Assembly (NCBI GenBank): GCA_022447665.1
Contig: JAKVAQ010000016.1
Span: 1 to 64,000, forward strand
Length of the DNA stretch: 64,000 nt
Origin: Crocinitomicaceae bacterium
Lineage (GTDB): Bacteria > Bacteroidota > Bacteroidia > Flavobacteriales_D > Crocinitomicaceae
Reading direction: 5' to 3'
In this document: piece by piece, positions 1 to 64,000 of the stretch
Layout of the letters: each line of letters starts with the position of its first letter
Numbering within the stretch: position 1 is the stretch's first letter
Program-made: the position numbers and the translations under genes
The notes under the pieces: model-generated
Database searches by the model: none
What the model saw: only the letters and a program-made list of their open reading frames with translations
What the model was told of the DNA's origin: nothing

Positions 1-1
1 T

Positions 2-334
2 GAAGAGTCGGAAAAGTCTTTCTTAAAAACTTTAGAGCTAAACCCTGAGCATACAGATGCATCATTCGGTCTAGGTGGTCTTTACTTTAACAAAGGAGCA
101 GACCTTAACAACGAGGCTAGAGCTATGGATTTATCAGATCCTAACTATCAGCCAACATTAGATGCTTCAAAAGAAAACTTTAACAAAGCACTTCCTCATC
201 TTGAAAAAGCACATGCAGATGCTCCAGATGACAGAGTTATTCTAGTTTCATTACAACAGTTATACGGAAAATTAGGTATGACTGATAAGTTTAAAGAAAC
301 GAAGGCTAAGATTGCTGCATTAGATGCACAATAA
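2..334 (+). CDS. Tetratricopeptide repeat protein, C-terminal end (partial)
   Basis: The frame is open from the window edge, so the start lies outside; 110 residues are visible. The visible part has TPR-like helical pairs, including the segment EKSFLKTLELNPEHTDASFG near the edge and a second unit around PHLEKAHADAPDDRVIL. TPRs are protein-protein interaction scaffolds; nothing here tells the partner. The gene ends in a strong intrinsic terminator. Family assignment rests on repeat pattern only, and the specific role is unknown. Confidence 0.7.
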   Translation, partial: EESEKSFLKTLELNPEHTDASFGLGGLYFNKGADLNNEARAMDLSDPNYQPTLDASKENFNKALPHLEKAHADAPDDRVILVSLQQLYGKLGMTDKFKETKAKIAALDAQ

Positions 335-354
335 AAAAGACTTACTAAATTTAC

Positions 355-386
355 AACCCTGACCGTTATTGGTCAGGGTTTTTTTT
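355..386 (+). terminator. Rho-independent terminator after the TPR gene
   Basis: A perfect 10-bp stem (355-364 with 371-380) with a 6-base loop is followed by a run of T to 386. The next gene's ATG begins at 387, directly after the T-tract. Confidence 0.85.
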
Positions 387-929
387 ATGATTAAAATTGA
401 AGAAGCAAATATTGATACATTAACTGATGTTGAGTTTAAAAGGCTCTATGACATTGTTATTACTGCGTACAGAGAAACTGAGAAGGAAGTTTGGGGCGAG
501 AATTATGTACGTATTTCAAAAGATGATTTCAAAAAGCATATCTCAGCAGGCGAAATTCTTGTAGCACGCAATGAAGAAGAAAGGGTAGTAGGTGGTGTAA
601 GATGTTTTCAATTAAGAGATGGTGTTTGGTCATTTAGTCTTCTAGGAGCTGATTTTAACGAAAAAGGAAAAGGAATCGGTCGAGCTTTAATCAATGCTGT
701 AGAAGAAAGAGCTCTAGCGCAGGGTGGACATTCAATAAACATCGAAATTCTCAGAGCAAAAGATATTAATACTGAATTCAAAACGATACTTAGCAATTGG
801 TACCAACGCTTGGGATACGACTATATAAAAGCTTTAGATGTTTATGAAGTTTACGATTTACCTGAAAAGTGGTCAAAACTCGTAAACCCATCTGTTTTTG
901 ACTGCTACCAAAAAAAACTCACCCCTTAA
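387..929 (+). CDS. GNAT-family N-acetyltransferase
   Basis: A 180-residue protein of typical GNAT length. The acetyl-CoA pyrophosphate-binding loop is visible as GKGIGRAL at about residues 94-101, preceded by the beta-strand segment WSFSLLGADF and followed by the long helix INAVEERALAQ. It probably transfers an acetyl group from acetyl-CoA to an amine; the substrate cannot be told. The frame extends upstream to a TTG at 369, but that codon lies in the loop of the preceding terminator, so ATG 387 is chosen. There is no room for a usual leader between the hairpin and the start. The 3' end overlaps the convergent SpoIIE gene by 11 bases. Confidence 0.8.
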   Translation: MIKIEEANIDTLTDVEFKRLYDIVITAYRETEKEVWGENYVRISKDDFKKHISAGEILVARNEEERVVGGVRCFQLRDGVWSFSLLGADFNEKGKGIGRALINAVEERALAQGGHSINIEILRAKDINTEFKTILSNWYQRLGYDYIKALDVYEVYDLPEKWSKLVNPSVFDCYQKKLTP

Positions 930-2883
930 ACTGAAGACCCATAATGCAGATATCATCAGTCTGTTCGAAATCGCCTTTCCAAGAATTATGAGTCGATTCT
1001 AATTTGTTTCGTTGATCTTTAAATCTTAATTGAGCTACATCTTCCAATAAAACTTTAAAGGATTTTTTCTTAAACTTTCTACCTTCTTTATTGTCATCCT
1101 TTTCTAAACTACCAAACTGGTCAATAAATCCATCGGTAGTGATGAACACGATTTCTTTCGAGCTTAGTTTAAAATCAATTGATTCAAATGGTTTTTGATA
1201 ATGATAAACACCAATTGGCTGTCGAGTCCCTTTAATCTCTTCAAGTCCATTTTCACGCTTGATATAGATTCCGTTATTGGCTCCCGAGAACTGGAAGATA
1301 TTCTTTGATCTATTGTATCCAACCAATGAGATATCCATCCCATCTGTAACATTGTCTTTTTGCGTTTTGAAAGTCTCTTGAACTAATCCATTAGTTTCAT
1401 CCAACAACCTACCTGTATTGAGGTTATTAATAGATTTAACGGCATGCTCGAGGGCTGTAGAACAAACTACGCTAACCATTGCGCCAGGAACACCATGTCC
1501 CGTGCAATCTCCCACAGCAATATAAATTAATTCATCTCCATTTTCATCTAAACGCTCATGCATCCAATAAAAGTCTCCACTTACCACATCTTTCGGTTTG
1601 TACAGCACAAAAGCGCTAATATCTGCATTCTCAAATCTTTCGGAAGATGGAAGAATTGCATCTTGCAATCGTTTCGCATATTTAATACTATCAACAATTT
1701 CGGTCTGGCGCAATTCTATTGCATCTCTCTGCTCTCTCATGGTTTCATTTACTTTTTTCTTATTCCGTACTTGACGAACCATCAAAAATAAAATCACACC
1801 CAGCGCTATTAAACCAATAATTAAGGCCTGACTTTTTGTTCTTTCCTTATCTACAGCTAATTCATTTTCCTTTTCTTGTATCAAAGAAGCCTGTACGTTA
1901 CTTAAACTATCCGTAATTCTAGTTTTTTCATATTCTGTTTCAAGTTCGAGTGCGGTTAATTCTCTAATTCTATCGTCATTTTTAACTGCTTCATTGAACT
2001 CATTCATTTGCTCCAGATAAAACAAGGCTTTATCACTCTGTCCAATCGATTTATATGCTTGCCACAAACATTTACAATTCATGCTTTTCCACAAGCCCAT
2101 ATCATCTTCCAGTGCTACATCCAACCCTTCATGGCAGTAGGGTAGGGCTTTCTTTGGATACCCTAGTCCAATATAACTTAGTCCAATGTTTTGAGTCGTT
2201 GAAACTAATCCTATTCTGTCTTGATCATTATATAATTCATTGCTCAACAAGGCATATTCTAGTGCTTTTTGATAATTCTCTTGATCAATTTCATAGTCAC
2301 TTCGAATTAAATAGAAGTAGGCCCTTGAGTTTTCAGTTAAAAATTCTTCTTCCGATTCAACTTCATCGATTAAAGAATGAAAAGTAGAGTCAGGATTTGT
2401 AAGGATTAGAGATAAAATTTGAATCTTGGTGCCTAAAATCATTTCTTTTTGCTCTGTTGCTTTGGCGGCGTCAAGACCTTCTTCGAAATACTTTCGAGCC
2501 ATTAGCGAATCACCCTGAGACAAATACATATTTGCTGTATTATTTAGAGCATTCACGTGAATTTCATTTGGAACAAGGTGAGAAGCAATTTCTGCGGCTC
2601 TTTTAAATAGAATAATGGCATTGGTTAAATCATTCGAATATGCATAACCAATACCTTGCATTAAAGCTATTTTTGCAGGTATATGATAGAGTTCCCGCTT
2701 ATTTGCTTCTTCAATTACAGGTTTAACAATATCAACACAGCTATCTGGTTTAGACAGCAAACACTCTCTGCAGGCGGTCAGCCCTTCCATCATATCCTCA
2801 GGGTACTCAAGTTCTTCTTGAGAATGAGAAAGATAGGGTATTAGCCCTATGATAAGTAACAAGATGTTATTTACTCTAATCAT
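919..2883 (-). CDS. TPR sensor with SpoIIE/PP2C phosphatase domain
   Basis: A 654-residue protein. It has an N-terminal signal peptide (about 1-21, ending SHS), TPR-type repeats from about 60 to 300, and a coiled coil. One membrane helix follows (ALIIGLIALGVILFLMV), then a second short coiled coil and a C-terminal PP2C-type SpoIIE domain. The hallmark linker DSIKYAKRLQDAILP leads into PKDVVSGDFYW and DCTGHGVPGAMVSVV, which holds metal-binding Asp residues; DGFIDQFG and DDICIMGL follow. It likely senses periplasmic state and dephosphorylates Ser/Thr on a regulatory protein, perhaps of STAS type. It starts inside the 3' end of the pseudouridine synthase gene (8-base overlap), so the two are probably cotranscribed. 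Confidence 0.88.
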   Translation of the reverse strand: MIRVNNILLLIIGLIPYLSHSQEELEYPEDMMEGLTACRECLLSKPDSCVDIVKPVIEEANKRELYHIPAKIALMQGIGYAYSNDLTNAIILFKRAAEIASHLVPNEIHVNALNNTANMYLSQGDSLMARKYFEEGLDAAKATEQKEMILGTKIQILSLILTNPDSTFHSLIDEVESEEEFLTENSRAYFYLIRSDYEIDQENYQKALEYALLSNELYNDQDRIGLVSTTQNIGLSYIGLGYPKKALPYCHEGLDVALEDDMGLWKSMNCKCLWQAYKSIGQSDKALFYLEQMNEFNEAVKNDDRIRELTALELETEYEKTRITDSLSNVQASLIQEKENELAVDKERTKSQALIIGLIALGVILFLMVRQVRNKKKVNETMREQRDAIELRQTEIVDSIKYAKRLQDAILPSSERFENADISAFVLYKPKDVVSGDFYWMHERLDENGDELIYIAVGDCTGHGVPGAMVSVVCSTALEHAVKSINNLNTGRLLDETNGLVQETFKTQKDNVTDGMDISLVGYNRSKNIFQFSGANNGIYIKRENGLEEIKGTRQPIGVYHYQKPFESIDFKLSSKEIVFITTDGFIDQFGSLEKDDNKEGRKFKKKSFKVLLEDVAQLRFKDQRNKLESTHNSWKGDFEQTDDICIMGLQFKG

Positions 2884-3625
2884 GAGTTAAGGTGGCTTTG
2901 AGTTCTTGAAAAATACTTAAATTCTCCCAACTTTCAGGGACTTCATCCTCAATTCTAATCTCCTTTTTTGTGAATGGATGTTCAAACTCAAGTACTCTTG
3001 CATGTAAGAACATTTCATTTGCATTTAGGTTTTCAGAAAAGTATCTGTTGTGATTACGGTCTCCGTATTTATGATCACCAATAATTGGATGGGCAATATG
3101 ATTTGTATGATTCCTAAGTTGGTGCGTCCTTCCTGTAAATGGTATTAGTTCTACTAAAGAATATCTTGCCGTAGGATAGGGGGATATAGAAAAGTTAAAC
3201 TCTTTCTTTGCAAGTGTTTTCAAAATTGTTTTCGCCTCTTTATACGTTATTTTATCCTTAGGAAGTCGTTGTTTTTCAGATTTTGGTGGTCCAATAGGTT
3301 TCTCAATTACTAATGTTGTTGGAGTAAATCCTCGAAGTATAGCCCAGTAGGATTTATTGAGATTATTCTCTTTAAAAAGCGATTGAAATTTTTGTAGAGA
3401 TTCCTTGTTTTTAGCAAATAAAATCACTCCCGTAGTCTTTCCATCGAGTCTATGAATAGGGTAGAGTGGTCGTTCTTCTTGATTTTCGACTAATTGCTTT
3501 AGTGAGAATGCATTCTTTAATCTTGAAAAGTTGGAATGATGTACGACTACACCCGCTGGCTTGGAGAATCCGATTATATATTCATCCTCAAAAAGTATTG
3601 ATATTTTATTAGACCTGTCGATAAT
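2876..3625 (-). CDS. RluA/TruC-type RNA pseudouridine synthase
   Basis: The family pattern is clear: the N-terminal segment ILFEDEYIIGFSKPAGVVVH, the catalytic motif PIHRLDGKTTGVILFAKN with the invariant Asp, and the C-terminal TGRTHQLRNH motif. About 249 residues are expected, near the TruC length. It should isomerise uridine in tRNA or rRNA; the exact target is not readable. The start is unclear. No ATG, GTG or TTG lies between the motif and the divergent lipoprotein gene. Candidates are ATT at 3625, ATC at 3622 or ATA at 3604. An ATG exists only at 3901, which would run antisense through the lipoprotein gene. The 3' end overlaps the TPR-SpoIIE gene by 8 bases. Confidence 0.82.
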   Translation of the reverse strand: MIDRSNKISILFEDEYIIGFSKPAGVVVHHSNFSRLKNAFSLKQLVENQEERPLYPIHRLDGKTTGVILFAKNKESLQKFQSLFKENNLNKSYWAILRGFTPTTLVIEKPIGPPKSEKQRLPKDKITYKEAKTILKTLAKKEFNFSISPYPTARYSLVELIPFTGRTHQLRNHTNHIAHPIIGDHKYGDRNHNRYFSENLNANEMFLHARVLEFEHPFTKKEIRIEDEVPESWENLSIFQELKATLTHD

Positions 3626-3680
3626 TATTGTGGTTTCGCTAGAAGATTGTAAATTTAAGGGAGTTAAAAAGAAAACTACT

Positions 3681-4382
3681 ATGAAAAAATTATCTATGCT
3701 AGCCTTTATCGCAATTTCTTTAGGGTTAGGAGCATGTAAAAAGAAAGGATGTACAAATATACAAGCTGTAAACTTTGATACTGAGGCTGAAAAGGATGAT
3801 GGATCTTGTAATTTTATCCCAACTATAACACTTAACGGTGAATCTACCGTAACGATTGGTTTATCCGACACATACACTGACGCAGGAGCAACAGCAACCA
3901 ATCAAGACGGTTCCACAGTAACAGTAACGGATGATTCTGAATTGGTCACTTCAGGATTGGCAGGAACATATACAATTACATATACTGCAAGTAATGAACA
4001 CGGTAATGCAACTGCAACAAGAACTGTGATAATTGAAATGAATAGTGACGATGCTCTAGGAGATTATACGTGTGCGAGCGATTGTGGAGCAACGCAGTTT
4101 CCGGTGGACGGTGCTAGAACAATCGGTTCCGGAGTCACTTCGAACAGCTTAGTTATTAATGATTTCTTCACACTTGTTGGTGGTACAGCAAATGCCACTC
4201 TTGACGGACAAACGTTGTCATTCCCTAACCAAACAATTGCTATTACAGGGGGTGACATTACTTTTTCAGGGACAGGAGAATTTAATTCTGCTGCAACTTC
4301 AGTAACGGTAAATTTCACTTATGACAATACAGTTCCTTTTGTTGGTGGATCAGGAACTTGTTCTGCTACATATTCAAAATAA
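3681..4382 (+). CDS. Lipoprotein with DUF5011-type Ig-like domain
   Basis: Starting at ATG 3681, the protein (233 residues) has a lipoprotein signal with lipobox LGAC, so it should be anchored to a membrane. After the lipobox comes a Cys-containing stretch of the form GCTNIQAVNFDTEAEKDDGS, a calcium-loop-like motif common in Bacteroidota surface proteins. An Ig-like domain follows with the pattern DTYTDAGATATNQDGSTV and AGTYTITYTASNEHGN, which matches DUF5011. The C-terminal half is a Ser/Thr-rich beta-type region with paired Cys. The gene is divergent from the pseudouridine synthase gene and ends in a good terminator. Function beyond a surface lipoprotein is unknown. Confidence 0.8.
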   Translation: MKKLSMLAFIAISLGLGACKKKGCTNIQAVNFDTEAEKDDGSCNFIPTITLNGESTVTIGLSDTYTDAGATATNQDGSTVTVTDDSELVTSGLAGTYTITYTASNEHGNATATRTVIIEMNSDDALGDYTCASDCGATQFPVDGARTIGSGVTSNSLVINDFFTLVGGTANATLDGQTLSFPNQTIAITGGDITFSGTGEFNSAATSVTVNFTYDNTVPFVGGSGTCSATYSK

Positions 4383-4404
4383 ACATAAGGTTTTATAAAT
4401 ATTG

Positions 4405-4432
4405 AGCCGCAGTTTTCTGCGGCTTTTTTTTT
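4405..4432 (+). terminator. Rho-independent terminator after the Ig-like lipoprotein
   Basis: An 8-bp stem (4405-4412 with 4417-4424), TTTT loop and eight T. The next ATG begins at 4433, directly after the T-tract, as at 387. Confidence 0.88.
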
Positions 4433-4665
4433 ATGAAGAAGGTACTACATATTTTCTGGTTACTAGCATTATTAATAATTAGTTTCCCAATTGGATACGT
4501 CTATCAAATGACATATAACTCAATGATTGTATGTAGTGAAAAAAGGTCAATAATTTCAATCGAATAAGCCTGATCATCCTTACAGTAATTTTAATAATGG
4601 TGTTTCTAGCAGCAATTCCAGGATACAAAATGGGTCTAAATCAAAAATGTAGCGCAAATTTTTAA
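4433..4665 (+). pseudogene. Small two-helix membrane protein, frameshifted
   Basis: From ATG 4433 the frame reads MKKVLHIFWLLALLIISFPI, a clear membrane helix, and stops at 4567 after 44 residues. A second frame, open from 4540 to 4665, continues with RISLIILTVILIMVFLAAIP, a second helix, and ends GLNQKCSANF. The two join if one A is restored in the A6 run at 4539-4544, giving a small protein of about 77 residues with two membrane segments. I do not recognise the family. It may be a true pseudogene or a homopolymer sequence error. The ATG directly follows a terminator T-tract. Confidence 0.55.
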
Positions 4666-4709
4666 GGAAAAATTTTGATTTTCAATTTTGTTCACGTATT
4701 TTAAATCAA

Positions 4710-5090
4710 ATGCCTGAATTAGAAGAGATTATAAACAAGAACTCCATAGTTCGTATTTTAGATAGTAAAATATTACACATCAAATATGGTGATAATGTCG
4801 AGCTAACTGCCGAAGATATTGAGGATGTTAATAAGGCGTTTAAAAAATTAGGTTGTAATGACACATATAAAACGTTGTCAGAATTCCATAAATATTCAAC
4901 CTTAAGCACTGAGGCTAGGCATTACGCAGAAAAAATTAAACCTCAAGTTAAAGCTTCGGCATTTGTTTTGCATAGTTTGTCTCAAAGAATTCTTTTGAGA
5001 TTCTATCATAAATTTCAGCGGAATAAAAATATTACCCGAGTGTTTAACAGTTTTGAGGATGCTTTGAGCTGGTTAAATACTATTCCATAG
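4710..5090 (+). CDS. SpoIIAA/STAS-like protein (DUF7793-like)
   Basis: A 126-residue soluble protein. An N-terminal beta-rich part (VRILDSKILHIKYGDNVELT) is followed by alternating helices and strands. The C-terminal pattern ALSWL, after a basic helix (RILLRFYHKFQRNKNITRVF), resembles the small SpoIIAA-like/STAS proteins of Bacteroidota. I infer a regulatory role, possibly as a phosphorylatable partner in a SpoIIE-type pathway; four SpoIIE genes occur in this window, but none is adjacent. No typical DSSG-type STAS serine is visible, which weakens the classical antagonist model. Family placement is by overall pattern only. Confidence 0.5.
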   Translation: MPELEEIINKNSIVRILDSKILHIKYGDNVELTAEDIEDVNKAFKKLGCNDTYKTLSEFHKYSTLSTEARHYAEKIKPQVKASAFVLHSLSQRILLRFYHKFQRNKNITRVFNSFEDALSWLNTIP

Positions 5091-5255
5091 AATTTAATTT
5101 TCTGAGGTTATAGCTTTTATGTTAGCATAAACACAATTTTATAGGAATAGTATTACGAACTAGTAGATATATGCGATATCTGAAATAATCTATTTAACAT
5201 AATATTAATTATAAGAATATTTAATATAACTAGAAATGTATAACTATATTACGAA

Positions 5256-6751
5256 TTGATGCATAGCTGGAAAAATTATAAATCTGAATATTGTATTTTA
5301 AGCGTGCAATATTTTAATATACTTTTAACTCTTCTAATATTACAAAACTCAAGTTTTGGACAAACAACACTAATTCCTGACACAGATTTTGAATCTGCTT
5401 TGATAGATTTAGGATTAGATACTGTACCAGTGAACGGATCCGTTCCAACAGCAAATATATTAATACAGTTACTTATTTAAAAGTTTCATTAGAAGGAATT
5501 GACGATTTGACTGGAATTGAAGATTTTGCCGCATTAGAAATATTGGATTGTTCAGCAAATGATTTAACAACTTTAGATGTGACCAATAATCTGAGTTTAA
5601 AAATTCTAAATTGCTATGCCAATAGTATAGATGCTTTGGATATTACTAACAATACAAACCTCCAAAGACTTAATATTGCTGGGAATGATATTTCAGCCCT
5701 AGATCTTAGTAATAATAACGACCTGGAATATCTCAATATTTATATTAACAATTTCACTTCTATTGACGTTTCAAACCTCACGGAATTAAACTTTCTACGT
5801 ACGTCTTACAATGATATTGGAACCTTAGATATTTCGAATAATCCTTTACTAGATTCTTTGTATTGCGAAGCTAGTGATTTGAGCATTTTAGACTTGTCTA
5901 ATTGCCCGGATTTGCTTGTGCTAGATTGCTCTACGAATAATCTAAGTGCTTTGGATGTAACGAATTTATCTAGTGTTGAACTAATAGTATGTTGGGAAAA
6001 TAATATTGGAGCAATAGATATATCGAATTGTACGGTATTAGAAGCATTCTTTTGCAATGACAACAACCTTTCAGCACTAGACGTAACTGCTAACGCGAGT
6101 CTAAAATATTTAAGGTTTGAGGACAACAATATTCCGTTGATAGATTTAACCAACAATACTTTATTAGAAATTCTTAAGTGTTCTAACAATCTTTTATCTT
6201 CATTAGATTTGACTAACAATTTGGAATTAAACACTTTAGAGTGCGCATCTAACAATCTTACGGAACTAGATGTTTCAGGAAATCCATTGATCTATGTTGT
6301 TAGATGCCAAGACAATTCGCTTACGTGTTTAAATGTAAGCAACGGAAATAACTTAGGTATGTATGACGGAGGATTTGACTGTACTGGGAATTCTGATCTG
6401 AACTGTATCGAAGTTGATGACCCATCACATTCTGAGGTTAGTTGGTTCAGTATTCCGCCTTTTGCAGAATACAGCATAAATTGTGAAAATTCATGTTCAA
6501 GCGAAGGAAGTTTAATAACACCGGAACTTTCAAATAATTTACAGCTCTACCCTAACCCTGTTAAGAATTCTTTTCAATTGGAAAGTTACTTAATGATTGA
6601 ATCGGTTCGAATAACAGATTTAAACGGGAAAGAGATAATGTTCTTTCAAGCTCAAAATATATACAGTCTAGAAAACCTGCTACCAGGCAGCTACATCGTT
6701 CAGATTAACACTCCTAACAGCAGGGTTTACAAAAGAGTTTTAAAGGTTTAA
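5256..6751 (+). pseudogene. T9SS-exported leucine-rich repeat protein, frameshifted
   Basis: The first frame (5256-5480) gives a signal peptide ending NSSFGQ and the usual start of this family, IPDTDFESALIDLGLDT. It then stops. The correct continuation, NTVTYLKVSLEGIDDLTGIE, is in another frame and runs through about 13 LRR-like units of the type NLSALDVTNNLSLKILNC. It ends at 6751 in a type IX sorting domain (LQLYPNPVKNSFQLE to the basic tail VYKRVLKV). Removing one AT from ATATAT at 5455-5460 restores a protein of about 500 residues. It should be a surface or secreted adhesion-type protein if intact. Whether this is a disabled gene, phase variation or sequence error cannot be told here. Confidence 0.75.
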
Positions 6752-6778
6752 TACACCTTATTAATAGTTGTTTATTGC

Positions 6779-7645
6779 TTAAAAATCCTCGTCGAGGCTA
6801 TTATTAGATATGTCAGAGAATCCAATAAACGGAATATTAATATTGTTAAGTACCTCTTCACTAAAGCTATCATGGAAAATCTTTTGAAATAATGTTAAAG
6901 TATGTGTAGTCATACTGAAAATTTCAGCATTTTCTTTATTCGCCGAATCCAATAAAGTTTTGGCAATATTGGTTCTTTCAACTACTTGAAATTCAATATC
7001 ATCGTAATCCAAGGAATTGCATAATTCCTGGGCCATTGCAGCTTTTTCATCTTCATATTGACCTACATGAATAAAACGAATTGTTGCATTATGAGGTTTT
7101 GCTAAATTCACCAACCATGTTAAAGCGCCATGCTCGTCATGCGCTAAATCTGTCGCGTACATAATTCGTTTAAAATCCACAAATTCTGCTTTTGGAGGAG
7201 CCGCTATCACAGGACATTTACATGTAGTAATCAAGTCATTAGCCAATCCACCGAAGAAAATTCCTTTTTGTGAATGCTCATTTCGAAAAGCTAGCACTAC
7301 TAAATCGAATTTAGTTTCCTTTAGCATTTTATCAATTTCATCCGTAACAACTCCCTCTTTCGCGATGAAAGTATATTGACTATCATCCAAATCGTACTTC
7401 GTCGCCATCAAGTTCAAGTTATCAATAGATTCTTTACGAATATCCTGCGTAACCCTTGATTGTAAACGATCACCTGGACCGCCACTAAAGTTATCCAAAG
7501 ACCCCATCCCCACTCCTTCCATCATAGGAACAGTGTAAATATGAGCCAATGTAATCTTACCTGCTTGATTCTTAATCAAGTCAATAGCATACTGCAGAGC
7601 AACCTGCGAGTTTTTAGAAAAATCTGTTGGGAATAGTATGTTCAT
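6779..7645 (-). CDS. Universal stress protein, tandem UspA domains
   Basis: A 288-residue protein with two UspA domains, about 1-150 and 157-280. The first begins MNILFPTDFSKNSQVALQYA and the second RIMYATDLAHDEHGALTWLV, the usual first strand and helix of the fold. The ATP-binding loop near FRNEHSQKGIFFGGLAND is degenerate compared with the canonical GxxG-9x-G(S/T). It is cytoplasmic and usually linked to stress survival. It is divergent from the following T9SS surface-protein gene, with about 110 bases between them, and convergent with the LRR gene. Confidence 0.85.
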   Translation of the reverse strand: MNILFPTDFSKNSQVALQYAIDLIKNQAGKITLAHIYTVPMMEGVGMGSLDNFSGGPGDRLQSRVTQDIRKESIDNLNLMATKYDLDDSQYTFIAKEGVVTDEIDKMLKETKFDLVVLAFRNEHSQKGIFFGGLANDLITTCKCPVIAAPPKAEFVDFKRIMYATDLAHDEHGALTWLVNLAKPHNATIRFIHVGQYEDEKAAMAQELCNSLDYDDIEFQVVERTNIAKTLLDSANKENAEIFSMTTHTLTLFQKIFHDSFSEEVLNNINIPFIGFSDISNNSLDEDF

Positions 7646-7758
7646 AACGCATTCTTTAATTATGGTATAAACCTAAAAAACATGGCTAGGGATTTTGCTG
7701 ACCTGGATCACTTTTAAAACTGATTTTGCTCTGTGCCTTAGGCGAGATTTTAATCTCT

Positions 7759-10700
7759 ATGAAAGTATTTTTGTTGGTATTTCTGATATATTTGCTGCTC
7801 GACCCAAAACTTTGTTGTAGCAAATTGAAGTTTTTTTTATGCATACTGTCATTCGTGGCAATTGGAATTTCTGGCTATTGTCAGGAGGTGATTAATCCAA
7901 TTTCCGGCCTTAATTCTGGCGGAATAGTCTACGATGTAGAGTATATACCTCATTGGAATATGTATGCTGTTGTTGGAGATTTTAGTTATAATCACCCTTC
8001 ACTCTCGGGAACTAGATACAACTTAATGTTTTTGAATGCGGACTTAACCATAAGTGATAATGCAAATTTAAACTCAATAACATCTATCAATGGAGCAATA
8101 ACATCCGTTGAGTACCACAGTTACGCACCTCCAATGACACTTCCTTTACATTATATCTATGTCGGAGGTGAATTTACGAGCTATACAAGAGGTGCAACCA
8201 CAACAAACATTAATGGGATAAGTAAAATTCAACTTCTCAACACATTTGGTTCTGGAGTAAAAACCTTAAATATTTTGTCTTGGGATCCTGAAATTGATGA
8301 GCCTAGTGTTTATGATCTTGAAATGTTCGGTGACTCGATTGCAATTGGTGGATTCTTTTTCGAAGTAAGTGATGGTTCAGGTGGAACAGAAACTAGAGAT
8401 GGTTTAGTCGCTTATAACGCTAATAATAACACTTTACTACCTAATTACGATTTTGTAAACTCTTCTTATAGTGATCCTTTCACTTGGATTATGGATATAG
8501 AAACTGGTCCAGAAGGTTTATTTATTTCAACAGGTCCGGGGCAAATTGACTACATAAAACATGATGGTCCAGATGAATCTGGATCTTTTGGTACTGGTAT
8601 TTATACAATCACCTCTTTAGATGATGATTATCTAATAGTTACGGCCGATGGGTGCTGCTCAGGCCCCGATCCAAATGCTACAAGAGTTCTAAGTAAAACA
8701 ACTCTGGCAGATATCCCAGGTAATCCTATGAATTCGATTGGTCAATCATTATCTCTTGCAACATATAAAGATTTTGTATTTACTTTGGATATAGACGGTC
8801 TCCGTTTTTTTAATCAAGCATCTTCATCCTTGCTTTTGGAATATCCTCTTGTGGGTTCTTCTGGTCTAGAACTCGATGATTACACAGGAGTGGATAATTT
8901 CAAGTCTAACCTTATAGTTTGTAATAACATCTTGTTCATGACATTTCCTGATTTAATATCAGTGAATGGTTCAAGTCAAACTACACTAGGAGCAGTATGC
9001 ATAGAACCTGCAGACGCAGCAGACTTTACTTCTTTTGATTTAACCATTTGTCCCGGAGACACTATCAACTATGAAATACCAGATGCCCAGTATGCCGATG
9101 GCTATCGTTGGGAATTTTCAGGCACTGGTGTTGACATAGGAAATTTTGCCCCCGGGGATATTGATTCTCTTGTATTAGAAGAAGGGCCTAGCTCTTTGGA
9201 CATAGAATTTCTAGAACACTTTACCGAAGGTGTTTTAACGGTAACCCCATACAGTAACTGCGGTGGAAATTTAGTAGATGCTACGAATAAACAATATTCA
9301 GAATCAGTTTCAATATTTATCACCACCAATCCTCTACCAAATATTAGTTCATTACCTGACACTACTCTGACTTGTAAAAGAGATTCTATCCTTTTGTCCG
9401 GCTCCTCTACTACACCATCTGTAACCTATACATGGCTAACTCCGGGAATAACACCTGACGTTACAGGAACGGATACAATTGCAACAACTGATGGTAATTA
9501 CATCTTTCAGGTAACTGATTTATTGGGATGCTCAAGTTATGATACTGTTTTAATCACAATGGACACTATTAAACCTGATGTAATTTTACCTGTTGGACCA
9601 TTTGAAATCACATGTAAGGATAGTATAGTGACTCTTTTAGCTTCAACAAGTATTTCTGATAGCTTGATATACTGGGAAGAATTAGCCACCGATGATATTT
9701 ACACAAATCCAGCTCCAGCAAATACCATTGGAACTTGGCGTGTTTACGTTGAAGACACAATTAACGGCTGTATCAAAGACGCTCCGATATTTATTGTGCC
9801 CAACGATGATGCTCCCAATGTTATGGTTTCAGGATACCCAGATTTGGCACTAGGAACTTATCTCGATAGCATAAATTGTTATGTTCCTTCCCTACTCCTT
9901 TCTGCCACATCGGATACACCGAACACTATTTATAATTGGTGTGATGAAGACACCACAAATTTAATAGGTGTCGATACTTTAATTGAAGCCGGTGGATGGT
10001 ACAATATTTTCGTTGAGGACACTTTAAACGGTTGCACAAACTTTGGAAAAGTACTTATATACGAAGACTTCAATGAACCAGACATTTCTATTGATCCAGT
10101 AACCAGCTTAAACTGTTCGAATGATTCCCTAATTCTAAACGCTTCTTCAGTTGTGGGTGATACAATTATTTGGTCAGGACCTATAATATCACCAAGCTCT
10201 AATCCAGTCACAATCTTTGACGCATCAAAATACTACGCCACTAGTGTAGATTCATTAAATGGATGTGAAGGTATCGATAGCATTGACATAACCTTGGACA
10301 GTACTATCGATATAATTTTATCAAATGATACCATTGTTTGTAATGGAGATATGGTTTTATTCGACGCGGATTATATAGGTTCTATTTCAGGAATTACATA
10401 TGAATGGAACAATGGCGAAACTAGCGCCTCAGCTTTATTCACAGGAGGTTCTGATTCTCTAGCCGTAGTAGAAATCTTTGGAGATGGGGGATGCTACGGA
10501 ATAGACTCGATCAGGTTCGGTATTCCTCCGGAACCTTCCATTGAACTTACACCATTTCAACCCTGTGGTGACGGTGCATCAGGACAAATAGTCGTTGAGC
10601 CCATCTCCGGTTGGGGACCTTTTACCTACTCTATTGATGAAGGATTAACTTATCAAACTGAAAGTGTTTTTAATAATCTAGACTTTGGCAATTATATCAT

Positions 10701-11304
10701 TTGGACTAAGGACAGTCTAGGTTGTGATTACTCCTTTGAAACGTCCATTGATCAGAGCGCAGCCGTTGCAGAACCCGAGTTTTTAGTTTCAACGTATAAC
10801 ATGGCCAGTGATACTCTTGTAATTGTAGATATTTCAAATCCTCCTACAGATTCAACTTCTTGGGTTTTCCCCAGTGAAGTTGAAATAATAGATGAGAATC
10901 CTCTAACGCCAGTAATTGTAATTCCAGACACAGGAAGCTATGAATTGACTATGATAGCCTATTATGGCACTTGTGGAGTTTTGTACACTAAAACTGTGTA
11001 CGCTAGTGATTTTGACACTTCCGCCGCAACCAATTACAATAAAAATGGGATCAAAAATGTTCTCTTATATCCCAACCCAACGAATGGGAATTTCACTATA
11101 GAAGTCACATTCCATAAGTCACAAAGGAGCGCCATTAGCGTTCAAGATATGCTTGGGTATACCTATGAATTCTTCACATATGAGGAGGGTGATCTAATAA
11201 TTGAAAATATAATTATGGATGGCACTGCAGTTAACGGAACTTATATAGTAAAAATAGTAGGTGAATATGATAGTCGCCATATCACGTTTATACTCAATAA
11301 GTAG
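7759..11304 (+). CDS. Large T9SS-exported surface protein with Ig/PKD-like repeats
   Basis: The ATG at 7759 gives MKVFLLVFLIYLLLDPKLCC and a hydrophobic export signal ending SGYCQ; a longer frame from TTG 7726 lacks a good reason. The 1181-residue protein has an N-terminal region (about 40-430) resembling a beta-propeller of the kind seen in T9SS cargo. Repeated Ig/PKD-like modules follow, with recurring LTCKRDSILLSGSS, ITCKDSIVTLLAS and LNCSNDSLILNASS. A type IX sorting domain (VLLYPNPTNGNFTIEV) closes the protein. It should be exported across the outer membrane and held at or released from the surface. Its stop overlaps the next gene's start, so it likely leads a five-gene run. Confidence 0.85.
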   Translation: MKVFLLVFLIYLLLDPKLCCSKLKFFLCILSFVAIGISGYCQEVINPISGLNSGGIVYDVEYIPHWNMYAVVGDFSYNHPSLSGTRYNLMFLNADLTISDNANLNSITSINGAITSVEYHSYAPPMTLPLHYIYVGGEFTSYTRGATTTNINGISKIQLLNTFGSGVKTLNILSWDPEIDEPSVYDLEMFGDSIAIGGFFFEVSDGSGGTETRDGLVAYNANNNTLLPNYDFVNSSYSDPFTWIMDIETGPEGLFISTGPGQIDYIKHDGPDESGSFGTGIYTITSLDDDYLIVTADGCCSGPDPNATRVLSKTTLADIPGNPMNSIGQSLSLATYKDFVFTLDIDGLRFFNQASSSLLLEYPLVGSSGLELDDYTGVDNFKSNLIVCNNILFMTFPDLISVNGSSQTTLGAVCIEPADAADFTSFDLTICPGDTINYEIPDAQYADGYRWEFSGTGVDIGNFAPGDIDSLVLEEGPSSLDIEFLEHFTEGVLTVTPYSNCGGNLVDATNKQYSESVSIFITTNPLPNISSLPDTTLTCKRDSILLSGSSTTPSVTYTWLTPGITPDVTGTDTIATTDGNYIFQVTDLLGCSSYDTVLITMDTIKPDVILPVGPFEITCKDSIVTLLASTSISDSLIYWEELATDDIYTNPAPANTIGTWRVYVEDTINGCIKDAPIFIVPNDDAPNVMVSGYPDLALGTYLDSINCYVPSLLLSATSDTPNTIYNWCDEDTTNLIGVDTLIEAGGWYNIFVEDTLNGCTNFGKVLIYEDFNEPDISIDPVTSLNCSNDSLILNASSVVGDTIIWSGPIISPSSNPVTIFDASKYYATSVDSLNGCEGIDSIDITLDSTIDIILSNDTIVCNGDMVLFDADYIGSISGITYEWNNGETSASALFTGGSDSLAVVEIFGDGGCYGIDSIRFGIPPEPSIELTPFQPCGDGASGQIVVEPISGWGPFTYSIDEGLTYQTESVFNNLDFGNYIIWTKDSLGCDYSFETSIDQSAAVAEPEFLVSTYNMASDTLVIVDISNPPTDSTSWVFPSEVEIIDENPLTPVIVIPDTGSYELTMIAYYGTCGVLYTKTVYASDFDTSAATNYNKNGIKNVLLYPNPTNGNFTIEVTFHKSQRSAISVQDMLGYTYEFFTYEEGDLIIENIIMDGTAVNGTYIVKIVGEYDSRHITFILNK

Positions 11305-13055
11305 TGCGATTAATGTTAATCATATCGTGTCTTTTCTGTTCTAATAGCAGTTGGGGACAGAATTTCGATAAAATCGGGAATAAGGGAGAAAGGGCAAGTG
11401 TTTCTGGCGGCTTTCAAATAAACTCAATAGGTTATGCGCAATCTGGCTTGGTAACACCAAGTCGTGAACCGTTCACATGGTTTGCCTCAGGGAATGTCAA
11501 CGTTAATATTCTGGATGTAGCTTTACCGTTCACATTCACCTACTCTAATCAAGGCGGTTCTTATACACAACCCTTTAATCGAACAGCATTTCATCCAAGC
11601 TATAAATGGGCGAAAGCGCATATTGGATTAATAAACATGAATTTCTCTCCTTATACACTCACAGGACATTTGTTTCTTGGAGGTGGAATTGAACTTACTC
11701 CGGGGAACTGGAAAGTAATGGTTATGGGAGGCAGATTAAATAAACGTATAGAATACAATAGCTTAGAAGACAATCTAAATCAACTTATGTTTGATCGATG
11801 GGGTTATGGCGCCAAAGTTGGATATTCAAAGAAAGGATATGAAGGAAGTATCAGTTTTTTTAAAGGGCAAGACAATCCTAACTCACTGATATTTATACCT
11901 CTGAATTCAGAGGTCAAACCACAGGACAACCTCTCTTTCAGCCTTGAAGGGAAAGGTAAACTCACAAGCAAACTACACGTTGAAATGAGTTATGCTCTAA
12001 GTGCTCTCACAAATAATATAAGTCTTAATGATAGTGTCAACGCAAACCAAGAAATTAAATTCCTTCACCCAATAATATCGGGTAATTCTAGCACTAGTGC
12101 CTATCATGCTTATAACACTGGACTCAGATATACTGCAGAAACAATGAGTGTAGGAATAAATTTTGAGCAAATAGACCCTGGCTATAAGACTCTTGGGGGG
12201 TATTTTTTCAATAATGATTTAAGAAATATTACCATCACTCCCACCTTTACCCTATTTCAAAAGAAACTTAATGTTGCAATAAACACTGGTTATCAAGTAA
12301 ATAATTTGGGAGAAGATAAATCTGCTACTACTAGTCGATGGGTTGGAAGTTTAAACGCGAGTTATTCAAATCCTCAGGGTTTAATATTAAATGGCTCCTA
12401 TTCGAACTTTAGCACATTCACAAGGAACAGACCAAATACGGATCCTTTTTATTATGGACCCGCAGATACACTGAACTTTTTTCAACTCTCACAAAACGCA
12501 AGTTTAATGACAGGTTATAGTTTTGGTTCAGATTCACTAAAACATTCAATTCAAATGGTTTACAACTACCAAGTGTCTGAAAATTTAACTGGGAACATTA
12601 ATTCTGTGTCTGCATTTGGATTTGGACTGGAAGAATTAGCACCACCTATTGGAGTATTGACGAAAGTTCATTCAGGCAATTTGAACTATGCTTTACAATT
12701 TCCTAAATCCAAAACTAGTATTGCTATAGCAGCAAATGTAAATAGGAGTATTTCAGAAGCATTTGAATCGACCTTTTTTGGTCCCACAATCAATTTGAGT
12801 AAAGGACTTCTGAATGGAAAATCAACATTAAGTATTGGATCAACATATAATCAACAATTCTCTTATAATGAACTAGTTGGAAACGTGTTTAATCATAGGG
12901 TATCTTTTTCCTACAGTCCAGAGATAAAGAACAAAGAAATTGGGATTATTACCTTCTCTACGAATGCAAATCTCATGCAACGTTTACCCACATCAACCAC
13001 AGTAACAAAAATCAACGAGTTTAATATCTTTGTAAACCTGGGATACTCGTTTTAA
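11304..13055 (+). CDS. Outer-membrane beta-barrel protein
   Basis: A GTG at 11304 overlaps the preceding TAG by one base and gives a signal peptide MRLMLIISCLFCSNSSWGQ. ATG 11313 would give a shorter one without the Arg. The mature part (583 residues in all) is a run of amphipathic strands with alternating aromatic and polar residues (for example LNASYSNPQGLILNGSYSNF). It ends INEFNIFVNLGYSF, with a terminal aromatic typical of outer-membrane barrels. No plug or POTRA domain is visible. The overlap with the gene for the T9SS surface protein suggests they are made together and may interact. Exact function is unknown. Confidence 0.72.
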   Translation: MRLMLIISCLFCSNSSWGQNFDKIGNKGERASVSGGFQINSIGYAQSGLVTPSREPFTWFASGNVNVNILDVALPFTFTYSNQGGSYTQPFNRTAFHPSYKWAKAHIGLINMNFSPYTLTGHLFLGGGIELTPGNWKVMVMGGRLNKRIEYNSLEDNLNQLMFDRWGYGAKVGYSKKGYEGSISFFKGQDNPNSLIFIPLNSEVKPQDNLSFSLEGKGKLTSKLHVEMSYALSALTNNISLNDSVNANQEIKFLHPIISGNSSTSAYHAYNTGLRYTAETMSVGINFEQIDPGYKTLGGYFFNNDLRNITITPTFTLFQKKLNVAINTGYQVNNLGEDKSATTSRWVGSLNASYSNPQGLILNGSYSNFSTFTRNRPNTDPFYYGPADTLNFFQLSQNASLMTGYSFGSDSLKHSIQMVYNYQVSENLTGNINSVSAFGFGLEELAPPIGVLTKVHSGNLNYALQFPKSKTSIAIAANVNRSISEAFESTFFGPTINLSKGLLNGKSTLSIGSTYNQQFSYNELVGNVFNHRVSFSYSPEIKNKEIGIITFSTNANLMQRLPTSTTVTKINEFNIFVNLGYSF

Positions 13056-13618
13056 TGCGGAAGAAAATCTCTAAATACCTTTCAAACGCTTTATTGGTGT
13101 TCATCATATTGGTTCTTTTTATACCAAGTTGGAGATTAAAGTTCCGGACCACTTGGATGAAACTATTTATGAGTGATGTTGAGTTTGTTGATAACGGCAG
13201 AACGTCAACGAGCATCGATTTTCCGATGTTTGATTCGAATGATGTCCTACTGAATTTTCAGTCCCTAAAGGGAAAGCCAACAATTTTATCATTCTGGAGA
13301 ACGTGGTGTGCACCCTGTCGCGCTGAACTTCCTGAAATTGCTAAAATTACTGAACATTATAAAGGAGACCTGCAAGTCATTTATCTTACAAACGAAACAT
13401 TTGAAGTTATTCAAGGCGCTGGAATTAGTGTTAAGGAATACCCATTTATTCGATATTCACCCTACCAATCCGCTGACTTCGAAGTAGACGCTTTTCCAAC
13501 ATTATTCTTGCTTGATAAAGATTTAAATATAGTTTCTAAAATAACGGGTGGTGGTAACTTATTGAATGATTCTAACATTGACCTCATAAATTCGCTAATT
13601 TTGGAAGCGAATACATGA
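13055..13618 (+). CDS. TlpA/ResA-like thioredoxin-fold protein
   Basis: A 187-residue protein with an uncleaved membrane helix near residues 11-25 and a thioredoxin fold. The redox motif is WRTWCAPCRAELPEI, with the Cys pair at 85 and 88, and the cis-Pro segment is DAFPTLFLLD. It is probably tethered to the membrane with the catalytic domain in the periplasm, reducing or forming disulfides. The start overlaps the barrel gene stop by one base and its end overlaps the next gene by four (ATGA). It may service disulfides in the Cys-containing modules of the upstream surface protein; that is inference. Confidence 0.82.
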   Translation: MRKKISKYLSNALLVFIILVLFIPSWRLKFRTTWMKLFMSDVEFVDNGRTSTSIDFPMFDSNDVLLNFQSLKGKPTILSFWRTWCAPCRAELPEIAKITEHYKGDLQVIYLTNETFEVIQGAGISVKEYPFIRYSPYQSADFEVDAFPTLFLLDKDLNIVSKITGGGNLLNDSNIDLINSLILEANT

Positions 13619-14985
13619 TATTCTCAATAGTTGACATAGAAACTACAGGAAGAACTCCTAAAGATCACAAAGTAATTGAAATAGCCATCATTAAGCATGA
13701 TGGTATTAAAGAACTAGATCGTTACGAGACCTTTGTAAATCCTGAAGAGAAGATAAATCCTTTCATTTCTCGATTAACTGGAATCAACCAAAATCATGTT
13801 GCAGATGCGCCCAAATTCTATGAGATAGCCAAGGATATTGTAGAATTCACCAAAGACACTGTTTTCGTTGCACACAATATAAGCTTTGACTACGGGGTAA
13901 TTAAACGAGAATTTAGGCGACTCGGATTTGATTATCGGAGAAATCATTTATGCACTGTTCAAACTTCCAAAATTCTGTTACCTGGTTATGATTCTTATGG
14001 CCTAAAGAATATCACAAAATCATTGGGGATTGAATTAAAGACCCATCATCGTGCAATGAGCGATACAGAAGCCACTGCTGATTTATTTAAAATTCTGTTT
14101 GAGAAAGATGGAGAGAATAAACTTGATAAGTTCATTAAGAAGGAGATTGATCCCAAATCGCTGCATGAAAAATTTGACATTGATAGTTTTGAGCAATTAA
14201 AGAACAAGATCGGAATCTACAGATTATACAACGATCAAGGTCAGCTTATTTATATTGGAAAGAGTATTCATATACGAAAACGTGTAGAACAACATTTACG
14301 AAACAATAAAACGAAAAAAGGACTTGAAATGCGTGAAGAAATTGTGCGCATGGATGCAGAAGAAACAGGAAGTGAACTTCTTGCGCTTCTAATCGAGTCT
14401 AAGGAAATAAAGGAGAATCAACCTAAATATAATAGAGCTCAACGCAGAAATCAATTTACTCATGGACTCTATAAGTACGAAGATGAGAACGGGTATATCA
14501 ACCTTATTATCCAAAAAGTAAGTAATACAGGAACTCCTGAAATGCTTTTTAGCGGAATGACCGTGGCTAAGCGCACATTGGAGTATTACGTTGAGCAACA
14601 TTCATTATGTTTAAAACTCACCCACCTCCATGACACCAAAGGTGAATGTTTTAATCGTAGCTTAAAAAAATGCCATGGGGCTTGTGTTGGAGAAGAAGGC
14701 CCTAACTCTTATAACGAGCGAGTTATAAAAGTATTAAATGAACTAAAATTCGATCAAGAGAGTTTTTTAATCGTTGATAAAGGAAGGAATAAGAAAGAAT
14801 ATAGTTTTGTTTGGATGGAAGAAGGTAATTTGAGAGGATATGGATTTATTCTACGATATCTTCTAAAGAGAAATCCCAAAAACTTCAAAAAAAATCTAGT
14901 TACATTAGATAATAATAAAGATTATCAGAGTATTATTCGAGCACAATTAAACTCTAATGAAAAACTGGAGATCATTCCATTATAA
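13615..14985 (+). CDS. DnaQ-type 3'-5' exonuclease fused to GIY-YIG nuclease
   Basis: A 456-residue fusion. The N-terminal DEDDh exonuclease (about 1-165) shows DIETTG, HNISFDYGVI and HHRAMSDTEA. A GIY-YIG endonuclease (about 195-280) shows GIYRLYNDQGQLIYIGKS, the Arg in IRKRVEQH and the Glu in LLIESKEIK. A Cys-containing tail (CFNRSLKKCHGAC) resembles the Cys-rich segment after the UvrC GIY-YIG domain. Related fusions are known as UvrC/Cho-like repair proteins. It likely nicks or trims damaged DNA. Its start overlaps the TlpA-like gene by ATGA and its stop overlaps the K+ channel gene by one base. Confidence 0.85.
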   Translation: MIFSIVDIETTGRTPKDHKVIEIAIIKHDGIKELDRYETFVNPEEKINPFISRLTGINQNHVADAPKFYEIAKDIVEFTKDTVFVAHNISFDYGVIKREFRRLGFDYRRNHLCTVQTSKILLPGYDSYGLKNITKSLGIELKTHHRAMSDTEATADLFKILFEKDGENKLDKFIKKEIDPKSLHEKFDIDSFEQLKNKIGIYRLYNDQGQLIYIGKSIHIRKRVEQHLRNNKTKKGLEMREEIVRMDAEETGSELLALLIESKEIKENQPKYNRAQRRNQFTHGLYKYEDENGYINLIIQKVSNTGTPEMLFSGMTVAKRTLEYYVEQHSLCLKLTHLHDTKGECFNRSLKKCHGACVGEEGPNSYNERVIKVLNELKFDQESFLIVDKGRNKKEYSFVWMEEGNLRGYGFILRYLLKRNPKNFKKNLVTLDNNKDYQSIIRAQLNSNEKLEIIPL

Positions 14986-15824
14986 TGCCTAAACACACTG
15001 AAAATAAAGCTGTTTTAAAGCCATGGCAATGCAAGCTTCATGAAGTCATATTTGAAGCCGACACGCCTGCAGGAAAATTGTTTGATGTTCTTCTGTTAGT
15101 AGCGATTATCCTCAGTGTACTGGTAGTAATGCTGGAATCCGTTCCAACATACGACTTAAAATATCATGACATATTCTTCGCCGGTGAATGGGTATTCACC
15201 ATATTATTTACGATAGAGTACTTCATGCGAATTGTAAGTATACAAAAGCCTTGGAAGTATATTTTCAGCTTTTACGGACTTGTTGATTTACTCTCAATCA
15301 TTCCAACATATTTAGGTTTATTTGTATCCGGAACTAATTCGCTGATGGTTATTCGTAGCCTTCGTTTAATGAGGGTTTTCAGAATTCTTAAGCTTGAAAA
15401 ATATGTAATAGAGGCCGGTATGCTAGGTAAAGCTTTGCGCCAATCTCGAAACAAGATCATCGTTTTCCTCTTTGCATTATTAGCCGTGGTGATAATTTTA
15501 GGCACAACCATGTATTTGGTAGAGTCAGCTGAAGCGGGATTTACCAGTATTCCGAGGAGTATTTACTGGGCCATTATTACATTGACCACTGTCGGCTATG
15601 GAGATATTGCCCCTGTTACTCCCTTAGGCCAGTTCATCGCATCTATTGTAATGATTCTTGGTTATGCAGTTATTGCTGTACCGACTGGTATCGTTACTAC
15701 GGAACTAATAAAAGGAGGCAAAAAAACCAATACTCAAGCTTGTCCGAGTTGCTCTAAAGAAGGACATGATGATGATGCTGATTTCTGCAAGTATTGTGGT
15801 GCCAGTCTTAATCCTAACGAATAA
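14985..15824 (+). CDS. Voltage-gated K+ channel subunit with C-terminal zinc ribbon
   Basis: A 279-residue, six-helix channel. The S4 voltage-sensor helix carries Arg every third residue (IRSLRLMRVFRILKLEK, Arg 124, 127, 130, 133). The pore loop has the K+ selectivity filter TTVGYGD at about 201-207 before S6. After S6 a short cytoplasmic tail holds two CxxC pairs (C253/C256 and C268/C271, within ACPSC and CKYCG), a zinc-ribbon pattern. It should conduct K+ across the inner membrane in response to voltage; the ribbon may set assembly or gating. Its start overlaps the nuclease gene by one base. Confidence 0.9.
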   Translation: MPKHTENKAVLKPWQCKLHEVIFEADTPAGKLFDVLLLVAIILSVLVVMLESVPTYDLKYHDIFFAGEWVFTILFTIEYFMRIVSIQKPWKYIFSFYGLVDLLSIIPTYLGLFVSGTNSLMVIRSLRLMRVFRILKLEKYVIEAGMLGKALRQSRNKIIVFLFALLAVVIILGTTMYLVESAEAGFTSIPRSIYWAIITLTTVGYGDIAPVTPLGQFIASIVMILGYAVIAVPTGIVTTELIKGGKKTNTQACPSCSKEGHDDDADFCKYCGASLNPNE

Positions 15825-15842
15825 ATTGCGGAAATCGCAATT
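15824..15842. other. Hairpin after the K+ channel gene, possible weak terminator
   Basis: A 7-bp inverted repeat (15824-15830 with 15836-15842) with a 5-base loop starts at the channel gene's stop codon. No clean T-run follows, so it could be a weak terminator, an mRNA-stabilising end or an operator for the downstream pckA region. Confidence 0.35.
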
Positions 15843-15915
15843 ATTGATAAGTTTTCGTTAATATTTTATTAATAAATCTGGGGGTTGTGATACAATAAAC
15901 TCCTCAAAATTCCCT

Positions 15916-15923
15916 TAAATTTG
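15916..15923 (+). promoter_or_regulatory. Putative -7 box upstream of pckA
   Basis: TAAATTTG matches the Bacteroidota -7 consensus TAnnTTTG exactly. No well-spaced -33 TTG is visible. If used, transcription would begin near the ATG of the short ORF at 15926. Confidence 0.4.
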
Positions 15924-15925
15924 TT

Positions 15926-15985
15926 ATGGAAACGATGGCTCGTATTAAAAACCTTGTTAAGAGTCATGCTAAAAAGTTTTTATGA
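15926..15985 (+). CDS. Short upstream ORF overlapping the pckA start (possible leader peptide)
   Basis: ATG 15926 opens a 19-residue basic peptide, METMARIKNLVKSHAKKFL. Its TGA overlaps the pckA ATG in an ATGA, the arrangement of translational coupling. A -7-like box lies just upstream, so the transcript may begin at or near this ORF. It could couple ribosomes into pckA or act as a leader; it may also be chance. Nothing independent supports that the peptide is made. Confidence 0.3.
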   Translation: METMARIKNLVKSHAKKFL

Positions 15986-17601
15986 ATAATTATGGCAAGC
16001 GTAGTGAAAGCGCTTCTTTAGAAGAAATTGGATTATCGAATATTCGAAATGCCTTTTGGAATTTATCTCCTGCTGAATTAGTTGAAGATTGCATTATTAC
16101 TGGTGAAGGTGTGTTAACAGATACTGGTGCAATTGCAATTGAAACTGGAGAATTCACGGGACGATCGCCTCAAGACAGATTTATTGTTTGCGACTCAAAC
16201 ACAGAAAATTCGGTGTGGTGGGGTGACATTAACAAGAAGTTCGATCAGGATAAGTTTGATAGTCTTTATGAAAAGATGAAGGCTTATCTAACAAACAGAG
16301 ATGTTTACGTAAGAGACGCCTACGCATGTGCTGATGAAAAGCATAGACTAAATATTCGTGTCGTGACTGAATTACCGTGGTCAAACATGTTTGCTTACAA
16401 TATGTTCTTACGTCCATCAGATGAAGAAATCAAGAATTTCAAACCTGAATGGCATGTTGTGAATGCTCCTAACTTCATGGCCGAGGCTGAAGTTGATGGA
16501 ACAAGACAACACAACTACGCTATCATCAACTTCACAAAGAAAATGATCATAATTGGTGGAACTGGTTACACTGGTGAAATCAAGAAAGGTATTTTCTCTG
16601 TGTTAAACTACATCTTGCCTCATGAGAAAGATGTTTTATCAATGCACTGCTCTGCAAATGTTGGTAAAGATGGGGATGTGGCAATTTTCTTTGGACTTTC
16701 TGGGACTGGGAAAACAACCTTATCTTCAGATGAAAACAGAAGATTAATCGGAGATGATGAGCATGGATGGTCAGATGATGGAGTATTTAACTTTGAAGGA
16801 GGATGTTACGCTAAGACAATTGATCTTTCGGAAGAAAAAGAGCCTCAAATTTATCATGCGATAAAATTTGGAGCAATCCTTGAGAATATTGGCTTTAAAG
16901 AAGGAAGCACAAGCACTCCTGATTACCACGACTCATCAATCACACAAAACACAAGAGTATCCTACCCTATTCACCATATTGACAACATTATGGTTCCAAG
17001 TAAGGGTGGTTTGCCGAAAAACATATTTTTCTTAACGGCTGATGCATTCGGAGTTTTACCTCCAATTTCACGCTTAACACCAGGACAAGCAATGTATCAT
17101 TTCATTTCTGGATACACTGCAAAAGTTGCTGGTACAGAGGCTGGAGTAACTGAGCCTGTTACGGCTTTCTCAGCTTGTTTTGGAGCTCCGTTCTTACCAT
17201 TACATCCGACAAAGTACGCAGAGATGTTAGGTGAAAGAATGCAGAAAGCTGGCGTAAAAGTATGGCTAATAAACACTGGATGGTCTGGTGGTGAGTACGG
17301 CGTTGGTGAAAGAATGTCGTTAAAATACACTAGAGCCATGATTACAGCTGCGCTTGAAGGTAAACTTGATAATGTTGGATATACAAAGCATGAAATTTTT
17401 GGATTAGACATGCCAAACGAATGCGAAAATGTACCAGCTGAATTATTAAACCCTAAAAATACTTGGGCTGATAAAGAAGGTTATGACAAGAAAGCGAATC
17501 ACTTAGCGGGTGAGTTTGTTAAGAATTTCGAGCAATTTGCGAGTGAAGCAAGTCCTGAAATCTTAGCAGCAGCGCCTGTTACAAAAGTTTCTGCTAGCTA
17601 A
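15982..17601 (+). CDS. pckA: Phosphoenolpyruvate carboxykinase (ATP)
   Basis: A 539-residue protein, the usual length. It catalyses oxaloacetate plus ATP to phosphoenolpyruvate, CO2 and ADP, the entry step of gluconeogenesis, in the cytoplasm. Family marks are all present: TGRSPQDRFIV near the N-terminus, the kinase-1 loop GLSGTGKTTLSSDENR at about 240-260, GDDEHGWSDDGVFNFEGGCY with metal-binding Asp, and NTGWSGG. The ATG at 15982 overlaps the stop of a 19-residue ORF. A strong terminator follows. The gene stands alone, which fits carbon-source control at its own promoter. Confidence 0.97.
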   Translation: MNNYGKRSESASLEEIGLSNIRNAFWNLSPAELVEDCIITGEGVLTDTGAIAIETGEFTGRSPQDRFIVCDSNTENSVWWGDINKKFDQDKFDSLYEKMKAYLTNRDVYVRDAYACADEKHRLNIRVVTELPWSNMFAYNMFLRPSDEEIKNFKPEWHVVNAPNFMAEAEVDGTRQHNYAIINFTKKMIIIGGTGYTGEIKKGIFSVLNYILPHEKDVLSMHCSANVGKDGDVAIFFGLSGTGKTTLSSDENRRLIGDDEHGWSDDGVFNFEGGCYAKTIDLSEEKEPQIYHAIKFGAILENIGFKEGSTSTPDYHDSSITQNTRVSYPIHHIDNIMVPSKGGLPKNIFFLTADAFGVLPPISRLTPGQAMYHFISGYTAKVAGTEAGVTEPVTAFSACFGAPFLPLHPTKYAEMLGERMQKAGVKVWLINTGWSGGEYGVGERMSLKYTRAMITAALEGKLDNVGYTKHEIFGLDMPNECENVPAELLNPKNTWADKEGYDKKANHLAGEFVKNFEQFASEASPEILAAAPVTKVSAS

Positions 17602-17626
17602 TAACTAAAGAATAAAATAAATTTGG

Positions 17627-17657
17627 AAGCCTGCTGGAAACAGCAGGCTTTTTATTT
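17627..17657 (+). terminator. Rho-independent terminator after pckA
   Basis: A perfect 10-bp stem (17627-17636 with 17641-17650), GAAA loop, followed by a T-rich tract. An A/T-rich flank on the other side may let it also serve the convergent lipoprotein gene. Confidence 0.88.
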
Positions 17658-17984
17658 GGTATAAATTCGAACTATACGTTCTTCTTTTATCATGAGCTCA
17701 ATTTGCTCATATTCATAAATTAAAAAGAATGTTTCCTCAAATTCTTTATCCAATATTTGATCTCTATCCGGACACTTATGAAGAAAATGATACTCGTACT
17801 CATAGGTATGAATGTAATCGTTCTCTCTAATGTGTACCACCTTTTGCGGCACGTAGCGTCCGTCATGGCTAAATACTAAAATTGAACCAGGTTTAATTGA
17901 CTCAAATTGTTTAAGGCGATCTTCAACACTTTCACAGCTAAGTAGAACCGAAATAAGAACTAGACTTGAAATCCAATAACGCAT
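17652..17984 (-). CDS. Small lipoprotein of unknown function
   Basis: A 110-residue protein starting MRYWISSLVLISVLLSCESV. The lipobox LLSC predicts lipidation at Cys 16. The rest is charged with no recognised domain; the segment around HDGRYVPQKVVHIRENDYIH looks beta-rich. It starts inside the 3' end of the Cache-SpoIIE gene (25-base overlap), so it is probably translated from the same mRNA and could be an accessory to that sensor. I do not recognise the family. Confidence 0.6.
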   Translation of the reverse strand: MRYWISSLVLISVLLSCESVEDRLKQFESIKPGSILVFSHDGRYVPQKVVHIRENDYIHTYEYEYHFLHKCPDRDQILDKEFEETFFLIYEYEQIELMIKEERIVRIYTK

Positions 17985-19444
17985 ATATCATCTAGCTGTT
18001 CGTAATCACTTTTCCATTCTTCAAATCTACGGACAAGTATATCTTTCTGCTCTTCCATTGAAAGAGCTGCATTCTCCAGTATAATTTTTTCGAAGTTAAC
18101 AGACTTCATTTTTTTACCTTTTTCTCCCCCAAATTGATCGGCATACCCGTCAGTACTGAGATAAACTTGGTCACCCTTTTCCATTTGGATTTCAGCGCAT
18201 TGAAATCCTTTAAAATGTTCAAAAAATCCTACCGGTTGCCTGCAAGCTTTGTACTTTATAATCTGGTTATTACGAACTATAATTAGATCGTTGTGCGCTC
18301 CCGAATAAAAGAGCTTATTTGTTCTACGATTTATTGCACATAAGGCGATATCCATACCATCCTTTATGGCTTTCCCATCAAGTTCAAACGATTTCTGAAC
18401 AATTTCGGTAGTCTTATCCAAAATATCCGAAGGAGAGGAAAGCTTGAACTCACGAACCGATCTATTCAAAGCATTGTTACAAACTACTGACACCATCGCA
18501 CCAGGAACTCCATGCCCCGTGCAATCACATGCCGCAATTAGATCATACTCACCTATATCCTGAACCCAATAAAAATCTCCTGCAACTATATCTTTAGGTT
18601 TATATAAAATAAAATGGTTCGGAAACTGTTTGAAAACCTGAGAATTACTGGGAAGTATGGCTTCTTGTATTCTTTTTGCGTATGTGATAGAGTCTGTTAT
18701 ATCCTTATTTTTTTCTTTTAATTGCGACGATTGGTTCAGAATCATTTCATTTTGCTGATCCTCATGACGCAATATTTTTCTCGTATAAGGAATCAACACA
18801 AGAGCAAAGACGATAATGACAATTAATGCCATTATAGCCTCTCTTGTATAGCGCTCATTCACAATTTCTGAAAATTGACCAAACTCTATATCAGCCTCCA
18901 CTACCCCTACCACTTCACCATTTTTGTTTTTTATTGGATAAAAGGCTGACAACCAAGTTCCATTTTCAGTGACATATTTCGGTAGAGTACCCCCTACATT
19001 CATTTTATCCTTCAATTCTTTAGGGTACTTCACGTAATCATGGCGGAAATATATTTTATCATCAGACCTAACGACATAATGAAAAACATCATTTGGTTCA
19101 TCATAAACAACCGTATACATTGGTGATTCCAAACCGTTATTTAGTTGGGACTGATGTAATACGTTATGGATTTCATCATAATCGGTAGCCGTTCCAAACT
19201 TGGTAATTGCATCCTTCTCCGGGTTCGAATTGTATAAATTTTGAAACTTATCTCCATCTATTTGAACCGCCGTTGAAGTCACGATAGCTTTCAACTTATC
19301 ATACTGCTTTTCCTCTTGCAAGGACAGAGAATTAAAATATCCGTAGGTTATAAAAAATGCCGTGATAATGATGAGCATCAGATATATGATCAACATAATC
19401 CTCGTTGATACATTCTTTAATACATTGGTAAGAAAATTACTCAT
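17960..19444 (-). CDS. Cache-type membrane sensor with SpoIIE/PP2C phosphatase
   Basis: A 494-residue protein with one membrane helix near 14-36, a periplasmic sensor of about 165 residues, and a second helix near 204-222. The sensor includes the Cache-like stretch WLSAFYPIKNKNGEVVGVVE. A coiled-coil linker (DSITYAKRIQEAILP) and a PP2C-type SpoIIE domain follow. The phosphatase motifs are PKDIVAGDFYW, DCTGHGVPGAMVSVV, DGYADQFGG and DDICVIGF. It should bind a periplasmic ligand and alter Ser/Thr dephosphorylation of a cytoplasmic partner. A small lipoprotein gene overlaps its 3' end. Confidence 0.88.
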   Translation of the reverse strand: MSNFLTNVLKNVSTRIMLIIYLMLIIITAFFITYGYFNSLSLQEEKQYDKLKAIVTSTAVQIDGDKFQNLYNSNPEKDAITKFGTATDYDEIHNVLHQSQLNNGLESPMYTVVYDEPNDVFHYVVRSDDKIYFRHDYVKYPKELKDKMNVGGTLPKYVTENGTWLSAFYPIKNKNGEVVGVVEADIEFGQFSEIVNERYTREAIMALIVIIVFALVLIPYTRKILRHEDQQNEMILNQSSQLKEKNKDITDSITYAKRIQEAILPSNSQVFKQFPNHFILYKPKDIVAGDFYWVQDIGEYDLIAACDCTGHGVPGAMVSVVCNNALNRSVREFKLSSPSDILDKTTEIVQKSFELDGKAIKDGMDIALCAINRRTNKLFYSGAHNDLIIVRNNQIIKYKACRQPVGFFEHFKGFQCAEIQMEKGDQVYLSTDGYADQFGGEKGKKMKSVNFEKIILENAALSMEEQKDILVRRFEEWKSDYEQLDDICVIGFQV

Positions 19445-19571
19445 CGCTTAAGCAGGTTATATGCAATATACAAAGCTTAATTATATATCGCATGCAAACA
19501 AGACGTTAAAAGAGCCATGAGATTATTATTAGAAGTGCTCTACAAACAGATAAGAAAGAGTATGATAAATT

Positions 19572-20357
19572 CTAAACTTTATCATTGACCTCTTTCAGCG
19601 ATATAACCTCAAAGTACCCTTTGCCTCTTGATTTAATCTTCTTAAGCAACTCGTTTTTACCTGTCGCTGACTTCTTTTCGTATACAAAGTAATGCCTGCC
19701 TTTACCCATCGAATTGTCTTTAGCAAATTCAACCAAGGCATTAATGGTTGAAATGTATCTATTTATTTCAGTTCTTAGTGTATTCGATTTTTTATTTAGA
19801 TCTATGAAGTGAAAGCTTGTAAAGTAAGATTCTGTGCGTAATAAATCTATTTTTGCATTTGAAATTAACTGCGGAAATTCCTCTGAATCTAACTTCTTCT
19901 TAACCTCAAAACTCCTTAACCTTTTGCTTTCAGATAAGACAAATAAAGGGTTGATATACTTAGGTTTATTAACTGCTTCAATTGATAAGCCAAGATACTT
20001 TTTAACGAGCTGTTTTAACGCTAAAGCTTTTTCAAACTCTAGTGGTTCACCATAAATAATTTTGCCCCTTTTATTTCGTGATAATTCTTTCAAATATTTA
20101 AGACTCACTACTTCATCAAACAATGGAAGCGATTCTATGCCATTTCGATATTTGTTTACATCGAAGTCTAATAATTTAAAGCTCTTTCGAATTAATGCGT
20201 GCAGGGGTTTGTCAATCATCTTGAGTCCAAAACTCAACTTCTTATCATTTAAATAAAAGAAGGGTACACCATCCAGTGAACCAAGCATTCCAATCGCGAT
20301 TCGTTCTTCTGAGTAGCGATTTGGTTTTAAGTATATCAAACTAAAATATGTTCTCAT
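19572..20357 (-). CDS. Unrecognised protein, DUF3037-like N-terminus
   Basis: A 261-residue soluble protein. Its start (TYFSLIYLKPNRYSEERIAI, then GMLG) resembles DUF3037-type proteins, which open with a strand, a short YxxxxYSxER segment and a hydrophobic strand. The remainder is helical and Lys-rich without a motif I know. The start overlaps the upstream gene by ATGA and that one overlaps pcm the same way, so the three are one translational unit. DUF3037 proteins often sit next to a HipA-like kinase; the neighbour here does not look like one. Function unknown. Confidence 0.5.
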   Translation of the reverse strand: MRTYFSLIYLKPNRYSEERIAIGMLGSLDGVPFFYLNDKKLSFGLKMIDKPLHALIRKSFKLLDFDVNKYRNGIESLPLFDEVVSLKYLKELSRNKRGKIIYGEPLEFEKALALKQLVKKYLGLSIEAVNKPKYINPLFVLSESKRLRSFEVKKKLDSEEFPQLISNAKIDLLRTESYFTSFHFIDLNKKSNTLRTEINRYISTINALVEFAKDNSMGKGRHYFVYEKKSATGKNELLKKIKSRGKGYFEVISLKEVNDKV

Positions 20358-20947
20358 TTTAGTACAAATCTTTCAATTTTTTGCAGATTATTTTGAATTC
20401 TATTGGTATTGAAATATTCCTCTACAACTTTATTTAGCGATGCTTCACGCCCAGTTTCTTTAGAAAACTCAAGTAGTCCACGAGCACAGCTTTCTTTAAA
20501 AAAATTGTCTGTTATGAGTGCTTTAAAAGTCTCATAGGCTTCTATACGCGCATTATACTTAAAAGCCTTAGCAAATGAATAATCGTGTACTTCCTCTCTA
20601 TTTTGGTCTTGCAAGCCGATGAAGTCGACACCCCAACTATAACTGCTCTTTTGACGAGTTAACTGAATAGATCTGGCAGCCATAGGAATACTTAAATAAT
20701 TCCATATAAAATATGCCTGAATAAGCTTTTCTCGCATTATTAATCTGGTCTCTGAGAGAACCCCCAAATCCATTCCTACAACATTCAATTCATCCCCAGT
20801 GCGCAGGCGAGTCCAATCACCTCTATCCCATTTATAGCTTACAATTGGAACATGAAGAATTTTACAAGAAACTCTTAGAAGTTGATCTGTAATTTGAGGG
20901 TAAAAACCTTCCTCTTCTAAAACTGTACCTTCTTGTAATACAATCAT
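20354..20947 (-). CDS. Unrecognised protein in the pcm operon
   Basis: A 197-residue soluble protein with no signal peptide. Conserved-looking segments are KWDRGDWTRLRTGDE and ARSIQLTRQKSSYSWGVDFI, the second rich in aromatic and basic residues; the C-terminal third is helical. I do not recognise a family. It overlaps pcm upstream and the DUF3037-like gene downstream, each by ATGA. The paired overlaps suggest the two unknown proteins act together. No nuclease, kinase or toxin motif is visible. Confidence 0.5.
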   Translation of the reverse strand: MIVLQEGTVLEEEGFYPQITDQLLRVSCKILHVPIVSYKWDRGDWTRLRTGDELNVVGMDLGVLSETRLIMREKLIQAYFIWNYLSIPMAARSIQLTRQKSSYSWGVDFIGLQDQNREEVHDYSFAKAFKYNARIEAYETFKALITDNFFKESCARGLLEFSKETGREASLNKVVEEYFNTNRIQNNLQKIERFVLK

Positions 20948-21606
20948 TTATTCGTATCCTTTAACATGGGAACAAAACTAAAGTCACCGAATACCTCTTC
21001 GTCATATGAATCTCCGCTAGTTTTGGTAAGTCTGAGCATTTTTTGATTATCACCTAGTCCAACCGGAATAACAATTACCCCTCCCACTTTTAGCTGATTC
21101 ATTAACTCTTCTGGAACATAAGGCGCACCACATGTAATGATCACTTTATCAAAAGGGGCAAATGAATCCCAACCTTTGAACCCATCACCATATTTTAATT
21201 TTGGGTTAAAAGGGAGTTTACTCAAAATAGTTTTAGCATTTAAATGCAACTCTCGTTGTCTTTCAATACTGAACACTTTTGCCTTCATAGCACAAAGAAT
21301 AGCTGTTTGAAAGCCAGAACCAGTGCCGATTTCCAAGACTTTTTCTCCTGGAGCTAGATTAAGTAGCTGCGATTGAAACGCCACTGTATAAGGTTGTGAT
21401 ATTGTTTGTCCAGCACCAATTTGAAAAGCCACATTACTATAGGCTTGATTTAAAAAAGCTTTATCAAGAAAATAATGACGAGGCACATTGGATAGTGCTT
21501 TTAGCACGTTTTTGTCTTTAATCCCTTTAGCCGCAAGCTCTTCAACTAATTTCTTTCTTAGTCCTTGATGTTTAAAATTATCCTCCACACTCAAAAATAA
21601 CTTCAA
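20944..21606 (-). CDS. pcm: Protein-L-isoaspartate O-methyltransferase
   Basis: A 220-residue protein of usual length. It methylates isoaspartyl residues in aged proteins using S-adenosylmethionine so they can revert to aspartate. The family pattern GQTISQPYTVAFQSQLL and the SAM-binding motif VLEIGTGSGFQTAILC are clear. A late motif KVIITCGAPYVPEELMNQLK and GGVIVIPVG complete the fold. It is the first gene of a run with two unrecognised genes, each joined by an ATGA overlap. Confidence 0.95.
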   Translation of the reverse strand: MKLFLSVEDNFKHQGLRKKLVEELAAKGIKDKNVLKALSNVPRHYFLDKAFLNQAYSNVAFQIGAGQTISQPYTVAFQSQLLNLAPGEKVLEIGTGSGFQTAILCAMKAKVFSIERQRELHLNAKTILSKLPFNPKLKYGDGFKGWDSFAPFDKVIITCGAPYVPEELMNQLKVGGVIVIPVGLGDNQKMLRLTKTSGDSYDEEVFGDFSFVPMLKDTNK

Positions 21607-21695
21607 TAATTAGAATTATCGTCATGTTTAATTACGAGAAATCAACAATGAATTATTAGTTTAGTAGTATTAGGAACCCTTTCTTAAGTGTTGAT

Positions 21696-24600
21696 TTGAG
21701 CAACCTGCGTTTTATACCTTATTTTCTTCTTCCAATTCTCTTACTGGGAGGCATTACTTCTTGTAATGAAGAAAAAATAACATATTATCATTCCAACACA
21801 AAAGACACTGAAAATCTAGCCAATTCTGAGGGCGTCACTGGAGAACCCATTGAGCTTGAATTAGTAGCTGCCAATAAAGACAGCATATTAGAACCAACCT
21901 ACTCTTTGTTGGGCCCAATTGAAAAAGAGGAAACGCAAAAAAATGTATTCCAAGCTACCAGTCCGAGAATTACACTTATAAAGGAGAATGTCGAAGGGAA
22001 AGTATTAAAAATGTTTGAAGCCAAAGACTCTTTAGTAGAGCCTGAAACAACAGTGCTAAATCGCTTATTTCCTGATTATCAAGTTTCTCAGGAGCCGAAC
22101 TATAAAGACAATGCTTTTTACAATATCCAATATATTGATGGAGATCAAGGCTTAGGAACCAGTTATATTTTTGATGTCGTAGAGGATTCAAGAGGTAATT
22201 TATGGATTGCGACTTGGGGAAACGGTGTGGTGAGATTTGACGGTTTTCACTTCTATTTCTACGATGTAAACTGGGGTCTACGTTCAAATTACGTATGGAA
22301 TATTTTAGAAGATAAAAATGGACACTATTGGTTTGGCACCGATGGTTATGGTTTGCATTACTATGATGGTGATGGTCTAGTCTTGTACAATAATACAGAT
22401 GGACTCACCAGCGATTTAATTTATAGACTTTACGAAGATTCTAAAGGAATCCTGTGGATTGCCACTGACAATGGCTTAAACTATTTCGATGGTAAACACT
22501 TTTATTCACTGGATATGAGTGATGGTCTACCATCAGACTTTATCACCTCCATTTACGAAGACTCTGAAAATAGACTTTGGATAGGAACAGATAATGGAGC
22601 TTGCTACATAAAAGATGAAAAGATATACCCTTTCGGTAGGAAAGAAGGCTTAAATGCAACAAAGGTAGCTGCAATCTATGAAGATAATCAGCAAAACATA
22701 TGGTTTGGAACTGAAGGAGAAGGTGTAATTCAGTTCGATGGATATTCATTCTTTCAATTCACTGTGGATCAAGGGTTTGTTTCTGATTATGTGAACGACA
22801 TTATATCTGACAACTTTGGAAATGTATGGTTCGGTACAGAAGAAGGCGTTTGTATGTTTAACCGTATGGAGTTTGTGCATTTCTCTGAAAAAGAAGGAAT
22901 CAGTCATAACCTAGTCAGAACTATGCTTCAAGACTCCGATGGAAATTTATGGTTTGGAACATTTGGAGGAGGTTTGAATAAATTTAACGAGAACTCATTT
23001 GAAAACTTTTCGAAGAACAGAGGTTTAAAAGCGCCTATCGTACGCTCTATCACTCAAGATAGGAATGGTGATATTTGGCTAGCACACAACTCAGGCCTCA
23101 GTCAAATGAAAGACAAAGAAATTATTCATTATGATGTTGAGTCAGGATTGAGTTCAGATATCGCAAGATGCGTTATCATTGATAGTAAAGGTGGTATTTG
23201 GATCGGTATGAACAGTTCTGGAGCTTCCTATTTTGATGGGAAAAAGTTTACACATTACGATTCCGAGTCGGGACTTTCATCTAATCAAATATTGTGCGTT
23301 TATGAGGATAGAGATTCTAATGTTTGGTTTGGTACGGGAAATGGTGGAATAACCATGTTTGACGGTGACGATTTTTACTACATCGGTTACGAAGATGGTT
23401 TAAGTGCAGGCTCTGTTCGTTCAATTACAGAAGACAATGAAGGGAATTTATGGTTCGCTACCTTAGGTGGAGGTGCTGTAAAATACAATGAAGAAGGTTT
23501 AACGCGATTCACAATGAATGAAGGGCTAGGCATAGACTTAGTAACATCTTTTTTGGTTCGAGACAACGGTGATATCTGGCTAGGCACGGAAGGAGAGGGA
23601 ATTACAATCCTTAAAAAAGACGGCACCACTGAGATAATAAGGGAATCAAACGGACTCTCAGATCAAATTGTATGGTCATTGGTTGCAGACCCGAATGGAA
23701 CGATATGGGCCGCTACGGAGGAAGGAATTAATGCAATTAATTTTGTGGACTCTACCTCTTCTAATTATCAAATCACCACCTATGGTAAGCTTGATGGACT
23801 GAAAGGACTCGACTTCTTTCCAAATTCAGTTTGTCTTGACAATCAAAGCAGAATTTGGTGGGGAAGCGGAAAATCTCTAGTAATGTTGGACCTAAACAAA
23901 TACGAAAGAAGACTGGAGCCACCTCGCATTAATATTTCTAATATTGAAATAGACCAAACTATTCTTGACTTCAGAAAAATTAAAGATTCTACATTAGATG
24001 AAACCGTAACATTATTTCTAGACAACAAAACGGAAACACCTTTGAACGAAATTCAATATACGGGAGTTCAACCGTTCACGAACTTACCAACCGATTTAGT
24101 TTTACCCTACGATTTCAATAATATAACCATCCACTTTGCAGGAATAGATTGGTCAGCACCGCACAAACTAAAATATCAATATAGACTGGATGGCCTGGAC
24201 AAGAAATGGAGCCCATTAAAAGATGACAAGAAAGCAATCTTAGGAAACCTTTCAAGCGGGGATTATACGTTTAGGGTAAGAACCATTGGTGAAGCTCAAA
24301 TGATGAGCGAAGAAGCCACATTTTCATTCACCATACTTTCGCCTTGGTATGAGCGATGGTATGCGTATTTAATTTACATAGGACTCTTAATTCTTCTAAT
24401 CTATGTTTACCTCTGGTGGCGCACAAAGTCGTTAAGAGAAAAGAAGGTAGAACTGGAAGAAGAAGTAGACAAAAGAACAGCAGAGGTTGTTCAGCAGAAG
24501 GAACTTGTAGAGTTTAAGAATAAGGAAATTACCGCTTCTATCAATTATGCGAAAAGGATTCAAACAGCTATTTTACCTGCAGAATCATTTATAAAATCTA

Positions 24601-25268
24601 AGCTTCCGAATTCGTTTGTATTTTATTTGCCGAAAGACATTGTAGCTGGAGATTTTTATTGGGCAGAGGAAGCTAACGGGAAAATGCTAATCGCGGCAGC
24701 TGACTGCACAGGACATGGTGTACCAGGCGCTATGGTTTCCGTGGTTTGTCACAACGCTCTAAACAGAACAGTTCGTGAGTTTAATTTGGATTCCTCAAGC
24801 GCTATACTTAATAAGGTTAGAGACATGGTTATTAATGCATTTAGCCATGGTGATGAAGAAATTAAGGATGGAATGGACATTGCTTTAGTTTCATATGATT
24901 TTGAAAATAGGAAACTAGAATACTCTGGAGCATACAATGACCTTTACCTCGTCAGAAATAAAGAACTTCAAATTTTCAAGGCCAATAAACAACCTGTCGG
25001 TAAATATATGCTCAAAGAAGAGTTCACGAGTCACTTTGTTGATATTCAGAAAGGTGACACAATCTACATATTTACTGACGGTTACGCAGATCAATTTGGT
25101 GGACCAAACAGAAAAAAATTCAAATACAAACCATTCGCAGATTTACTTGTTTCTGTTAATGATTTGGACATGGAAAAACAAAAGAATGCTATCGTTAAAG
25201 CTTTTGAAGACTGGAAAGGTGATGTTTTCCAAATAGATGATGTGTGTGTTATAGGAATTCGCTTTTAG
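21696..25268 (+). CDS. Reg_prop beta-propeller/Y_Y_Y sensor with SpoIIE/PP2C phosphatase
   Basis: A TTG start at 21696 gives a lipoprotein-type signal ending GGITSC; no ATG lies nearby. The 1190-residue protein has about 14 Reg_prop repeats (residues ~140-720, pattern DSKGILWIATDNGLNYFDG). A Y_Y_Y domain follows (about 800-880, KYQYRLDGLDKKW), then a membrane helix (YAYLIYIGLLILLIYVYLWW, ~893-912), a coiled coil and the SpoIIE domain. Its phosphatase motifs are SINYAKRIQTAILP, PKDIVAGDFYW, DCTGHGVPGAMVSVV and DGYADQFGG. The propeller half is that of hybrid two-component sugar sensors, but the output is a phosphatase rather than a kinase with an AraC domain. It is divergent from pcm. Confidence 0.88.
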   Translation: MSNLRFIPYFLLPILLLGGITSCNEEKITYYHSNTKDTENLANSEGVTGEPIELELVAANKDSILEPTYSLLGPIEKEETQKNVFQATSPRITLIKENVEGKVLKMFEAKDSLVEPETTVLNRLFPDYQVSQEPNYKDNAFYNIQYIDGDQGLGTSYIFDVVEDSRGNLWIATWGNGVVRFDGFHFYFYDVNWGLRSNYVWNILEDKNGHYWFGTDGYGLHYYDGDGLVLYNNTDGLTSDLIYRLYEDSKGILWIATDNGLNYFDGKHFYSLDMSDGLPSDFITSIYEDSENRLWIGTDNGACYIKDEKIYPFGRKEGLNATKVAAIYEDNQQNIWFGTEGEGVIQFDGYSFFQFTVDQGFVSDYVNDIISDNFGNVWFGTEEGVCMFNRMEFVHFSEKEGISHNLVRTMLQDSDGNLWFGTFGGGLNKFNENSFENFSKNRGLKAPIVRSITQDRNGDIWLAHNSGLSQMKDKEIIHYDVESGLSSDIARCVIIDSKGGIWIGMNSSGASYFDGKKFTHYDSESGLSSNQILCVYEDRDSNVWFGTGNGGITMFDGDDFYYIGYEDGLSAGSVRSITEDNEGNLWFATLGGGAVKYNEEGLTRFTMNEGLGIDLVTSFLVRDNGDIWLGTEGEGITILKKDGTTEIIRESNGLSDQIVWSLVADPNGTIWAATEEGINAINFVDSTSSNYQITTYGKLDGLKGLDFFPNSVCLDNQSRIWWGSGKSLVMLDLNKYERRLEPPRINISNIEIDQTILDFRKIKDSTLDETVTLFLDNKTETPLNEIQYTGVQPFTNLPTDLVLPYDFNNITIHFAGIDWSAPHKLKYQYRLDGLDKKWSPLKDDKKAILGNLSSGDYTFRVRTIGEAQMMSEEATFSFTILSPWYERWYAYLIYIGLLILLIYVYLWWRTKSLREKKVELEEEVDKRTAEVVQQKELVEFKNKEITASINYAKRIQTAILPAESFIKSKLPNSFVFYLPKDIVAGDFYWAEEANGKMLIAAADCTGHGVPGAMVSVVCHNALNRTVREFNLDSSSAILNKVRDMVINAFSHGDEEIKDGMDIALVSYDFENRKLEYSGAYNDLYLVRNKELQIFKANKQPVGKYMLKEEFTSHFVDIQKGDTIYIFTDGYADQFGGPNRKKFKYKPFADLLVSVNDLDMEKQKNAIVKAFEDWKGDVFQIDDVCVIGIRF

Positions 25269-25272
25269 ACTG

Positions 25273-26187
25273 ATGTACAAGGGAATTCTTTACATGCTCC
25301 TCTCCTCCACTTGCTTTGCCATAATTAACTTAATGGTAAAGATTCTCAGCAAGGAAAATGAAATTTTACAAGCAAATTTTGGTTTTGATGACATTCAGCA
25401 ATACCCTCCATACGAGTTAGTTTTTTTCAGATCCATCATATCACTCATGATATGTTCGGCTATAATATTCAGAAGAAGAATTCCTTTTTTTGGTAACAAT
25501 AAAAAATGGCTTATTATTAGAGGAATATTTGGTTCTGCTGCCATTACACTATTCTTCTATACCTTACAAAATCTTCCAATAGCAATAGCAACAACGGTTC
25601 AGTACCTCTCTCCTTTATTTACTGTAGTATTTGCAATTTTCCTACTAAAAGAAAGGATTAAATGGTTTCAGTGGATCTTTCTAGGGCTTGCCATGATGGG
25701 AGTATTTATATTGGGCTATTCCAAAAATAACAATGTTGAAATACCCTGGACTTGGCTATCACTCGGACTAACTTCGGCAGTATTGTCAGGAGTCGCGTAT
25801 AATGCGATAATAAAGTGTAAAAAAACAGATGAACCTGTAACTATAGTAATGTATTTCACACTCATTGCAACGCCAGTAATGATGGTTGCCTGTATGATGT
25901 TTGGCTTTATTGTACCTAAAGGAATTGAATGGATTATTATCCTTTTAATTGGCATATTCACACAAATAGCTCAAATAAGTATGACCCGCGCTTTCCATGC
26001 CGATACAGCAGCAAATGTTACGCCAGTTAAATACGTCGGAGCCATTTACGCAAGCCTTGTGGGAGTGTTTATTTTTGGAGAGTTCATAAACACTACTGCA
26101 TATATAGGAATAAGCTTAATTATTATGGCCGTTTTATTGAATACGATTCTAAAGGAGCGCAAAAAAACTAATCTCCAGAATAGTTAA
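25273..26187 (+). CDS. DMT/EamA-family transporter
   Basis: A 304-residue inner-membrane protein with about ten helices in two EamA halves. The first half has LPIAIATTVQYLSPLFTVVF and the second TAANVTPVKYVGAIYASLVG, both typical EamA signatures. It probably exports or imports a small metabolite; the substrate cannot be told. It starts four bases after the SpoIIE gene ends, so it may share that transcript. Its 3' end overlaps the convergent ABC exporter gene by 20 bases. Confidence 0.87.
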   Translation: MYKGILYMLLSSTCFAIINLMVKILSKENEILQANFGFDDIQQYPPYELVFFRSIISLMICSAIIFRRRIPFFGNNKKWLIIRGIFGSAAITLFFYTLQNLPIAIATTVQYLSPLFTVVFAIFLLKERIKWFQWIFLGLAMMGVFILGYSKNNNVEIPWTWLSLGLTSAVLSGVAYNAIIKCKKTDEPVTIVMYFTLIATPVMMVACMMFGFIVPKGIEWIIILLIGIFTQIAQISMTRAFHADTAANVTPVKYVGAIYASLVGVFIFGEFINTTAYIGISLIIMAVLLNTILKERKKTNLQNS

Positions 26188-27985
26188 GTTCAAACAAACG
26201 GTGGTACTTCCCTCCTAGATCAAGAAGTTCAGCGTGAGATCCTCTTTCAACAATTTTACCTGCTTCAATCACAAGTATTTCATTCGAATTAACAATTGTA
26301 GAAAGCCTATGCGCTATCATTATTGATGTACGCCCTTTTTGTAGCTCGAACGTGGCTTTTTGAATCATTTCTTCAGATTCTGAATCTACACTTGCGGTGG
26401 CTTCATCTAAAATCAAAATCTTCGGATTATAAACATACGCTCGAATAAAAGAAATCAATTGTCTTTGCCCCGTACTCAAGCCTCCTCCGCGCTCTCCTAC
26501 ATTATACATATATCCTCCAGGAAGCTTTGAAATAAAATCATGGGCGCCAACTTTCTTTGCAGCAGCCTCTACTTCTTCTTGAGTAATATCCTTATTCCCT
26601 AAAGTAATGTTGTTATAAATCGAATCAGAGAAAAGAAATACATCTTGAAGTACAATAGCCACATTTCTCCTCAAAGTACTCAGTTCAATATCTCGAATAG
26701 ATTTACCATCGATTTTAATATCCCCTTTTTGGAATTCATAGAATCTAGTGAGCAGGTTAATTATCGTAGACTTTCCTGCCCCAGTTGGACCCACAAGTGC
26801 TACAGACTTTCCACTTGGCACCTTAAAATCTATACTCTTAAGTACGTAATCCTTATTTTTATAAGCAAAATGAACATCATTAAATTCAATCCCTCCTTCA
26901 AAATCTACTTCCTTAATAGAGCCCTCGTCATCAATATGCTCTTCTTTATCTAGTAATTCAAACACACGCTCTGCTCTTACCATTCCGCGTTGAAGAATAT
27001 TGAATTTATCTGCTAATTGACGAATCGGTCGGTAAAGCATGTTGATGTAGATAATGAAGCTAATAATAACCCCATAGACCAAACCGCTTTCAGCACCATA
27101 CCCCAATCGGTTCATGGCCCAAAAAATCAACAAAGCAAGGCTTATTGAACTCAACAATTCAACAACAGGAAAGAAGATAGAGTTTGCCCAAATAGCATCA
27201 ACATGCGCTTGCCTGTGTTCCTTATTAATTTCTTCAAAGGTTTGGTATTCTCTTTTTTGTCGGTTGAACAATTGTACGATCAGCATCCCCGATATATGCT
27301 CTTGAACAAAAGTGTTTAACTTATTGACTTGGACTCTTTCTTTTTGAAAAGCCTTCTTCATGGCACGCGCAAAAATTCGCGTCGCAAAAATAAGTAGCGG
27401 TATAGGTATCAAAATTAATAGGGTTAGTTCCCAAGAAATTGAAAACATAAAACCTATAATCAAAATCAATTTTAAAATATCTCCAAACATGGTGATTATC
27501 CCTACTGAAAAAACCTCGGCGATGGCCTCAATATCGGAAACCATTCGGGTAACTATTGTCCCATTTGGAGTATTGTCAAAAAACTTTAGTTTGAATGAAT
27601 AGAAATGTTCATAAAGGCGAATTCTAATATCACGAATGATCGACTGCCCCAAGAGATTTGCTAAGTAAACTGAAAAAAATTGTAATATCCCTTGAAGCAC
27701 AAGTAATCCTATGATAAACATTGTCCATAGCATTAATTGATGACCATGATCTAAATTCGAACTGAATAAATTCATGAAAGATTGAAAAACCGAATCTTCA
27801 GGTCTCATAGCTCCCTTCATAATGTGAAGATTCACCATGTCCCCGATTATCCAGGGGCGGATAGCTTCAACAACGGCAAGGAGAATCATTCCCAAAAAAG
27901 CACCAAAAAAGATAGACTTATGAGGCTTTATAAGCCTTAAAAGACGGAATAATAAACGTGCATCGAATCCTTTTTCTTTAGCCAC
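26168..27985 (-). CDS. ABC exporter, fused membrane and ATPase domains (MsbA-like)
   Basis: A half-size exporter of about 605 residues. A six-helix membrane domain (about 25-330) precedes the ATPase domain with Walker A GPTGAGKST, signature LSTGQRQL, Walker B ILILDEATA and the switch His in AHRLSTI. As a dimer it would export lipid or drug-like molecules across the inner membrane. A TTG at 27991 is also in frame, but it lies within a TAnnTTTG box (27990-27997), so GTG 27985 (MAKEKGFDARLLFRL) is preferred. It overlaps the EamA gene at its 3' end. Confidence 0.9.
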   Translation of the reverse strand: MAKEKGFDARLLFRLLRLIKPHKSIFFGAFLGMILLAVVEAIRPWIIGDMVNLHIMKGAMRPEDSVFQSFMNLFSSNLDHGHQLMLWTMFIIGLLVLQGILQFFSVYLANLLGQSIIRDIRIRLYEHFYSFKLKFFDNTPNGTIVTRMVSDIEAIAEVFSVGIITMFGDILKLILIIGFMFSISWELTLLILIPIPLLIFATRIFARAMKKAFQKERVQVNKLNTFVQEHISGMLIVQLFNRQKREYQTFEEINKEHRQAHVDAIWANSIFFPVVELLSSISLALLIFWAMNRLGYGAESGLVYGVIISFIIYINMLYRPIRQLADKFNILQRGMVRAERVFELLDKEEHIDDEGSIKEVDFEGGIEFNDVHFAYKNKDYVLKSIDFKVPSGKSVALVGPTGAGKSTIINLLTRFYEFQKGDIKIDGKSIRDIELSTLRRNVAIVLQDVFLFSDSIYNNITLGNKDITQEEVEAAAKKVGAHDFISKLPGGYMYNVGERGGGLSTGQRQLISFIRAYVYNPKILILDEATASVDSESEEMIQKATFELQKGRTSIMIAHRLSTIVNSNEILVIEAGKIVERGSHAELLDLGGKYHRLFELNYSGD

Positions 27986-27989
27986 GTTC

Positions 27990-27997
27990 AAAATTAA
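27990..27997 (-). promoter_or_regulatory. Putative -7 box before the ABC exporter
   Basis: TAATTTTG on the minus strand fits TAnnTTTG and lies only 5-12 bases before the chosen GTG start, implying a very short leader. Confidence 0.35.
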
Positions 27998-28084
27998 CTA
28001 ATTCAACTCAGGTTAAGGGCTGTAATTATGGATTTAAATTCGAGTTTAATTTCTATTTTTGAATCGAAACACTACTCCTCACCG

Positions 28085-30025
28085 ATGAAGAAGTTATTAT
28101 GCTTCATTTTTATTTACTTGCCTTTTATTGGCTTAAGTCAAACTGATGAGCAAACCGACTCATTGGAATTGGAGGCCATTTTCTCTGAAGCAAATTTGAG
28201 AAGTAGTTCAGGTCAAAAAGACAGCGCAGATTATTTCTTTGATAAGGCCGAAGACTTTATTAATGAAAAGAGCCTTAATGACGACTATTTAGGCCTAGTC
28301 ATTTACGAGCGCGCAAAACATTTAGAGCGTTTGAGTCTTTATGAAGAGGCCATTTCGGAGCTTGAGAGTTCAATAATTGTGTTTGAATCTACCCAGAATT
28401 TAGTTCTTTTGGCTAAGTCCGTCAAGAGAAAAGGATCTATTTTAAAAAAACAAAGCAAGTACCGTGAGGCAATCAGTGCCTATAATGAGGCTGCCGTGCT
28501 TTATCTAAAAGAAAATGATTCCCTTGGAATTGCAGGAATTGAACTAAATATTGGAAACGTTCTTAAGAACATAGGGCAGTCAGAATTGGCTAAGAAAAAA
28601 TATTTTTCAGCTGCGGGGATTTATAGAAAAATGAATTTTAATGCTGGAGTAGCCAGCTGTTATAATAACCTCGGCAACGTGCACAAGAATGATGAGAATT
28701 ATGATTCAGCCTTTTATTATATGTATCGCACATTGTCCATTCGATTGGAACTGAGTCAAAAAAAAGGTTTAGCATTCATATACAACAACCTATCCAACCT
28801 TCATAAGGCCTCTGGAGGGATAGATAGCGCTATATATTACATGGATAAATCGCTAGAGCTAAAGGAAGAACTTGGAGACAATACAGAGTTATGCAATGCT
28901 TATTGGACGATGGCTGAACTTCAAAAAACCATAAAGAACTATGCTAAAGAGTTTGATTACCTCAAAAAAGCTGAGGAAAGAATGTTTGAGCAAACTCCAC
29001 TAGAAATAACCTCATTAATCAATAAATCTCTAGGAGAATCCTATATGCGAAAAGGTAACTACGAACTATCAACGTTGTATTTCACGAAGCATATAGAAAA
29101 CTTAGATTCCCTTAGCGCAATTAAGAATGAAGCCGGTTTAATGCTGGATATTCTAGCTTACGAAAGCCTTTCAGACAGTCTAGGAAAAGAACAAATTAGA
29201 ATGGCAACTGAATTAGAAGAATTAAACCTACAAAACAAGAAATTACAGGTTGATTCAGAGAAGAGAAAATTCACTTTTTTACTAGCGATTCTTGGAGTAA
29301 TACTGCTCATGTCGACATTGCTATTCATTTCTTTTCGTAAGAGATTAAAAGCATCAAGAGATCACCAAATTGTTTTAGCAGAGCAAAATGAAGAATTAAA
29401 AAGAACACTAATTTCAAAGGAAGAGAAAGAGGTTTTATTGAAAGAAGTACATCATAGAGTAAAGAATAATCTTCAAATCATTAATAGCTTGATCAGACTT
29501 CAATCAACATTTATTAATCAAAGTAATTACGAAGAGAAGTTAAAAGACACTGAAAATAGAATTCGTTCAATGGCTTTGATTCATGAAAAACTGTATAGAA
29601 GTTCGAACTTAGCCAAACTGAAAATCAAAAATTACATTCAGGACCTTTGCTTTACTATTTTGGAAACTTATGATAATGATGTTAAAATTGATTTCAAATT
29701 TGAAATAGATGAAGAAGAGTTTGGAATTGATTCTCTGATACCGTTAGGCCTTATTATCAACGAACTACTTTCAAACAGTATTAAATATGCCTTTGAAGGT
29801 AAAGATGAAGGTAAGATTGAAATCAAGATTAAGTTTACCAATTCCAATACAATTTTCACCCTATTTGACAATGGTATGGGGGCTGATTTGACCTGGGACG
29901 AGCTAAAAGAAGACTCTCTAGGTCTTGAGTTGGTTGAGTCTTTAACAGATCAGTTAGATGGTAAAATGGATTTAAAAACAAATGAAGGATTTCATTACAC
30001 CTTTACCTTTCCACTGCTATCTTAA
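28085..30025 (+). CDS. TPR sensor histidine kinase (HisKA_2 type)
   Basis: ATG 28085 gives a good signal peptide (MKKLLCFIFIYLPFIGLSQ); the frame from 28028 only adds a non-signal stretch. The 646-residue protein has a periplasmic TPR region (about 60-330), one membrane helix (FLLAILGVILLMSTLLFISF) and a coiled coil. A HisKA_2 dimerisation box follows with its phosphoacceptor His in KEVHHRVKNNLQIINSLIRL. The HATPase domain shows LIINELLSNSIKYAF and DNGMG. It should autophosphorylate and hand phosphate to a response regulator; no regulator gene is adjacent, so it is an orphan kinase here. Confidence 0.9.
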   Translation: MKKLLCFIFIYLPFIGLSQTDEQTDSLELEAIFSEANLRSSSGQKDSADYFFDKAEDFINEKSLNDDYLGLVIYERAKHLERLSLYEEAISELESSIIVFESTQNLVLLAKSVKRKGSILKKQSKYREAISAYNEAAVLYLKENDSLGIAGIELNIGNVLKNIGQSELAKKKYFSAAGIYRKMNFNAGVASCYNNLGNVHKNDENYDSAFYYMYRTLSIRLELSQKKGLAFIYNNLSNLHKASGGIDSAIYYMDKSLELKEELGDNTELCNAYWTMAELQKTIKNYAKEFDYLKKAEERMFEQTPLEITSLINKSLGESYMRKGNYELSTLYFTKHIENLDSLSAIKNEAGLMLDILAYESLSDSLGKEQIRMATELEELNLQNKKLQVDSEKRKFTFLLAILGVILLMSTLLFISFRKRLKASRDHQIVLAEQNEELKRTLISKEEKEVLLKEVHHRVKNNLQIINSLIRLQSTFINQSNYEEKLKDTENRIRSMALIHEKLYRSSNLAKLKIKNYIQDLCFTILETYDNDVKIDFKFEIDEEEFGIDSLIPLGLIINELLSNSIKYAFEGKDEGKIEIKIKFTNSNTIFTLFDNGMGADLTWDELKEDSLGLELVESLTDQLDGKMDLKTNEGFHYTFTFPLLS

Positions 30026-30040
30026 TTCAATCATTTCAAT

Positions 30041-30048
30041 TATTTTTG
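30041..30048 (+). promoter_or_regulatory. Putative -7 box before the aminotransferase gene
   Basis: TATTTTTG fits TAnnTTTG and lies 20 bases before the ATG at 30068. No clear -33 TTG at the usual spacing. Confidence 0.4.
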
Positions 30049-30067
30049 CGGTCGAAAAATTATCGCA

Positions 30068-31267
30068 ATGCCAAAATTATCTGCAAAGGGTACAGAAATG
30101 CCCGCTTCACCAATTAGAAAATTGGTTCCTTTCTCGGATCAAGCTAAAAAAGAAGGTAAGAAAGTATACCACCTTAATATTGGTCAACCCGACATCGCTT
30201 CACCTCAAGTAGCACTTGACGCAGTGAAGAACATGGATAAGACTGTTATTGAGTACACTCAGAGTGCCGGTTACCAGAGCTATCGTCAAGGATTAGCAGA
30301 TTATTACACAAGCAAAGGGATCCAGGTAGGAATGGACAATGTCATTGTTACTACTGGAGGTTCTGAAGCTTTAATATTCTCATTTCTTTCATGTTTTAAT
30401 CCGGGTGATGAAGTGATTATTCCTGAGCCGTTTTACGCTAACTATAATGGTTTTGCTAAAATGGCAGGAATCAACATAGTTCCAGTTACTGCGCGTTTGG
30501 AGGATGGATTTAAACTACCTCCAATAGAATCGTTTGAGGCTTTGATTTCAGATAAAACAAAAGGAATTGTGATCTGCAACCCTGGTAACCCAACAGGATA
30601 CCTCTATTCAAAAGAAGAGCTAAATACACTACGCGATATTGTTGCAGAAAAAGACTTGTTTTTATTTGCCGACGAAGTTTATAGAGAGTTTTGTTACGAC
30701 GGTGCAGAGCCTTTCTCTGTGTTAAACTTAGATGGTATTGACCAAAATGTAGTTCTAATAGACTCTGTATCTAAGCGATACTCTATGTGTGGGGCTAGAA
30801 TTGGTGCAATTGTAAGTAGAAATATGGAATTTTTAGATACCGTGTTAAAGTTTGCACAAGCGCGACTATCGCCTCCTACCCTTGCTCAAATTGCTAGTGA
30901 AGCAGCTTTAAAAACGCCGGACTCATACTTCACTGAAGTAACCGAAGAATACGTTGAAAGAAGAAATATACTAGTAAATGGCTTGAATGAAATTGAAGGT
31001 GTTACATGTCCAATGCCTAAAGGAGCTTTTTACTGTATGGCTAAACTCCCAATCGATAATTCTGAAAATTTCTGTCAATGGTTATTAGAAGAGTTTTCTT
31101 ATAATGGCGCTACCGTTATGATGGCGCCAGCAAGTGGTTTCTACGCTACAAAAGGCTTAGGCACGGATGAAGTACGCATTGCTTATGTACTCAATAAAGA
31201 AGAATTACAAGCTTCTGTTGATTGCATTAGAGAGGCGCTTAAAACTTATCCAGTAAGAACATCCTAA
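30068..31267 (+). CDS. PLP-dependent class I/II aminotransferase
   Basis: A 399-residue fold-type I aminotransferase of the aspartate-aminotransferase group. Visible marks are the substrate segment NIGQPDIASP, CNPGNPTGYLYSKEEL, the PLP-contact ADEVYREF and the Schiff-base lysine in DSVSKRYSMCGARIGAIVS; the C-terminal RIAY supplies the carboxylate-binding Arg. It moves an amino group between an amino acid and a 2-oxoacid in the cytoplasm. The exact pair cannot be told from sequence. It stands alone with a -7 box just upstream. Confidence 0.9.
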   Translation: MPKLSAKGTEMPASPIRKLVPFSDQAKKEGKKVYHLNIGQPDIASPQVALDAVKNMDKTVIEYTQSAGYQSYRQGLADYYTSKGIQVGMDNVIVTTGGSEALIFSFLSCFNPGDEVIIPEPFYANYNGFAKMAGINIVPVTARLEDGFKLPPIESFEALISDKTKGIVICNPGNPTGYLYSKEELNTLRDIVAEKDLFLFADEVYREFCYDGAEPFSVLNLDGIDQNVVLIDSVSKRYSMCGARIGAIVSRNMEFLDTVLKFAQARLSPPTLAQIASEAALKTPDSYFTEVTEEYVERRNILVNGLNEIEGVTCPMPKGAFYCMAKLPIDNSENFCQWLLEEFSYNGATVMMAPASGFYATKGLGTDEVRIAYVLNKEELQASVDCIREALKTYPVRTS

Positions 31268-31299
31268 AATTTTTTCCTTAACTTCTCGTTCTCATTAAA

Positions 31300-32916
31300 A
31301 TGGTTTTGAGAAGGACTTTATTCTTATTCTTTTTAACCCTTAACTGCGCGGTTTGGGGACGGGAAATTAGCACCCTAATTTTTAAGGTTGATAAATTAAC
31401 GATTAAGGAAAAAGTCCAAACCAAAAACCAAGTATTCTCGAAATATAAAACAGAGGCAGAAACGCAGTTTAGATTGAACGGTTTTATTGGTTTAGAAATG
31501 AGGGATAGCACCACTGAAAAATCTACCCGCACCTATACCTACAGCTATAAAAAGAGGATTAAGCAAATTGTTTTATCTGATTCTGCGAATTCAAAATTCA
31601 CCATTTCCAATAACTTCAATTTGGCTGTTGAAGAACTGAACCTACGCATCAAAAAATTAGAGAACCACGGCTATCCATTTGCTCAACTTAAAATTAACTC
31701 TGAACAAATAATTGAGAATCGGCTTCATTTAGATTATTCTATAGATTCTGGCGATTATTTTATCATAGAGGAAATCGTTATTAAGTCAAAGGAAACCGTA
31801 AAAGAGAAAACCGTTTTGAATTTAATTAACATTCAACCCGGGGATTTCTACAACGAGCAAAAAATCTCAAAAATTGAACATCACCTTCGTAACAGCGGGT
31901 TTTATAAGCTTGTTCAACCCACTCAAATTCTCTTTACCCCAGGTAAAGCTACCATTTATCTTTTCTTAGAGGGAATCAAATCTAGTAGCGCTGACGGTTA
32001 TGTGGGTTTACAACAAAACCAAAATACTGGAAGGTTAAGTTTGAATGGCTACGTGAATTTGAGTTTAAACAATGCCTTTAAACGAGCAACAAAAATTGAC
32101 TTAAACTGGCGAAACAATCCAGATAAGACCCAATTATTTACAAGTCGGTTTGATTTTCCTTTTCTCTTCAATACCCCGTTAGGCGTTGGTGCTCACATTG
32201 ATCTACAAAAACAAGACACTTCGTTTATTCGCAGCGATTTACAATTTTATCTTGGATATCGAAACCCAACATTTTCGGCAAAAATATTCACTTCAATACA
32301 GCAATCTTCCTTACTCGGAGAGCCCATACCAAACTTTAGAACATTTAGTAAAACCGCTGTCGGTGGCGGTTTTACCATAAGTCCAGTACTAACAGATAAA
32401 CTTGAGTTTTTCAGACCAAAATTAGCGTTTGAAGGAGGGTTCTTTACCTATCGAGAGGATACAATTCAAGATTTAATAGAATCACCCTTGAACTTTAGCT
32501 TAACCACAAAGTATTCTCATGAAATTAGGTTCCTCAGGTTCTTCTCTTTGAACAATAGTCTGAGTTTTCAAGATATCTACTCTCCTACTGCACTTGCCAG
32601 AAATGAACTCAGCTTTTTCGGAGGCTTGAGAACATTAAGAGGTTTTTATGAGTTAGAATTGACCGGAAACGAAGTATGGATTTTAGCAAATGAAATCGTG
32701 TTCAAACCCGTTAAGGCTTTTGAACTAAAGCTGATTTATGATTATTCTCGCTTCGAATATCTTGGAGCAAACTATTCTCATTCAGCAGGTGTAGGTTTTG
32801 GTTTAAATGCCGGTAATAGCCTTCTGGAGATAGTTATTGCCAATGGAACATTAAACGATAACCCCTTCTTACTGACCAATACTAAGGTTCACATAGGGTT
32901 TAAATCCAACTTTTAG
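31300..32916 (+). CDS. Omp85/BamA-like outer-membrane protein with POTRA
   Basis: A 538-residue protein with signal peptide (about 1-20). POTRA-type alpha/beta segments (about 60-215) include HGYPFAQLKINSEQIIENRL and GDFYNEQKISKIEHHLRNSG. A C-terminal beta-barrel follows with the Omp85 loop-6 motif LRTLRGFYELELTGNE. Proteins of this family insert or export proteins through the outer membrane. It is shorter than BamA, so it is an accessory member, possibly a lipid or protein exporter. It stands 33 bases after the aminotransferase gene and meets the methyltransferase gene 3' end in a four-base overlap. Confidence 0.85.
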   Translation: MVLRRTLFLFFLTLNCAVWGREISTLIFKVDKLTIKEKVQTKNQVFSKYKTEAETQFRLNGFIGLEMRDSTTEKSTRTYTYSYKKRIKQIVLSDSANSKFTISNNFNLAVEELNLRIKKLENHGYPFAQLKINSEQIIENRLHLDYSIDSGDYFIIEEIVIKSKETVKEKTVLNLINIQPGDFYNEQKISKIEHHLRNSGFYKLVQPTQILFTPGKATIYLFLEGIKSSSADGYVGLQQNQNTGRLSLNGYVNLSLNNAFKRATKIDLNWRNNPDKTQLFTSRFDFPFLFNTPLGVGAHIDLQKQDTSFIRSDLQFYLGYRNPTFSAKIFTSIQQSSLLGEPIPNFRTFSKTAVGGGFTISPVLTDKLEFFRPKLAFEGGFFTYREDTIQDLIESPLNFSLTTKYSHEIRFLRFFSLNNSLSFQDIYSPTALARNELSFFGGLRTLRGFYELELTGNEVWILANEIVFKPVKAFELKLIYDYSRFEYLGANYSHSAGVGFGLNAGNSLLEIVIANGTLNDNPFLLTNTKVHIGFKSNF

Positions 32917-33485
32917 GGCTTTTGTGCGATAAAAAAGAACTCCCTATCTTCTCTCGGCTTAATTGAATTGTGACTCTTTTCGAGGGTAATCAAATTAAAA
33001 TAATTCTCAAATCGTTTCTTGTATTCTTCGTAGCTGCCACCAAATGGAGGGCCCGATTCGAGAGGAAAGTCAAACAATAAACCAATGATCTTACCTCCAG
33101 ATTTCAAGAGATTATAGGCCTGCATAACATAATTATTACGCATGTTTGGCTGAATTGCACAATAGAACGTTTGTTCAACAATCAAGTCGAAAACTCCTGT
33201 AAGTTGGAAAAAGTCTCCGCGTTTTATGTGCTCAGCAGGAAAGTCTGGTACTCGCTCGTAGAAAGAATCAACAGCTCCCTGAGAAATATCTATTACATAA
33301 ACATTCTTAAACCCCTTTTTGTGAAGATATTCAGCTTCATAAGCATTACCAGCGCCTGGAATTAGAATTCTAAGCTCCTTATCTTTTAATTGATCAAAAT
33401 AAGCTTTTAAGGGCGGAGAAACCTCGCCCATATCCCAACCAGTATTTTGATTGGCCCATCGGTCATCCCAAAACTCTTTATCCAT
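32913..33485 (-). CDS. SAM-dependent methyltransferase (thiopurine/thiol methyltransferase type)
   Basis: A 190-residue class I methyltransferase. The start MDKEFWDDRWANQNTGWDMG is typical of TPMT-like enzymes, followed by the SAM motif RILIPGAGNAYEAEYLHKKG and the acidic end of strand two (YVIDIS). It may methylate thiols, halides or another small acceptor. Its start overlaps the 3' end of the NMO/NPD-like gene by 8 bases, so they are probably coexpressed. Substrate unknown. Confidence 0.85.
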   Translation of the reverse strand: MDKEFWDDRWANQNTGWDMGEVSPPLKAYFDQLKDKELRILIPGAGNAYEAEYLHKKGFKNVYVIDISQGAVDSFYERVPDFPAEHIKRGDFFQLTGVFDLIVEQTFYCAIQPNMRNNYVMQAYNLLKSGGKIIGLLFDFPLESGPPFGGSYEEYKKRFENYFNLITLEKSHNSIKPREDREFFFIAQKP

Positions 33486-34425
33486 TTTCTTTTACAATAT
33501 CGTTCACAATGTCTTTAACCGGTCTTATCGCATGAACATGTTCAATGGTAGGCCCAGCACACCAAACCGTTTTATAAGTAGCGCTAAAAGCAGCCTTTTG
33601 AAGGGATTTCATCCCTTTGGCAAAAGTGAGCATCTTTACCCATTTTTTTAGTCGCTTATTCTTGCTTAATAGTTTTTCGAACCAATTCTGCTTAGTTCCA
33701 ATCTTTTGAACGTAAGGTGTATTGATTACTGTGCAAGGAGTTCCTGACACCTTGGTGCTCATAACAATGTCTTTAGCACCATAATCCACACAGGCTTGCT
33801 TATATTCTTGAGAAACGTCGGATTCTTCACTAGCAATAAAAACACTTCCAACGGATGCTCCTGCAGCTCCCATATTTAGAACATGGTTAAGATCCTTTCG
33901 CGTGGCAACGCCTCCAGCAGAAATAACAGGTATTGAACATTCTTTTACGAGTAATGGAATAAGTTCTTCTGGATCCATTGGACCCGCATGCCCGCCTGCT
34001 TTACTATTTACTGCAATAACAGCATCTGCCCCAAGGTCTTCTACCTTTTTGGCAAATTTAAGATCAACTACATCACACAATACCTTTATTCCTGCAGGTT
34101 TACATGCTTCAATCACTTTCTGAGGGCTTCCTAATGAAGTAATTATAAAATCTACCTTCATTTCTACACAGGTCTTTAATTGCGTTTCAACCCTCGGATT
34201 TGACTTGTTTACTATTAGATTCACCCCTAAAGAGCCTGTTGATTTTTCCCTAACTTCTTTCAAAGCAGCTCGAAACTCCTCGTCTGTTCTGTAATTCAAC
34301 GCTGGTACTGCAGCTGCAATTCCAGAATTAATACCTGCAATGAGCATTTTAGCATTAGAAACCAAGAACATTGGCGCCATTATAATGGGATGTTTAATAC
34401 CTAAAAGTTGTGTCAAATCCTGCAT
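33478..34425 (-). CDS. NAD(P)H-dependent flavin oxidoreductase / nitronate monooxygenase family
   Basis: A 315-residue TIM-barrel flavoprotein. FMN-binding motifs are at the start (IKHPIIMAPMFLVSNAKML), in the middle (VNSKAGGHAG, with the conserved His of the family) and in VISAGGVATRKDL with GAAGASVGSVFIAS. The family oxidises alkyl nitronates or acts as enoyl reductase; which applies cannot be told. It overlaps the methyltransferase gene downstream. A well-formed flavobacterial promoter lies just upstream. Confidence 0.85.
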   Translation of the reverse strand: MQDLTQLLGIKHPIIMAPMFLVSNAKMLIAGINSGIAAAVPALNYRTDEEFRAALKEVREKSTGSLGVNLIVNKSNPRVETQLKTCVEMKVDFIITSLGSPQKVIEACKPAGIKVLCDVVDLKFAKKVEDLGADAVIAVNSKAGGHAGPMDPEELIPLLVKECSIPVISAGGVATRKDLNHVLNMGAAGASVGSVFIASEESDVSQEYKQACVDYGAKDIVMSTKVSGTPCTVINTPYVQKIGTKQNWFEKLLSKNKRLKKWVKMLTFAKGMKSLQKAAFSATYKTVWCAGPTIEHVHAIRPVKDIVNDIVKENG

Positions 34426-34429
34426 ATAG

Positions 34430-34462
34430 CAAAGTTAGTCTTTGAAATTTGAAGCATCTCAA
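34430..34462 (-). promoter_or_regulatory. Putative promoter of the NMO/NPD-like gene
   Basis: On the minus strand a TTG (34460-34462), 22 bases and TAACTTTG (34430-34437) fit the Bacteroidota pattern TTG-N17-23-TAnnTTTG. The start codon is only five bases further, implying a very short leader. Confidence 0.5.
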
Positions 34463-34488
34463 AAATTCATCCTAGATTTAAAAAAAAT

Positions 34489-35478
34489 ATGAATAGCGCT
34501 CCTGAAATATCTATTATTACGCCTGTAAGAAATGGAAGTATATATTTAACTGAATGTTTTCAGTCAATTATAAAACAAAGCTTTACGAATTTTGAATGGA
34601 TCATCATTAATGATCATTCTACGGATAATACTCCAGAACTCTTAAATGACTTTAAAGCTCATGATTCTCGCATTCACGTCTACGAAAATCAAGGTAAGGG
34701 AATTATTGACGCACTTAATACGGCAACAGAACTCGCTAGAGGTATATTTATAACTCGAATGGATGCTGACGACAGAATGCCGGTTTATAAGCTTGAAAAC
34801 TTACTGGGTCTCTTAGAAAATCAAACCAACACTGTAGCGACAGGACATGTTAAATACATTGAAAACGAACACCTTAAGGCGGGATACATGCGGTATGCCG
34901 ATTGGCTGAACCTAATGTGTGATAATCATTTGCATTATCGCGATATTTTCAGGGAATGTCCCCTAGCTTCTCCTGCATGGATGATGAGAAAAGAAGATTT
35001 TGTAAGGATAGGTGGCTTCAAGGACCTTGAATATCCTGAAGACTATGATTTTGCTTTTAGATGTTTTGAGAATAGTGTTAAGATCGTAAGTACTTCTGAT
35101 GTGGTTCATGAATGGAGAGATTATCCGGAACGAACGTCAAGAAACGACCCAAATTATGCAGACAATAGCTTTATAGATTTAAAACTTAGAAGATACTTTC
35201 AACTATTTTATTCGTTGACGGAACCTCTCACTGTATGGGGCGCAGGAAAGAAAGGAAAGGAGATTGCGCGAAAGTTAATTGAACGAGAAATAGAATTTGA
35301 TTGGGTGTGTGATAATCCAAATAAAATAGGCGTTGATATCTACGGAAAAAAGCTAAAACACTACTCTACCTTAAAATCAGGACAAGCTATAATCTACGTT
35401 ACTTCAACCGAAGACCAGGAAACAATACATGAATACCTCGAAAATCATCCAGATATTAAGTTCCATTGGTTCTGTTAA
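34489..35478 (+). CDS. Glycosyltransferase family 2 with C-terminal Rossmann-like domain
   Basis: A 329-residue protein. The GT-A catalytic domain (about 1-235) shows ISIITPVRNGSIYLTECFQS, IINDHSTDNTPELL, the metal-binding DxD as RMDADDRMP, and the acceptor segment WMMRKEDFVRIGGFKDLEYP. The last about 80 residues contain VWGAGKKGKEIARKLIE and CDNPNKIG, a nucleotide-binding-like module found fused to some Bacteroidota glycosyltransferases. It transfers a sugar to an unknown acceptor at the cytoplasmic membrane face. It stands alone, followed by the repeat-containing gap. Confidence 0.88.
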   Translation: MNSAPEISIITPVRNGSIYLTECFQSIIKQSFTNFEWIIINDHSTDNTPELLNDFKAHDSRIHVYENQGKGIIDALNTATELARGIFITRMDADDRMPVYKLENLLGLLENQTNTVATGHVKYIENEHLKAGYMRYADWLNLMCDNHLHYRDIFRECPLASPAWMMRKEDFVRIGGFKDLEYPEDYDFAFRCFENSVKIVSTSDVVHEWRDYPERTSRNDPNYADNSFIDLKLRRYFQLFYSLTEPLTVWGAGKKGKEIARKLIEREIEFDWVCDNPNKIGVDIYGKKLKHYSTLKSGQAIIYVTSTEDQETIHEYLENHPDIKFHWFC

Positions 35479-35498
35479 ATCCTGACTCCAATTACACT
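35475..35498 (-). repeat. Detached copy of a SpoIIE gene 3' tail
   Basis: On the minus strand these 24 bases read SVIGVRI-stop and match 19 of 24 bases of the real SpoIIE tail at 35679-35702 (CVIGVRV-stop), with the stop codons aligned. The repeat block lies between the two copies. Confidence 0.5.
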
Positions 35499-35500
35499 GA

Positions 35501-35621
35501 CAGCCTCGTCTTTTTAGACCTTCCCGGTCGAGACTCGGTCCTTCGGAAGCAGTGCTTCGCATACAGCCTCGTTTAATCCGTCTTGGTCAAACGGCACTCG
35601 GTCCTTCGGAAGCAGTGCTTC
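35501..35621. repeat. Two 58-base direct repeats with hairpin-forming cores
   Basis: Units at 35501-35558 and 35564-35621. Each starts with the same 9 bases and ends with an identical 26-base block (35533-35558 and 35596-35621) that contains the palindrome GAAGC-AGT-GCTTC. The 23 bases between differ, but each has its own short inverted repeat (GACC/GGTC in the first, CCGT/ACGG in the second). Confidence 0.8.
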
Positions 35622-35640
35622 CTCTCATCATCGATTTGCT

Positions 35641-35660
35641 CCCTTCGACTCCGCTCAGGA
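35641..35660. repeat. Intergenic REP-like sequence common in Bacteroidota
   Basis: CCCTTCGACTCCGCTCAGGA matches a short sequence I know to be widespread between genes of Bacteroidota. Its function is not established. Confidence 0.55.
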
Positions 35661-35678
35661 TAAACTACTCGCAACTCG

Positions 35679-37621
35679 TTAGACCCTAACTCCAATAACA
35701 CATACGTCATCAAGTTTCTCGTAATCGCCCATCCAGGCTTCAAAAGCTTGATGAATAATTACCTCCTGTTCTCTTAATGGCAAGGCATGGCCTTCCATAA
35801 GTTTTTTCTTGAAGTTCTTCGTTTTTAATTTTTTACCCTTTTCTCCTCCGAATTGATCAGGGTAACCATCACTACTCACATAAAAAACATCATTCTCATG
35901 TATTTTAATGGTATGATTAGTAAAAGGCTTCCAATGTGAAAACTGAGCAACTGGTTGTTTATCAGTCTTTTTCTCATAGAGGCATACTTCGCCTTCCTCA
36001 AAACCAAAATCCATATCATCCGTTTCAATGGACTTATCACGAATCAACCAAAGAGGGTTGTTTGCTCCTGAGAACTCTAGAATTGAATTCTTTTTATCAA
36101 GCAAACAAAGAGAAATGTCCATTCCATCTTTAATTTGCTCTTCCGATTTTTTGAATGTTTCAATTACAATTTCCGTTACTTTATTCAAAATATCGGCAGG
36201 TTTTCGTAATCCAAATTCCCTAACAGCTCTATTCAATACATATGGCATACAACAGAAACCATTGCTCTTGGCACACCATGGCCATTACAATCGGCAGCAG
36301 CAAAGAGTACTCTTCCGTTATCCAATGGCTCAACCCAGTAAAAGTCTCCGGCTACAATATCTTTTGGTAAATACATCACAAAAGAATCACCTAAAACATC
36401 CTCCATCCACTGTTCTGGAGACAAAATCGCCTGCTGTATACGTTTTGCGTAGTTGATCGAATCCATGATTTCGATTCTCTTCTCTTCTATCTCTTGCTTT
36501 TGATGGGTAATTTCCTCATTAGCCTTTGCCAACAGGGCGTTTTTCTGATGTTTATCTCGATAAACTTTGATTAAAAATACCGTTATGATTAAAATGATTA
36601 TGAAACCGATAATATTGAAGTTCCGAGATTCTATTACTGTTTCTACGAAGTCTGATTCTGGTACAACTACACCAACGATAAAGCTTTTCCCTCCGCCAAT
36701 TTCGTATTCTTCAACATCACCCCACCAATGTTCATCATTCGCTAAAAATCTAAATGAAGTATCAGCCTCCAGTTCCTTAGAATAAACCTTCATCGCCTGC
36801 GTAATAGGTTCCATCCCTAAAGACTCATATGGTTCCAAAATGGCATCGTTGATTTTTTCTTTCGAGTCAAAACCAGAATTCGCTGGCACGCCAATCACAC
36901 GTCCATCTTGGGTTAGAACAAAAACATACCCATTATCTGAAATTTCCATAGAGGATGTAAAGTCAGAGATATTTGAAAGCAGCACATCGAATGCTGTTAT
37001 CATAGTTCTGTCTTCATCTCTGTTTTGCCATGCCGTACTGATTGTAATACCCGGCTCCTTAGTGGTAAAAAACTCATAGGGATCTGTCCAATTCAATTCT
37101 TTCAGTTCATTGTTCTTAGCATTTATAAACCAAGGTCGCTCACGAGGATCATACTTTTTTGGATACGCTCTTCTCCCTAATTCTAAATCGCCATCTTCTT
37201 TGCTCCAAAATACTTGAACGGTCATACTGTCTATACTCGCTTGAAATGTACTTCTCGTTACCCAGCAAGAGTCTGCATCCATTAACATATACTCGTCCCC
37301 TTCAATAGTGGCTAGCAATATAGATGAAACATGCTTTTTGTTCGAAATAATCGCTTCGAACTCTTGATTAAAATCCTGAAAGTCATTCAGATAAAAGGTT
37401 CTGTTTTCGTGCGACTCTATATTCACGATCAAATCTTCTTTAATGGGATTGAAACAGTTATCCATTTCAAAATTCACTGAAAATAAAGACTTGTGAACCA
37501 TCTCTTTACAGAGCACCTCTACCGTTTTCGAAAGATTAGCTAGGATAAATGCAAATACAGCGATAATACCTAAAAGAAGTAGGTAAATGATTCGTGAAGA
37601 TAAAAACTTGATAGCCTTCAT
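35679..37621 (-). pseudogene. Cache-type SpoIIE/PP2C phosphatase gene, frameshifted
   Basis: The 5' part, from ATG 37621 (TTG 37630 also in frame), encodes a membrane helix, a large periplasmic Cache-like sensor (YPKKYDPRERPWFINAKNN, ISDNGYVFVLTQDGRVIGVP) and a second helix. The linker SINYAKRIQQAILSPEQWM and the first half of the SpoIIE domain follow. The frame then stops at 36233. The rest (VLNRAVREFGLRKPADILNK to DDVCVIGVRV) is in another frame down to 35679. Restoring one A near 36240 would rejoin them into about 645 residues. The normally constant TGHGVPGAM is NGHGVPRAM here. Loss of function is likely unless the shift is a sequence error. Confidence 0.82.
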
Positions 37622-37713
37622 AATAAGCAAGACTAATGCAGAAAAATCTCGACTACAAATGATATTTATTCCTCCCTTATTTGGTTAAGAAAGCTTTTGA
37701 TCGTAATATTGCG

Positions 37714-38052
37714 ATGAATATGGGAACGACTAAAACGGTACTTTTTACGGAAGAGCAAAATGAACTTGCTAATTATGCCAAAGTTCTTGGGCATCCAGCA
37801 AGAATTGCAATTCTTCAGCACTTGGTAAGTGTGGACACGTGCATATGCGGTGACTTAGTAAACGAACTTGGTCTAGCCCAATCAACAATTTCTCAACATT
37901 TAAAGGAGTTGAAATCAGCTGAAATAATACAAGGCAGCATTGAAGGAACTAAAATTTGCTATTGCCTTAACCCTGGTAAATGGAATGAGATTAAAACAAA
38001 AATGAATGTATTATTTAAGCAGTGCGAGTCGAAAGATGGAGACTGTTGCTAA
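37714..38052 (+). CDS. ArsR-family metal(loid)-responsive repressor
   Basis: A winged-helix repressor of about 112 residues from ATG 37714; the longer TTG frame at 37681 adds no conserved residues. The ArsR pattern is KVLGHPARIAILQHLV, a Cys pair in DTCICGDLV, and the recognition helix AQSTISQHLKELKSAEII. A Cys-rich tail (CESKDGDCC) adds possible metal ligands. It probably represses this three-gene cluster until arsenite or a similar thiophilic ion binds. It is followed 10 bases later by the DUF6428 gene. It is divergent from the SpoIIE gene. Confidence 0.9.
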   Translation: MNMGTTKTVLFTEEQNELANYAKVLGHPARIAILQHLVSVDTCICGDLVNELGLAQSTISQHLKELKSAEIIQGSIEGTKICYCLNPGKWNEIKTKMNVLFKQCESKDGDCC

Positions 38053-38062
38053 AACTTAGAAT

Positions 38063-38527
38063 ATGAAATTGGAAGAATTTAAAGAAAAATTAGCAGGAAA
38101 AGAACAATTGAATTTTATACTACCCGATGGATCGTTTGTACCCGCGCATTTTCATGTAACCGAAGTAGGAACTATAACACGTAATTTTATTGATTGCGGA
38201 GGAACTGTGCGCAGTGAGACAAAAATCAATTTCCAACTTTGGAAAGACGAGGATATTGACCATAGAATTTCTTCTGAGAAGCTTTTAAACATCATAAAAA
38301 TTTCGGAAGATAAAGTAGGACTTCCAAATACAGAAATTCATGTTGAGTACCAGCTTGATACAGTAAGCAAATATGGATTAGAAGAAGATAATGGAAATTT
38401 CCTACTGACTTCTACCCAGACAGATTGCTTAGCAAAAGACAAATGTGGGATTCCGGAAAAGAAAATCAAAGTGAGCATGGCAAGTTTGAGTGGACAAACA
38501 TGTGAACCTGGTTCGGGATGCTGCTAA
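38063..38527 (+). CDS. DUF6428 family protein of the arsenic cluster
   Basis: A 154-residue soluble protein. The pattern LPDGSFVPAHFHVTEVGTIT followed by IDCGGTVR and NFQLW is that of DUF6428, which in Bacteroidota commonly lies between arsR and an arsenate-reductase-like phosphatase gene. The C-terminus has clustered Cys (TCEPGSGCC), consistent with metal(loid) binding. Its activity is not established. It sits 10 bases after arsR and overlaps the next frame. Confidence 0.85.
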   Translation: MKLEEFKEKLAGKEQLNFILPDGSFVPAHFHVTEVGTITRNFIDCGGTVRSETKINFQLWKDEDIDHRISSEKLLNIIKISEDKVGLPNTEIHVEYQLDTVSKYGLEEDNGNFLLTSTQTDCLAKDKCGIPEKKIKVSMASLSGQTCEPGSGCC

Positions 38528-38529
38528 GT

Positions 38530-39078
38530 ATGGAAATATCAACGGAACGAAGAACTGAAATTAGGCAGATCGCTGATTTCATTCTTGAAAATAAGATTAA
38601 GAATATTGTATTCGTTTGTACGCATAACAGTAGGAGAAGTCAATTCTGTCAGGTCGCCTTCGCAGCAGCTTCACAAGGATTAGGATATGGGTCATTTTCC
38701 GCAGGCACAGAGGTAACACGAGTGTACAAATCAGTGATTTCTACCCTCGAAAACATTGGTTTTGGAATTGAATCTAATGAACTTACCGACAATCCTGTTA
38801 TAAGCATAACACAAGAGCCTGACAATACAGAGCTTTGTAGTTTATGGTCAAAGACTTGGGATGATTCAAGTATTTCCAAAGAAGAGACATTAGCCATAAT
38901 GACTTGCTCAGACGCCGAAGAAAATTGTCCTTACATTCCTTTTGCAAAAGGACGTATTCCTTTAAGGTATGAAGACCCAAAGTATTCAGACGGAACTGAA
39001 AAAGAAGAAAAAGTATACGCCGACAAATTCAATGAAATCTACGCAGAAATAAAGTTGCTGGTAGATTTTATCGCTTAG
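38530..39078 (+). CDS. Arsenate reductase-like low-molecular-weight phosphatase
   Basis: A protein of about 182 residues with the LMW-PTP loop near its start: FVCTHNSRRSQFCQVAF, with nucleophile Cys, the CX5R pattern and neighbouring Ser. Later Cys residues (MTCSDAEENCPYIP) fit a thiol-relay arsenate reductase; the usual late Asp-Pro loop is seen as LRYEDPKYSDG. It should reduce arsenate to arsenite or act on phosphotyrosine. ATG 38530 is chosen over ATG 38518, which overlaps DUF6428 by 10 bases. No arsenite efflux pump gene follows; the next gene is convergent. Confidence 0.85.
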   Translation: MEISTERRTEIRQIADFILENKIKNIVFVCTHNSRRSQFCQVAFAAASQGLGYGSFSAGTEVTRVYKSVISTLENIGFGIESNELTDNPVISITQEPDNTELCSLWSKTWDDSSISKEETLAIMTCSDAEENCPYIPFAKGRIPLRYEDPKYSDGTEKEEKVYADKFNEIYAEIKLLVDFIA

Positions 39079-40232
39079 ACCTCAAAAGTCTCTCCGCGAA
39101 TCACCATTCTTCTTAACAAGACACTTGCTCTATATCGATCTTCTCTGTACTCATCATACAAAGCATCAAGATCGGACAAGACTTTTCTTAATCCTATCTC
39201 GTTTGCCCAAGCCAGCAAGCCCTTAGGATAGTTTACACCTTTGGTCATGGCTAAATCAACATCTTTAGGCGTTGCAATGTTTAAATGAACAGCATCAATA
39301 GCTTCATTAATTAACAGTACTCGAATTCTATTAAGAATTGTCTCTCCTAAGCGTTCATCCTTTTTGGGTTCCGGTTGATTTGCTCCTTCAGCATAATCAT
39401 AATAACCTCTTCCCGACTTTCTTCCGTACCAGCCAGCTTCAGAATGTCTTTTTTGAGTGAATGAAGGCTTATAACGCGGATCATAATAGAACGCCGCAAA
39501 CACTGTTTCAGTCACTGTGTAATTGATATCATTCCCAATATAATCCATCAGGGTAAAAGGCCCCATTCTAAATCCTCCTAGCTCAGTCATTGCCCAATCT
39601 ATCGTTGCAAAATCTGCTACACCCTCTTCGTATAACCTTAAAGCTTCACCATAAAACGGACGCGCCACTCTATTAACGATGAAACCAGGCGTATCTTTCG
39701 CCAATACGGTGACTTTCTTCCAAGAATCGATCAGTTCTCTAGATTTTTTGGTAACAGTTTCGCTTGTTTGAACTGCGGGAATAATCTCAACCAATGGCAT
39801 TAGAGGAGCCGGATTAAAGAAATGTATACCGATAACACGCTCTGCTTTTTCGCAGGAGGCTGCTATTGACGCAATGGATAAAGAAGACGTATTCGATGCT
39901 AAAATGCAATCGTCACCTACAATTTCTTCAATAGTCTTAAATACTTTTTGTTTAATTTCTAGATTTTCAATAATGGCCTCAATTACCAGTCCGCTATCCG
40001 CAAAATCATTCATAGAAGTGCTATACGAAATTTTATTTTGAATTCCACTAGCCTCTTCATCATTGAGTTTTCCCTTTTCTACCAATCTTGCCATAATCTT
40101 AGCAAGCTTAGCTTTCGCTTTATCAAGCTGCTCTTGATTAGTATCGCATAAAACTACTTCATGACCTGATTGAGATGCTACTTGAGCTATTCCGGACCCC
40201 ATAGATCCAGCACCTAAAATTGAAATTTTCAT
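39075..40232 (-). CDS. 3-Hydroxyacyl-CoA dehydrogenase (3-hydroxybutyryl-CoA type)
   Basis: A 385-residue enzyme with the N-terminal NAD-binding motif GAGSMGSGIAQVASQSGHEV, the active-site segment IGIHFFNPAPLMPLVEII with its His, and TPGFIVNRVARPFYGEA of the C-terminal domain. A second, shorter dehydrogenase C-terminal repeat follows. It oxidises 3-hydroxyacyl-CoA to 3-oxoacyl-CoA with NAD, as in beta-oxidation or phenylacetate breakdown. It lies nine bases after elbB, so the two form a pair. Confidence 0.92.
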   Translation of the reverse strand: MKISILGAGSMGSGIAQVASQSGHEVVLCDTNQEQLDKAKAKLAKIMARLVEKGKLNDEEASGIQNKISYSTSMNDFADSGLVIEAIIENLEIKQKVFKTIEEIVGDDCILASNTSSLSIASIAASCEKAERVIGIHFFNPAPLMPLVEIIPAVQTSETVTKKSRELIDSWKKVTVLAKDTPGFIVNRVARPFYGEALRLYEEGVADFATIDWAMTELGGFRMGPFTLMDYIGNDINYTVTETVFAAFYYDPRYKPSFTQKRHSEAGWYGRKSGRGYYDYAEGANQPEPKKDERLGETILNRIRVLLINEAIDAVHLNIATPKDVDLAMTKGVNYPKGLLAWANEIGLRKVLSDLDALYDEYREDRYRASVLLRRMVIRGETFEV

Positions 40233-40241
40233 CTATACCTT

Positions 40242-40925
40242 TTATTCCACAAGATCAACTAAAGCCTCAATAGCCTGTCTTGTGTTGTTTCTAATATCTA
40301 AAATTGTCGCATCCATCATGTAGCATGGTGCCGTAACTATTTTATTTTCATTGTCTACCAGTACTTCTCGTACTGTTTTTTCAGCAGTTGCTGCACCTAC
40401 AGATTCAACTCCAGAATGGAACCCATTAATATCGTAAGGAGATCCTTCTCCAGTACTACCTAAAGTTAGGTTTAGTTTTATATCTGAATCTTCGAATGCT
40501 TTTGCTAATACTACAGGACTTACACAAATAGCGGCTATTGGCTTACCAATATTTACCATATTCACAAGTAGCAATTTAACCTCCGGCTGAATACTTCCTT
40601 CAGGCCCATCAAACGCCCACGTAGTAAAGTTTTTAGCTGAACCAAAACCACCAGGAATAACAAGTGCATCTAATTCGTGCAAATCAACATCTTTGGCTTC
40701 AATCACGTTTCCTCGAGCTATTCTTGCTGCTTCAATCATCATATTTCTATTCTCATCCATTTCCTCACCAGTAAGATGATTAACAACATGATGTTGTTCT
40801 TTATTTATGGAAATACATTGATAATCATGACCTAACTCAGTTATCGCCAACATACTCAATACAGATTCATGAATCTCTGCCCCGTCATAAACTCCTGAGC
40901 CTGATAATAAAACGCCTATTTTCAT
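40242..40925 (-). CDS. elbB: ElbB family glyoxalase-type (DJ-1/PfpI) protein
   Basis: A 227-residue class I glutamine-amidotransferase-like protein. The start KIGVLLSGSGVYDGAEIHES is diagnostic of ElbB, followed by LDALVIPGGFGSAKN and the nucleophile-elbow segment PIAAICVSPVVLA with its Cys. E. coli ElbB has weak glyoxalase activity and has been linked to isoprenoid production; its true role is not settled. It is the first gene of a pair with the 3-hydroxyacyl-CoA dehydrogenase gene. Confidence 0.92.
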   Translation of the reverse strand: MKIGVLLSGSGVYDGAEIHESVLSMLAITELGHDYQCISINKEQHHVVNHLTGEEMDENRNMMIEAARIARGNVIEAKDVDLHELDALVIPGGFGSAKNFTTWAFDGPEGSIQPEVKLLLVNMVNIGKPIAAICVSPVVLAKAFEDSDIKLNLTLGSTGEGSPYDINGFHSGVESVGAATAEKTVREVLVDNENKIVTAPCYMMDATILDIRNNTRQAIEALVDLVE

Positions 40926-40959
40926 AATAATGTATATTCGATGAAGAGTCTAAATTTAG

Positions 40960-40967
40960 TAAATTTG
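40960..40967 (+). promoter_or_regulatory. Putative -7 box before the DCC gene
   Basis: TAAATTTG fits TAnnTTTG and ends four bases before the ATG at 40972, implying a leaderless or nearly leaderless mRNA. No clear -33 TTG. Confidence 0.4.
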
Positions 40968-40971
40968 AAGC

Positions 40972-41370
40972 ATGAATAATGCACCGGAGAGGATAGTTTT
41001 TTATGATGGGGATTGTGGATTCTGTAACACCTCGGTTCAGTTCATACTAAACAAAAAAAAGAACGACTTTTATTTTGCTACGCTTCAGTCTGATTTCGCA
41101 AAAGAAAAGCTAGCAGAACATAACATTGAAATAAAGTTAGATACCCTCTATTATTTGAATAATGGTAAGTTACACGAACGTTCTGGTGCGGCTTTAAGAA
41201 TAGCAAAAGGACTAAAAGGCGGCTATCCATTGCTCTTTGGATTCATTATTATCCCTCCATTCATAAGGAACTGGGCATACGATATGGTTGCTGCAAGAAG
41301 ACATCGAATTAAAGCAGGGTTTTGTAAGATTCCTACTGAAAAGGAAAGAAAATTCTTTATCGAACAATAG
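40972..41370 (+). CDS. Thiol-disulfide oxidoreductase DCC family protein
   Basis: A 132-residue protein. The DCC signature YDGDCGFCN lies at about residues 11-19 and holds the CxxC pair; the rest follows the family (NDFYFATLQSD, then GYPLLFGFIIIPPFIRNWAY and the basic tail). A short hydrophobic segment near residues 85-97 may touch the membrane. DCC proteins are thought to be redox enzymes; the substrate is unknown. Its 3' end overlaps the convergent FG-GAP gene by 14 bases. Confidence 0.88.
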   Translation: MNNAPERIVFYDGDCGFCNTSVQFILNKKKNDFYFATLQSDFAKEKLAEHNIEIKLDTLYYLNNGKLHERSGAALRIAKGLKGGYPLLFGFIIIPPFIRNWAYDMVAARRHRIKAGFCKIPTEKERKFFIEQ

Positions 41371-43600
41371 TAAGCTTTTCTGAGACCACTCCTGATCCCG
41401 AACTTATCATAATCGTATATACGCCATCTGACAATTGGGAGATATCAATAGGAGCCCCAGAAGAATATCCATTTACAGAGTTTACTTCTTTTCCTTCCAA
41501 TGCAAAAAAGCGCACATTTAACGCCTCTGCTGTATTGGTATTTATGACAATTTCATTTGAAGCTGGGTTCGGATACAATGTAATTTCCATTGATTCTTCG
41601 GGAATTCCAATTTGCGAAATACTTCCGCTAGAAAACAATGAAACTCCTCCTCTTTGATTACCAAGAATCATATCAAACTTATCGTCCCCATTTAAATCAT
41701 AAATTGCTGGAGCAGACCAAGTTCCGATCCAAAGGTTATCAAGAGTTGAGTCAACAAGATTAAAGTCTCCTGCAAGATTTGCATCAATATCATCGTAATA
41801 ATGTAGTGCTCCCGATTTTGAACCAAGAACTAAATGGTATTCACCTTCAATATCTAGGAATACTGGAACCGCTTGACCTTCAATTGACCAATATTCCGAT
41901 ACATCAACACCACCTAGATTACCTGTTTGAAACTCTAACTGCATGGCACTTGCTGAACCTGTATTTTCATAGTATTGTAAAAGACCTGTTCTCCTACCTA
42001 TAACCACGTCATTATCTCCATCTCTGTCTAGGTCGACGATGGCAGGATAAGCATATGTAGAATTAAAAATAGGTTCACCAGCACTATTTCTTAATGTGTC
42101 GAAAGTGGTAAACAATGCAGGACTGCCTGCACCGCCAGTATTTTCAAAATAATAACAATAACCATGATAATCACCCACAATCATATCTTCATCACCATCA
42201 TTATCAAGATCTCCGAACGCCGGATAATATGATAATCCTGAACCAACTCCTAACAATGAGAAATTCTGATAGTCCTCACTAACAAAGGTAAATTCTGGTA
42301 ATGCAGCCGTGCCTGTATTTTCAAAATAGAACATTCTACATTCATACAAGCCCGTTACATCGTTATACCGTTGATGTTGACTAACTATTAAATCCTTTAA
42401 ACCATCTCCATTATGATCAAACAATACCGGCAATGCCCCAGAACCTGTTTCAATCATTTCATCTTGTAGAAAATCATTTTGTTGGTAATCAAAATCAGGG
42501 GAAAGATCGGCTCCAGAATTGTTATAGTACCACACCGAATTATGATTCATTGCCCCTATAGACGTATTGGTTCCAACCACAAGATCTCTTATACCATCCG
42601 CATCCACATCAACATGAAAAGCAGCAGGCATAATTTCTAAATCTACCGGAATTGAAGAGGAAGGATAAGCTAAATCCTGGGATTCCATTCCTGAATTCAT
42701 ATTAGGCGCTACCCCACTATTCATAAGCATAACAAGATTATTATAAGACACATCTCCAAGAATCATGTCCATAACGCCATCATCATCCAAATCTAATGCA
42801 AGAACTGTTGAACCTGCATGCCTATCGCCATGTTCTACAAGCCCTCCCGGATGCCATGATTCTGGCGTTGGATAGGATCCATCACACGGGTAAACTAGGG
42901 TGTCCCAAAGCGTTACTTCGTTTGTTGCTCCTGACTCTCTGAATCTCCCCCAGCACAAGTTTTCAGTTACAAATAAGAGAGAATCACACACCCCATAGGT
43001 TTCCATGCTCATATTCTTATGGTATTCCACCGACAAACCACCGACTCCAAATGTCAAAACATCAATATCGTCATCACCATCTACATCAACAATGGCGGGA
43101 ATATCGTTAGAAGCGAAATACATAAAAACCTCACTTGTCCAGGTCGTTGTTCTCAGATACGGAGCTTCTTCAACAAACTCATGGCCATCCGTGCTATTCC
43201 CAACATTCTTAAACACTTTTGCAGTTCCTAAAGTGTAGGTAAAAATATCAGGCATACCATCACAGTTATAATCTACCAATAGCGCCCATGATTGCATTTC
43301 AGGAAAAACATCTTCATATTCTGGCGCATATTCATACTCATCAGAACCTGCCCCACCTGTATGTAAAAAGGTCAAGACTTTATCACAAGTGCGATCGAAA
43401 ACAAACAAATCGTTTTCTCCATCAAAATTGAAATCTATATTTGAAAACTGCGCATAATCAAGACCACCCGCCCAGGCATTGTCATAGAAATCAGTTAAAT
43501 CTGACTTCACTTGTATTGCATGGGTTCTTTCAAACCCAAACTGTCCAACAGCCTGAATTCCAGAGAATAAAAAAAGACCGAATAAAATTCTGTAATACAT
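41357..43600 (-). CDS. T9SS-exported FG-GAP/VCBS repeat surface protein
   Basis: A 747-residue protein with a signal peptide (about 1-19, ending QAVGQ). Many FG-GAP/VCBS-type repeats follow with calcium-loop motifs (DLDNDGDEDMIVGDYHG, DLDRDGDNDVVIGRRTG, DLNGDDKFDMILGNQRGG). They form a beta-propeller like that of integrin alpha chains. The type IX sorting domain (ITLYPNPASNEIVIN to VSEKLTIVR) closes it. It should be exported to the cell surface, perhaps for adhesion. A perfect inverted repeat lies just before its start. Confidence 0.9.
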   Translation of the reverse strand: MYYRILFGLFLFSGIQAVGQFGFERTHAIQVKSDLTDFYDNAWAGGLDYAQFSNIDFNFDGENDLFVFDRTCDKVLTFLHTGGAGSDEYEYAPEYEDVFPEMQSWALLVDYNCDGMPDIFTYTLGTAKVFKNVGNSTDGHEFVEEAPYLRTTTWTSEVFMYFASNDIPAIVDVDGDDDIDVLTFGVGGLSVEYHKNMSMETYGVCDSLLFVTENLCWGRFRESGATNEVTLWDTLVYPCDGSYPTPESWHPGGLVEHGDRHAGSTVLALDLDDDGVMDMILGDVSYNNLVMLMNSGVAPNMNSGMESQDLAYPSSSIPVDLEIMPAAFHVDVDADGIRDLVVGTNTSIGAMNHNSVWYYNNSGADLSPDFDYQQNDFLQDEMIETGSGALPVLFDHNGDGLKDLIVSQHQRYNDVTGLYECRMFYFENTGTAALPEFTFVSEDYQNFSLLGVGSGLSYYPAFGDLDNDGDEDMIVGDYHGYCYYFENTGGAGSPALFTTFDTLRNSAGEPIFNSTYAYPAIVDLDRDGDNDVVIGRRTGLLQYYENTGSASAMQLEFQTGNLGGVDVSEYWSIEGQAVPVFLDIEGEYHLVLGSKSGALHYYDDIDANLAGDFNLVDSTLDNLWIGTWSAPAIYDLNGDDKFDMILGNQRGGVSLFSSGSISQIGIPEESMEITLYPNPASNEIVINTNTAEALNVRFFALEGKEVNSVNGYSSGAPIDISQLSDGVYTIMISSGSGVVSEKLTIVR

Positions 43601-43609
43601 ATTTTTCTA

Positions 43610-43625
43610 TTGTACTAAAGTACAA
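43610..43625. promoter_or_regulatory. Inverted repeat upstream of the FG-GAP gene, possible operator
   Basis: A perfect palindrome with arms TTGTACT and AGTACAA around AA, ten bases upstream of the FG-GAP start codon. It could be an operator for the FG-GAP gene, but no regulator is linked. Confidence 0.35.
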
Positions 43626-43728
43626 ATAAAGAAACGCACGAAATGTAATTTAAGTTGGCCTCGGTAAGTTTTTAACATTCTCTCAGCAATTTGGGTAAAG
43701 TGATTATTTTAGACAAAAACATGAACAA

Positions 43729-45789
43729 ATGAAATTAATCCATAAGCTTGCTTATACATTGCCTCTTGCAGCCGTCCTCACAGCATGCGGAGGAGGAAAT
43801 GAAGATGCAGTATCAAGTGATTCTGACTCGACAAATACAGAAGATGTTGTAATTAACGAAACCTACGAAAATGAACGAATAGCTGACCTTCAAGTGCTTA
43901 GCTATGAGATAAATGGTTTTGATCGTTTAAGCCTAGACCAGAAGAAACTTGTTTATTACCTATATGAAGCTGGGTTATCGGGTCGGGATATGATTTGGGA
44001 TCAAAACTACAGACATAACCTTGCCATAAGGAATACTTTAGAAGAAATTGTTTCAAACTATAAAGGAGATAAAGAATCTGAAGATTGGTCAAATTTCATG
44101 GAATATACTGGAAGAATTTGGTTCTCTAACGGAATACATCATCACTACTCCATGGACAAGTTTATTCCTAAGTTTTCAAGAGATTATTTTGAGACTTTGC
44201 TAGCTGAATCTAACACTAGCTTGGATGCTGGTATTGTGGACGCAATGTTCGATCCTGAAATAGATGCAAAAAGAGTAAGCTTAGATCCGGACAAAGATTT
44301 AATGCTAGCTAGCGCAACTAATTTCTATTCTCCAGACATTACCGAAGAGGATGTTGACAATTTCTACGCAGAGCGCATGTCGAATGCAGGAGATCATCCG
44401 GTAGAATTTGGATTAAACTCAAAACTGGTTAAAGATGCTGAAGGTAATGTTACTGAAGAAGTTTGGAAAGTAGGCGGAATGTATAATGATGCAATAGTTG
44501 AAGTTGTGGCTTGGCTTAAGAAAGCCCAAGAAGTTGCTGAAAACGATGCACAAGGCAAAGCTCTTGGATTATTAATCGAATATTATGAAACTGGAGATCT
44601 TCAAAAATGGGTTGATTACAATATCGCGTGGACCGAAGCCACGGAGGGAGACATCGATTATATTCAGGGATTTGTAGAAGTATATGGAGACCCAAAAGGA
44701 ATGAGAGGTTCGTATGAGTCAATTATTCAAATTAAAGACTTTGAAGCTTCAGAAACAATGGCAGTTTTAGCTGATAATGTGCAATGGTTTGAAGACAACT
44801 CATCTATAATGGACGAGCACAAAAAGAAAGACGTTGTTGGTGTATCTTACAAAGTGGTTAATGTTGCAGGAGAGTCAGGTGACGCCTCCCCTGCTACACC
44901 TATTGGCGTGAATTTACCAAACAACAACTGGATTAGAGCTGAACACGGATCGAAATCCGTTAGTCTTGGAAATATTGTTCAAGCCTACAATAATGTTGGA
45001 GGGGCAGGTTTAACACAAGAATTTGCTCACGACCAAGAAGAGATAGATAGACATGAGGCTCATGGTGTTTTAGCTTCTAAGCTTCATACAGCAATGCATG
45101 AGGTAATTGGACATGCCTCTGGACAAATTAACAAAGGCATTGGTACACCAAAAGAAACATTAAAAAATTATGCCTCAACCTTAGAAGAAGCGAGAGCTGA
45201 CCTTGTTGCTCTCTACTATTTATTGGATGAGAAATTAATAGAGCTAGGTTTAATGGAATCTCTTGAAGTAGGTAAAGCCGAATACGATGGATACATAAGA
45301 AATGGCTTAATGGTTCAAATGAGAAGACTAGAGCCACGTGCTGAAATTGAAGAAGCACATATGAGAAATCGACAACTTGTTGCTGCTTGGGCTTTTGAAA
45401 GAGGTGCGACTGAGAACGTTATTGAAAAAGTGGATAGAGATGGTAAATACTATTTCAACATTAATGATTATGAAGCGCTTCGCGTGATTTTTGGTGAATT
45501 ACTTAGAGAAATCCAACGCATTAAATCAGAAGGTGACTACAAGGCCGGGAGAGATTTAGTAGAAAACTACGGAGTAAAAGTTGATCAAGAAATTCATGCG
45601 CAAGTGCTTGAAAGAAGCGAGAAACTGAACATTGCACCGTATAATGGATTTGTGAATCCTATATTAATTCCAATTTATGATGAAGCTGGAGAAATTACGG
45701 ACATCAAGATTTCTCAACCAAAATCTTTCGAAGAACAAATGCTGAATTATGCTGATAAGTATGGGTTTTTGGCGAAAAAATTGAGATAA
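43729..45789 (+). CDS. Dipeptidyl-peptidase III (M49) lipoprotein
   Basis: A 686-residue zinc peptidase with lipoprotein signal (lipobox LTAC at about 16-19), so it is probably attached to a membrane outside the cytoplasm. The M49 zinc site is HEVIGHASGQ, with the second-ligand helix STLEEARADLVALYYL. DPP III removes dipeptides from the N-terminus of short peptides. A negatively charged Asp/Glu-rich linker follows the lipobox. It stands alone and ends in a terminator that faces the AAC(3)-like gene. Confidence 0.93.
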   Translation: MKLIHKLAYTLPLAAVLTACGGGNEDAVSSDSDSTNTEDVVINETYENERIADLQVLSYEINGFDRLSLDQKKLVYYLYEAGLSGRDMIWDQNYRHNLAIRNTLEEIVSNYKGDKESEDWSNFMEYTGRIWFSNGIHHHYSMDKFIPKFSRDYFETLLAESNTSLDAGIVDAMFDPEIDAKRVSLDPDKDLMLASATNFYSPDITEEDVDNFYAERMSNAGDHPVEFGLNSKLVKDAEGNVTEEVWKVGGMYNDAIVEVVAWLKKAQEVAENDAQGKALGLLIEYYETGDLQKWVDYNIAWTEATEGDIDYIQGFVEVYGDPKGMRGSYESIIQIKDFEASETMAVLADNVQWFEDNSSIMDEHKKKDVVGVSYKVVNVAGESGDASPATPIGVNLPNNNWIRAEHGSKSVSLGNIVQAYNNVGGAGLTQEFAHDQEEIDRHEAHGVLASKLHTAMHEVIGHASGQINKGIGTPKETLKNYASTLEEARADLVALYYLLDEKLIELGLMESLEVGKAEYDGYIRNGLMVQMRRLEPRAEIEEAHMRNRQLVAAWAFERGATENVIEKVDRDGKYYFNINDYEALRVIFGELLREIQRIKSEGDYKAGRDLVENYGVKVDQEIHAQVLERSEKLNIAPYNGFVNPILIPIYDEAGEITDIKISQPKSFEEQMLNYADKYGFLAKKLR

Positions 45790-45810
45790 TAAGAACTAAA
45801 ATCCAACGAT

Positions 45811-45840
45811 AAGGCCTTCTAAAATAGAGGGCCTTTTTTA
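45811..45840 (+). terminator. Rho-independent terminator after the DPP III gene
   Basis: A 10-bp stem with one G-T pair (45811-45820 with 45826-45835) followed by T-rich sequence. It overlaps the stop region of the convergent AAC(3)-like gene. Confidence 0.75.
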
Positions 45841-46731
45841 TTCACTGCCCTTAGGTGTATACATGGTCACCCCTTTTTCTTTATAGAGCTTAACCATTGT
45901 GTCGAAGAAACCTTTAGCTTCGAAAACTAAAGTAGGCGCCTCACCTATTTTACCTCGTGTTAAAATCCCTACCTGTTCGAATAAAGGAATTAATTGATCG
46001 CACTTTCGTTTTTTAGAAAATTCTGGGTTATGCGCTTTGGTTTTAACCAAATGTTTAACTCCATTTTCATCAATAACTTCAACTTCAAAGATTTCATTTG
46101 CGTAAATAGGAAACTTAAAATCCAATGCGTCTTCCAAGGTATGCAAGTTCGTGCCTGCATTATCTAGCGTTACTCCTATGTATACAAGTTTTCCGTTTTT
46201 ATCAGAAACTCGCTTAAATGGACTTTTTTCAGTATAGGGAGTCAGTTCTCCAAAATGACCTTCTACAAACCATTGAGCATTTTTACCCCATGCCGCAACC
46301 GGTTCAGTTGGATGAACGCTTCTAACAACATTTTCAGAGGTCCTAAAAACTTCTGTTATTTTACCTGTTTTACTCGGTGTATTTATCACATCGAAAACTG
46401 GGTTTTTCTTTATAAAATCATATTGATATTCGGCATTAGGGGATGTTGGCATTAAAATAGTCCCCTCATCGCCTACAAGATTTTGAAGTGCTCTTATCAA
46501 AGTCTTTGGACCATTCTCAATATACCCTATTTTACTGAGTGAAGAATGCACAAGTATCACATCCCCACTTCTTATACCTAGTGACTTAAAATCGTTTATT
46601 AAATCTTGAATACTCAGTGCTTTTCCAGAAGTCTTCTGCTTTTCAAGTGCCTCTCTCCTATTATTTTTCTTTCGATTTCTATTCCACTCTAATAGGAATG
46701 CCGGTGTAATACTTCTTAGAAAATCTCTCAT
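45838..46731 (-). CDS. AAC(3)/YokD-family N-acetyltransferase
   Basis: A 297-residue protein. Family marks are GDVILVHSSLSKIGYIENGP, DEGTILMPTSPNAEY, SVHPTEPVAAWG and YIGVTLDNAGTNLHTLED. Members of this fold transfer acetyl from acetyl-CoA to an amine; some inactivate aminoglycosides, many modify other substrates. Nothing here marks it as resistance, and the basic N-terminal extension (WNRNRKKNNRREALEK) is unusual. It overlaps the TonB-like gene by one base and is third in a three-gene run. Confidence 0.82.
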   Translation of the reverse strand: MRDFLRSITPAFLLEWNRNRKKNNRREALEKQKTSGKALSIQDLINDFKSLGIRSGDVILVHSSLSKIGYIENGPKTLIRALQNLVGDEGTILMPTSPNAEYQYDFIKKNPVFDVINTPSKTGKITEVFRTSENVVRSVHPTEPVAAWGKNAQWFVEGHFGELTPYTEKSPFKRVSDKNGKLVYIGVTLDNAGTNLHTLEDALDFKFPIYANEIFEVEVIDENGVKHLVKTKAHNPEFSKKRKCDQLIPLFEQVGILTRGKIGEAPTLVFEAKGFFDTMVKLYKEKGVTMYTPKGSE

Positions 46732-47495
46732 TACTGCCCTAAAAATTCATAGGTTATTGTTCCATCTTGCATTGAAGCAGCACTATTATCTAAGTTAAAA
46801 CGAGATTTCTTCGCATACTTTTCGGCCATCTCTATCATACAATCGGTAGCCGATTTAGAGCTGGTGGAATTGTAACTAGTAGATTTGACTGTACCGTTTC
46901 TATCTACCTTAATATTTATCACTACCAAACCAGCCCCTTTGCATAGATATCCTGGTGCAGGTAAGCTAAACTCCTTTCGATTGGGTAAGTTATACCTCAC
47001 TATTGCACGTCCTGCAAAAGCTTTATCACTCGTATTTGTATTGCTTTGGTTATTCTGGTTCGTGTTATTATTAATATTGGGTTCTTCCTCTTCGTCATCA
47101 GGATCCTGAACATCACCACCAGAAGGCTCTTGCCCTTCATGTCTAGATGCCCAGTAATCTTTATACTCTTGTTCAAGTTCTTCAACGGATTTATTTACGC
47201 TTTCATCAATATTGTTTCTGCTAAATTCTTCAAATGACATTTCTCTCTCGTCGTTTTCATCAGTCGCTGTATTTGTTATTTCCTGATTAGAGAGCTGTTG
47301 ATCTTTCATATCAAGCATTTCCATCATTTCTGGATCAACTATAATATCTTCTAAGGGCATAGCGATTTCAATATCGGGATCTGGCTGTTTGTAAGGCCGC
47401 TTCAAAGTAGAGAAATTCGTATACGCAAATACGGCAACATGAAACAGTAGGGTTCCAATAATGGCAAATTTGTATTTCTCTATAAAATCTAGCAT
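46731..47495 (-). CDS. TonB-like energy-transducer protein
   Basis: A 254-residue protein with one N-terminal membrane helix (FAIIGTLLFHVAVFAY), an acidic, Asn-rich and low-complexity periplasmic linker (about 40-160), and a C-terminal TonB-type domain. That domain has GYLCKGAGLVVINIKVDRNG and YNSTSSKSATDCMIEM, with two Cys. It could couple proton-motive force to outer-membrane transporters; the ExbBD genes are not in this window. It starts 12 bases after the WG-repeat gene ends and overlaps the AAC(3)-like gene. Confidence 0.78.
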   Translation of the reverse strand: MLDFIEKYKFAIIGTLLFHVAVFAYTNFSTLKRPYKQPDPDIEIAMPLEDIIVDPEMMEMLDMKDQQLSNQEITNTATDENDEREMSFEEFSRNNIDESVNKSVEELEQEYKDYWASRHEGQEPSGGDVQDPDDEEEEPNINNNTNQNNQSNTNTSDKAFAGRAIVRYNLPNRKEFSLPAPGYLCKGAGLVVINIKVDRNGTVKSTSYNSTSSKSATDCMIEMAEKYAKKSRFNLDNSAASMQDGTITYEFLGQ

Positions 47496-47507
47496 TAGCG
47501 CCTAGTC

Positions 47508-49625
47508 CTAATAGTTTATGAAGTTCAAGGTACGTAAGTTGTAATAATACAACATATTATCTTTTTCTACTTCTACAACCGCAGAGTCAATTGGTTCTAA
47601 TGAAATAAAGTTAAACGGCAATAAAGTGTCTCCATCAACTTCTAATATCCCAAACAAACCTCTACTCTCTGCTAAAACTAGCGTATCGTTGACCATTTTT
47701 AAACTCTCGAAATAAGGTTCAATTAAGTATTCTCCTTTTTTATTGATTAACCCTACTAAGGGTGATTTACCTGCTACCGCAAAGGAAGTCCCAAAACTCT
47801 CCGCCAAGGTATACTCAAAAGGAATAACTTGAGCGCCTTTTTGGTTTACGTAACCCCAGGTGTCTTTCTTTTGAACCGCAATGTAATCGGAATAAATTCC
47901 AACATTTTGTTGGGGTTTCTTGAATAATTTTTGACCGGTTTGATCAATTAGGTTATAACCTTCTTCATGCTCTACACGAGCATACCCGTTCACAAACTTT
48001 GCGATTTGTCGATACTCAGGATAAGTGTCTAACCATTCATTAAGCAAGGTGTCTCCAGAGATTGCAATATAATTGTACGTGTCGTCTGACTCAACAATCA
48101 TGTAGCCTTCTGCAGGCTGACCTATGTAGTCATAGTCAAAGGCTAAGAGCGTATCATTAAAATCGGATACTAAACCATAATACTCTCCATCATCAGCAAT
48201 GAAAACAGTGTCTGAAACCTTAATTAAGTCATCGTAAAAAAACGGGATGCTTGTCGTTCCAAAAGGATCAATTAGTCCATACCTGTCTTGATAAGCGACA
48301 ATAGCCTTTCCATTTTCAAAATCATAAGCTTCAGAATAAGTCGGTTGCAGCCTCACCTTTCCTTTTGTGTCAAAGTACCCATACAATCCCTCCTGTTCAA
48401 AAAAAGCTAAATCCTCACTGAATGATCCTAAATCGTTATATACGGGTGGAATAATAAATTGCCCTGATCGGTTAATCATTCCCCAGCCACTATCAGCTTC
48501 TATCAAGGCAAAACCCCGTTCAAAAGGTAACGCATCTTCATAGATAGGGTCGATATGCCACTCCCCTTTTTTATTTATATAACCGTACAAATCATTCAAT
48601 TTTGCAGCAGAAAATCCTTCTGAAAACTCCTCAACTGATTCGTAAACGGGAATAATCTCGTAAACTCCTTCTAACTCAATAAATCCCCAAAACTCATCTT
48701 GTTTAACTGGCAATAATCGGCTGTTAATTAGTTCCTTTTCCTGCACCAGGTCTTGAATAAACGGATACTCTGGAAACTCCGATTCGAAACTTGAAACTTG
48801 CTCAACACTGTAGTCTTCAGACATATAAGAGTTATAAAGTTTTTGCCACGCATCCGGTATATTTCGGTTATTTGGATATGCTTCTATAAATAAACGGTAA
48901 GAATCTACAGTTCCTGTTTCCGTTGATATTGAGTAAATCAAATCCTCTGCATCATCCCTGTACGGACTATCAGGATGGTTTTTAATAAAAGTTAAATAAG
49001 AACTCAAAGTATTGTCTTGAGTCGTTTCAAAATAAATTTGCTTTTCGTACCCGGCATTTGCTCTTTGATAGAAAGGTGATTGAGGATATTTATTCATAAA
49101 CTCCTCGTAATCAGCAGCCGTCTTTGTTTTTGTAATTTTCAAAAAGGCTATAGAGTCTCTTTTGTACGTCGCAACAGCTATTTTATCACTCCATGGATTC
49201 CTTCGAAGAAAATCATCATAAGCGGAGATCGTTCCAATTAGCTTTGCACGTCTATATAAATCGTTTGAAATTAAGTTTCGCTGCTTCAAAATTACAAGAC
49301 TATCTACCCCATATTTCAAATATTTAGCCTTCTTTTTTGGCGTTAATGAAGAAAAGTTAGAAAAAGATTTAACTATTTTCGAATGGGCAGAATCTATATT
49401 ACTAAACGGATTATCAGACCTTTCATAAATAACACTTAAACCATAACATGAAGCTGTAGCATGTTTTTTTTCTACTTTTTCAAACAATTTTTTAGCTAAG
49501 AAGTAGTTATACACCTTTAAGGCGTCGAACCCCCTACTCAAACGAGAAGCTTTGACGCTAAAAGATAGCCCTAATAACATGTATATGACCAAAAGTATTC
49601 GCACAAGTCTAATCCATTCCACCAC
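47508..49625 (-). CDS. WG-repeat protein with N-terminal helical repeat region
   Basis: A 705-residue protein with a signal peptide or anchor (about 1-26). A helical region (about 130-290) carries TPR-like repeats with YPQSPF, HPDSPYRDDA and YPNNRNIPDA. A long C-terminal run of WG-type repeats follows (LYGYINKKGEWHIDPIYED, GWGMINRSGQFIIPPVYND, LYGYFDTKGKVRLQPTYSE). WG repeats are of unknown function and probably bind other proteins or glycans. It is first in a run with the TonB-like and AAC(3)-like genes. Confidence 0.82.
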   Translation of the reverse strand: MVEWIRLVRILLVIYMLLGLSFSVKASRLSRGFDALKVYNYFLAKKLFEKVEKKHATASCYGLSVIYERSDNPFSNIDSAHSKIVKSFSNFSSLTPKKKAKYLKYGVDSLVILKQRNLISNDLYRRAKLIGTISAYDDFLRRNPWSDKIAVATYKRDSIAFLKITKTKTAADYEEFMNKYPQSPFYQRANAGYEKQIYFETTQDNTLSSYLTFIKNHPDSPYRDDAEDLIYSISTETGTVDSYRLFIEAYPNNRNIPDAWQKLYNSYMSEDYSVEQVSSFESEFPEYPFIQDLVQEKELINSRLLPVKQDEFWGFIELEGVYEIIPVYESVEEFSEGFSAAKLNDLYGYINKKGEWHIDPIYEDALPFERGFALIEADSGWGMINRSGQFIIPPVYNDLGSFSEDLAFFEQEGLYGYFDTKGKVRLQPTYSEAYDFENGKAIVAYQDRYGLIDPFGTTSIPFFYDDLIKVSDTVFIADDGEYYGLVSDFNDTLLAFDYDYIGQPAEGYMIVESDDTYNYIAISGDTLLNEWLDTYPEYRQIAKFVNGYARVEHEEGYNLIDQTGQKLFKKPQQNVGIYSDYIAVQKKDTWGYVNQKGAQVIPFEYTLAESFGTSFAVAGKSPLVGLINKKGEYLIEPYFESLKMVNDTLVLAESRGLFGILEVDGDTLLPFNFISLEPIDSAVVEVEKDNMLYYYNLRTLNFINY

Positions 49626-49729
49626 AAAACTAAGTAATAAAAAAGGGGATTCCTCTTCTTATGAACGTAGAATCTCAATTTCAATTACACAATTTTCTCG
49701 CTTTTTCTACTAGAATTAAGTGATTAAGT

Positions 49730-49737
49730 TATTTTTG
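49730..49737 (+). promoter_or_regulatory. Putative -7 box before the LpxL-type gene
   Basis: TATTTTTG fits TAnnTTTG and ends 22 bases before the ATG at 49760. No clear -33 TTG. Confidence 0.4.
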
Positions 49738-49759
49738 CAACCTTTATTTGAAGAAGTGA

Positions 49760-50674
49760 ATGGCTAAAGTTGGCGACAGAATACTTTATTATTTGATCTT
49801 AAAACCCTGCTCTTACATGCCTCTTGGATTGATGTATGTCCTTGGTCACTTCGTTTTTTTCTTAGCGTATCGGGTTCTCCATTACAGAAGAAATGTTATT
49901 CGAAAGAATTTAAAAAATGCATTTCCAGAGAAATCTGAAACAGAATTGGCACAAATTGAAAAGTCTTTTTACAAGTATTTTGTAGATTTCCTTGTTGAAA
50001 GCGTAAAAGCCATTAGCATTTCAAAAAAGAATGTAGTTAAACGTACTACCATTAAAAATCCTGAGTTGATTGATAAGCTTCATGCTCAAAACAAAAATCT
50101 AATTGTGTTGTGCGGACACTACAGTAACTGGGAGTTCTACTCTTTAACATTACCTGAGTTGGTAAAGTATAACACGTACTCTGTATATCAGCCGCTAAAG
50201 AATAAGTTTTTTGATAAAGTCCTTTATAATTCAAGAACCAGAAATGGAATGAATTTGATCAAGACTAAGGAGACTATTCCATTCTTCAATTGTTCAGATA
50301 ATGATGAAAATAGAATGGTGATCCTTGTCAACGATCAATCTCCCGGGAATTTAAACAGAGCATATTGGAACTATTTCCTAAACCAAGAAACCGGATGGAA
50401 TTTTGGTCCAGAGAAATTGGCTAGAAAATATGACTACGCTGTTCTTTTTGGCTATGCTAGAAGAATTAAGAGAGGTCATTACGAAGTAGAATTCAGACCA
50501 ATTAGCCTTGATTCTTCTTTATTGAATGAAGGTCAAATCACGCATAAATATTCAATGATGCTCGAAGAGTTGATCAGAGAGCGACCACAGTTCTGGCTAT
50601 GGTCTCACCGACGTTGGAAACATAATAGACCAACTGAAGTTCCTTTAGTTGATAAAGAAAAAGCTATTGCTTAA
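49760..50674 (+). CDS. LpxL/HtrB-family lysophospholipid acyltransferase
   Basis: A 304-residue protein with an N-terminal membrane helix (about 14-35). The acyltransferase box NLIVLCGHYSNWEFYSL carries the conserved His, and the later segments NDQSPGNLNRAYWNYFLNQE and RPQFWLWSHRRWKH are typical of the LpxL family. It acylates lipid A precursors or related lipids at the inner membrane. It overlaps rarA by one base (TAATG), an unusual partner for a lipid gene. Confidence 0.9.
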   Translation: MAKVGDRILYYLILKPCSYMPLGLMYVLGHFVFFLAYRVLHYRRNVIRKNLKNAFPEKSETELAQIEKSFYKYFVDFLVESVKAISISKKNVVKRTTIKNPELIDKLHAQNKNLIVLCGHYSNWEFYSLTLPELVKYNTYSVYQPLKNKFFDKVLYNSRTRNGMNLIKTKETIPFFNCSDNDENRMVILVNDQSPGNLNRAYWNYFLNQETGWNFGPEKLARKYDYAVLFGYARRIKRGHYEVEFRPISLDSSLLNEGQITHKYSMMLEELIRERPQFWLWSHRRWKHNRPTEVPLVDKEKAIA

Positions 50675-51951
50675 TGAGTTCGGTGCCTCTAGCCGAACGA
50701 ATGCGTCCTAAAACACTAGACGAATACATTGGACAAGAACATATTCTTGGTCCTGAATCAGCCCTTAGAAAAGTAATCAATTCAGGCATTGTGCCTTCCA
50801 TGATACTTTGGGGTCCACCTGGTGTTGGAAAAACCACACTTGCCCAAATAATAGCCAATACTGTAAAGAGACCGTTTTATTCACTTAGCGCCATTAATTC
50901 GGGGGTAAAAGATATCCGTGAGGTTATCGACAAAGTCAAAAACGCCGGTCTTTTCGGAGGAGATAACGCAATTCTATTTATTGATGAGATTCATCGTTTT
51001 TCTAAATCCCAGCAGGACTCTTTATTGGGAGCAGTTGAACAAGGAATCATTTCTTTAATTGGAGCAACCACTGAAAACCCTAGTTTCGAGGTTATTTCTG
51101 CTTTACTTTCAAGAAGTCAGGTTTACACGTTGAGAAATCATAATAAAGAGCACCTGATAAGCCTTTTAGAACGAGCAATAAGTGAAGATGATGTCCTTAA
51201 AACTAAGAAGATTGAGCTAAAGGAAACAGAAGCTTTATTAAGAGTTTCTGGAGGAGACGCGCGTAAACTCTTAAACGCTTTAGAACTATTAGTCAATCAA
51301 TCTCCAGAGAACAACATCGTTATTACAGATGAAATGGTTCAATCCATTATACAGGAGAACCTGGCAATGTACGATAAGGATGGCGAACAGCATTATGACA
51401 TTATATCTGCCTTTATAAAATCAGTTCGTGGATCAGATCCTAATGGGGCAATCTATTGGCTAGCAAGAATGGTCGAAGGCGGTGAAGACCCGAAGTTTAT
51501 TGCTCGTAGGTTACTAATTTTGGCTAGTGAAGATATTGGTTTAGCTAACCCTAATGCAATGCTAATCGCCAACGCGACCTTCGAAACAATTGAGAAACTA
51601 GGGTGGCCTGAAGGTCGAATTCCGCTTGCACAATGCACAATATACCTAGCTACTTCTCCCAAAGGAAATGCTGCTTACAAGGCCATTGGAAAAGCTCAAA
51701 GTGTTGTCCATAAAACACGCAACCTACCAGTACCACTTCATCTAAGAAACGCTCCGACTACCCTAATGAAAGACATGGGATATGGAGAGGAATACAAATA
51801 CTCACATGACTATGACCTAAACTTCGTGCAACAGGAGTATTTACCGGACGAATTAAAAGGAACTAACTTCTATGAGGCTGGTTCTTCACCAAAAGAAAAA
51901 GATATTCAAAAAGTCATTGAAAATCTATGGGGCAATAAGTACACGAAGTAA
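50674..51951 (+). CDS. rarA: Replication-associated recombination protein A (AAA+ ATPase)
   Basis: A 425-residue AAA+ ATPase of the RarA/MgsA family. The start PLAERMRPKTLDEYIGQEHI is diagnostic, followed by Walker A GPPGVGKTT, Walker B AILFIDEIHRFSKSQQDSLL and sensor 1 GATTENPSFEV. The C-terminal part ARRLLILASEDIGLANPNA and YLATSPKGNAAYKA are also family marks. RarA acts at stalled replication forks. It overlaps the acyltransferase gene by one base, so the two are translated together. Confidence 0.96.
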   Translation: MSSVPLAERMRPKTLDEYIGQEHILGPESALRKVINSGIVPSMILWGPPGVGKTTLAQIIANTVKRPFYSLSAINSGVKDIREVIDKVKNAGLFGGDNAILFIDEIHRFSKSQQDSLLGAVEQGIISLIGATTENPSFEVISALLSRSQVYTLRNHNKEHLISLLERAISEDDVLKTKKIELKETEALLRVSGGDARKLLNALELLVNQSPENNIVITDEMVQSIIQENLAMYDKDGEQHYDIISAFIKSVRGSDPNGAIYWLARMVEGGEDPKFIARRLLILASEDIGLANPNAMLIANATFETIEKLGWPEGRIPLAQCTIYLATSPKGNAAYKAIGKAQSVVHKTRNLPVPLHLRNAPTTLMKDMGYGEEYKYSHDYDLNFVQQEYLPDELKGTNFYEAGSSPKEKDIQKVIENLWGNKYTK

Positions 51952-52031
51952 TTCAGTTTCAGCTTTAAACTTTGACTACGTGCATTTAAATCCATAAATT
52001 AAACTTGATAATCGTTTATCATATTTTATTT

Positions 52032-52853
52032 ATGCGAATTCTAGCTTTATTTTTCTTTCTAATTCCAGCGAACTCATTTCCTCAAGATTCCGAAGAGATT
52101 GGCGTTTGGGATGTAAAAAACGGGGAATTAATAGAGAATGGAAATAACCTAGATAAAATAGGATTGAGCTATTGGGGAATAGTCTCTTCCGTACTTCCTA
52201 ATTCTATTCTAGAAACCTACGTAGTATCCTTAAGATTAATTACGGACGGAAGACATGGAGATATGGGTGGTATTAATCAACTAGATGAAACGTTAAAAGT
52301 TTGGCAAATTGATCTTGACACGGCTGACATGAGGGTTACTAGCACAGACTCTATTATGGTGTTAGACTATACGCATACATTAATACATGAGTTTGGGCAT
52401 TTAATCACTCTGAATGCAAGTCAAATTGAGCTAACCAATGATCAATATGAAGATTTATCTAAAGGATATTTAACGGCTGAGGGCTATGCCACAAAAGAGA
52501 GCTATTTGTATTTATTTGTACAACAATTTTGGAGAGGTCCTTTATTTGAAGAATGGATAGAAATTGACTTTATTAAAAACGATAAAAGACGATACAAAGC
52601 ACTTTATGAGTTTTATCTTGATCATGAAGAAAAATTTCTAACGGACTACGCTGCGGAAACTCCAGAAGAAGACATCGCAGAGTCATGGACCTTTTTTGTG
52701 CTTTCAGATAAACCAACCGGAAAGCTAGAAAAACATGCTAAAGTCCGTTTCTTTTACCAGTTTCAAGAATTGGTAAATTTTAGAGAAAACATTCGTGAAA
52801 ATTTAGGATTTATTCCATTAAACTATATCGAAAATCCAGTAGATCCCTATTAG
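52032..52853 (+). CDS. Putative secreted zinc metallopeptidase
   Basis: ATG 52032 gives a signal peptide (MRILALFFFLIPANSFPQ); the longer TTG frame at 52005 is less likely. The 273-residue protein has a zinc-protease motif in THTLIHEFGHLITLN, with a likely third ligand in the later Glu/Asp-rich segment (YAAETPEEDIAESWTFFVLS). The family resembles the putative zinc-binding metallopeptidases of Bacteroidota. Substrate unknown. It ends four bases inside the PaaY-like gene 3' end. Confidence 0.75.
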   Translation: MRILALFFFLIPANSFPQDSEEIGVWDVKNGELIENGNNLDKIGLSYWGIVSSVLPNSILETYVVSLRLITDGRHGDMGGINQLDETLKVWQIDLDTADMRVTSTDSIMVLDYTHTLIHEFGHLITLNASQIELTNDQYEDLSKGYLTAEGYATKESYLYLFVQQFWRGPLFEEWIEIDFIKNDKRRYKALYEFYLDHEEKFLTDYAAETPEEDIAESWTFFVLSDKPTGKLEKHAKVRFFYQFQELVNFRENIRENLGFIPLNYIENPVDPY

Positions 52854-53449
52854 CCTTCTTTTTTTATTTCTTCCCAAGTAGCATAGTTACCAGAGGGATC
52901 TGGACGATTCGATTCTATTTCTCGTAATGGCTCAACTTCCTTCAACGTATCAAAGCATTCTTGAGGAAGTTTTTGATATAAAGCTGTGCCCATTGTCTTC
53001 CACTTGATCATGTCATCTGAAACCTGCTTCACTATTTTTGCTGGATTTCCTACCGCTAAGCTCCTTTCCGGGATTTCCATTTTTGCTGGAACGAAACACA
53101 ATGCACCAATAATACATTCTTTACCAATAGTCGCATCATCCATCAAAACGGAATTCATTCCAATAAGGCTATTCTCTCCTACATTCGCTCCGTGAACAAT
53201 TGCTCCGTGACCAATATGAGCACCTTTGCTCAGCACTATTGTCTTTCCTGGAAACATATGGATAGTACAATTCTCTTGAACATTGCACCCATCTTCAAGA
53301 ATAATTCTACCCCAATCTCCTCTGATAGCCGCACCAGGACCGATGTAACAATCCTTACCAATAATGACATCACCTGTTACGGCAGCTAAAGGGTGCACAT
53401 AGGAACTCTCGTGAATAACTGGAGTAAAACCGTTGAACTCGTATACCAT
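52850..53449 (-). CDS. Left-handed beta-helix acyltransferase/carbonic-anhydrase-like (PaaY type)
   Basis: A 199-residue hexapeptide-repeat protein. Repeats such as VIIGKDCYIGPGAAIRGDWG build the helix, and zinc-type His residues lie in IHMFPG and KGAHIGHGAIVHGANVG, as in gamma-class carbonic anhydrases and PaaY. The C-terminal tail (about 175-199) resembles PaaY. PaaY acts as a thioesterase in phenylacetate breakdown; other phenylacetate genes are not next to it. It lies 17 bases from the membrane-protein gene upstream, on the same strand. Confidence 0.82.
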   Translation of the reverse strand: MVYEFNGFTPVIHESSYVHPLAAVTGDVIIGKDCYIGPGAAIRGDWGRIILEDGCNVQENCTIHMFPGKTIVLSKGAHIGHGAIVHGANVGENSLIGMNSVLMDDATIGKECIIGALCFVPAKMEIPERSLAVGNPAKIVKQVSDDMIKWKTMGTALYQKLPQECFDTLKEVEPLREIESNRPDPSGNYATWEEIKKEG

Positions 53450-53466
53450 GGATTAAAGATACTAAG

Positions 53467-54177
53467 TTATTCCTTGATCAACTTATCATCTATTGCAACC
53501 TTACGAATACCTATGAAGAAATAAGTAATAGCAGCAGCCATTAAAATATGGGCAAAGTCGTTCTTATCAAACCATTGATGAAGGTTAATCTTAAATAGAT
53601 AAAGTAAAGCAGATGGAGATAAAATAATTACCCCCCAAACAATATACTTGTAGTTAGGATTAATTCTTTTGGCCAAGTAATTACCAAGGACCCCTGAACT
53701 TAAAACAACACCTACAATTGTGTTTATCGCCACGGGTAAAAATGCTAATCTATTATTTTTTGAAACATCCATTGTAAGAATTATGGCAGTGATGGTTGCA
53801 ACAACTATAATTAACTTTACTAAGGCAATTTTATTGACCTTCTTCCGCCAAGTTTCTGATGGATGTGCGGCGATCATACCTTTTTCCATGAAATAAATAG
53901 ACACTGGCCCCATGAACCAGGTAAATAACTTTCCGTAAAAATCCCAATAGTTATAGAACGCATGTGCAAAACCACCTGCAAAAGCTCCCAAACCGAAATA
54001 TAAAAAGAATCTCATCCAATTCTTATAGAACGGATGATCTATAGAAAACTTAAATAAACGGTAAGCAAAATAAATAGATAGAATTCCAACAATAGAATCG
54101 GTTACTAAAGCCATAGGCTCCAAACAATCAAACCCAAATAATTTGAATTTGATTTTCTCAAAATCTGCACCTATCAT
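53467..54177 (-). CDS. Multi-pass membrane protein of unknown function
   Basis: A 236-residue protein with about seven hydrophobic helices. Conserved-looking polar residues are in GGFAHAFYNYWDF and DKNDFAHILMAAAITYFF, with His and Asp that could bind a metal; this loosely recalls the alkaline ceramidase/PAQR type of membrane hydrolase, but I cannot confirm it. It begins three bases after accA ends, so both are likely one transcript. A role tied to lipid metabolism is only an inference. Confidence 0.6.
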   Translation of the reverse strand: MIGADFEKIKFKLFGFDCLEPMALVTDSIVGILSIYFAYRLFKFSIDHPFYKNWMRFFLYFGLGAFAGGFAHAFYNYWDFYGKLFTWFMGPVSIYFMEKGMIAAHPSETWRKKVNKIALVKLIIVVATITAIILTMDVSKNNRLAFLPVAINTIVGVVLSSGVLGNYLAKRINPNYKYIVWGVIILSPSALLYLFKINLHQWFDKNDFAHILMAAAITYFFIGIRKVAIDDKLIKE

Positions 54178-54180
54178 CTA

Positions 54181-55140
54181 CTATCTTCCCTTGTAGACTC
54201 CCATATCACAGAACTTGTCAATTCTTTTTGAAACAAGTTTTGAAGCCTCTACTTTTTGGTATTTCGTTATGTTCTTTTGGATGCATGCCTTCACATTCGC
54301 AAAAACTTCTTCACGATTTCTATGTGCACCTCCAAGTGGCTCTTTAACTATCTCGTCAATAATTTTTAGAGCCTTCATATCAGAAGAAGTTAAATTTAAT
54401 TGCTCAGCAGCTTTCTCCTTGAAATCCCAGCTTCTCCATAAAATAGTAGAACAGTTTTCTGGTGAGATCACAGAATACCATGAGTTCTCAAGCATTACTA
54501 CTTGATCTCCAACACCGATACCTAAAGCCCCACCAGAAGCACCTTCACCTATGATGATACAGATGATTGGCACCTTAATATTCATCATTTCATAGATATT
54601 ACGAGCAATAGCCTCACCCTGTCCTCTTTCTTCAGCCTCTAGTCCTGGAAAAGCACCAGGTGTGTCAATCAAAGTAACAATTGGCTTATTGAATTTCTCC
54701 GCTAACTTGAATAAACGAAGAGCTTTTCTGTACCCTTCAGGATTTGGCATCCCAAAGTTTCTGTATTGACGTTGTTTAGTGTTTACACCTTTTTGTTGAC
54801 CAACAAACATTACCGTTTGTCCATCTATCATACCAAAACCACCAATCATTGCCTTGTCATCCTTAACATTTCTGTCACCATGTAACTCAATAAATGTCCC
54901 ATCAGTAATGTGATTGATATAATCTAACGAGTATGGTCTTTCAGGATGACGCGATAACTGAACTCTTTGCCAAGGCGTGAGTTCAGAGTATATTCCTTTG
55001 ATCGTGGTTTTTAATTTCTTTTCAAGTTCTTTAACTGTTTTGGAAGTATCTACTCCACTATTCTCTTCTATCTCCTGCGCTTTTTTTACTTCCTCATCTA
55101 TTGCCTCAATTGGCTTTTCAAAATCTAAATATGTAGGCAT
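54181..55140 (-). CDS. accA: Acetyl-CoA carboxylase carboxyltransferase subunit alpha
   Basis: A 319-residue protein of usual length. With AccD it transfers the carboxyl group from carboxybiotin to acetyl-CoA to make malonyl-CoA, the first step of fatty-acid synthesis. Family marks are [60 protein letters not shown] and [14 protein letters not shown] membrane-protein gene follows directly. A TAnnTTTG-like box lies just upstream. Confidence 0.97.
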
Positions 55141-55162
55141 AATTCTTTATTGAATAGAGCAA

Positions 55163-55170
55163 CAAAGTTA
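55163..55170 (-). promoter_or_regulatory. Putative -7 box before accA
   Basis: TAACTTTG on the minus strand fits TAnnTTTG and ends 22 bases before the accA ATG. No clear -33 TTG. Confidence 0.4.
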
Positions 55171-55273
55171 GTACTTTTTTATTCTTCGAAAGCATAAGTT
55201 ATATTCAGCTAATATTTAATAAGTTCTTAAGAATTGAACCTGCTCAGGGCATTAATTATTAGTTTCGTAATGC

Positions 55274-56068
55274 ATGATCTTTTATCCAAATTGTAAAATT
55301 AATATTGGTCTTGATGTTCTTGAAAAACGGGAAGACGGATTCCATAACCTGAAGAGTGTTTTTTACCCTATTCCCTTAAAGGACATACTTGAAATTGTTA
55401 AGTCAGATGATTTTAATATTTCATTTTCGGGAAGGAAAATTAATGGAGATTTTAAGGACAACCTGATATACAAAGCCTTTGAACTTATGCAAATCCAATA
55501 TGGTATTGGAAACATCTCAATTCACCTTCATAAGCAAATTCCAATGGGAGCAGGATTAGGTGGTGGTTCCGCTGATGCTGCTTTTGCATTAATGGGGATC
55601 AATGAAATATACCATTTAAACCTCTCCAACCAGGAACTTATGAAATTGGCTTCAGAACTAGGATCGGATTGTCCCTTTTTTATTTTTAACACACCATGTT
55701 ATGTCACCGGCAGAGGTGAAATTATTGAACCTATTGATATGGATCTTTCTAATTATTGGATTAAGATCATACATCCGAACATTAACATTTCAACGAAAGA
55801 AGCTTTTCAAGGGATTCATGCGAAGGACCAAGGATTTAATTTAAAGAGCGAAATTCAATACCCTGTAAATCAATGGTCAAAAATTAAGAATGATTTTGAG
55901 GAGACTATTTTTCCTAGACACTCTTCAATAAAAGACATAAAAGAAGACTTAATTAAGCAAGGAGCAATTTATGCTTCTATGACTGGAACTGGCTCTAGTG
56001 TGTATGGCCTTTTTTCAGAGCAGCCTAAAAAAACTTCAAATTCATTTGAATTCATACACCAACTATGA
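55274..56068 (+). CDS. ispE: 4-diphosphocytidyl-2-C-methyl-D-erythritol kinase
   Basis: A 264-residue GHMP kinase. It phosphorylates CDP-methylerythritol in the MEP pathway of isoprenoid synthesis. The start FYPNCKINIGLDVLEKREDG, the ATP loop PMGAGLGGGSADAAF, SELGSDCPFFI and the late MTGTGSSVYGLF are all family marks. It overlaps the AlkC-like gene by four bases (ATGA), so they are translated together. Confidence 0.95.
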   Translation: MIFYPNCKINIGLDVLEKREDGFHNLKSVFYPIPLKDILEIVKSDDFNISFSGRKINGDFKDNLIYKAFELMQIQYGIGNISIHLHKQIPMGAGLGGGSADAAFALMGINEIYHLNLSNQELMKLASELGSDCPFFIFNTPCYVTGRGEIIEPIDMDLSNYWIKIIHPNINISTKEAFQGIHAKDQGFNLKSEIQYPVNQWSKIKNDFEETIFPRHSSIKDIKEDLIKQGAIYASMTGTGSSVYGLFSEQPKKTSNSFEFIHQL

Positions 56069-57141
56069 CGACATTACTAAAGGACTCGTACAATAAAGAA
56101 TTGATTCAATCTATAGGAGAAAGACTAAAATCTGAATGGAGTAAATTCAACAAAAAAGAGTTTTTGAAATCGACCTATACCAACGAATTTTTGACGTTAG
56201 AATTAAAAGATCGGATGCGGTGGATTGCAAAAAAAATGAATGACTCCCTTCCCATTCCATATAAACAACAAATTGAGTTCATTAAACCTCTCGCTCCACA
56301 CTATCCAGCATTGCAGGGTATAATATTTCCAGAATTTGTGCACACATTCGGCTTAGAAGACCCCACAACTTCTATTGAAGCATTAGAATATTTAACTCAA
56401 TATTCCACAGGAGAGTTTGCCATAAGACCTTTCTTGATCAAGTACCCTAAAACCATAGATACAATGGTGGAATGGAGTAAACACAAAAACTTTCATGTGA
56501 GAAGACTAGCGAGTGAAGGAACACGACCACTACTACCCTGGGCGCCCAAACTACCAGAGTACATAAAGGACCCTACTCCTATTTTACCCATTCTAGAAAA
56601 TTTAAAAAATGATCCTGAAGACTACGTATACCGAAGCGTAGCGAACAACTTAAATGATATTTCAAAGGATCACCCAGAGCTTGCTTTAAATATTGCTGAA
56701 AAATGGATTGGAAGCAGTGATAGCGCAAATTGGGCGGCTAAACACGGTATGCGTACTTTATTGAAAAAAGGCCATCCAGACGCTATGAAATTGTTCGGTT
56801 TTGGTGACATATCAGCTATTCAAGTGCAAGACTTCAATCTAGAAAACCACAAAATTAAAATTGGAGAATTCACGCGGTTAAATATAAAACTTCTGAACTC
56901 CGGAAAATCATCAAAATTCCGAATAGAATACATGATTCATTACTTAAAAAAGAACGGAAAGCACAATACAAAAGTCTTCCAAATAGCAGAGAAGCAAATC
57001 AAGCCCAATGAGAAAGTGGACTATTCAAAAAAGCTAGATTTCAAGGATTTATCTACTAGAAAACATTATGCTGGTCAACATTTTGTTTCGTTATCAATTA
57101 ATGGTAATAGACTTAATAAATTAGAATTTGAATTAGTGTAA
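56065..57141 (+). CDS. AlkC-type DNA alkylation repair protein with C-terminal Ig-like domain
   Basis: A 358-residue protein. HEAT-like helical repeats (about 1-235) include GEFAIRPFLIKYPKTID, HVRRLASEGTRPLLPWAPKL and YVYRSVANNLNDISKDHPEL, which match AlkC glycosylases. A beta-rich Ig-like domain (about 250-358) includes RIEYMIHYLKKNGKHNTKVF. AlkC removes alkylated bases such as 3-methyladenine and 3-methylcytosine from DNA; the Ig domain helps in DNA binding in known members. It overlaps ispE by ATGA and abuts the M23-like gene. Confidence 0.9.
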   Translation: MTTLLKDSYNKELIQSIGERLKSEWSKFNKKEFLKSTYTNEFLTLELKDRMRWIAKKMNDSLPIPYKQQIEFIKPLAPHYPALQGIIFPEFVHTFGLEDPTTSIEALEYLTQYSTGEFAIRPFLIKYPKTIDTMVEWSKHKNFHVRRLASEGTRPLLPWAPKLPEYIKDPTPILPILENLKNDPEDYVYRSVANNLNDISKDHPELALNIAEKWIGSSDSANWAAKHGMRTLLKKGHPDAMKLFGFGDISAIQVQDFNLENHKIKIGEFTRLNIKLLNSGKSSKFRIEYMIHYLKKNGKHNTKVFQIAEKQIKPNEKVDYSKKLDFKDLSTRKHYAGQHFVSLSINGNRLNKLEFELV

Positions 57142-57774
57142 ATGTTATCACCGATCTTCTCACAACCCTTAAACAAGTCAAACACTATAGAAATTGATTT
57201 GAGTACTAGCAGCCCTTTGCTAAAAGGACTTAACTTCAATTTAAATGGTCTTGAAGATGAAATTAGCGCATTTATTGATGCGAATAATGTTGAATTTGCG
57301 ATAGGAGGTTATCTAGAGAAAAGAAACCTCTATAAACGTTTCAACCAATTCAATGAAGACAATAGAGACAATCACTTGGGAATTGACATTTGGAGTAAGA
57401 AACAAGAAAAACTGTATGCGCCAATTGATGCCGAAGTTGTGGTTTCATTCTGGCACGAAATCCCAGGAGATTATGGAGGTGTAATTATTCTAAAGCATCT
57501 TCACGAAAATATGACCGTTCATTCCCTGTATGGCCATTTAGACAATCATTCAATTAAAGAAAATCCTTTAGGTAAAAAGATAAAACAAGGAGAAATATTT
57601 GCACGCTTAGGAGAATTCAATGAAAATGGAAACTGGCCTATCCACCTGCACTTCCAGTTGATATTTAAAGAAGAAATTTCAGGAAACAATTTTCCAGGCG
57701 TATGCTCTGATGATGAAATTGAAAAATACAAGAACTTATGCCCTAATCCAATTGAATGGCTTATTCATAGCTAG
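57142..57774 (+). CDS. M23/LytM-family metallopeptidase without an export signal
   Basis: A 210-residue protein starting directly after the AlkC-like stop (TAAATG). The M23 zinc motif HxxxD is in NHLGIDIWSKK, and the second motif HxH is in WPIHLHFQL. LytM-type proteins usually cut peptidoglycan peptides, but no signal peptide or membrane helix is visible here, so a cytoplasmic or otherwise exported form must be considered. The context with ispE and an AlkC-like gene gives no clear role. The 3' end overlaps a convergent lipoprotein gene by 14 bases. Confidence 0.82.
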   Translation: MLSPIFSQPLNKSNTIEIDLSTSSPLLKGLNFNLNGLEDEISAFIDANNVEFAIGGYLEKRNLYKRFNQFNEDNRDNHLGIDIWSKKQEKLYAPIDAEVVVSFWHEIPGDYGGVIILKHLHENMTVHSLYGHLDNHSIKENPLGKKIKQGEIFARLGEFNENGNWPIHLHFQLIFKEEISGNNFPGVCSDDEIEKYKNLCPNPIEWLIHS

Positions 57775-58600
57775 GGTACAAACCTCTTAGTCCCATATCA
57801 ACAACCGTTTCTCCAGCTGCTGGCTCGAATTTACCGTCAGCAAAATCATCTTCCCATTCAAAGCTTTGATTTGTCGACAACGTTAAGGTGACTACAATGT
57901 CTTCAGTTTCATTTCCAGTTATAACAAGAGGTGTTTTAAACTCTCCAGTTACCACACAAGATCCTGGAGGCACTGGAGAAGTGTCTGACAAAGGATTAGG
58001 TACTGTTGTTCCTGGCGCCTGACCATTCGAAATAATACCTAATGCTTCAAATGCCCAGTAACCTTGTAACTTATTAGCATTTACTGTTTCAGAAACAATT
58101 CCAACCACATGATCTTGTATATAAGTATTGAAACCTACAAAAGAGGTTAAAGTACCTTCATAATCAACTGATCCATTCTTAAACGTTATGTCGTAATTCT
58201 GATATGTAAGCGAGGCTCTTACCCATTCATAAGTACCTGGCGTAACCTCAGATAAAGGAGTACGGTACAAAACCTCATTATTCTGGACTATTTTCGCTTG
58301 ATTGAAATCAACGGCATTAGCACCGCCTTCGGTAGTTTCAAGTCCCTTGTAAATAATTTCTCCGCTCCCAAGCGCTGTCAATCCATTTGGAGCAAACTCT
58401 ATATAATGTGCGCTCATAGAGTTAAAGGAAGGAGACTGCGCAGCATGCCCTGCAGGAATATCAGTTGGGTTACCAAAATTGTCTAAACGTGGTTTAGAAT
58501 CATCAAAAGCAATTTTGATCACTAACTCAGGATCATTTTGATTCTTCTCACACGCAAACAATACTGCTGATGCTACTAAAATCATTACAGCTCTTTTCAT
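57761..58600 (-). CDS. Lipoprotein of unknown function
   Basis: A 279-residue protein with signal peptide and lipobox LFAC (Cys at about 17), anchored to a membrane. The mature part is beta-rich, with segments HYIEFAPNGLTALGSGEIIY and TPGTYEWVRASLTYQNYDIT. It resembles uncharacterised Bacteroidota lipoproteins. I do not recognise a named family. It overlaps the convergent M23-like gene at its 3' end. Confidence 0.7.
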   Translation of the reverse strand: MKRAVMILVASAVLFACEKNQNDPELVIKIAFDDSKPRLDNFGNPTDIPAGHAAQSPSFNSMSAHYIEFAPNGLTALGSGEIIYKGLETTEGGANAVDFNQAKIVQNNEVLYRTPLSEVTPGTYEWVRASLTYQNYDITFKNGSVDYEGTLTSFVGFNTYIQDHVVGIVSETVNANKLQGYWAFEALGIISNGQAPGTTVPNPLSDTSPVPPGSCVVTGEFKTPLVITGNETEDIVVTLTLSTNQSFEWEDDFADGKFEPAAGETVVDMGLRGLYPSYE

Positions 58601-58661
58601 TTCAACACTTTTTAGTCCATTGTACTAACCAAAGATATGGAATTGTTCCCTTTCAACATAA

Positions 58662-58696
58662 TTGACCATCTTAATAAAACATTATTGATAAATTTG
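58662..58696 (+). promoter_or_regulatory. Putative promoter of the tricorn-like gene
   Basis: TTG (58662-58664), 24 bases and TAAATTTG (58689-58696) approach the Bacteroidota promoter pattern, with spacing one base longer than the usual upper limit. The ATG at 58713 follows 16 bases later. Confidence 0.4.
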
Positions 58697-58712
58697 AAAC
58701 AAACTCACTTTT

Positions 58713-61700
58713 ATGAAATATCTACTGTCTGCAGTTAGTATAATCTTTAGTTTAAACGCCTTCGGAACCTCATGGATGAGATACCCTTCTATATCACCTG
58801 ATGGGGCTAAAATTGTTTTTTCGTACCAAGGCGATTTATTTATTGTAAACGCTCAAGGAGGTAATGCGTTACAACTTACTTCACATGCAGCTTACGACTA
58901 TATGCCAATTTGGTCTAATGATGGATCGAAAATCGCTTTCGCTTCAAATAGACATGGAAACAATGATATATTCATAATTGCAGCTGAGGGAGGCACTCCT
59001 ACTCGATTAACTTACCACTCAGCTGGTGATCTTCCATGTGATTTCTCTAACGATGATAAAACAATTATTTTCAAATCGTCTCGATTGGATCATCACAAGT
59101 CGGTCATGTATCCTTCTGGGGTATTATCGGAACTATATGAAGTTAGTGTTGAAGGCGGTAGAGAGAAACAAATAATGACTACCCCTGTTGAATACGCCCG
59201 ATATAGCGATGACGGTGAGTCAATTATCTACCACAACAGAAAAGGGTATGAAAATGAATGGAGAAAACACCATACTTCCTCTGTAACGAGAGATATATTC
59301 TCATATAATTTCAAAACAAAAACTTACACTCAATTAACAACTTCAAGTGTTGAGGACAGAAATGCCGTTTGGAATGGTAGTGATTATTACTTTCTTAGCG
59401 AAAAGTCAGGCTCATTTAATATTTGGAAAGGGTCTTCAAGTAACGCTTATGCAGAACAAATAACTACACACGAAAAACATCCTGTACGTTTCCTTTCAAT
59501 TGCTGATGATAAAACACTCTGTTATGGATTTGATGGAGACATATATCTAGTTAAGGACGGTGAATCATCAAAAGTGAATATTGAAATCAAAAAAGACAAA
59601 GCTATTAATGACAAAACTTTGCTCACCGTGAGTGGAATGCGCGACTATAGTGTATCTGCAGATGGAAAAGAGTTAGCGTTTATTTTTAGAGGTGAAGTTT
59701 TTGTTACTTCTGTTGACTATAAAACAACTAAACAAATCACTTTCACCGCAGGGCAAGAGCGTTCAGTTAGTTTTAGTCCAGATGGAAAATCTTTAGTATA
59801 CGCGGGAGAGAGAGATGGAAGCTGGAATATATATGAAGCAAAAAGAAAAAATGAAGATGAAAAATGCTTCTTTAACGCAACTTTAATTGAAGAAGAAGCA
59901 TTGGTAAAAAATCAGGAAGAGACATTCCAACCAAAATATTCTCCTGATGGAAAGGAAGTGGCATTCCTAAGTGATAGAACAACATTAAAAGTAGTGAACA
60001 GAGATTCTAAGAAAGTTAGAACTGTTCTAGATGGTAAATACAATTACTCTTATTCTGATGGAGACCAATATTTCACATGGTCACCAGACTCTAAATGGCT
60101 TCTTGTTCAGTTTTTTGAATTTGATAGATGGAGCACGGATGTAGGTTTAGTAAAAGCAACGGGAACCGAAAAACCAATTAACCTAACAGAAAGTGGGTAT
60201 TCACAAGGAGCCCCTAAGTTTGCAATGGATGGTGAAATGGTCTATTTCACCACGGATTACTGGGGTTATAGATCGCATGGTAGCTGGGGATCTCAACGTG
60301 ATGTCGCTGCGATATTCTTAACGGAAGATGCTTACCAAAAATTTAAGCTTACCAAAGAAGAATATGAGTTATGGAAAGAAATGGAAAGCGAGAGTAAGAA
60401 GGAAGAAAAAGAAGATGAGAGCAAAGGAAAAGACAAAGACAAGGATAAAAAAGATGATGAACTAGAAGTTGAGGAGTTAAAAATTGAGCTTGATGGTCTG
60501 GAAGACCGCATGGTAAGACTAACAATACACTCTTCTAGCCTATCCGATTATCTAGTAACGAATGACGGTTCTCAATTGCTTTATTTAACACGATTTGAAA
60601 AAGGCTTTAATCTATGGTCAACAGAATTTAGAGAAAAAACCACAAAGCAGGTAGCTAAATTGAACTCTTGGGGATCATCTCTTTACTTTGATAAAGGAGA
60701 GAACAACGTCTACGTATCCATTGCTGGAGGTGTTTCTAAAGTAGATATAAAATCAGGGGCTCCTACCCCAATTGCTTATTCTGCTAAAATGGAATTAGAT
60801 GAGAATGCTGAAAGAGCTTATATGTTCGAGCATGCTTGGCGCCAAGTACGTGAGAAGTTCTATGTTGAAGATTTACACGGAGTAGATTGGAACGGCTACA
60901 AAAAGGAATATGCACGTTACCTACCTTTTATTAACAATGGATGGGATTTTGCCGAAATGATGAGTGAATTGCTAGGTGAACTAAATGCTTCACACACTGG
61001 TGCTACCTACTATTCTTCGGATCCAAATGGTGATAACACCGCTACGTTTGGATGTTTCTTTGATCCTGAACATTCAAAAGATGGCTTAAAGATCATTGAA
61101 ATAATGGATAAGAGTCCGCTGAATTCAAAAACTGGAAAAATCAAGGAAGGAACGATTATTACCCATATAGATGGAGAGGAAATTCTGGCCAATGAGAACT
61201 ATTATCCTATGCTTAACAGAAAGGCAAATAAGTATGTTTTACTCTCATTTAAAGGCGAAAATGGTGATGAGTGGGACGAAAGAATTAAACTTATTAGTCG
61301 TGGAGAAGAAAACCAATTGTGCTATGAAAGATGGGTGAAAAATTGTGAGGAGACTGTAGAGAAAGAATCAAATGGCGAATTAGGGTATGTTCACATTCGT
61401 GGAATGAATTCAGGATCTTTCAGAAACCTTTTTGACAAGGCATTAGGTAAGCACAACACGAAGAAGGCGTTAATCGTTGACACTAGATTTAATGGTGGTG
61501 GCTGGCTTCACGATGATTTAGCTACTTTTTTAAGCGGAAAGGTTTATATGAATTTTGAACCAAGAGGCCAAGACAATATGGGAGGAGAACCCATTTGGAA
61601 ATGGCAAAAGCCTTCATGCGTTTTAATGAGTGAAAGCAACTATTCTGATGCGCACTTGTTTCCATATACATACAAGGCCTTAGGCATTGGTAAATTAATC

Positions 61701-61925
61701 GGAATGCCTGTTCCAGGCACTGGTACTGCTGTTTGGTGGGAATTTATGGTCGATGGAAAAACAAGATTTGGTATTCCTCAAATTGGCATGAGATCAGTTT
61801 CTGAAGGATTCTTAGTCGAAAATCATGATCTGGAACCAGACATCAAGGTAAACAATGATTACGAGCAATGCAGTAATGGAATTGATCAACAACTTCTTAA
61901 AGGCATTGAAGAGATGATGAAATAA
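58713..61925 (+). CDS. Tricorn-like S41 peptidase with propeller domains
   Basis: A 1070-residue protein with a signal peptide (about 1-18). WD40-like/PD40 propeller repeats come first (SISPDGAKIVFSYQGDLFIV, IAFASNRHGNNDIFI, FSPDGKSLVYAGERDG). A highly charged Lys/Glu/Asp linker at about 555-585, a second propeller part, a PDZ segment (about 790-860, IKEGTIITHIDGEEIL) and the S41 catalytic domain follow. The likely nucleophile Ser and following Asp are in SNYSDAHLFPYTYK, as in tricorn. It should break down peptides in the periplasm. The LRR lipoprotein gene overlaps it by one base. Confidence 0.92.
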   Translation: MKYLLSAVSIIFSLNAFGTSWMRYPSISPDGAKIVFSYQGDLFIVNAQGGNALQLTSHAAYDYMPIWSNDGSKIAFASNRHGNNDIFIIAAEGGTPTRLTYHSAGDLPCDFSNDDKTIIFKSSRLDHHKSVMYPSGVLSELYEVSVEGGREKQIMTTPVEYARYSDDGESIIYHNRKGYENEWRKHHTSSVTRDIFSYNFKTKTYTQLTTSSVEDRNAVWNGSDYYFLSEKSGSFNIWKGSSSNAYAEQITTHEKHPVRFLSIADDKTLCYGFDGDIYLVKDGESSKVNIEIKKDKAINDKTLLTVSGMRDYSVSADGKELAFIFRGEVFVTSVDYKTTKQITFTAGQERSVSFSPDGKSLVYAGERDGSWNIYEAKRKNEDEKCFFNATLIEEEALVKNQEETFQPKYSPDGKEVAFLSDRTTLKVVNRDSKKVRTVLDGKYNYSYSDGDQYFTWSPDSKWLLVQFFEFDRWSTDVGLVKATGTEKPINLTESGYSQGAPKFAMDGEMVYFTTDYWGYRSHGSWGSQRDVAAIFLTEDAYQKFKLTKEEYELWKEMESESKKEEKEDESKGKDKDKDKKDDELEVEELKIELDGLEDRMVRLTIHSSSLSDYLVTNDGSQLLYLTRFEKGFNLWSTEFREKTTKQVAKLNSWGSSLYFDKGENNVYVSIAGGVSKVDIKSGAPTPIAYSAKMELDENAERAYMFEHAWRQVREKFYVEDLHGVDWNGYKKEYARYLPFINNGWDFAEMMSELLGELNASHTGATYYSSDPNGDNTATFGCFFDPEHSKDGLKIIEIMDKSPLNSKTGKIKEGTIITHIDGEEILANENYYPMLNRKANKYVLLSFKGENGDEWDERIKLISRGEENQLCYERWVKNCEETVEKESNGELGYVHIRGMNSGSFRNLFDKALGKHNTKKALIVDTRFNGGGWLHDDLATFLSGKVYMNFEPRGQDNMGGEPIWKWQKPSCVLMSESNYSDAHLFPYTYKALGIGKLIGMPVPGTGTAVWWEFMVDGKTRFGIPQIGMRSVSEGFLVENHDLEPDIKVNNDYEQCSNGIDQQLLKGIEEMMK

Positions 61926-62668
61926 TGCGACTTTCTCTACTCATAATTTTGATTATTGCCCTATCTGGGTGTGGTCATTATAATTTAGAGAATAGAGCTA
62001 CAAAGTCAAGAGGAACTAAACTGGATTTATCTAGGAAGAAGCTAGATGAAATTCCTGAATGGATTTTTGAGCAAACACAAGTCAGAGAGTTAAATCTTCA
62101 CAGAAACAGGATCAAATCAATCCCTTCGGAAATAGGCAACTTAGTTAATCTTGAAAAGCTCACATTAAGCAGAAACGATATTGATTCTCTTCCTCCCGAG
62201 ATAGGAAAATTGAAGAAGCTTCGACGATTATCACTTAAAGCGAATAAGCTTATTTATATACCACCAGAAATTGGAGAATTGGAAAACTTGGAAGAACTCT
62301 GGCTTAACTTTAATCAACTTCAGAAATTACCAGATGAGATAACAGAGCTCAAGAAACTGACCCATATTTATTTGGACTACAACAACCTCTTAGAGTTACC
62401 AGAAAACATTGGAAACCTAACGGCATTGGTCCATTTAACGCTAAAACAAAACAGACTAAGTTATTTACCACCTAGTTTTTATACGCTAACCCAGCTTAAC
62501 TTTCTGAATGTTTCATATGCCGGAGCTTCCTTTACTTTAGATGAGGCTTTCTGTAAAATGAGAAATGTTGAAACTCTATATATTGATCAGGCTACTTTGA
62601 GCTTTAGCCCGCGCTGTATTCAAATCAGAGCTAATTCGAATTTTAGATTCACAATTTATGTAGAATAA
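61925..62668 (+). CDS. Leucine-rich-repeat lipoprotein
   Basis: A 247-residue protein with lipobox LSGC (Cys at about 17). About seven canonical LRR units follow (pattern LVNLEKLTLSRNDIDSLPPE), forming a solenoid typical of protein-binding surfaces. It overlaps the peptidase gene by one base (TAATG), so they are translated together and the LRR protein may bind or guide the peptidase; that is inference. A terminator follows. Confidence 0.88.
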   Translation: MRLSLLIILIIALSGCGHYNLENRATKSRGTKLDLSRKKLDEIPEWIFEQTQVRELNLHRNRIKSIPSEIGNLVNLEKLTLSRNDIDSLPPEIGKLKKLRRLSLKANKLIYIPPEIGELENLEELWLNFNQLQKLPDEITELKKLTHIYLDYNNLLELPENIGNLTALVHLTLKQNRLSYLPPSFYTLTQLNFLNVSYAGASFTLDEAFCKMRNVETLYIDQATLSFSPRCIQIRANSNFRFTIYVE

Positions 62669-62704
62669 AAAAAGAGTCCCCACTTTTCGGAAAGAACTCT
62701 TTTT
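62669..62704 (+). terminator. Rho-independent terminator after the LRR lipoprotein gene
   Basis: An AAAAAGAGT arm (about 62669-62677) pairs with ACTCTTTTT (62696-62704), with an 18-base loop that may form its own inner stem. T-run at the end. Confidence 0.7.
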
Positions 62705-62803
62705 ACAACCACATAAATAAATGCAAATTTCCAAGAATTTGCTACTCATATAACATATATACAATGAAAAAGTTACGAGGGATGCTTAGAAATTTAAAAA
62801 ATT

Positions 62804-63883
62804 TTAAAGCTGTGTCGTTTTTTGGAGTAAAATATTATCCAGAATAACCATAGCAGCCATTGCTTCCACTATGGGAACAGCCCTTGGCACCACACAAGGA
62901 TCATGTCTTCCTTGAACTTGATAATTCTCTTCTTTTAAATCCTTACTTATTGTCTTTTGCTTCTGAAGAATAGTAGCAACAGGTTTAAAAGCTACATTGA
63001 AATTAATACGTTGACCATTACTAATACCACCTTGAATTCCGCCAGAATTATTGGTTTTAGTAGTAATCTCTCCTTCTTCCAACACGAACTCATCATTGTG
63101 CTCACTTCCCTTCATTCTAACAGAATCAAAACCACTTCCTAATTCAAAGCCCTTAACCGCATTAATACAAAACATAGACTTGGCCAATTCCGCATTTAAT
63201 CGATCAAAAACAGGCTCCCCAATACCAACAGGACAACCATCAACAAAACAGGTTACAATTCCACCTAAAGAATCGCCATCTTTTTTCGCTTTCTGAATAC
63301 ACTCAATCATGCGCTCCGCAGTAAGTGCATCAGGACATCTCACAATATTATCATCAATCTTTGAAAGATCTAATTCAGTATTTAGGTCTAATGAAATATC
63401 GTGAACTCCAGACACAAATGCATTCACGTTTACCTTAGAAAACTTTAAAATTTGTTTGGCAATTTCTCCGCCAACCACGCGACAGGCTGTTTCTCTTGCA
63501 CTACTCCTTCCTCCTCCTCTATGCTCACGAATACCATACTTGGCTTGGTAAGTATAGTCCGCGTGTGAAGGTCGGTAGATATTCTCTAAATTACCGTAAT
63601 CCTTACTCTTTTGGTCCTCATTTTCAATAATGAAGCCAATCGGTGTTCCTAGCGTTAAACCAGTCTCTGAAATTCCTGAAAGAAATTTAACCGTATCAGA
63701 CTCTTTTCTTTGTGTCGTTATTTTTGATTGACCGGGTTTTCTGCGATCTAGACCCTTTTGTATCTCTTCTAAATTCAATTGAACATTGCCTGGGCATCCA
63801 TCAATAATTCCTCCAATGGCCTTCCCATGAGACTCTCCAAAAGTTGTGAGCTTAAATATTTTTCCAATTGAATTTCCTGCCAT
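62804..63883 (-). CDS. aroC: Chorismate synthase
   Basis: A 359-residue protein of usual length. It makes chorismate from 5-enolpyruvylshikimate-3-phosphate using reduced FMN, the last shared step of aromatic amino-acid synthesis. Family marks are [43 protein letters not shown] and [19 protein letters not shown]. It is three bases downstream of the phosphohexomutase gene, so both may share a transcript. About 130 bases with no gene lie between its end and the LRR gene terminator. Confidence 0.97.
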
Positions 63884-63886
63884 ATG

Positions 63887-64000
63887 CTACGCTCCAATTG
63901 TTAGCTTACAAGCATCCAATATCTTACGAACTTCCTCAAGTGTAGGAGCTTCTGCATAAGTTCTTAATACTGGTTCCGTTCCTGAAGGGCGAATCATTAA
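63887..64000 (-). CDS. Phosphohexomutase, C-terminal end (partial)
   Basis: The visible 37 residues contain MIRPSGTEPVLRTYAEAPTL, the phosphate-binding RPSGTEP loop of the C-terminal domain of phosphoglucomutase/phosphomannomutase-type enzymes. The rest lies outside the window, so which sugar it uses cannot be told. It is upstream of aroC on the same strand, with three bases between stop and start. Confidence 0.88.
   Translation of the reverse strand, partial: LMIRPSGTEPVLRTYAEAPTLEEVRKILDACKLTIGA

Follow-up and report, generated by a model that had tools for sequence, protein, structure and literature searches.

Results

Gene context of the repeat

In the window, a 64,000-nucleotide stretch of a Crocinitomicaceae genome, the repeat lies between the end of a SpoIIE-type phosphatase gene on the minus strand and a convergent glycosyltransferase gene (Table 1). 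The two parts of the SpoIIE gene occupy different frames, and the split between them, near 36233-36248, is either a real frameshift, which would make the gene a pseudogene, or an assembly indel. Read along the minus strand, the functional gene end is followed by a 37-nt spacer with the B block, by GAGCAAATCGATGATG, by a 125-nt hairpin insert, and by TCAGTGTAATTGGAGTCAGGATTTAA. When the flanks are joined without the insert, they form an in-frame SpoIIE end, EQIDDVSVIGVRI-stop, which is a second, diverged copy of the gene's own 3' end. The repeat units, which the initial annotation had described without this gene context, lie inside the displaced end. Its stop codon (35475-35477, minus strand) overlaps that of the glycosyltransferase gene on the plus strand, so the displaced, downstream end is probably the original, native end of the SpoIIE gene. 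The space between the functional and displaced ends, only 37 and 125 nt, contains no open reading frame (ORF) of at least 80 amino acids.

Table 1. Features at the repeat locus, in window coordinates.
Feature	Coordinates	Strand	Remarks
Convergent glycosyltransferase gene	34489..35478	+	stop codon 35476-35478
Displaced SpoIIE 3' end, right part	35475..35500	-	TCAGTGTAATTGGAGTCAGGATTTAA (..V S V I G V R I stop)
Insert with both hairpin units (the repeat of the initial annotation)	35501..35625	-	125 nt
Unit A2	35501-35563	-	
Unit A1	35564-35626	-	first base as drawn belongs to the flank, outside the insert
Displaced SpoIIE 3' end, left part	35626..35641	-	GAGCAAATCGATGATG (E Q I D D V..)
37-nt spacer	35642..35678	-	begins directly 3' of the stop codon; terminal REP-like block AGTTTATC-CTGAGCGGAGTCGAAGG, second hairpin type 'B'
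C-terminal ORF of the SpoIIE-type phosphatase gene	35679..36248	-	PF07228, E 5.7e-07; end DDVCVIGVRV-stop, the functional gene end
N-terminal part of the same SpoIIE gene, other frame, dCache-like	36233..37630	-	PF02743, E 1.8e-11; 44.5 bits, slightly below the cut-off of 45

Structure of the repeat units

The insert consists of two tandem units with a period of 63 nt. A 26-mer occurs exactly at 35533-35558 and 35596-35621, with a start-to-start spacing of 63 nt, and a 9-mer, ACAGCCTCG, at 35500-35508 and 35563-35571. The 23-nt core matches twice in the window and not once in 100 shuffles. Thus, the outer blocks are identical between units, as the initial annotation had it, and the centres differ as it described, the two 24-nt centres having the same base at only 9 positions. 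The units are also in tandem, but not head to tail with a length of 58 bases; each comprises 59 nt and a 4-nt spacer, GCAT. Inspection of the unit ends by eye revealed no GTAG or CGTC tag. A promoter and terminator scan of 35400-35750 found neither a promoter nor a terminator-like site, an Rfam scan of 35300-35800 gave no match up to E = 1, and a 216-nt region had no match among plasmid and phage records at E 1e-5.

Folding of 35501-35624 as RNA gave z -2.61 on the minus strand (2 of 200 shuffles as good) and z -3.45 on the plus strand (0 of 200). For the single halves, the values were -0.30 (70/200) and -2.46 (4/200) as minus-strand RNA, and -1.11 (24/200) and -2.64 (3/200) as DNA. The expectation that the sequence folds better than shuffled sequence therefore holds for the pair of units, but not for one half alone.

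Base pairing is maintained while the bases change. When ten pairs were compared across eight aligned units (without the partial copies from C14 and the second of the identical C45 units), 79 of the 80 cells were paired and 8 of the 10 pairs had changed on both sides; the pairs, drawn from the two hairpins, were chosen by eye from these same sequences, which favours them. No permutation of the 3' arms reached 79 in 10000 trials (mean 64.4, maximum 75). The C1 units, for example, have TT/AA in place of CC/GG as the closing pairs of the second hairpin. This bears out the earlier observation that pairing is kept across differing centres, and it suits DNA hairpins as well as RNA.

Further copies of the unit

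The initial annotation had tied its proposal to the presence of other copies in the genome, and these exist. There is one further exact match to the core, at C31:37988, and BLAST revealed diverged copies on contigs C14, C22, C41 and C45. Altogether, seven more units are found, namely one each at C31, C41 and C22 and two at C45, all at SpoIIE ends, and two on C1; C14 carries partial copies. The insert, designated A, interrupts the SpoIIE end at the identical codon position, between GATG and TC or in a diverged form of this site, at C8 (the window locus), C31, C41 and C45 (two copies). The A hairpins have the same orientation as the SpoIIE gene at C8, C22, C31, C41 and C45. No gene-end copy was seen around the two C1 units, one of which, C1a, is antisense to the preceding SpoIIE gene.

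A query made from the C45 copy found no A in 98 relatives, none of which is of the same genus, so a true empty site is not among them. Scans with an A-core pattern gave no hit in viral contigs and one in genome contigs, a set that possibly excludes our genome; this hit, in a Caldilineaceae metagenome-assembled genome, was taken as chance. The exact REP-B pattern occurs in 1 of 59 genomes, our own. We abandoned the hypothesis that an end copy lies next to every TGAGC..TCGAAG REP, since 20 of 30 loci tested, out of 33 matches, had no repeat with a score of at least 11.

A module common to distant SpoIIE paralogues

Over the 160 codons before the end, the C45 protein is 43% identical to that of C41 and 42% identical to that of C31. 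In the 130 nt after the stop codon, however, C45 is 78% identical to C41 and 81% identical to C31 (78-81% among C41, C31 and C45), with other pairs in this comparison ranging from 55% to 78%. A scan of 903 SpoIIE pairs, which is the cleaner test of mobility, gave seven pairs with a downstream score of at least 30, all within C8, C22, C31, C41 and C45; the shuffle maximum was 16 and the best pair outside this five-locus group scored 21. That genes with 42-43% protein identity have a module after the stop codon in common indicates that the module moves. Of the two natures first suggested for the repeat, the non-autonomous mobile repeat accords with the module common to distant paralogues, while the structured RNA finds no Rfam match or terminator-like site in its favour. 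A leader, AGTTTAT(C/G), followed by a hairpin occurs at SpoIIE loci, at this genome's tRNA-Gln, tRNA-His, tRNA-Met and tRNA-Ala genes, and at a tRNA-Asn gene in another genus.

Displaced ends at other SpoIIE genes

PF07228 matches number 44 in this genome of 4.06 Mb and 57, 18, 35 and 40 in four relatives. In the first 400 nt downstream, a peptide-level SpoIIE-end motif is present at 6 of 43 SpoIIE genes in this genome, at 4 of 30 SpoIIE loci in relatives, and at none of 50 control frames, these being other stop-to-stop frames of at least 150 codons in the window, at least two of which are themselves SpoIIE genes. The motif has four matches in the whole window, all of them SpoIIE ends. A DNA-level scan for end copies was less clean, reaching a score of at least 12 in 7 of 43 SpoIIE genes but also in 2 of 50 control frames.

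In six pairs of functional and displaced ends, there are 41 differences, distributed 13/1/27 over codon positions 1, 2 and 3 (59 sites each); the pairs were picked because they differ and are not independent (C31 appears twice, and C41 and C31 are related). The changed codons comprise 24 synonymous and 12 nonsynonymous cases, compared with about one quarter synonymous for random single changes. Left out of the comparison were C34, C22, L189 and L201, together with the ends at C45 and C67 and a third end at C41, which are exact copies. In these six pairs, therefore, most of the divergence probably dates from a time when both ends were coding. A check for target-site duplication found exact 21-nt end copies at C41 and C67 and diverged, coding-like copies elsewhere; simple readings as a target-site duplication or an att site are weakened by the coding-like divergence and by the absent ORF.

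The displaced ends vary in preservation. The copies at C10:31040, C34 and C22 are decayed or short, that at C22 being only 9 nt. One of the six genes with a motif match, C10:66821, is followed by a longer SpoIIE remnant, which suggests a gene duplication there. At locus L201 in genome G020, a SpoIIE gene end is repeated at least three times downstream of the stop codon with a spacing of 117 nt.

Displaced ends at tRNA genes

Many tRNA loci show the same order as the SpoIIE loci, that is, gene, hairpin spacer and gene-end copy. For about a quarter of this genome's tRNA genes (10 of 39), the 3' part of the gene is present again within 700 nt downstream, in a copy that reaches the 3' end, compared with 13 of 1938 swapped controls. 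In nine of the ten cases, the copy starts at -15 to -18, inside the T-loop; the other starts at -38. Applied to other genomes, the same score gave 4 of 55 in G004, 4 of 37 in G010 and, in a count that covers 10 loci only, 2 of 19 in G058, with 2, 3 and 1 of these, respectively, reaching the 3' end. Displaced ends behind so large a share of tRNA genes point to small hairpins that are mobile, insert at the ends of genes and leave a new end upstream of themselves. A degenerate end copy at tRNA-Asp is an additional case, and tRNA-Ala forms a tandem array. The E. coli tyrV locus contains three tRNA 3'-end copies, each beginning within the T-loop, at the junction of TTCG and AATCC.

A tRNA array on contig C33 (L072:500-2300) contains genes that by eye seem interrupted by additional sequence, among them Leu-TAA, with hairpin-like stretches 5' of the anticodon. 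Behind four tRNAs of this array, the 3' end of the respective gene is repeated.

GIY-YIG nuclease genes

Small GIY-YIG-like ORFs were found by tblastn behind tRNAs at six loci (L127, L129, L151, L158, L168 and L212), and Pfam PF01541 confirmed those at L127, L129, L158 and L168 and another at L092. At L129, L158 and L168, one in this genome and two in relatives, the ORF lies between the tRNA and its interrupted copy, in which a palindrome by eye sits in or replaces the anticodon arm. At L092:1100-1560, on contig C1, the ORF lies between direct copies of a REP hairpin, GGCACTTCGACAGGCTCAGTGACC... GGCTGAGCCTGTCGAAGCC. Genome G058, of the same genus as G010, lacks the L168 ORF, and the alignment of the two loci stops at the tRNA 3' end; because the flanks beyond the tRNA do not align, G058 does not offer a clean empty site. 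A tblastn search of the SpoIIE loci examined detected no GIY-YIG gene, which makes the window's connection to the nuclease an indirect one.

Discussion

The 178-bp repeats at E. coli tyrT/tyrV (RtT RNA, RF00391) resemble the present elements in that the repeats after the tRNA each restart with the tRNA 3' end. They differ in spacer sequence, and the pattern comes from one locus in one E. coli record; the RtT covariance model has four matches in that record and none in the window or at this genome's tRNA-Val locus. Rickettsia palindromic elements are palindromes inserted into genes that stay in frame inside coding regions. Here, in contrast, a second gene end stands in front of the insert.

An anatomical parallel comes from fungal mitochondria, where, according to excerpts of PMC3630166, the 3' end of a gene has been replaced by one carried on a mobile endonuclease ORF, with the native end left downstream. 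The cases described there are atp6 in Allomyces and atp6, atp9, cox2 and nad3 in Glomus, and the nucleases are of the LAGLIDADG type, with GIY-YIG at atp9 (PMC3630166). The order described there, gene, new 3' end, mobile part and displaced native end, probably applies here as well, and in both settings the ends differ mainly at third codon positions, with greater divergence at the DNA than at the protein level (PMC3630166). Unlike the cases described there, ours are in a prokaryote and involve SpoIIE and tRNA genes. The window has the two gene ends, functional upstream and displaced downstream, but hairpins only and no endonuclease ORF between them; such an ORF is present between the ends at the three tRNA loci named above. 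We class the window structure with end-replacing elements as a candidate, by likeness of anatomy, rather than as a proven member. Among the matches listed in a literature search of titles and abstract openings, with subscription papers outside its scope, there was nothing on gene-end-replacing hairpins, or on GIY-YIG elements located at the ends of tRNA or SpoIIE genes in bacteria.

Our best explanation, held with modest confidence, is that the repeat consists of a REP-like element with two hairpins, A, which is non-autonomous and present here in two tandem copies. It would belong to a family with constant insertion points close to the 3' ends of genes, where a replacement end is left. The hairpin-ended modules of this family would insert upstream of the 3' end of conserved genes such as SpoIIE and tRNA genes, by a few codons in the former and by half a T-arm in the latter. 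The module would bring or create a replacement 3' end with which the host gene works on, and the old end, shifted downstream, would persist as the remnant behind the hairpin. We infer that insertion is an active process rather than a by-product of duplication and repair.

There is a faint hint that a GIY-YIG nuclease makes the cut and that hairpin-only copies are its non-autonomous derivatives. A broader proposal, which we offer tentatively and consider unlikely, is that bacteria harbour a class of GIY-YIG-driven homing elements that cut conserved 3' ends of genes (the T-arm or anticodon arm of tRNAs, codons of SpoIIE genes). Such elements would supply a new end to repair the gene, and the old end would remain downstream of a hairpin; their ORF-less derivatives would include many REP-like palindromes as well as the E. 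coli tyrT/RtT repeats. If true, the hairpin repeat would mark a bacterial process that replaces gene ends, the tyrT/RtT repeats and a set of REP-like palindromes would gain a testable origin, and 3' ends would be swapped in a large family of signalling phosphatases.

It is possible, although we think it improbable, that duplication came first. Slippage or unequal crossing-over would have made useless 3'-end copies, in which REP-like palindromes accumulated later because insertion there is harmless, and no end would have been replaced. Plain duplication would also be expected to give the exact end copies at C67, C45 and C41, and it accords with the SpoIIE-end array at L201, the longer remnant after C10:66821, the tRNA-Ala array, and an end copy at L195 with no hairpin seen. 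The coding-like divergence between ends is nevertheless unlike that of a neutral pseudo-copy, and neither the module common to distant paralogues nor the constant position of the junctions, inside the T-loop and at a single SpoIIE codon, fits with this order of events.

The common module is also what gene conversion among SpoIIE paralogues would produce, had it spread a 3' end with a structured 3' untranslated region whose hairpins act as RNA in mRNA stability or processing. The covarying hairpins 3' of stop codons, in gene orientation at the five SpoIIE loci, agree with such a role. Conversion would, however, have replaced the old end instead of leaving it downstream, and it does not account for the antisense C1a unit or for tRNA loci with the same order; given also that no terminator-like site or Rfam match was found, we regard this explanation as quite unlikely. 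REP elements associated with RAYT (Y1 transposase) genes, which are GTAG- and CGTC-tagged according to excerpts of PMC3733652, are likewise short palindromes between genes, with arms that are conserved and tips that vary. Unlike the REPs described there, the present units carry no such tag at their ends, are accompanied by gene-end copies and were not found beside the RAYT genes of this genome. Mobilisation by RAYT is, in our judgement, very improbable, even though the genome has REP-like hairpins and three RAYT-like Y1_Tnp genes (L074-L076). The chemistry of RAYT/IS200 transposition involves no target duplication, which counts against it. No A core or TGAGC..TCGAAG hairpin lies within about 1.2-1.5 kb of the three genes; the flanks of the L074 gene hold two copies of another palindrome, GCGAATC..TTTCGCG.
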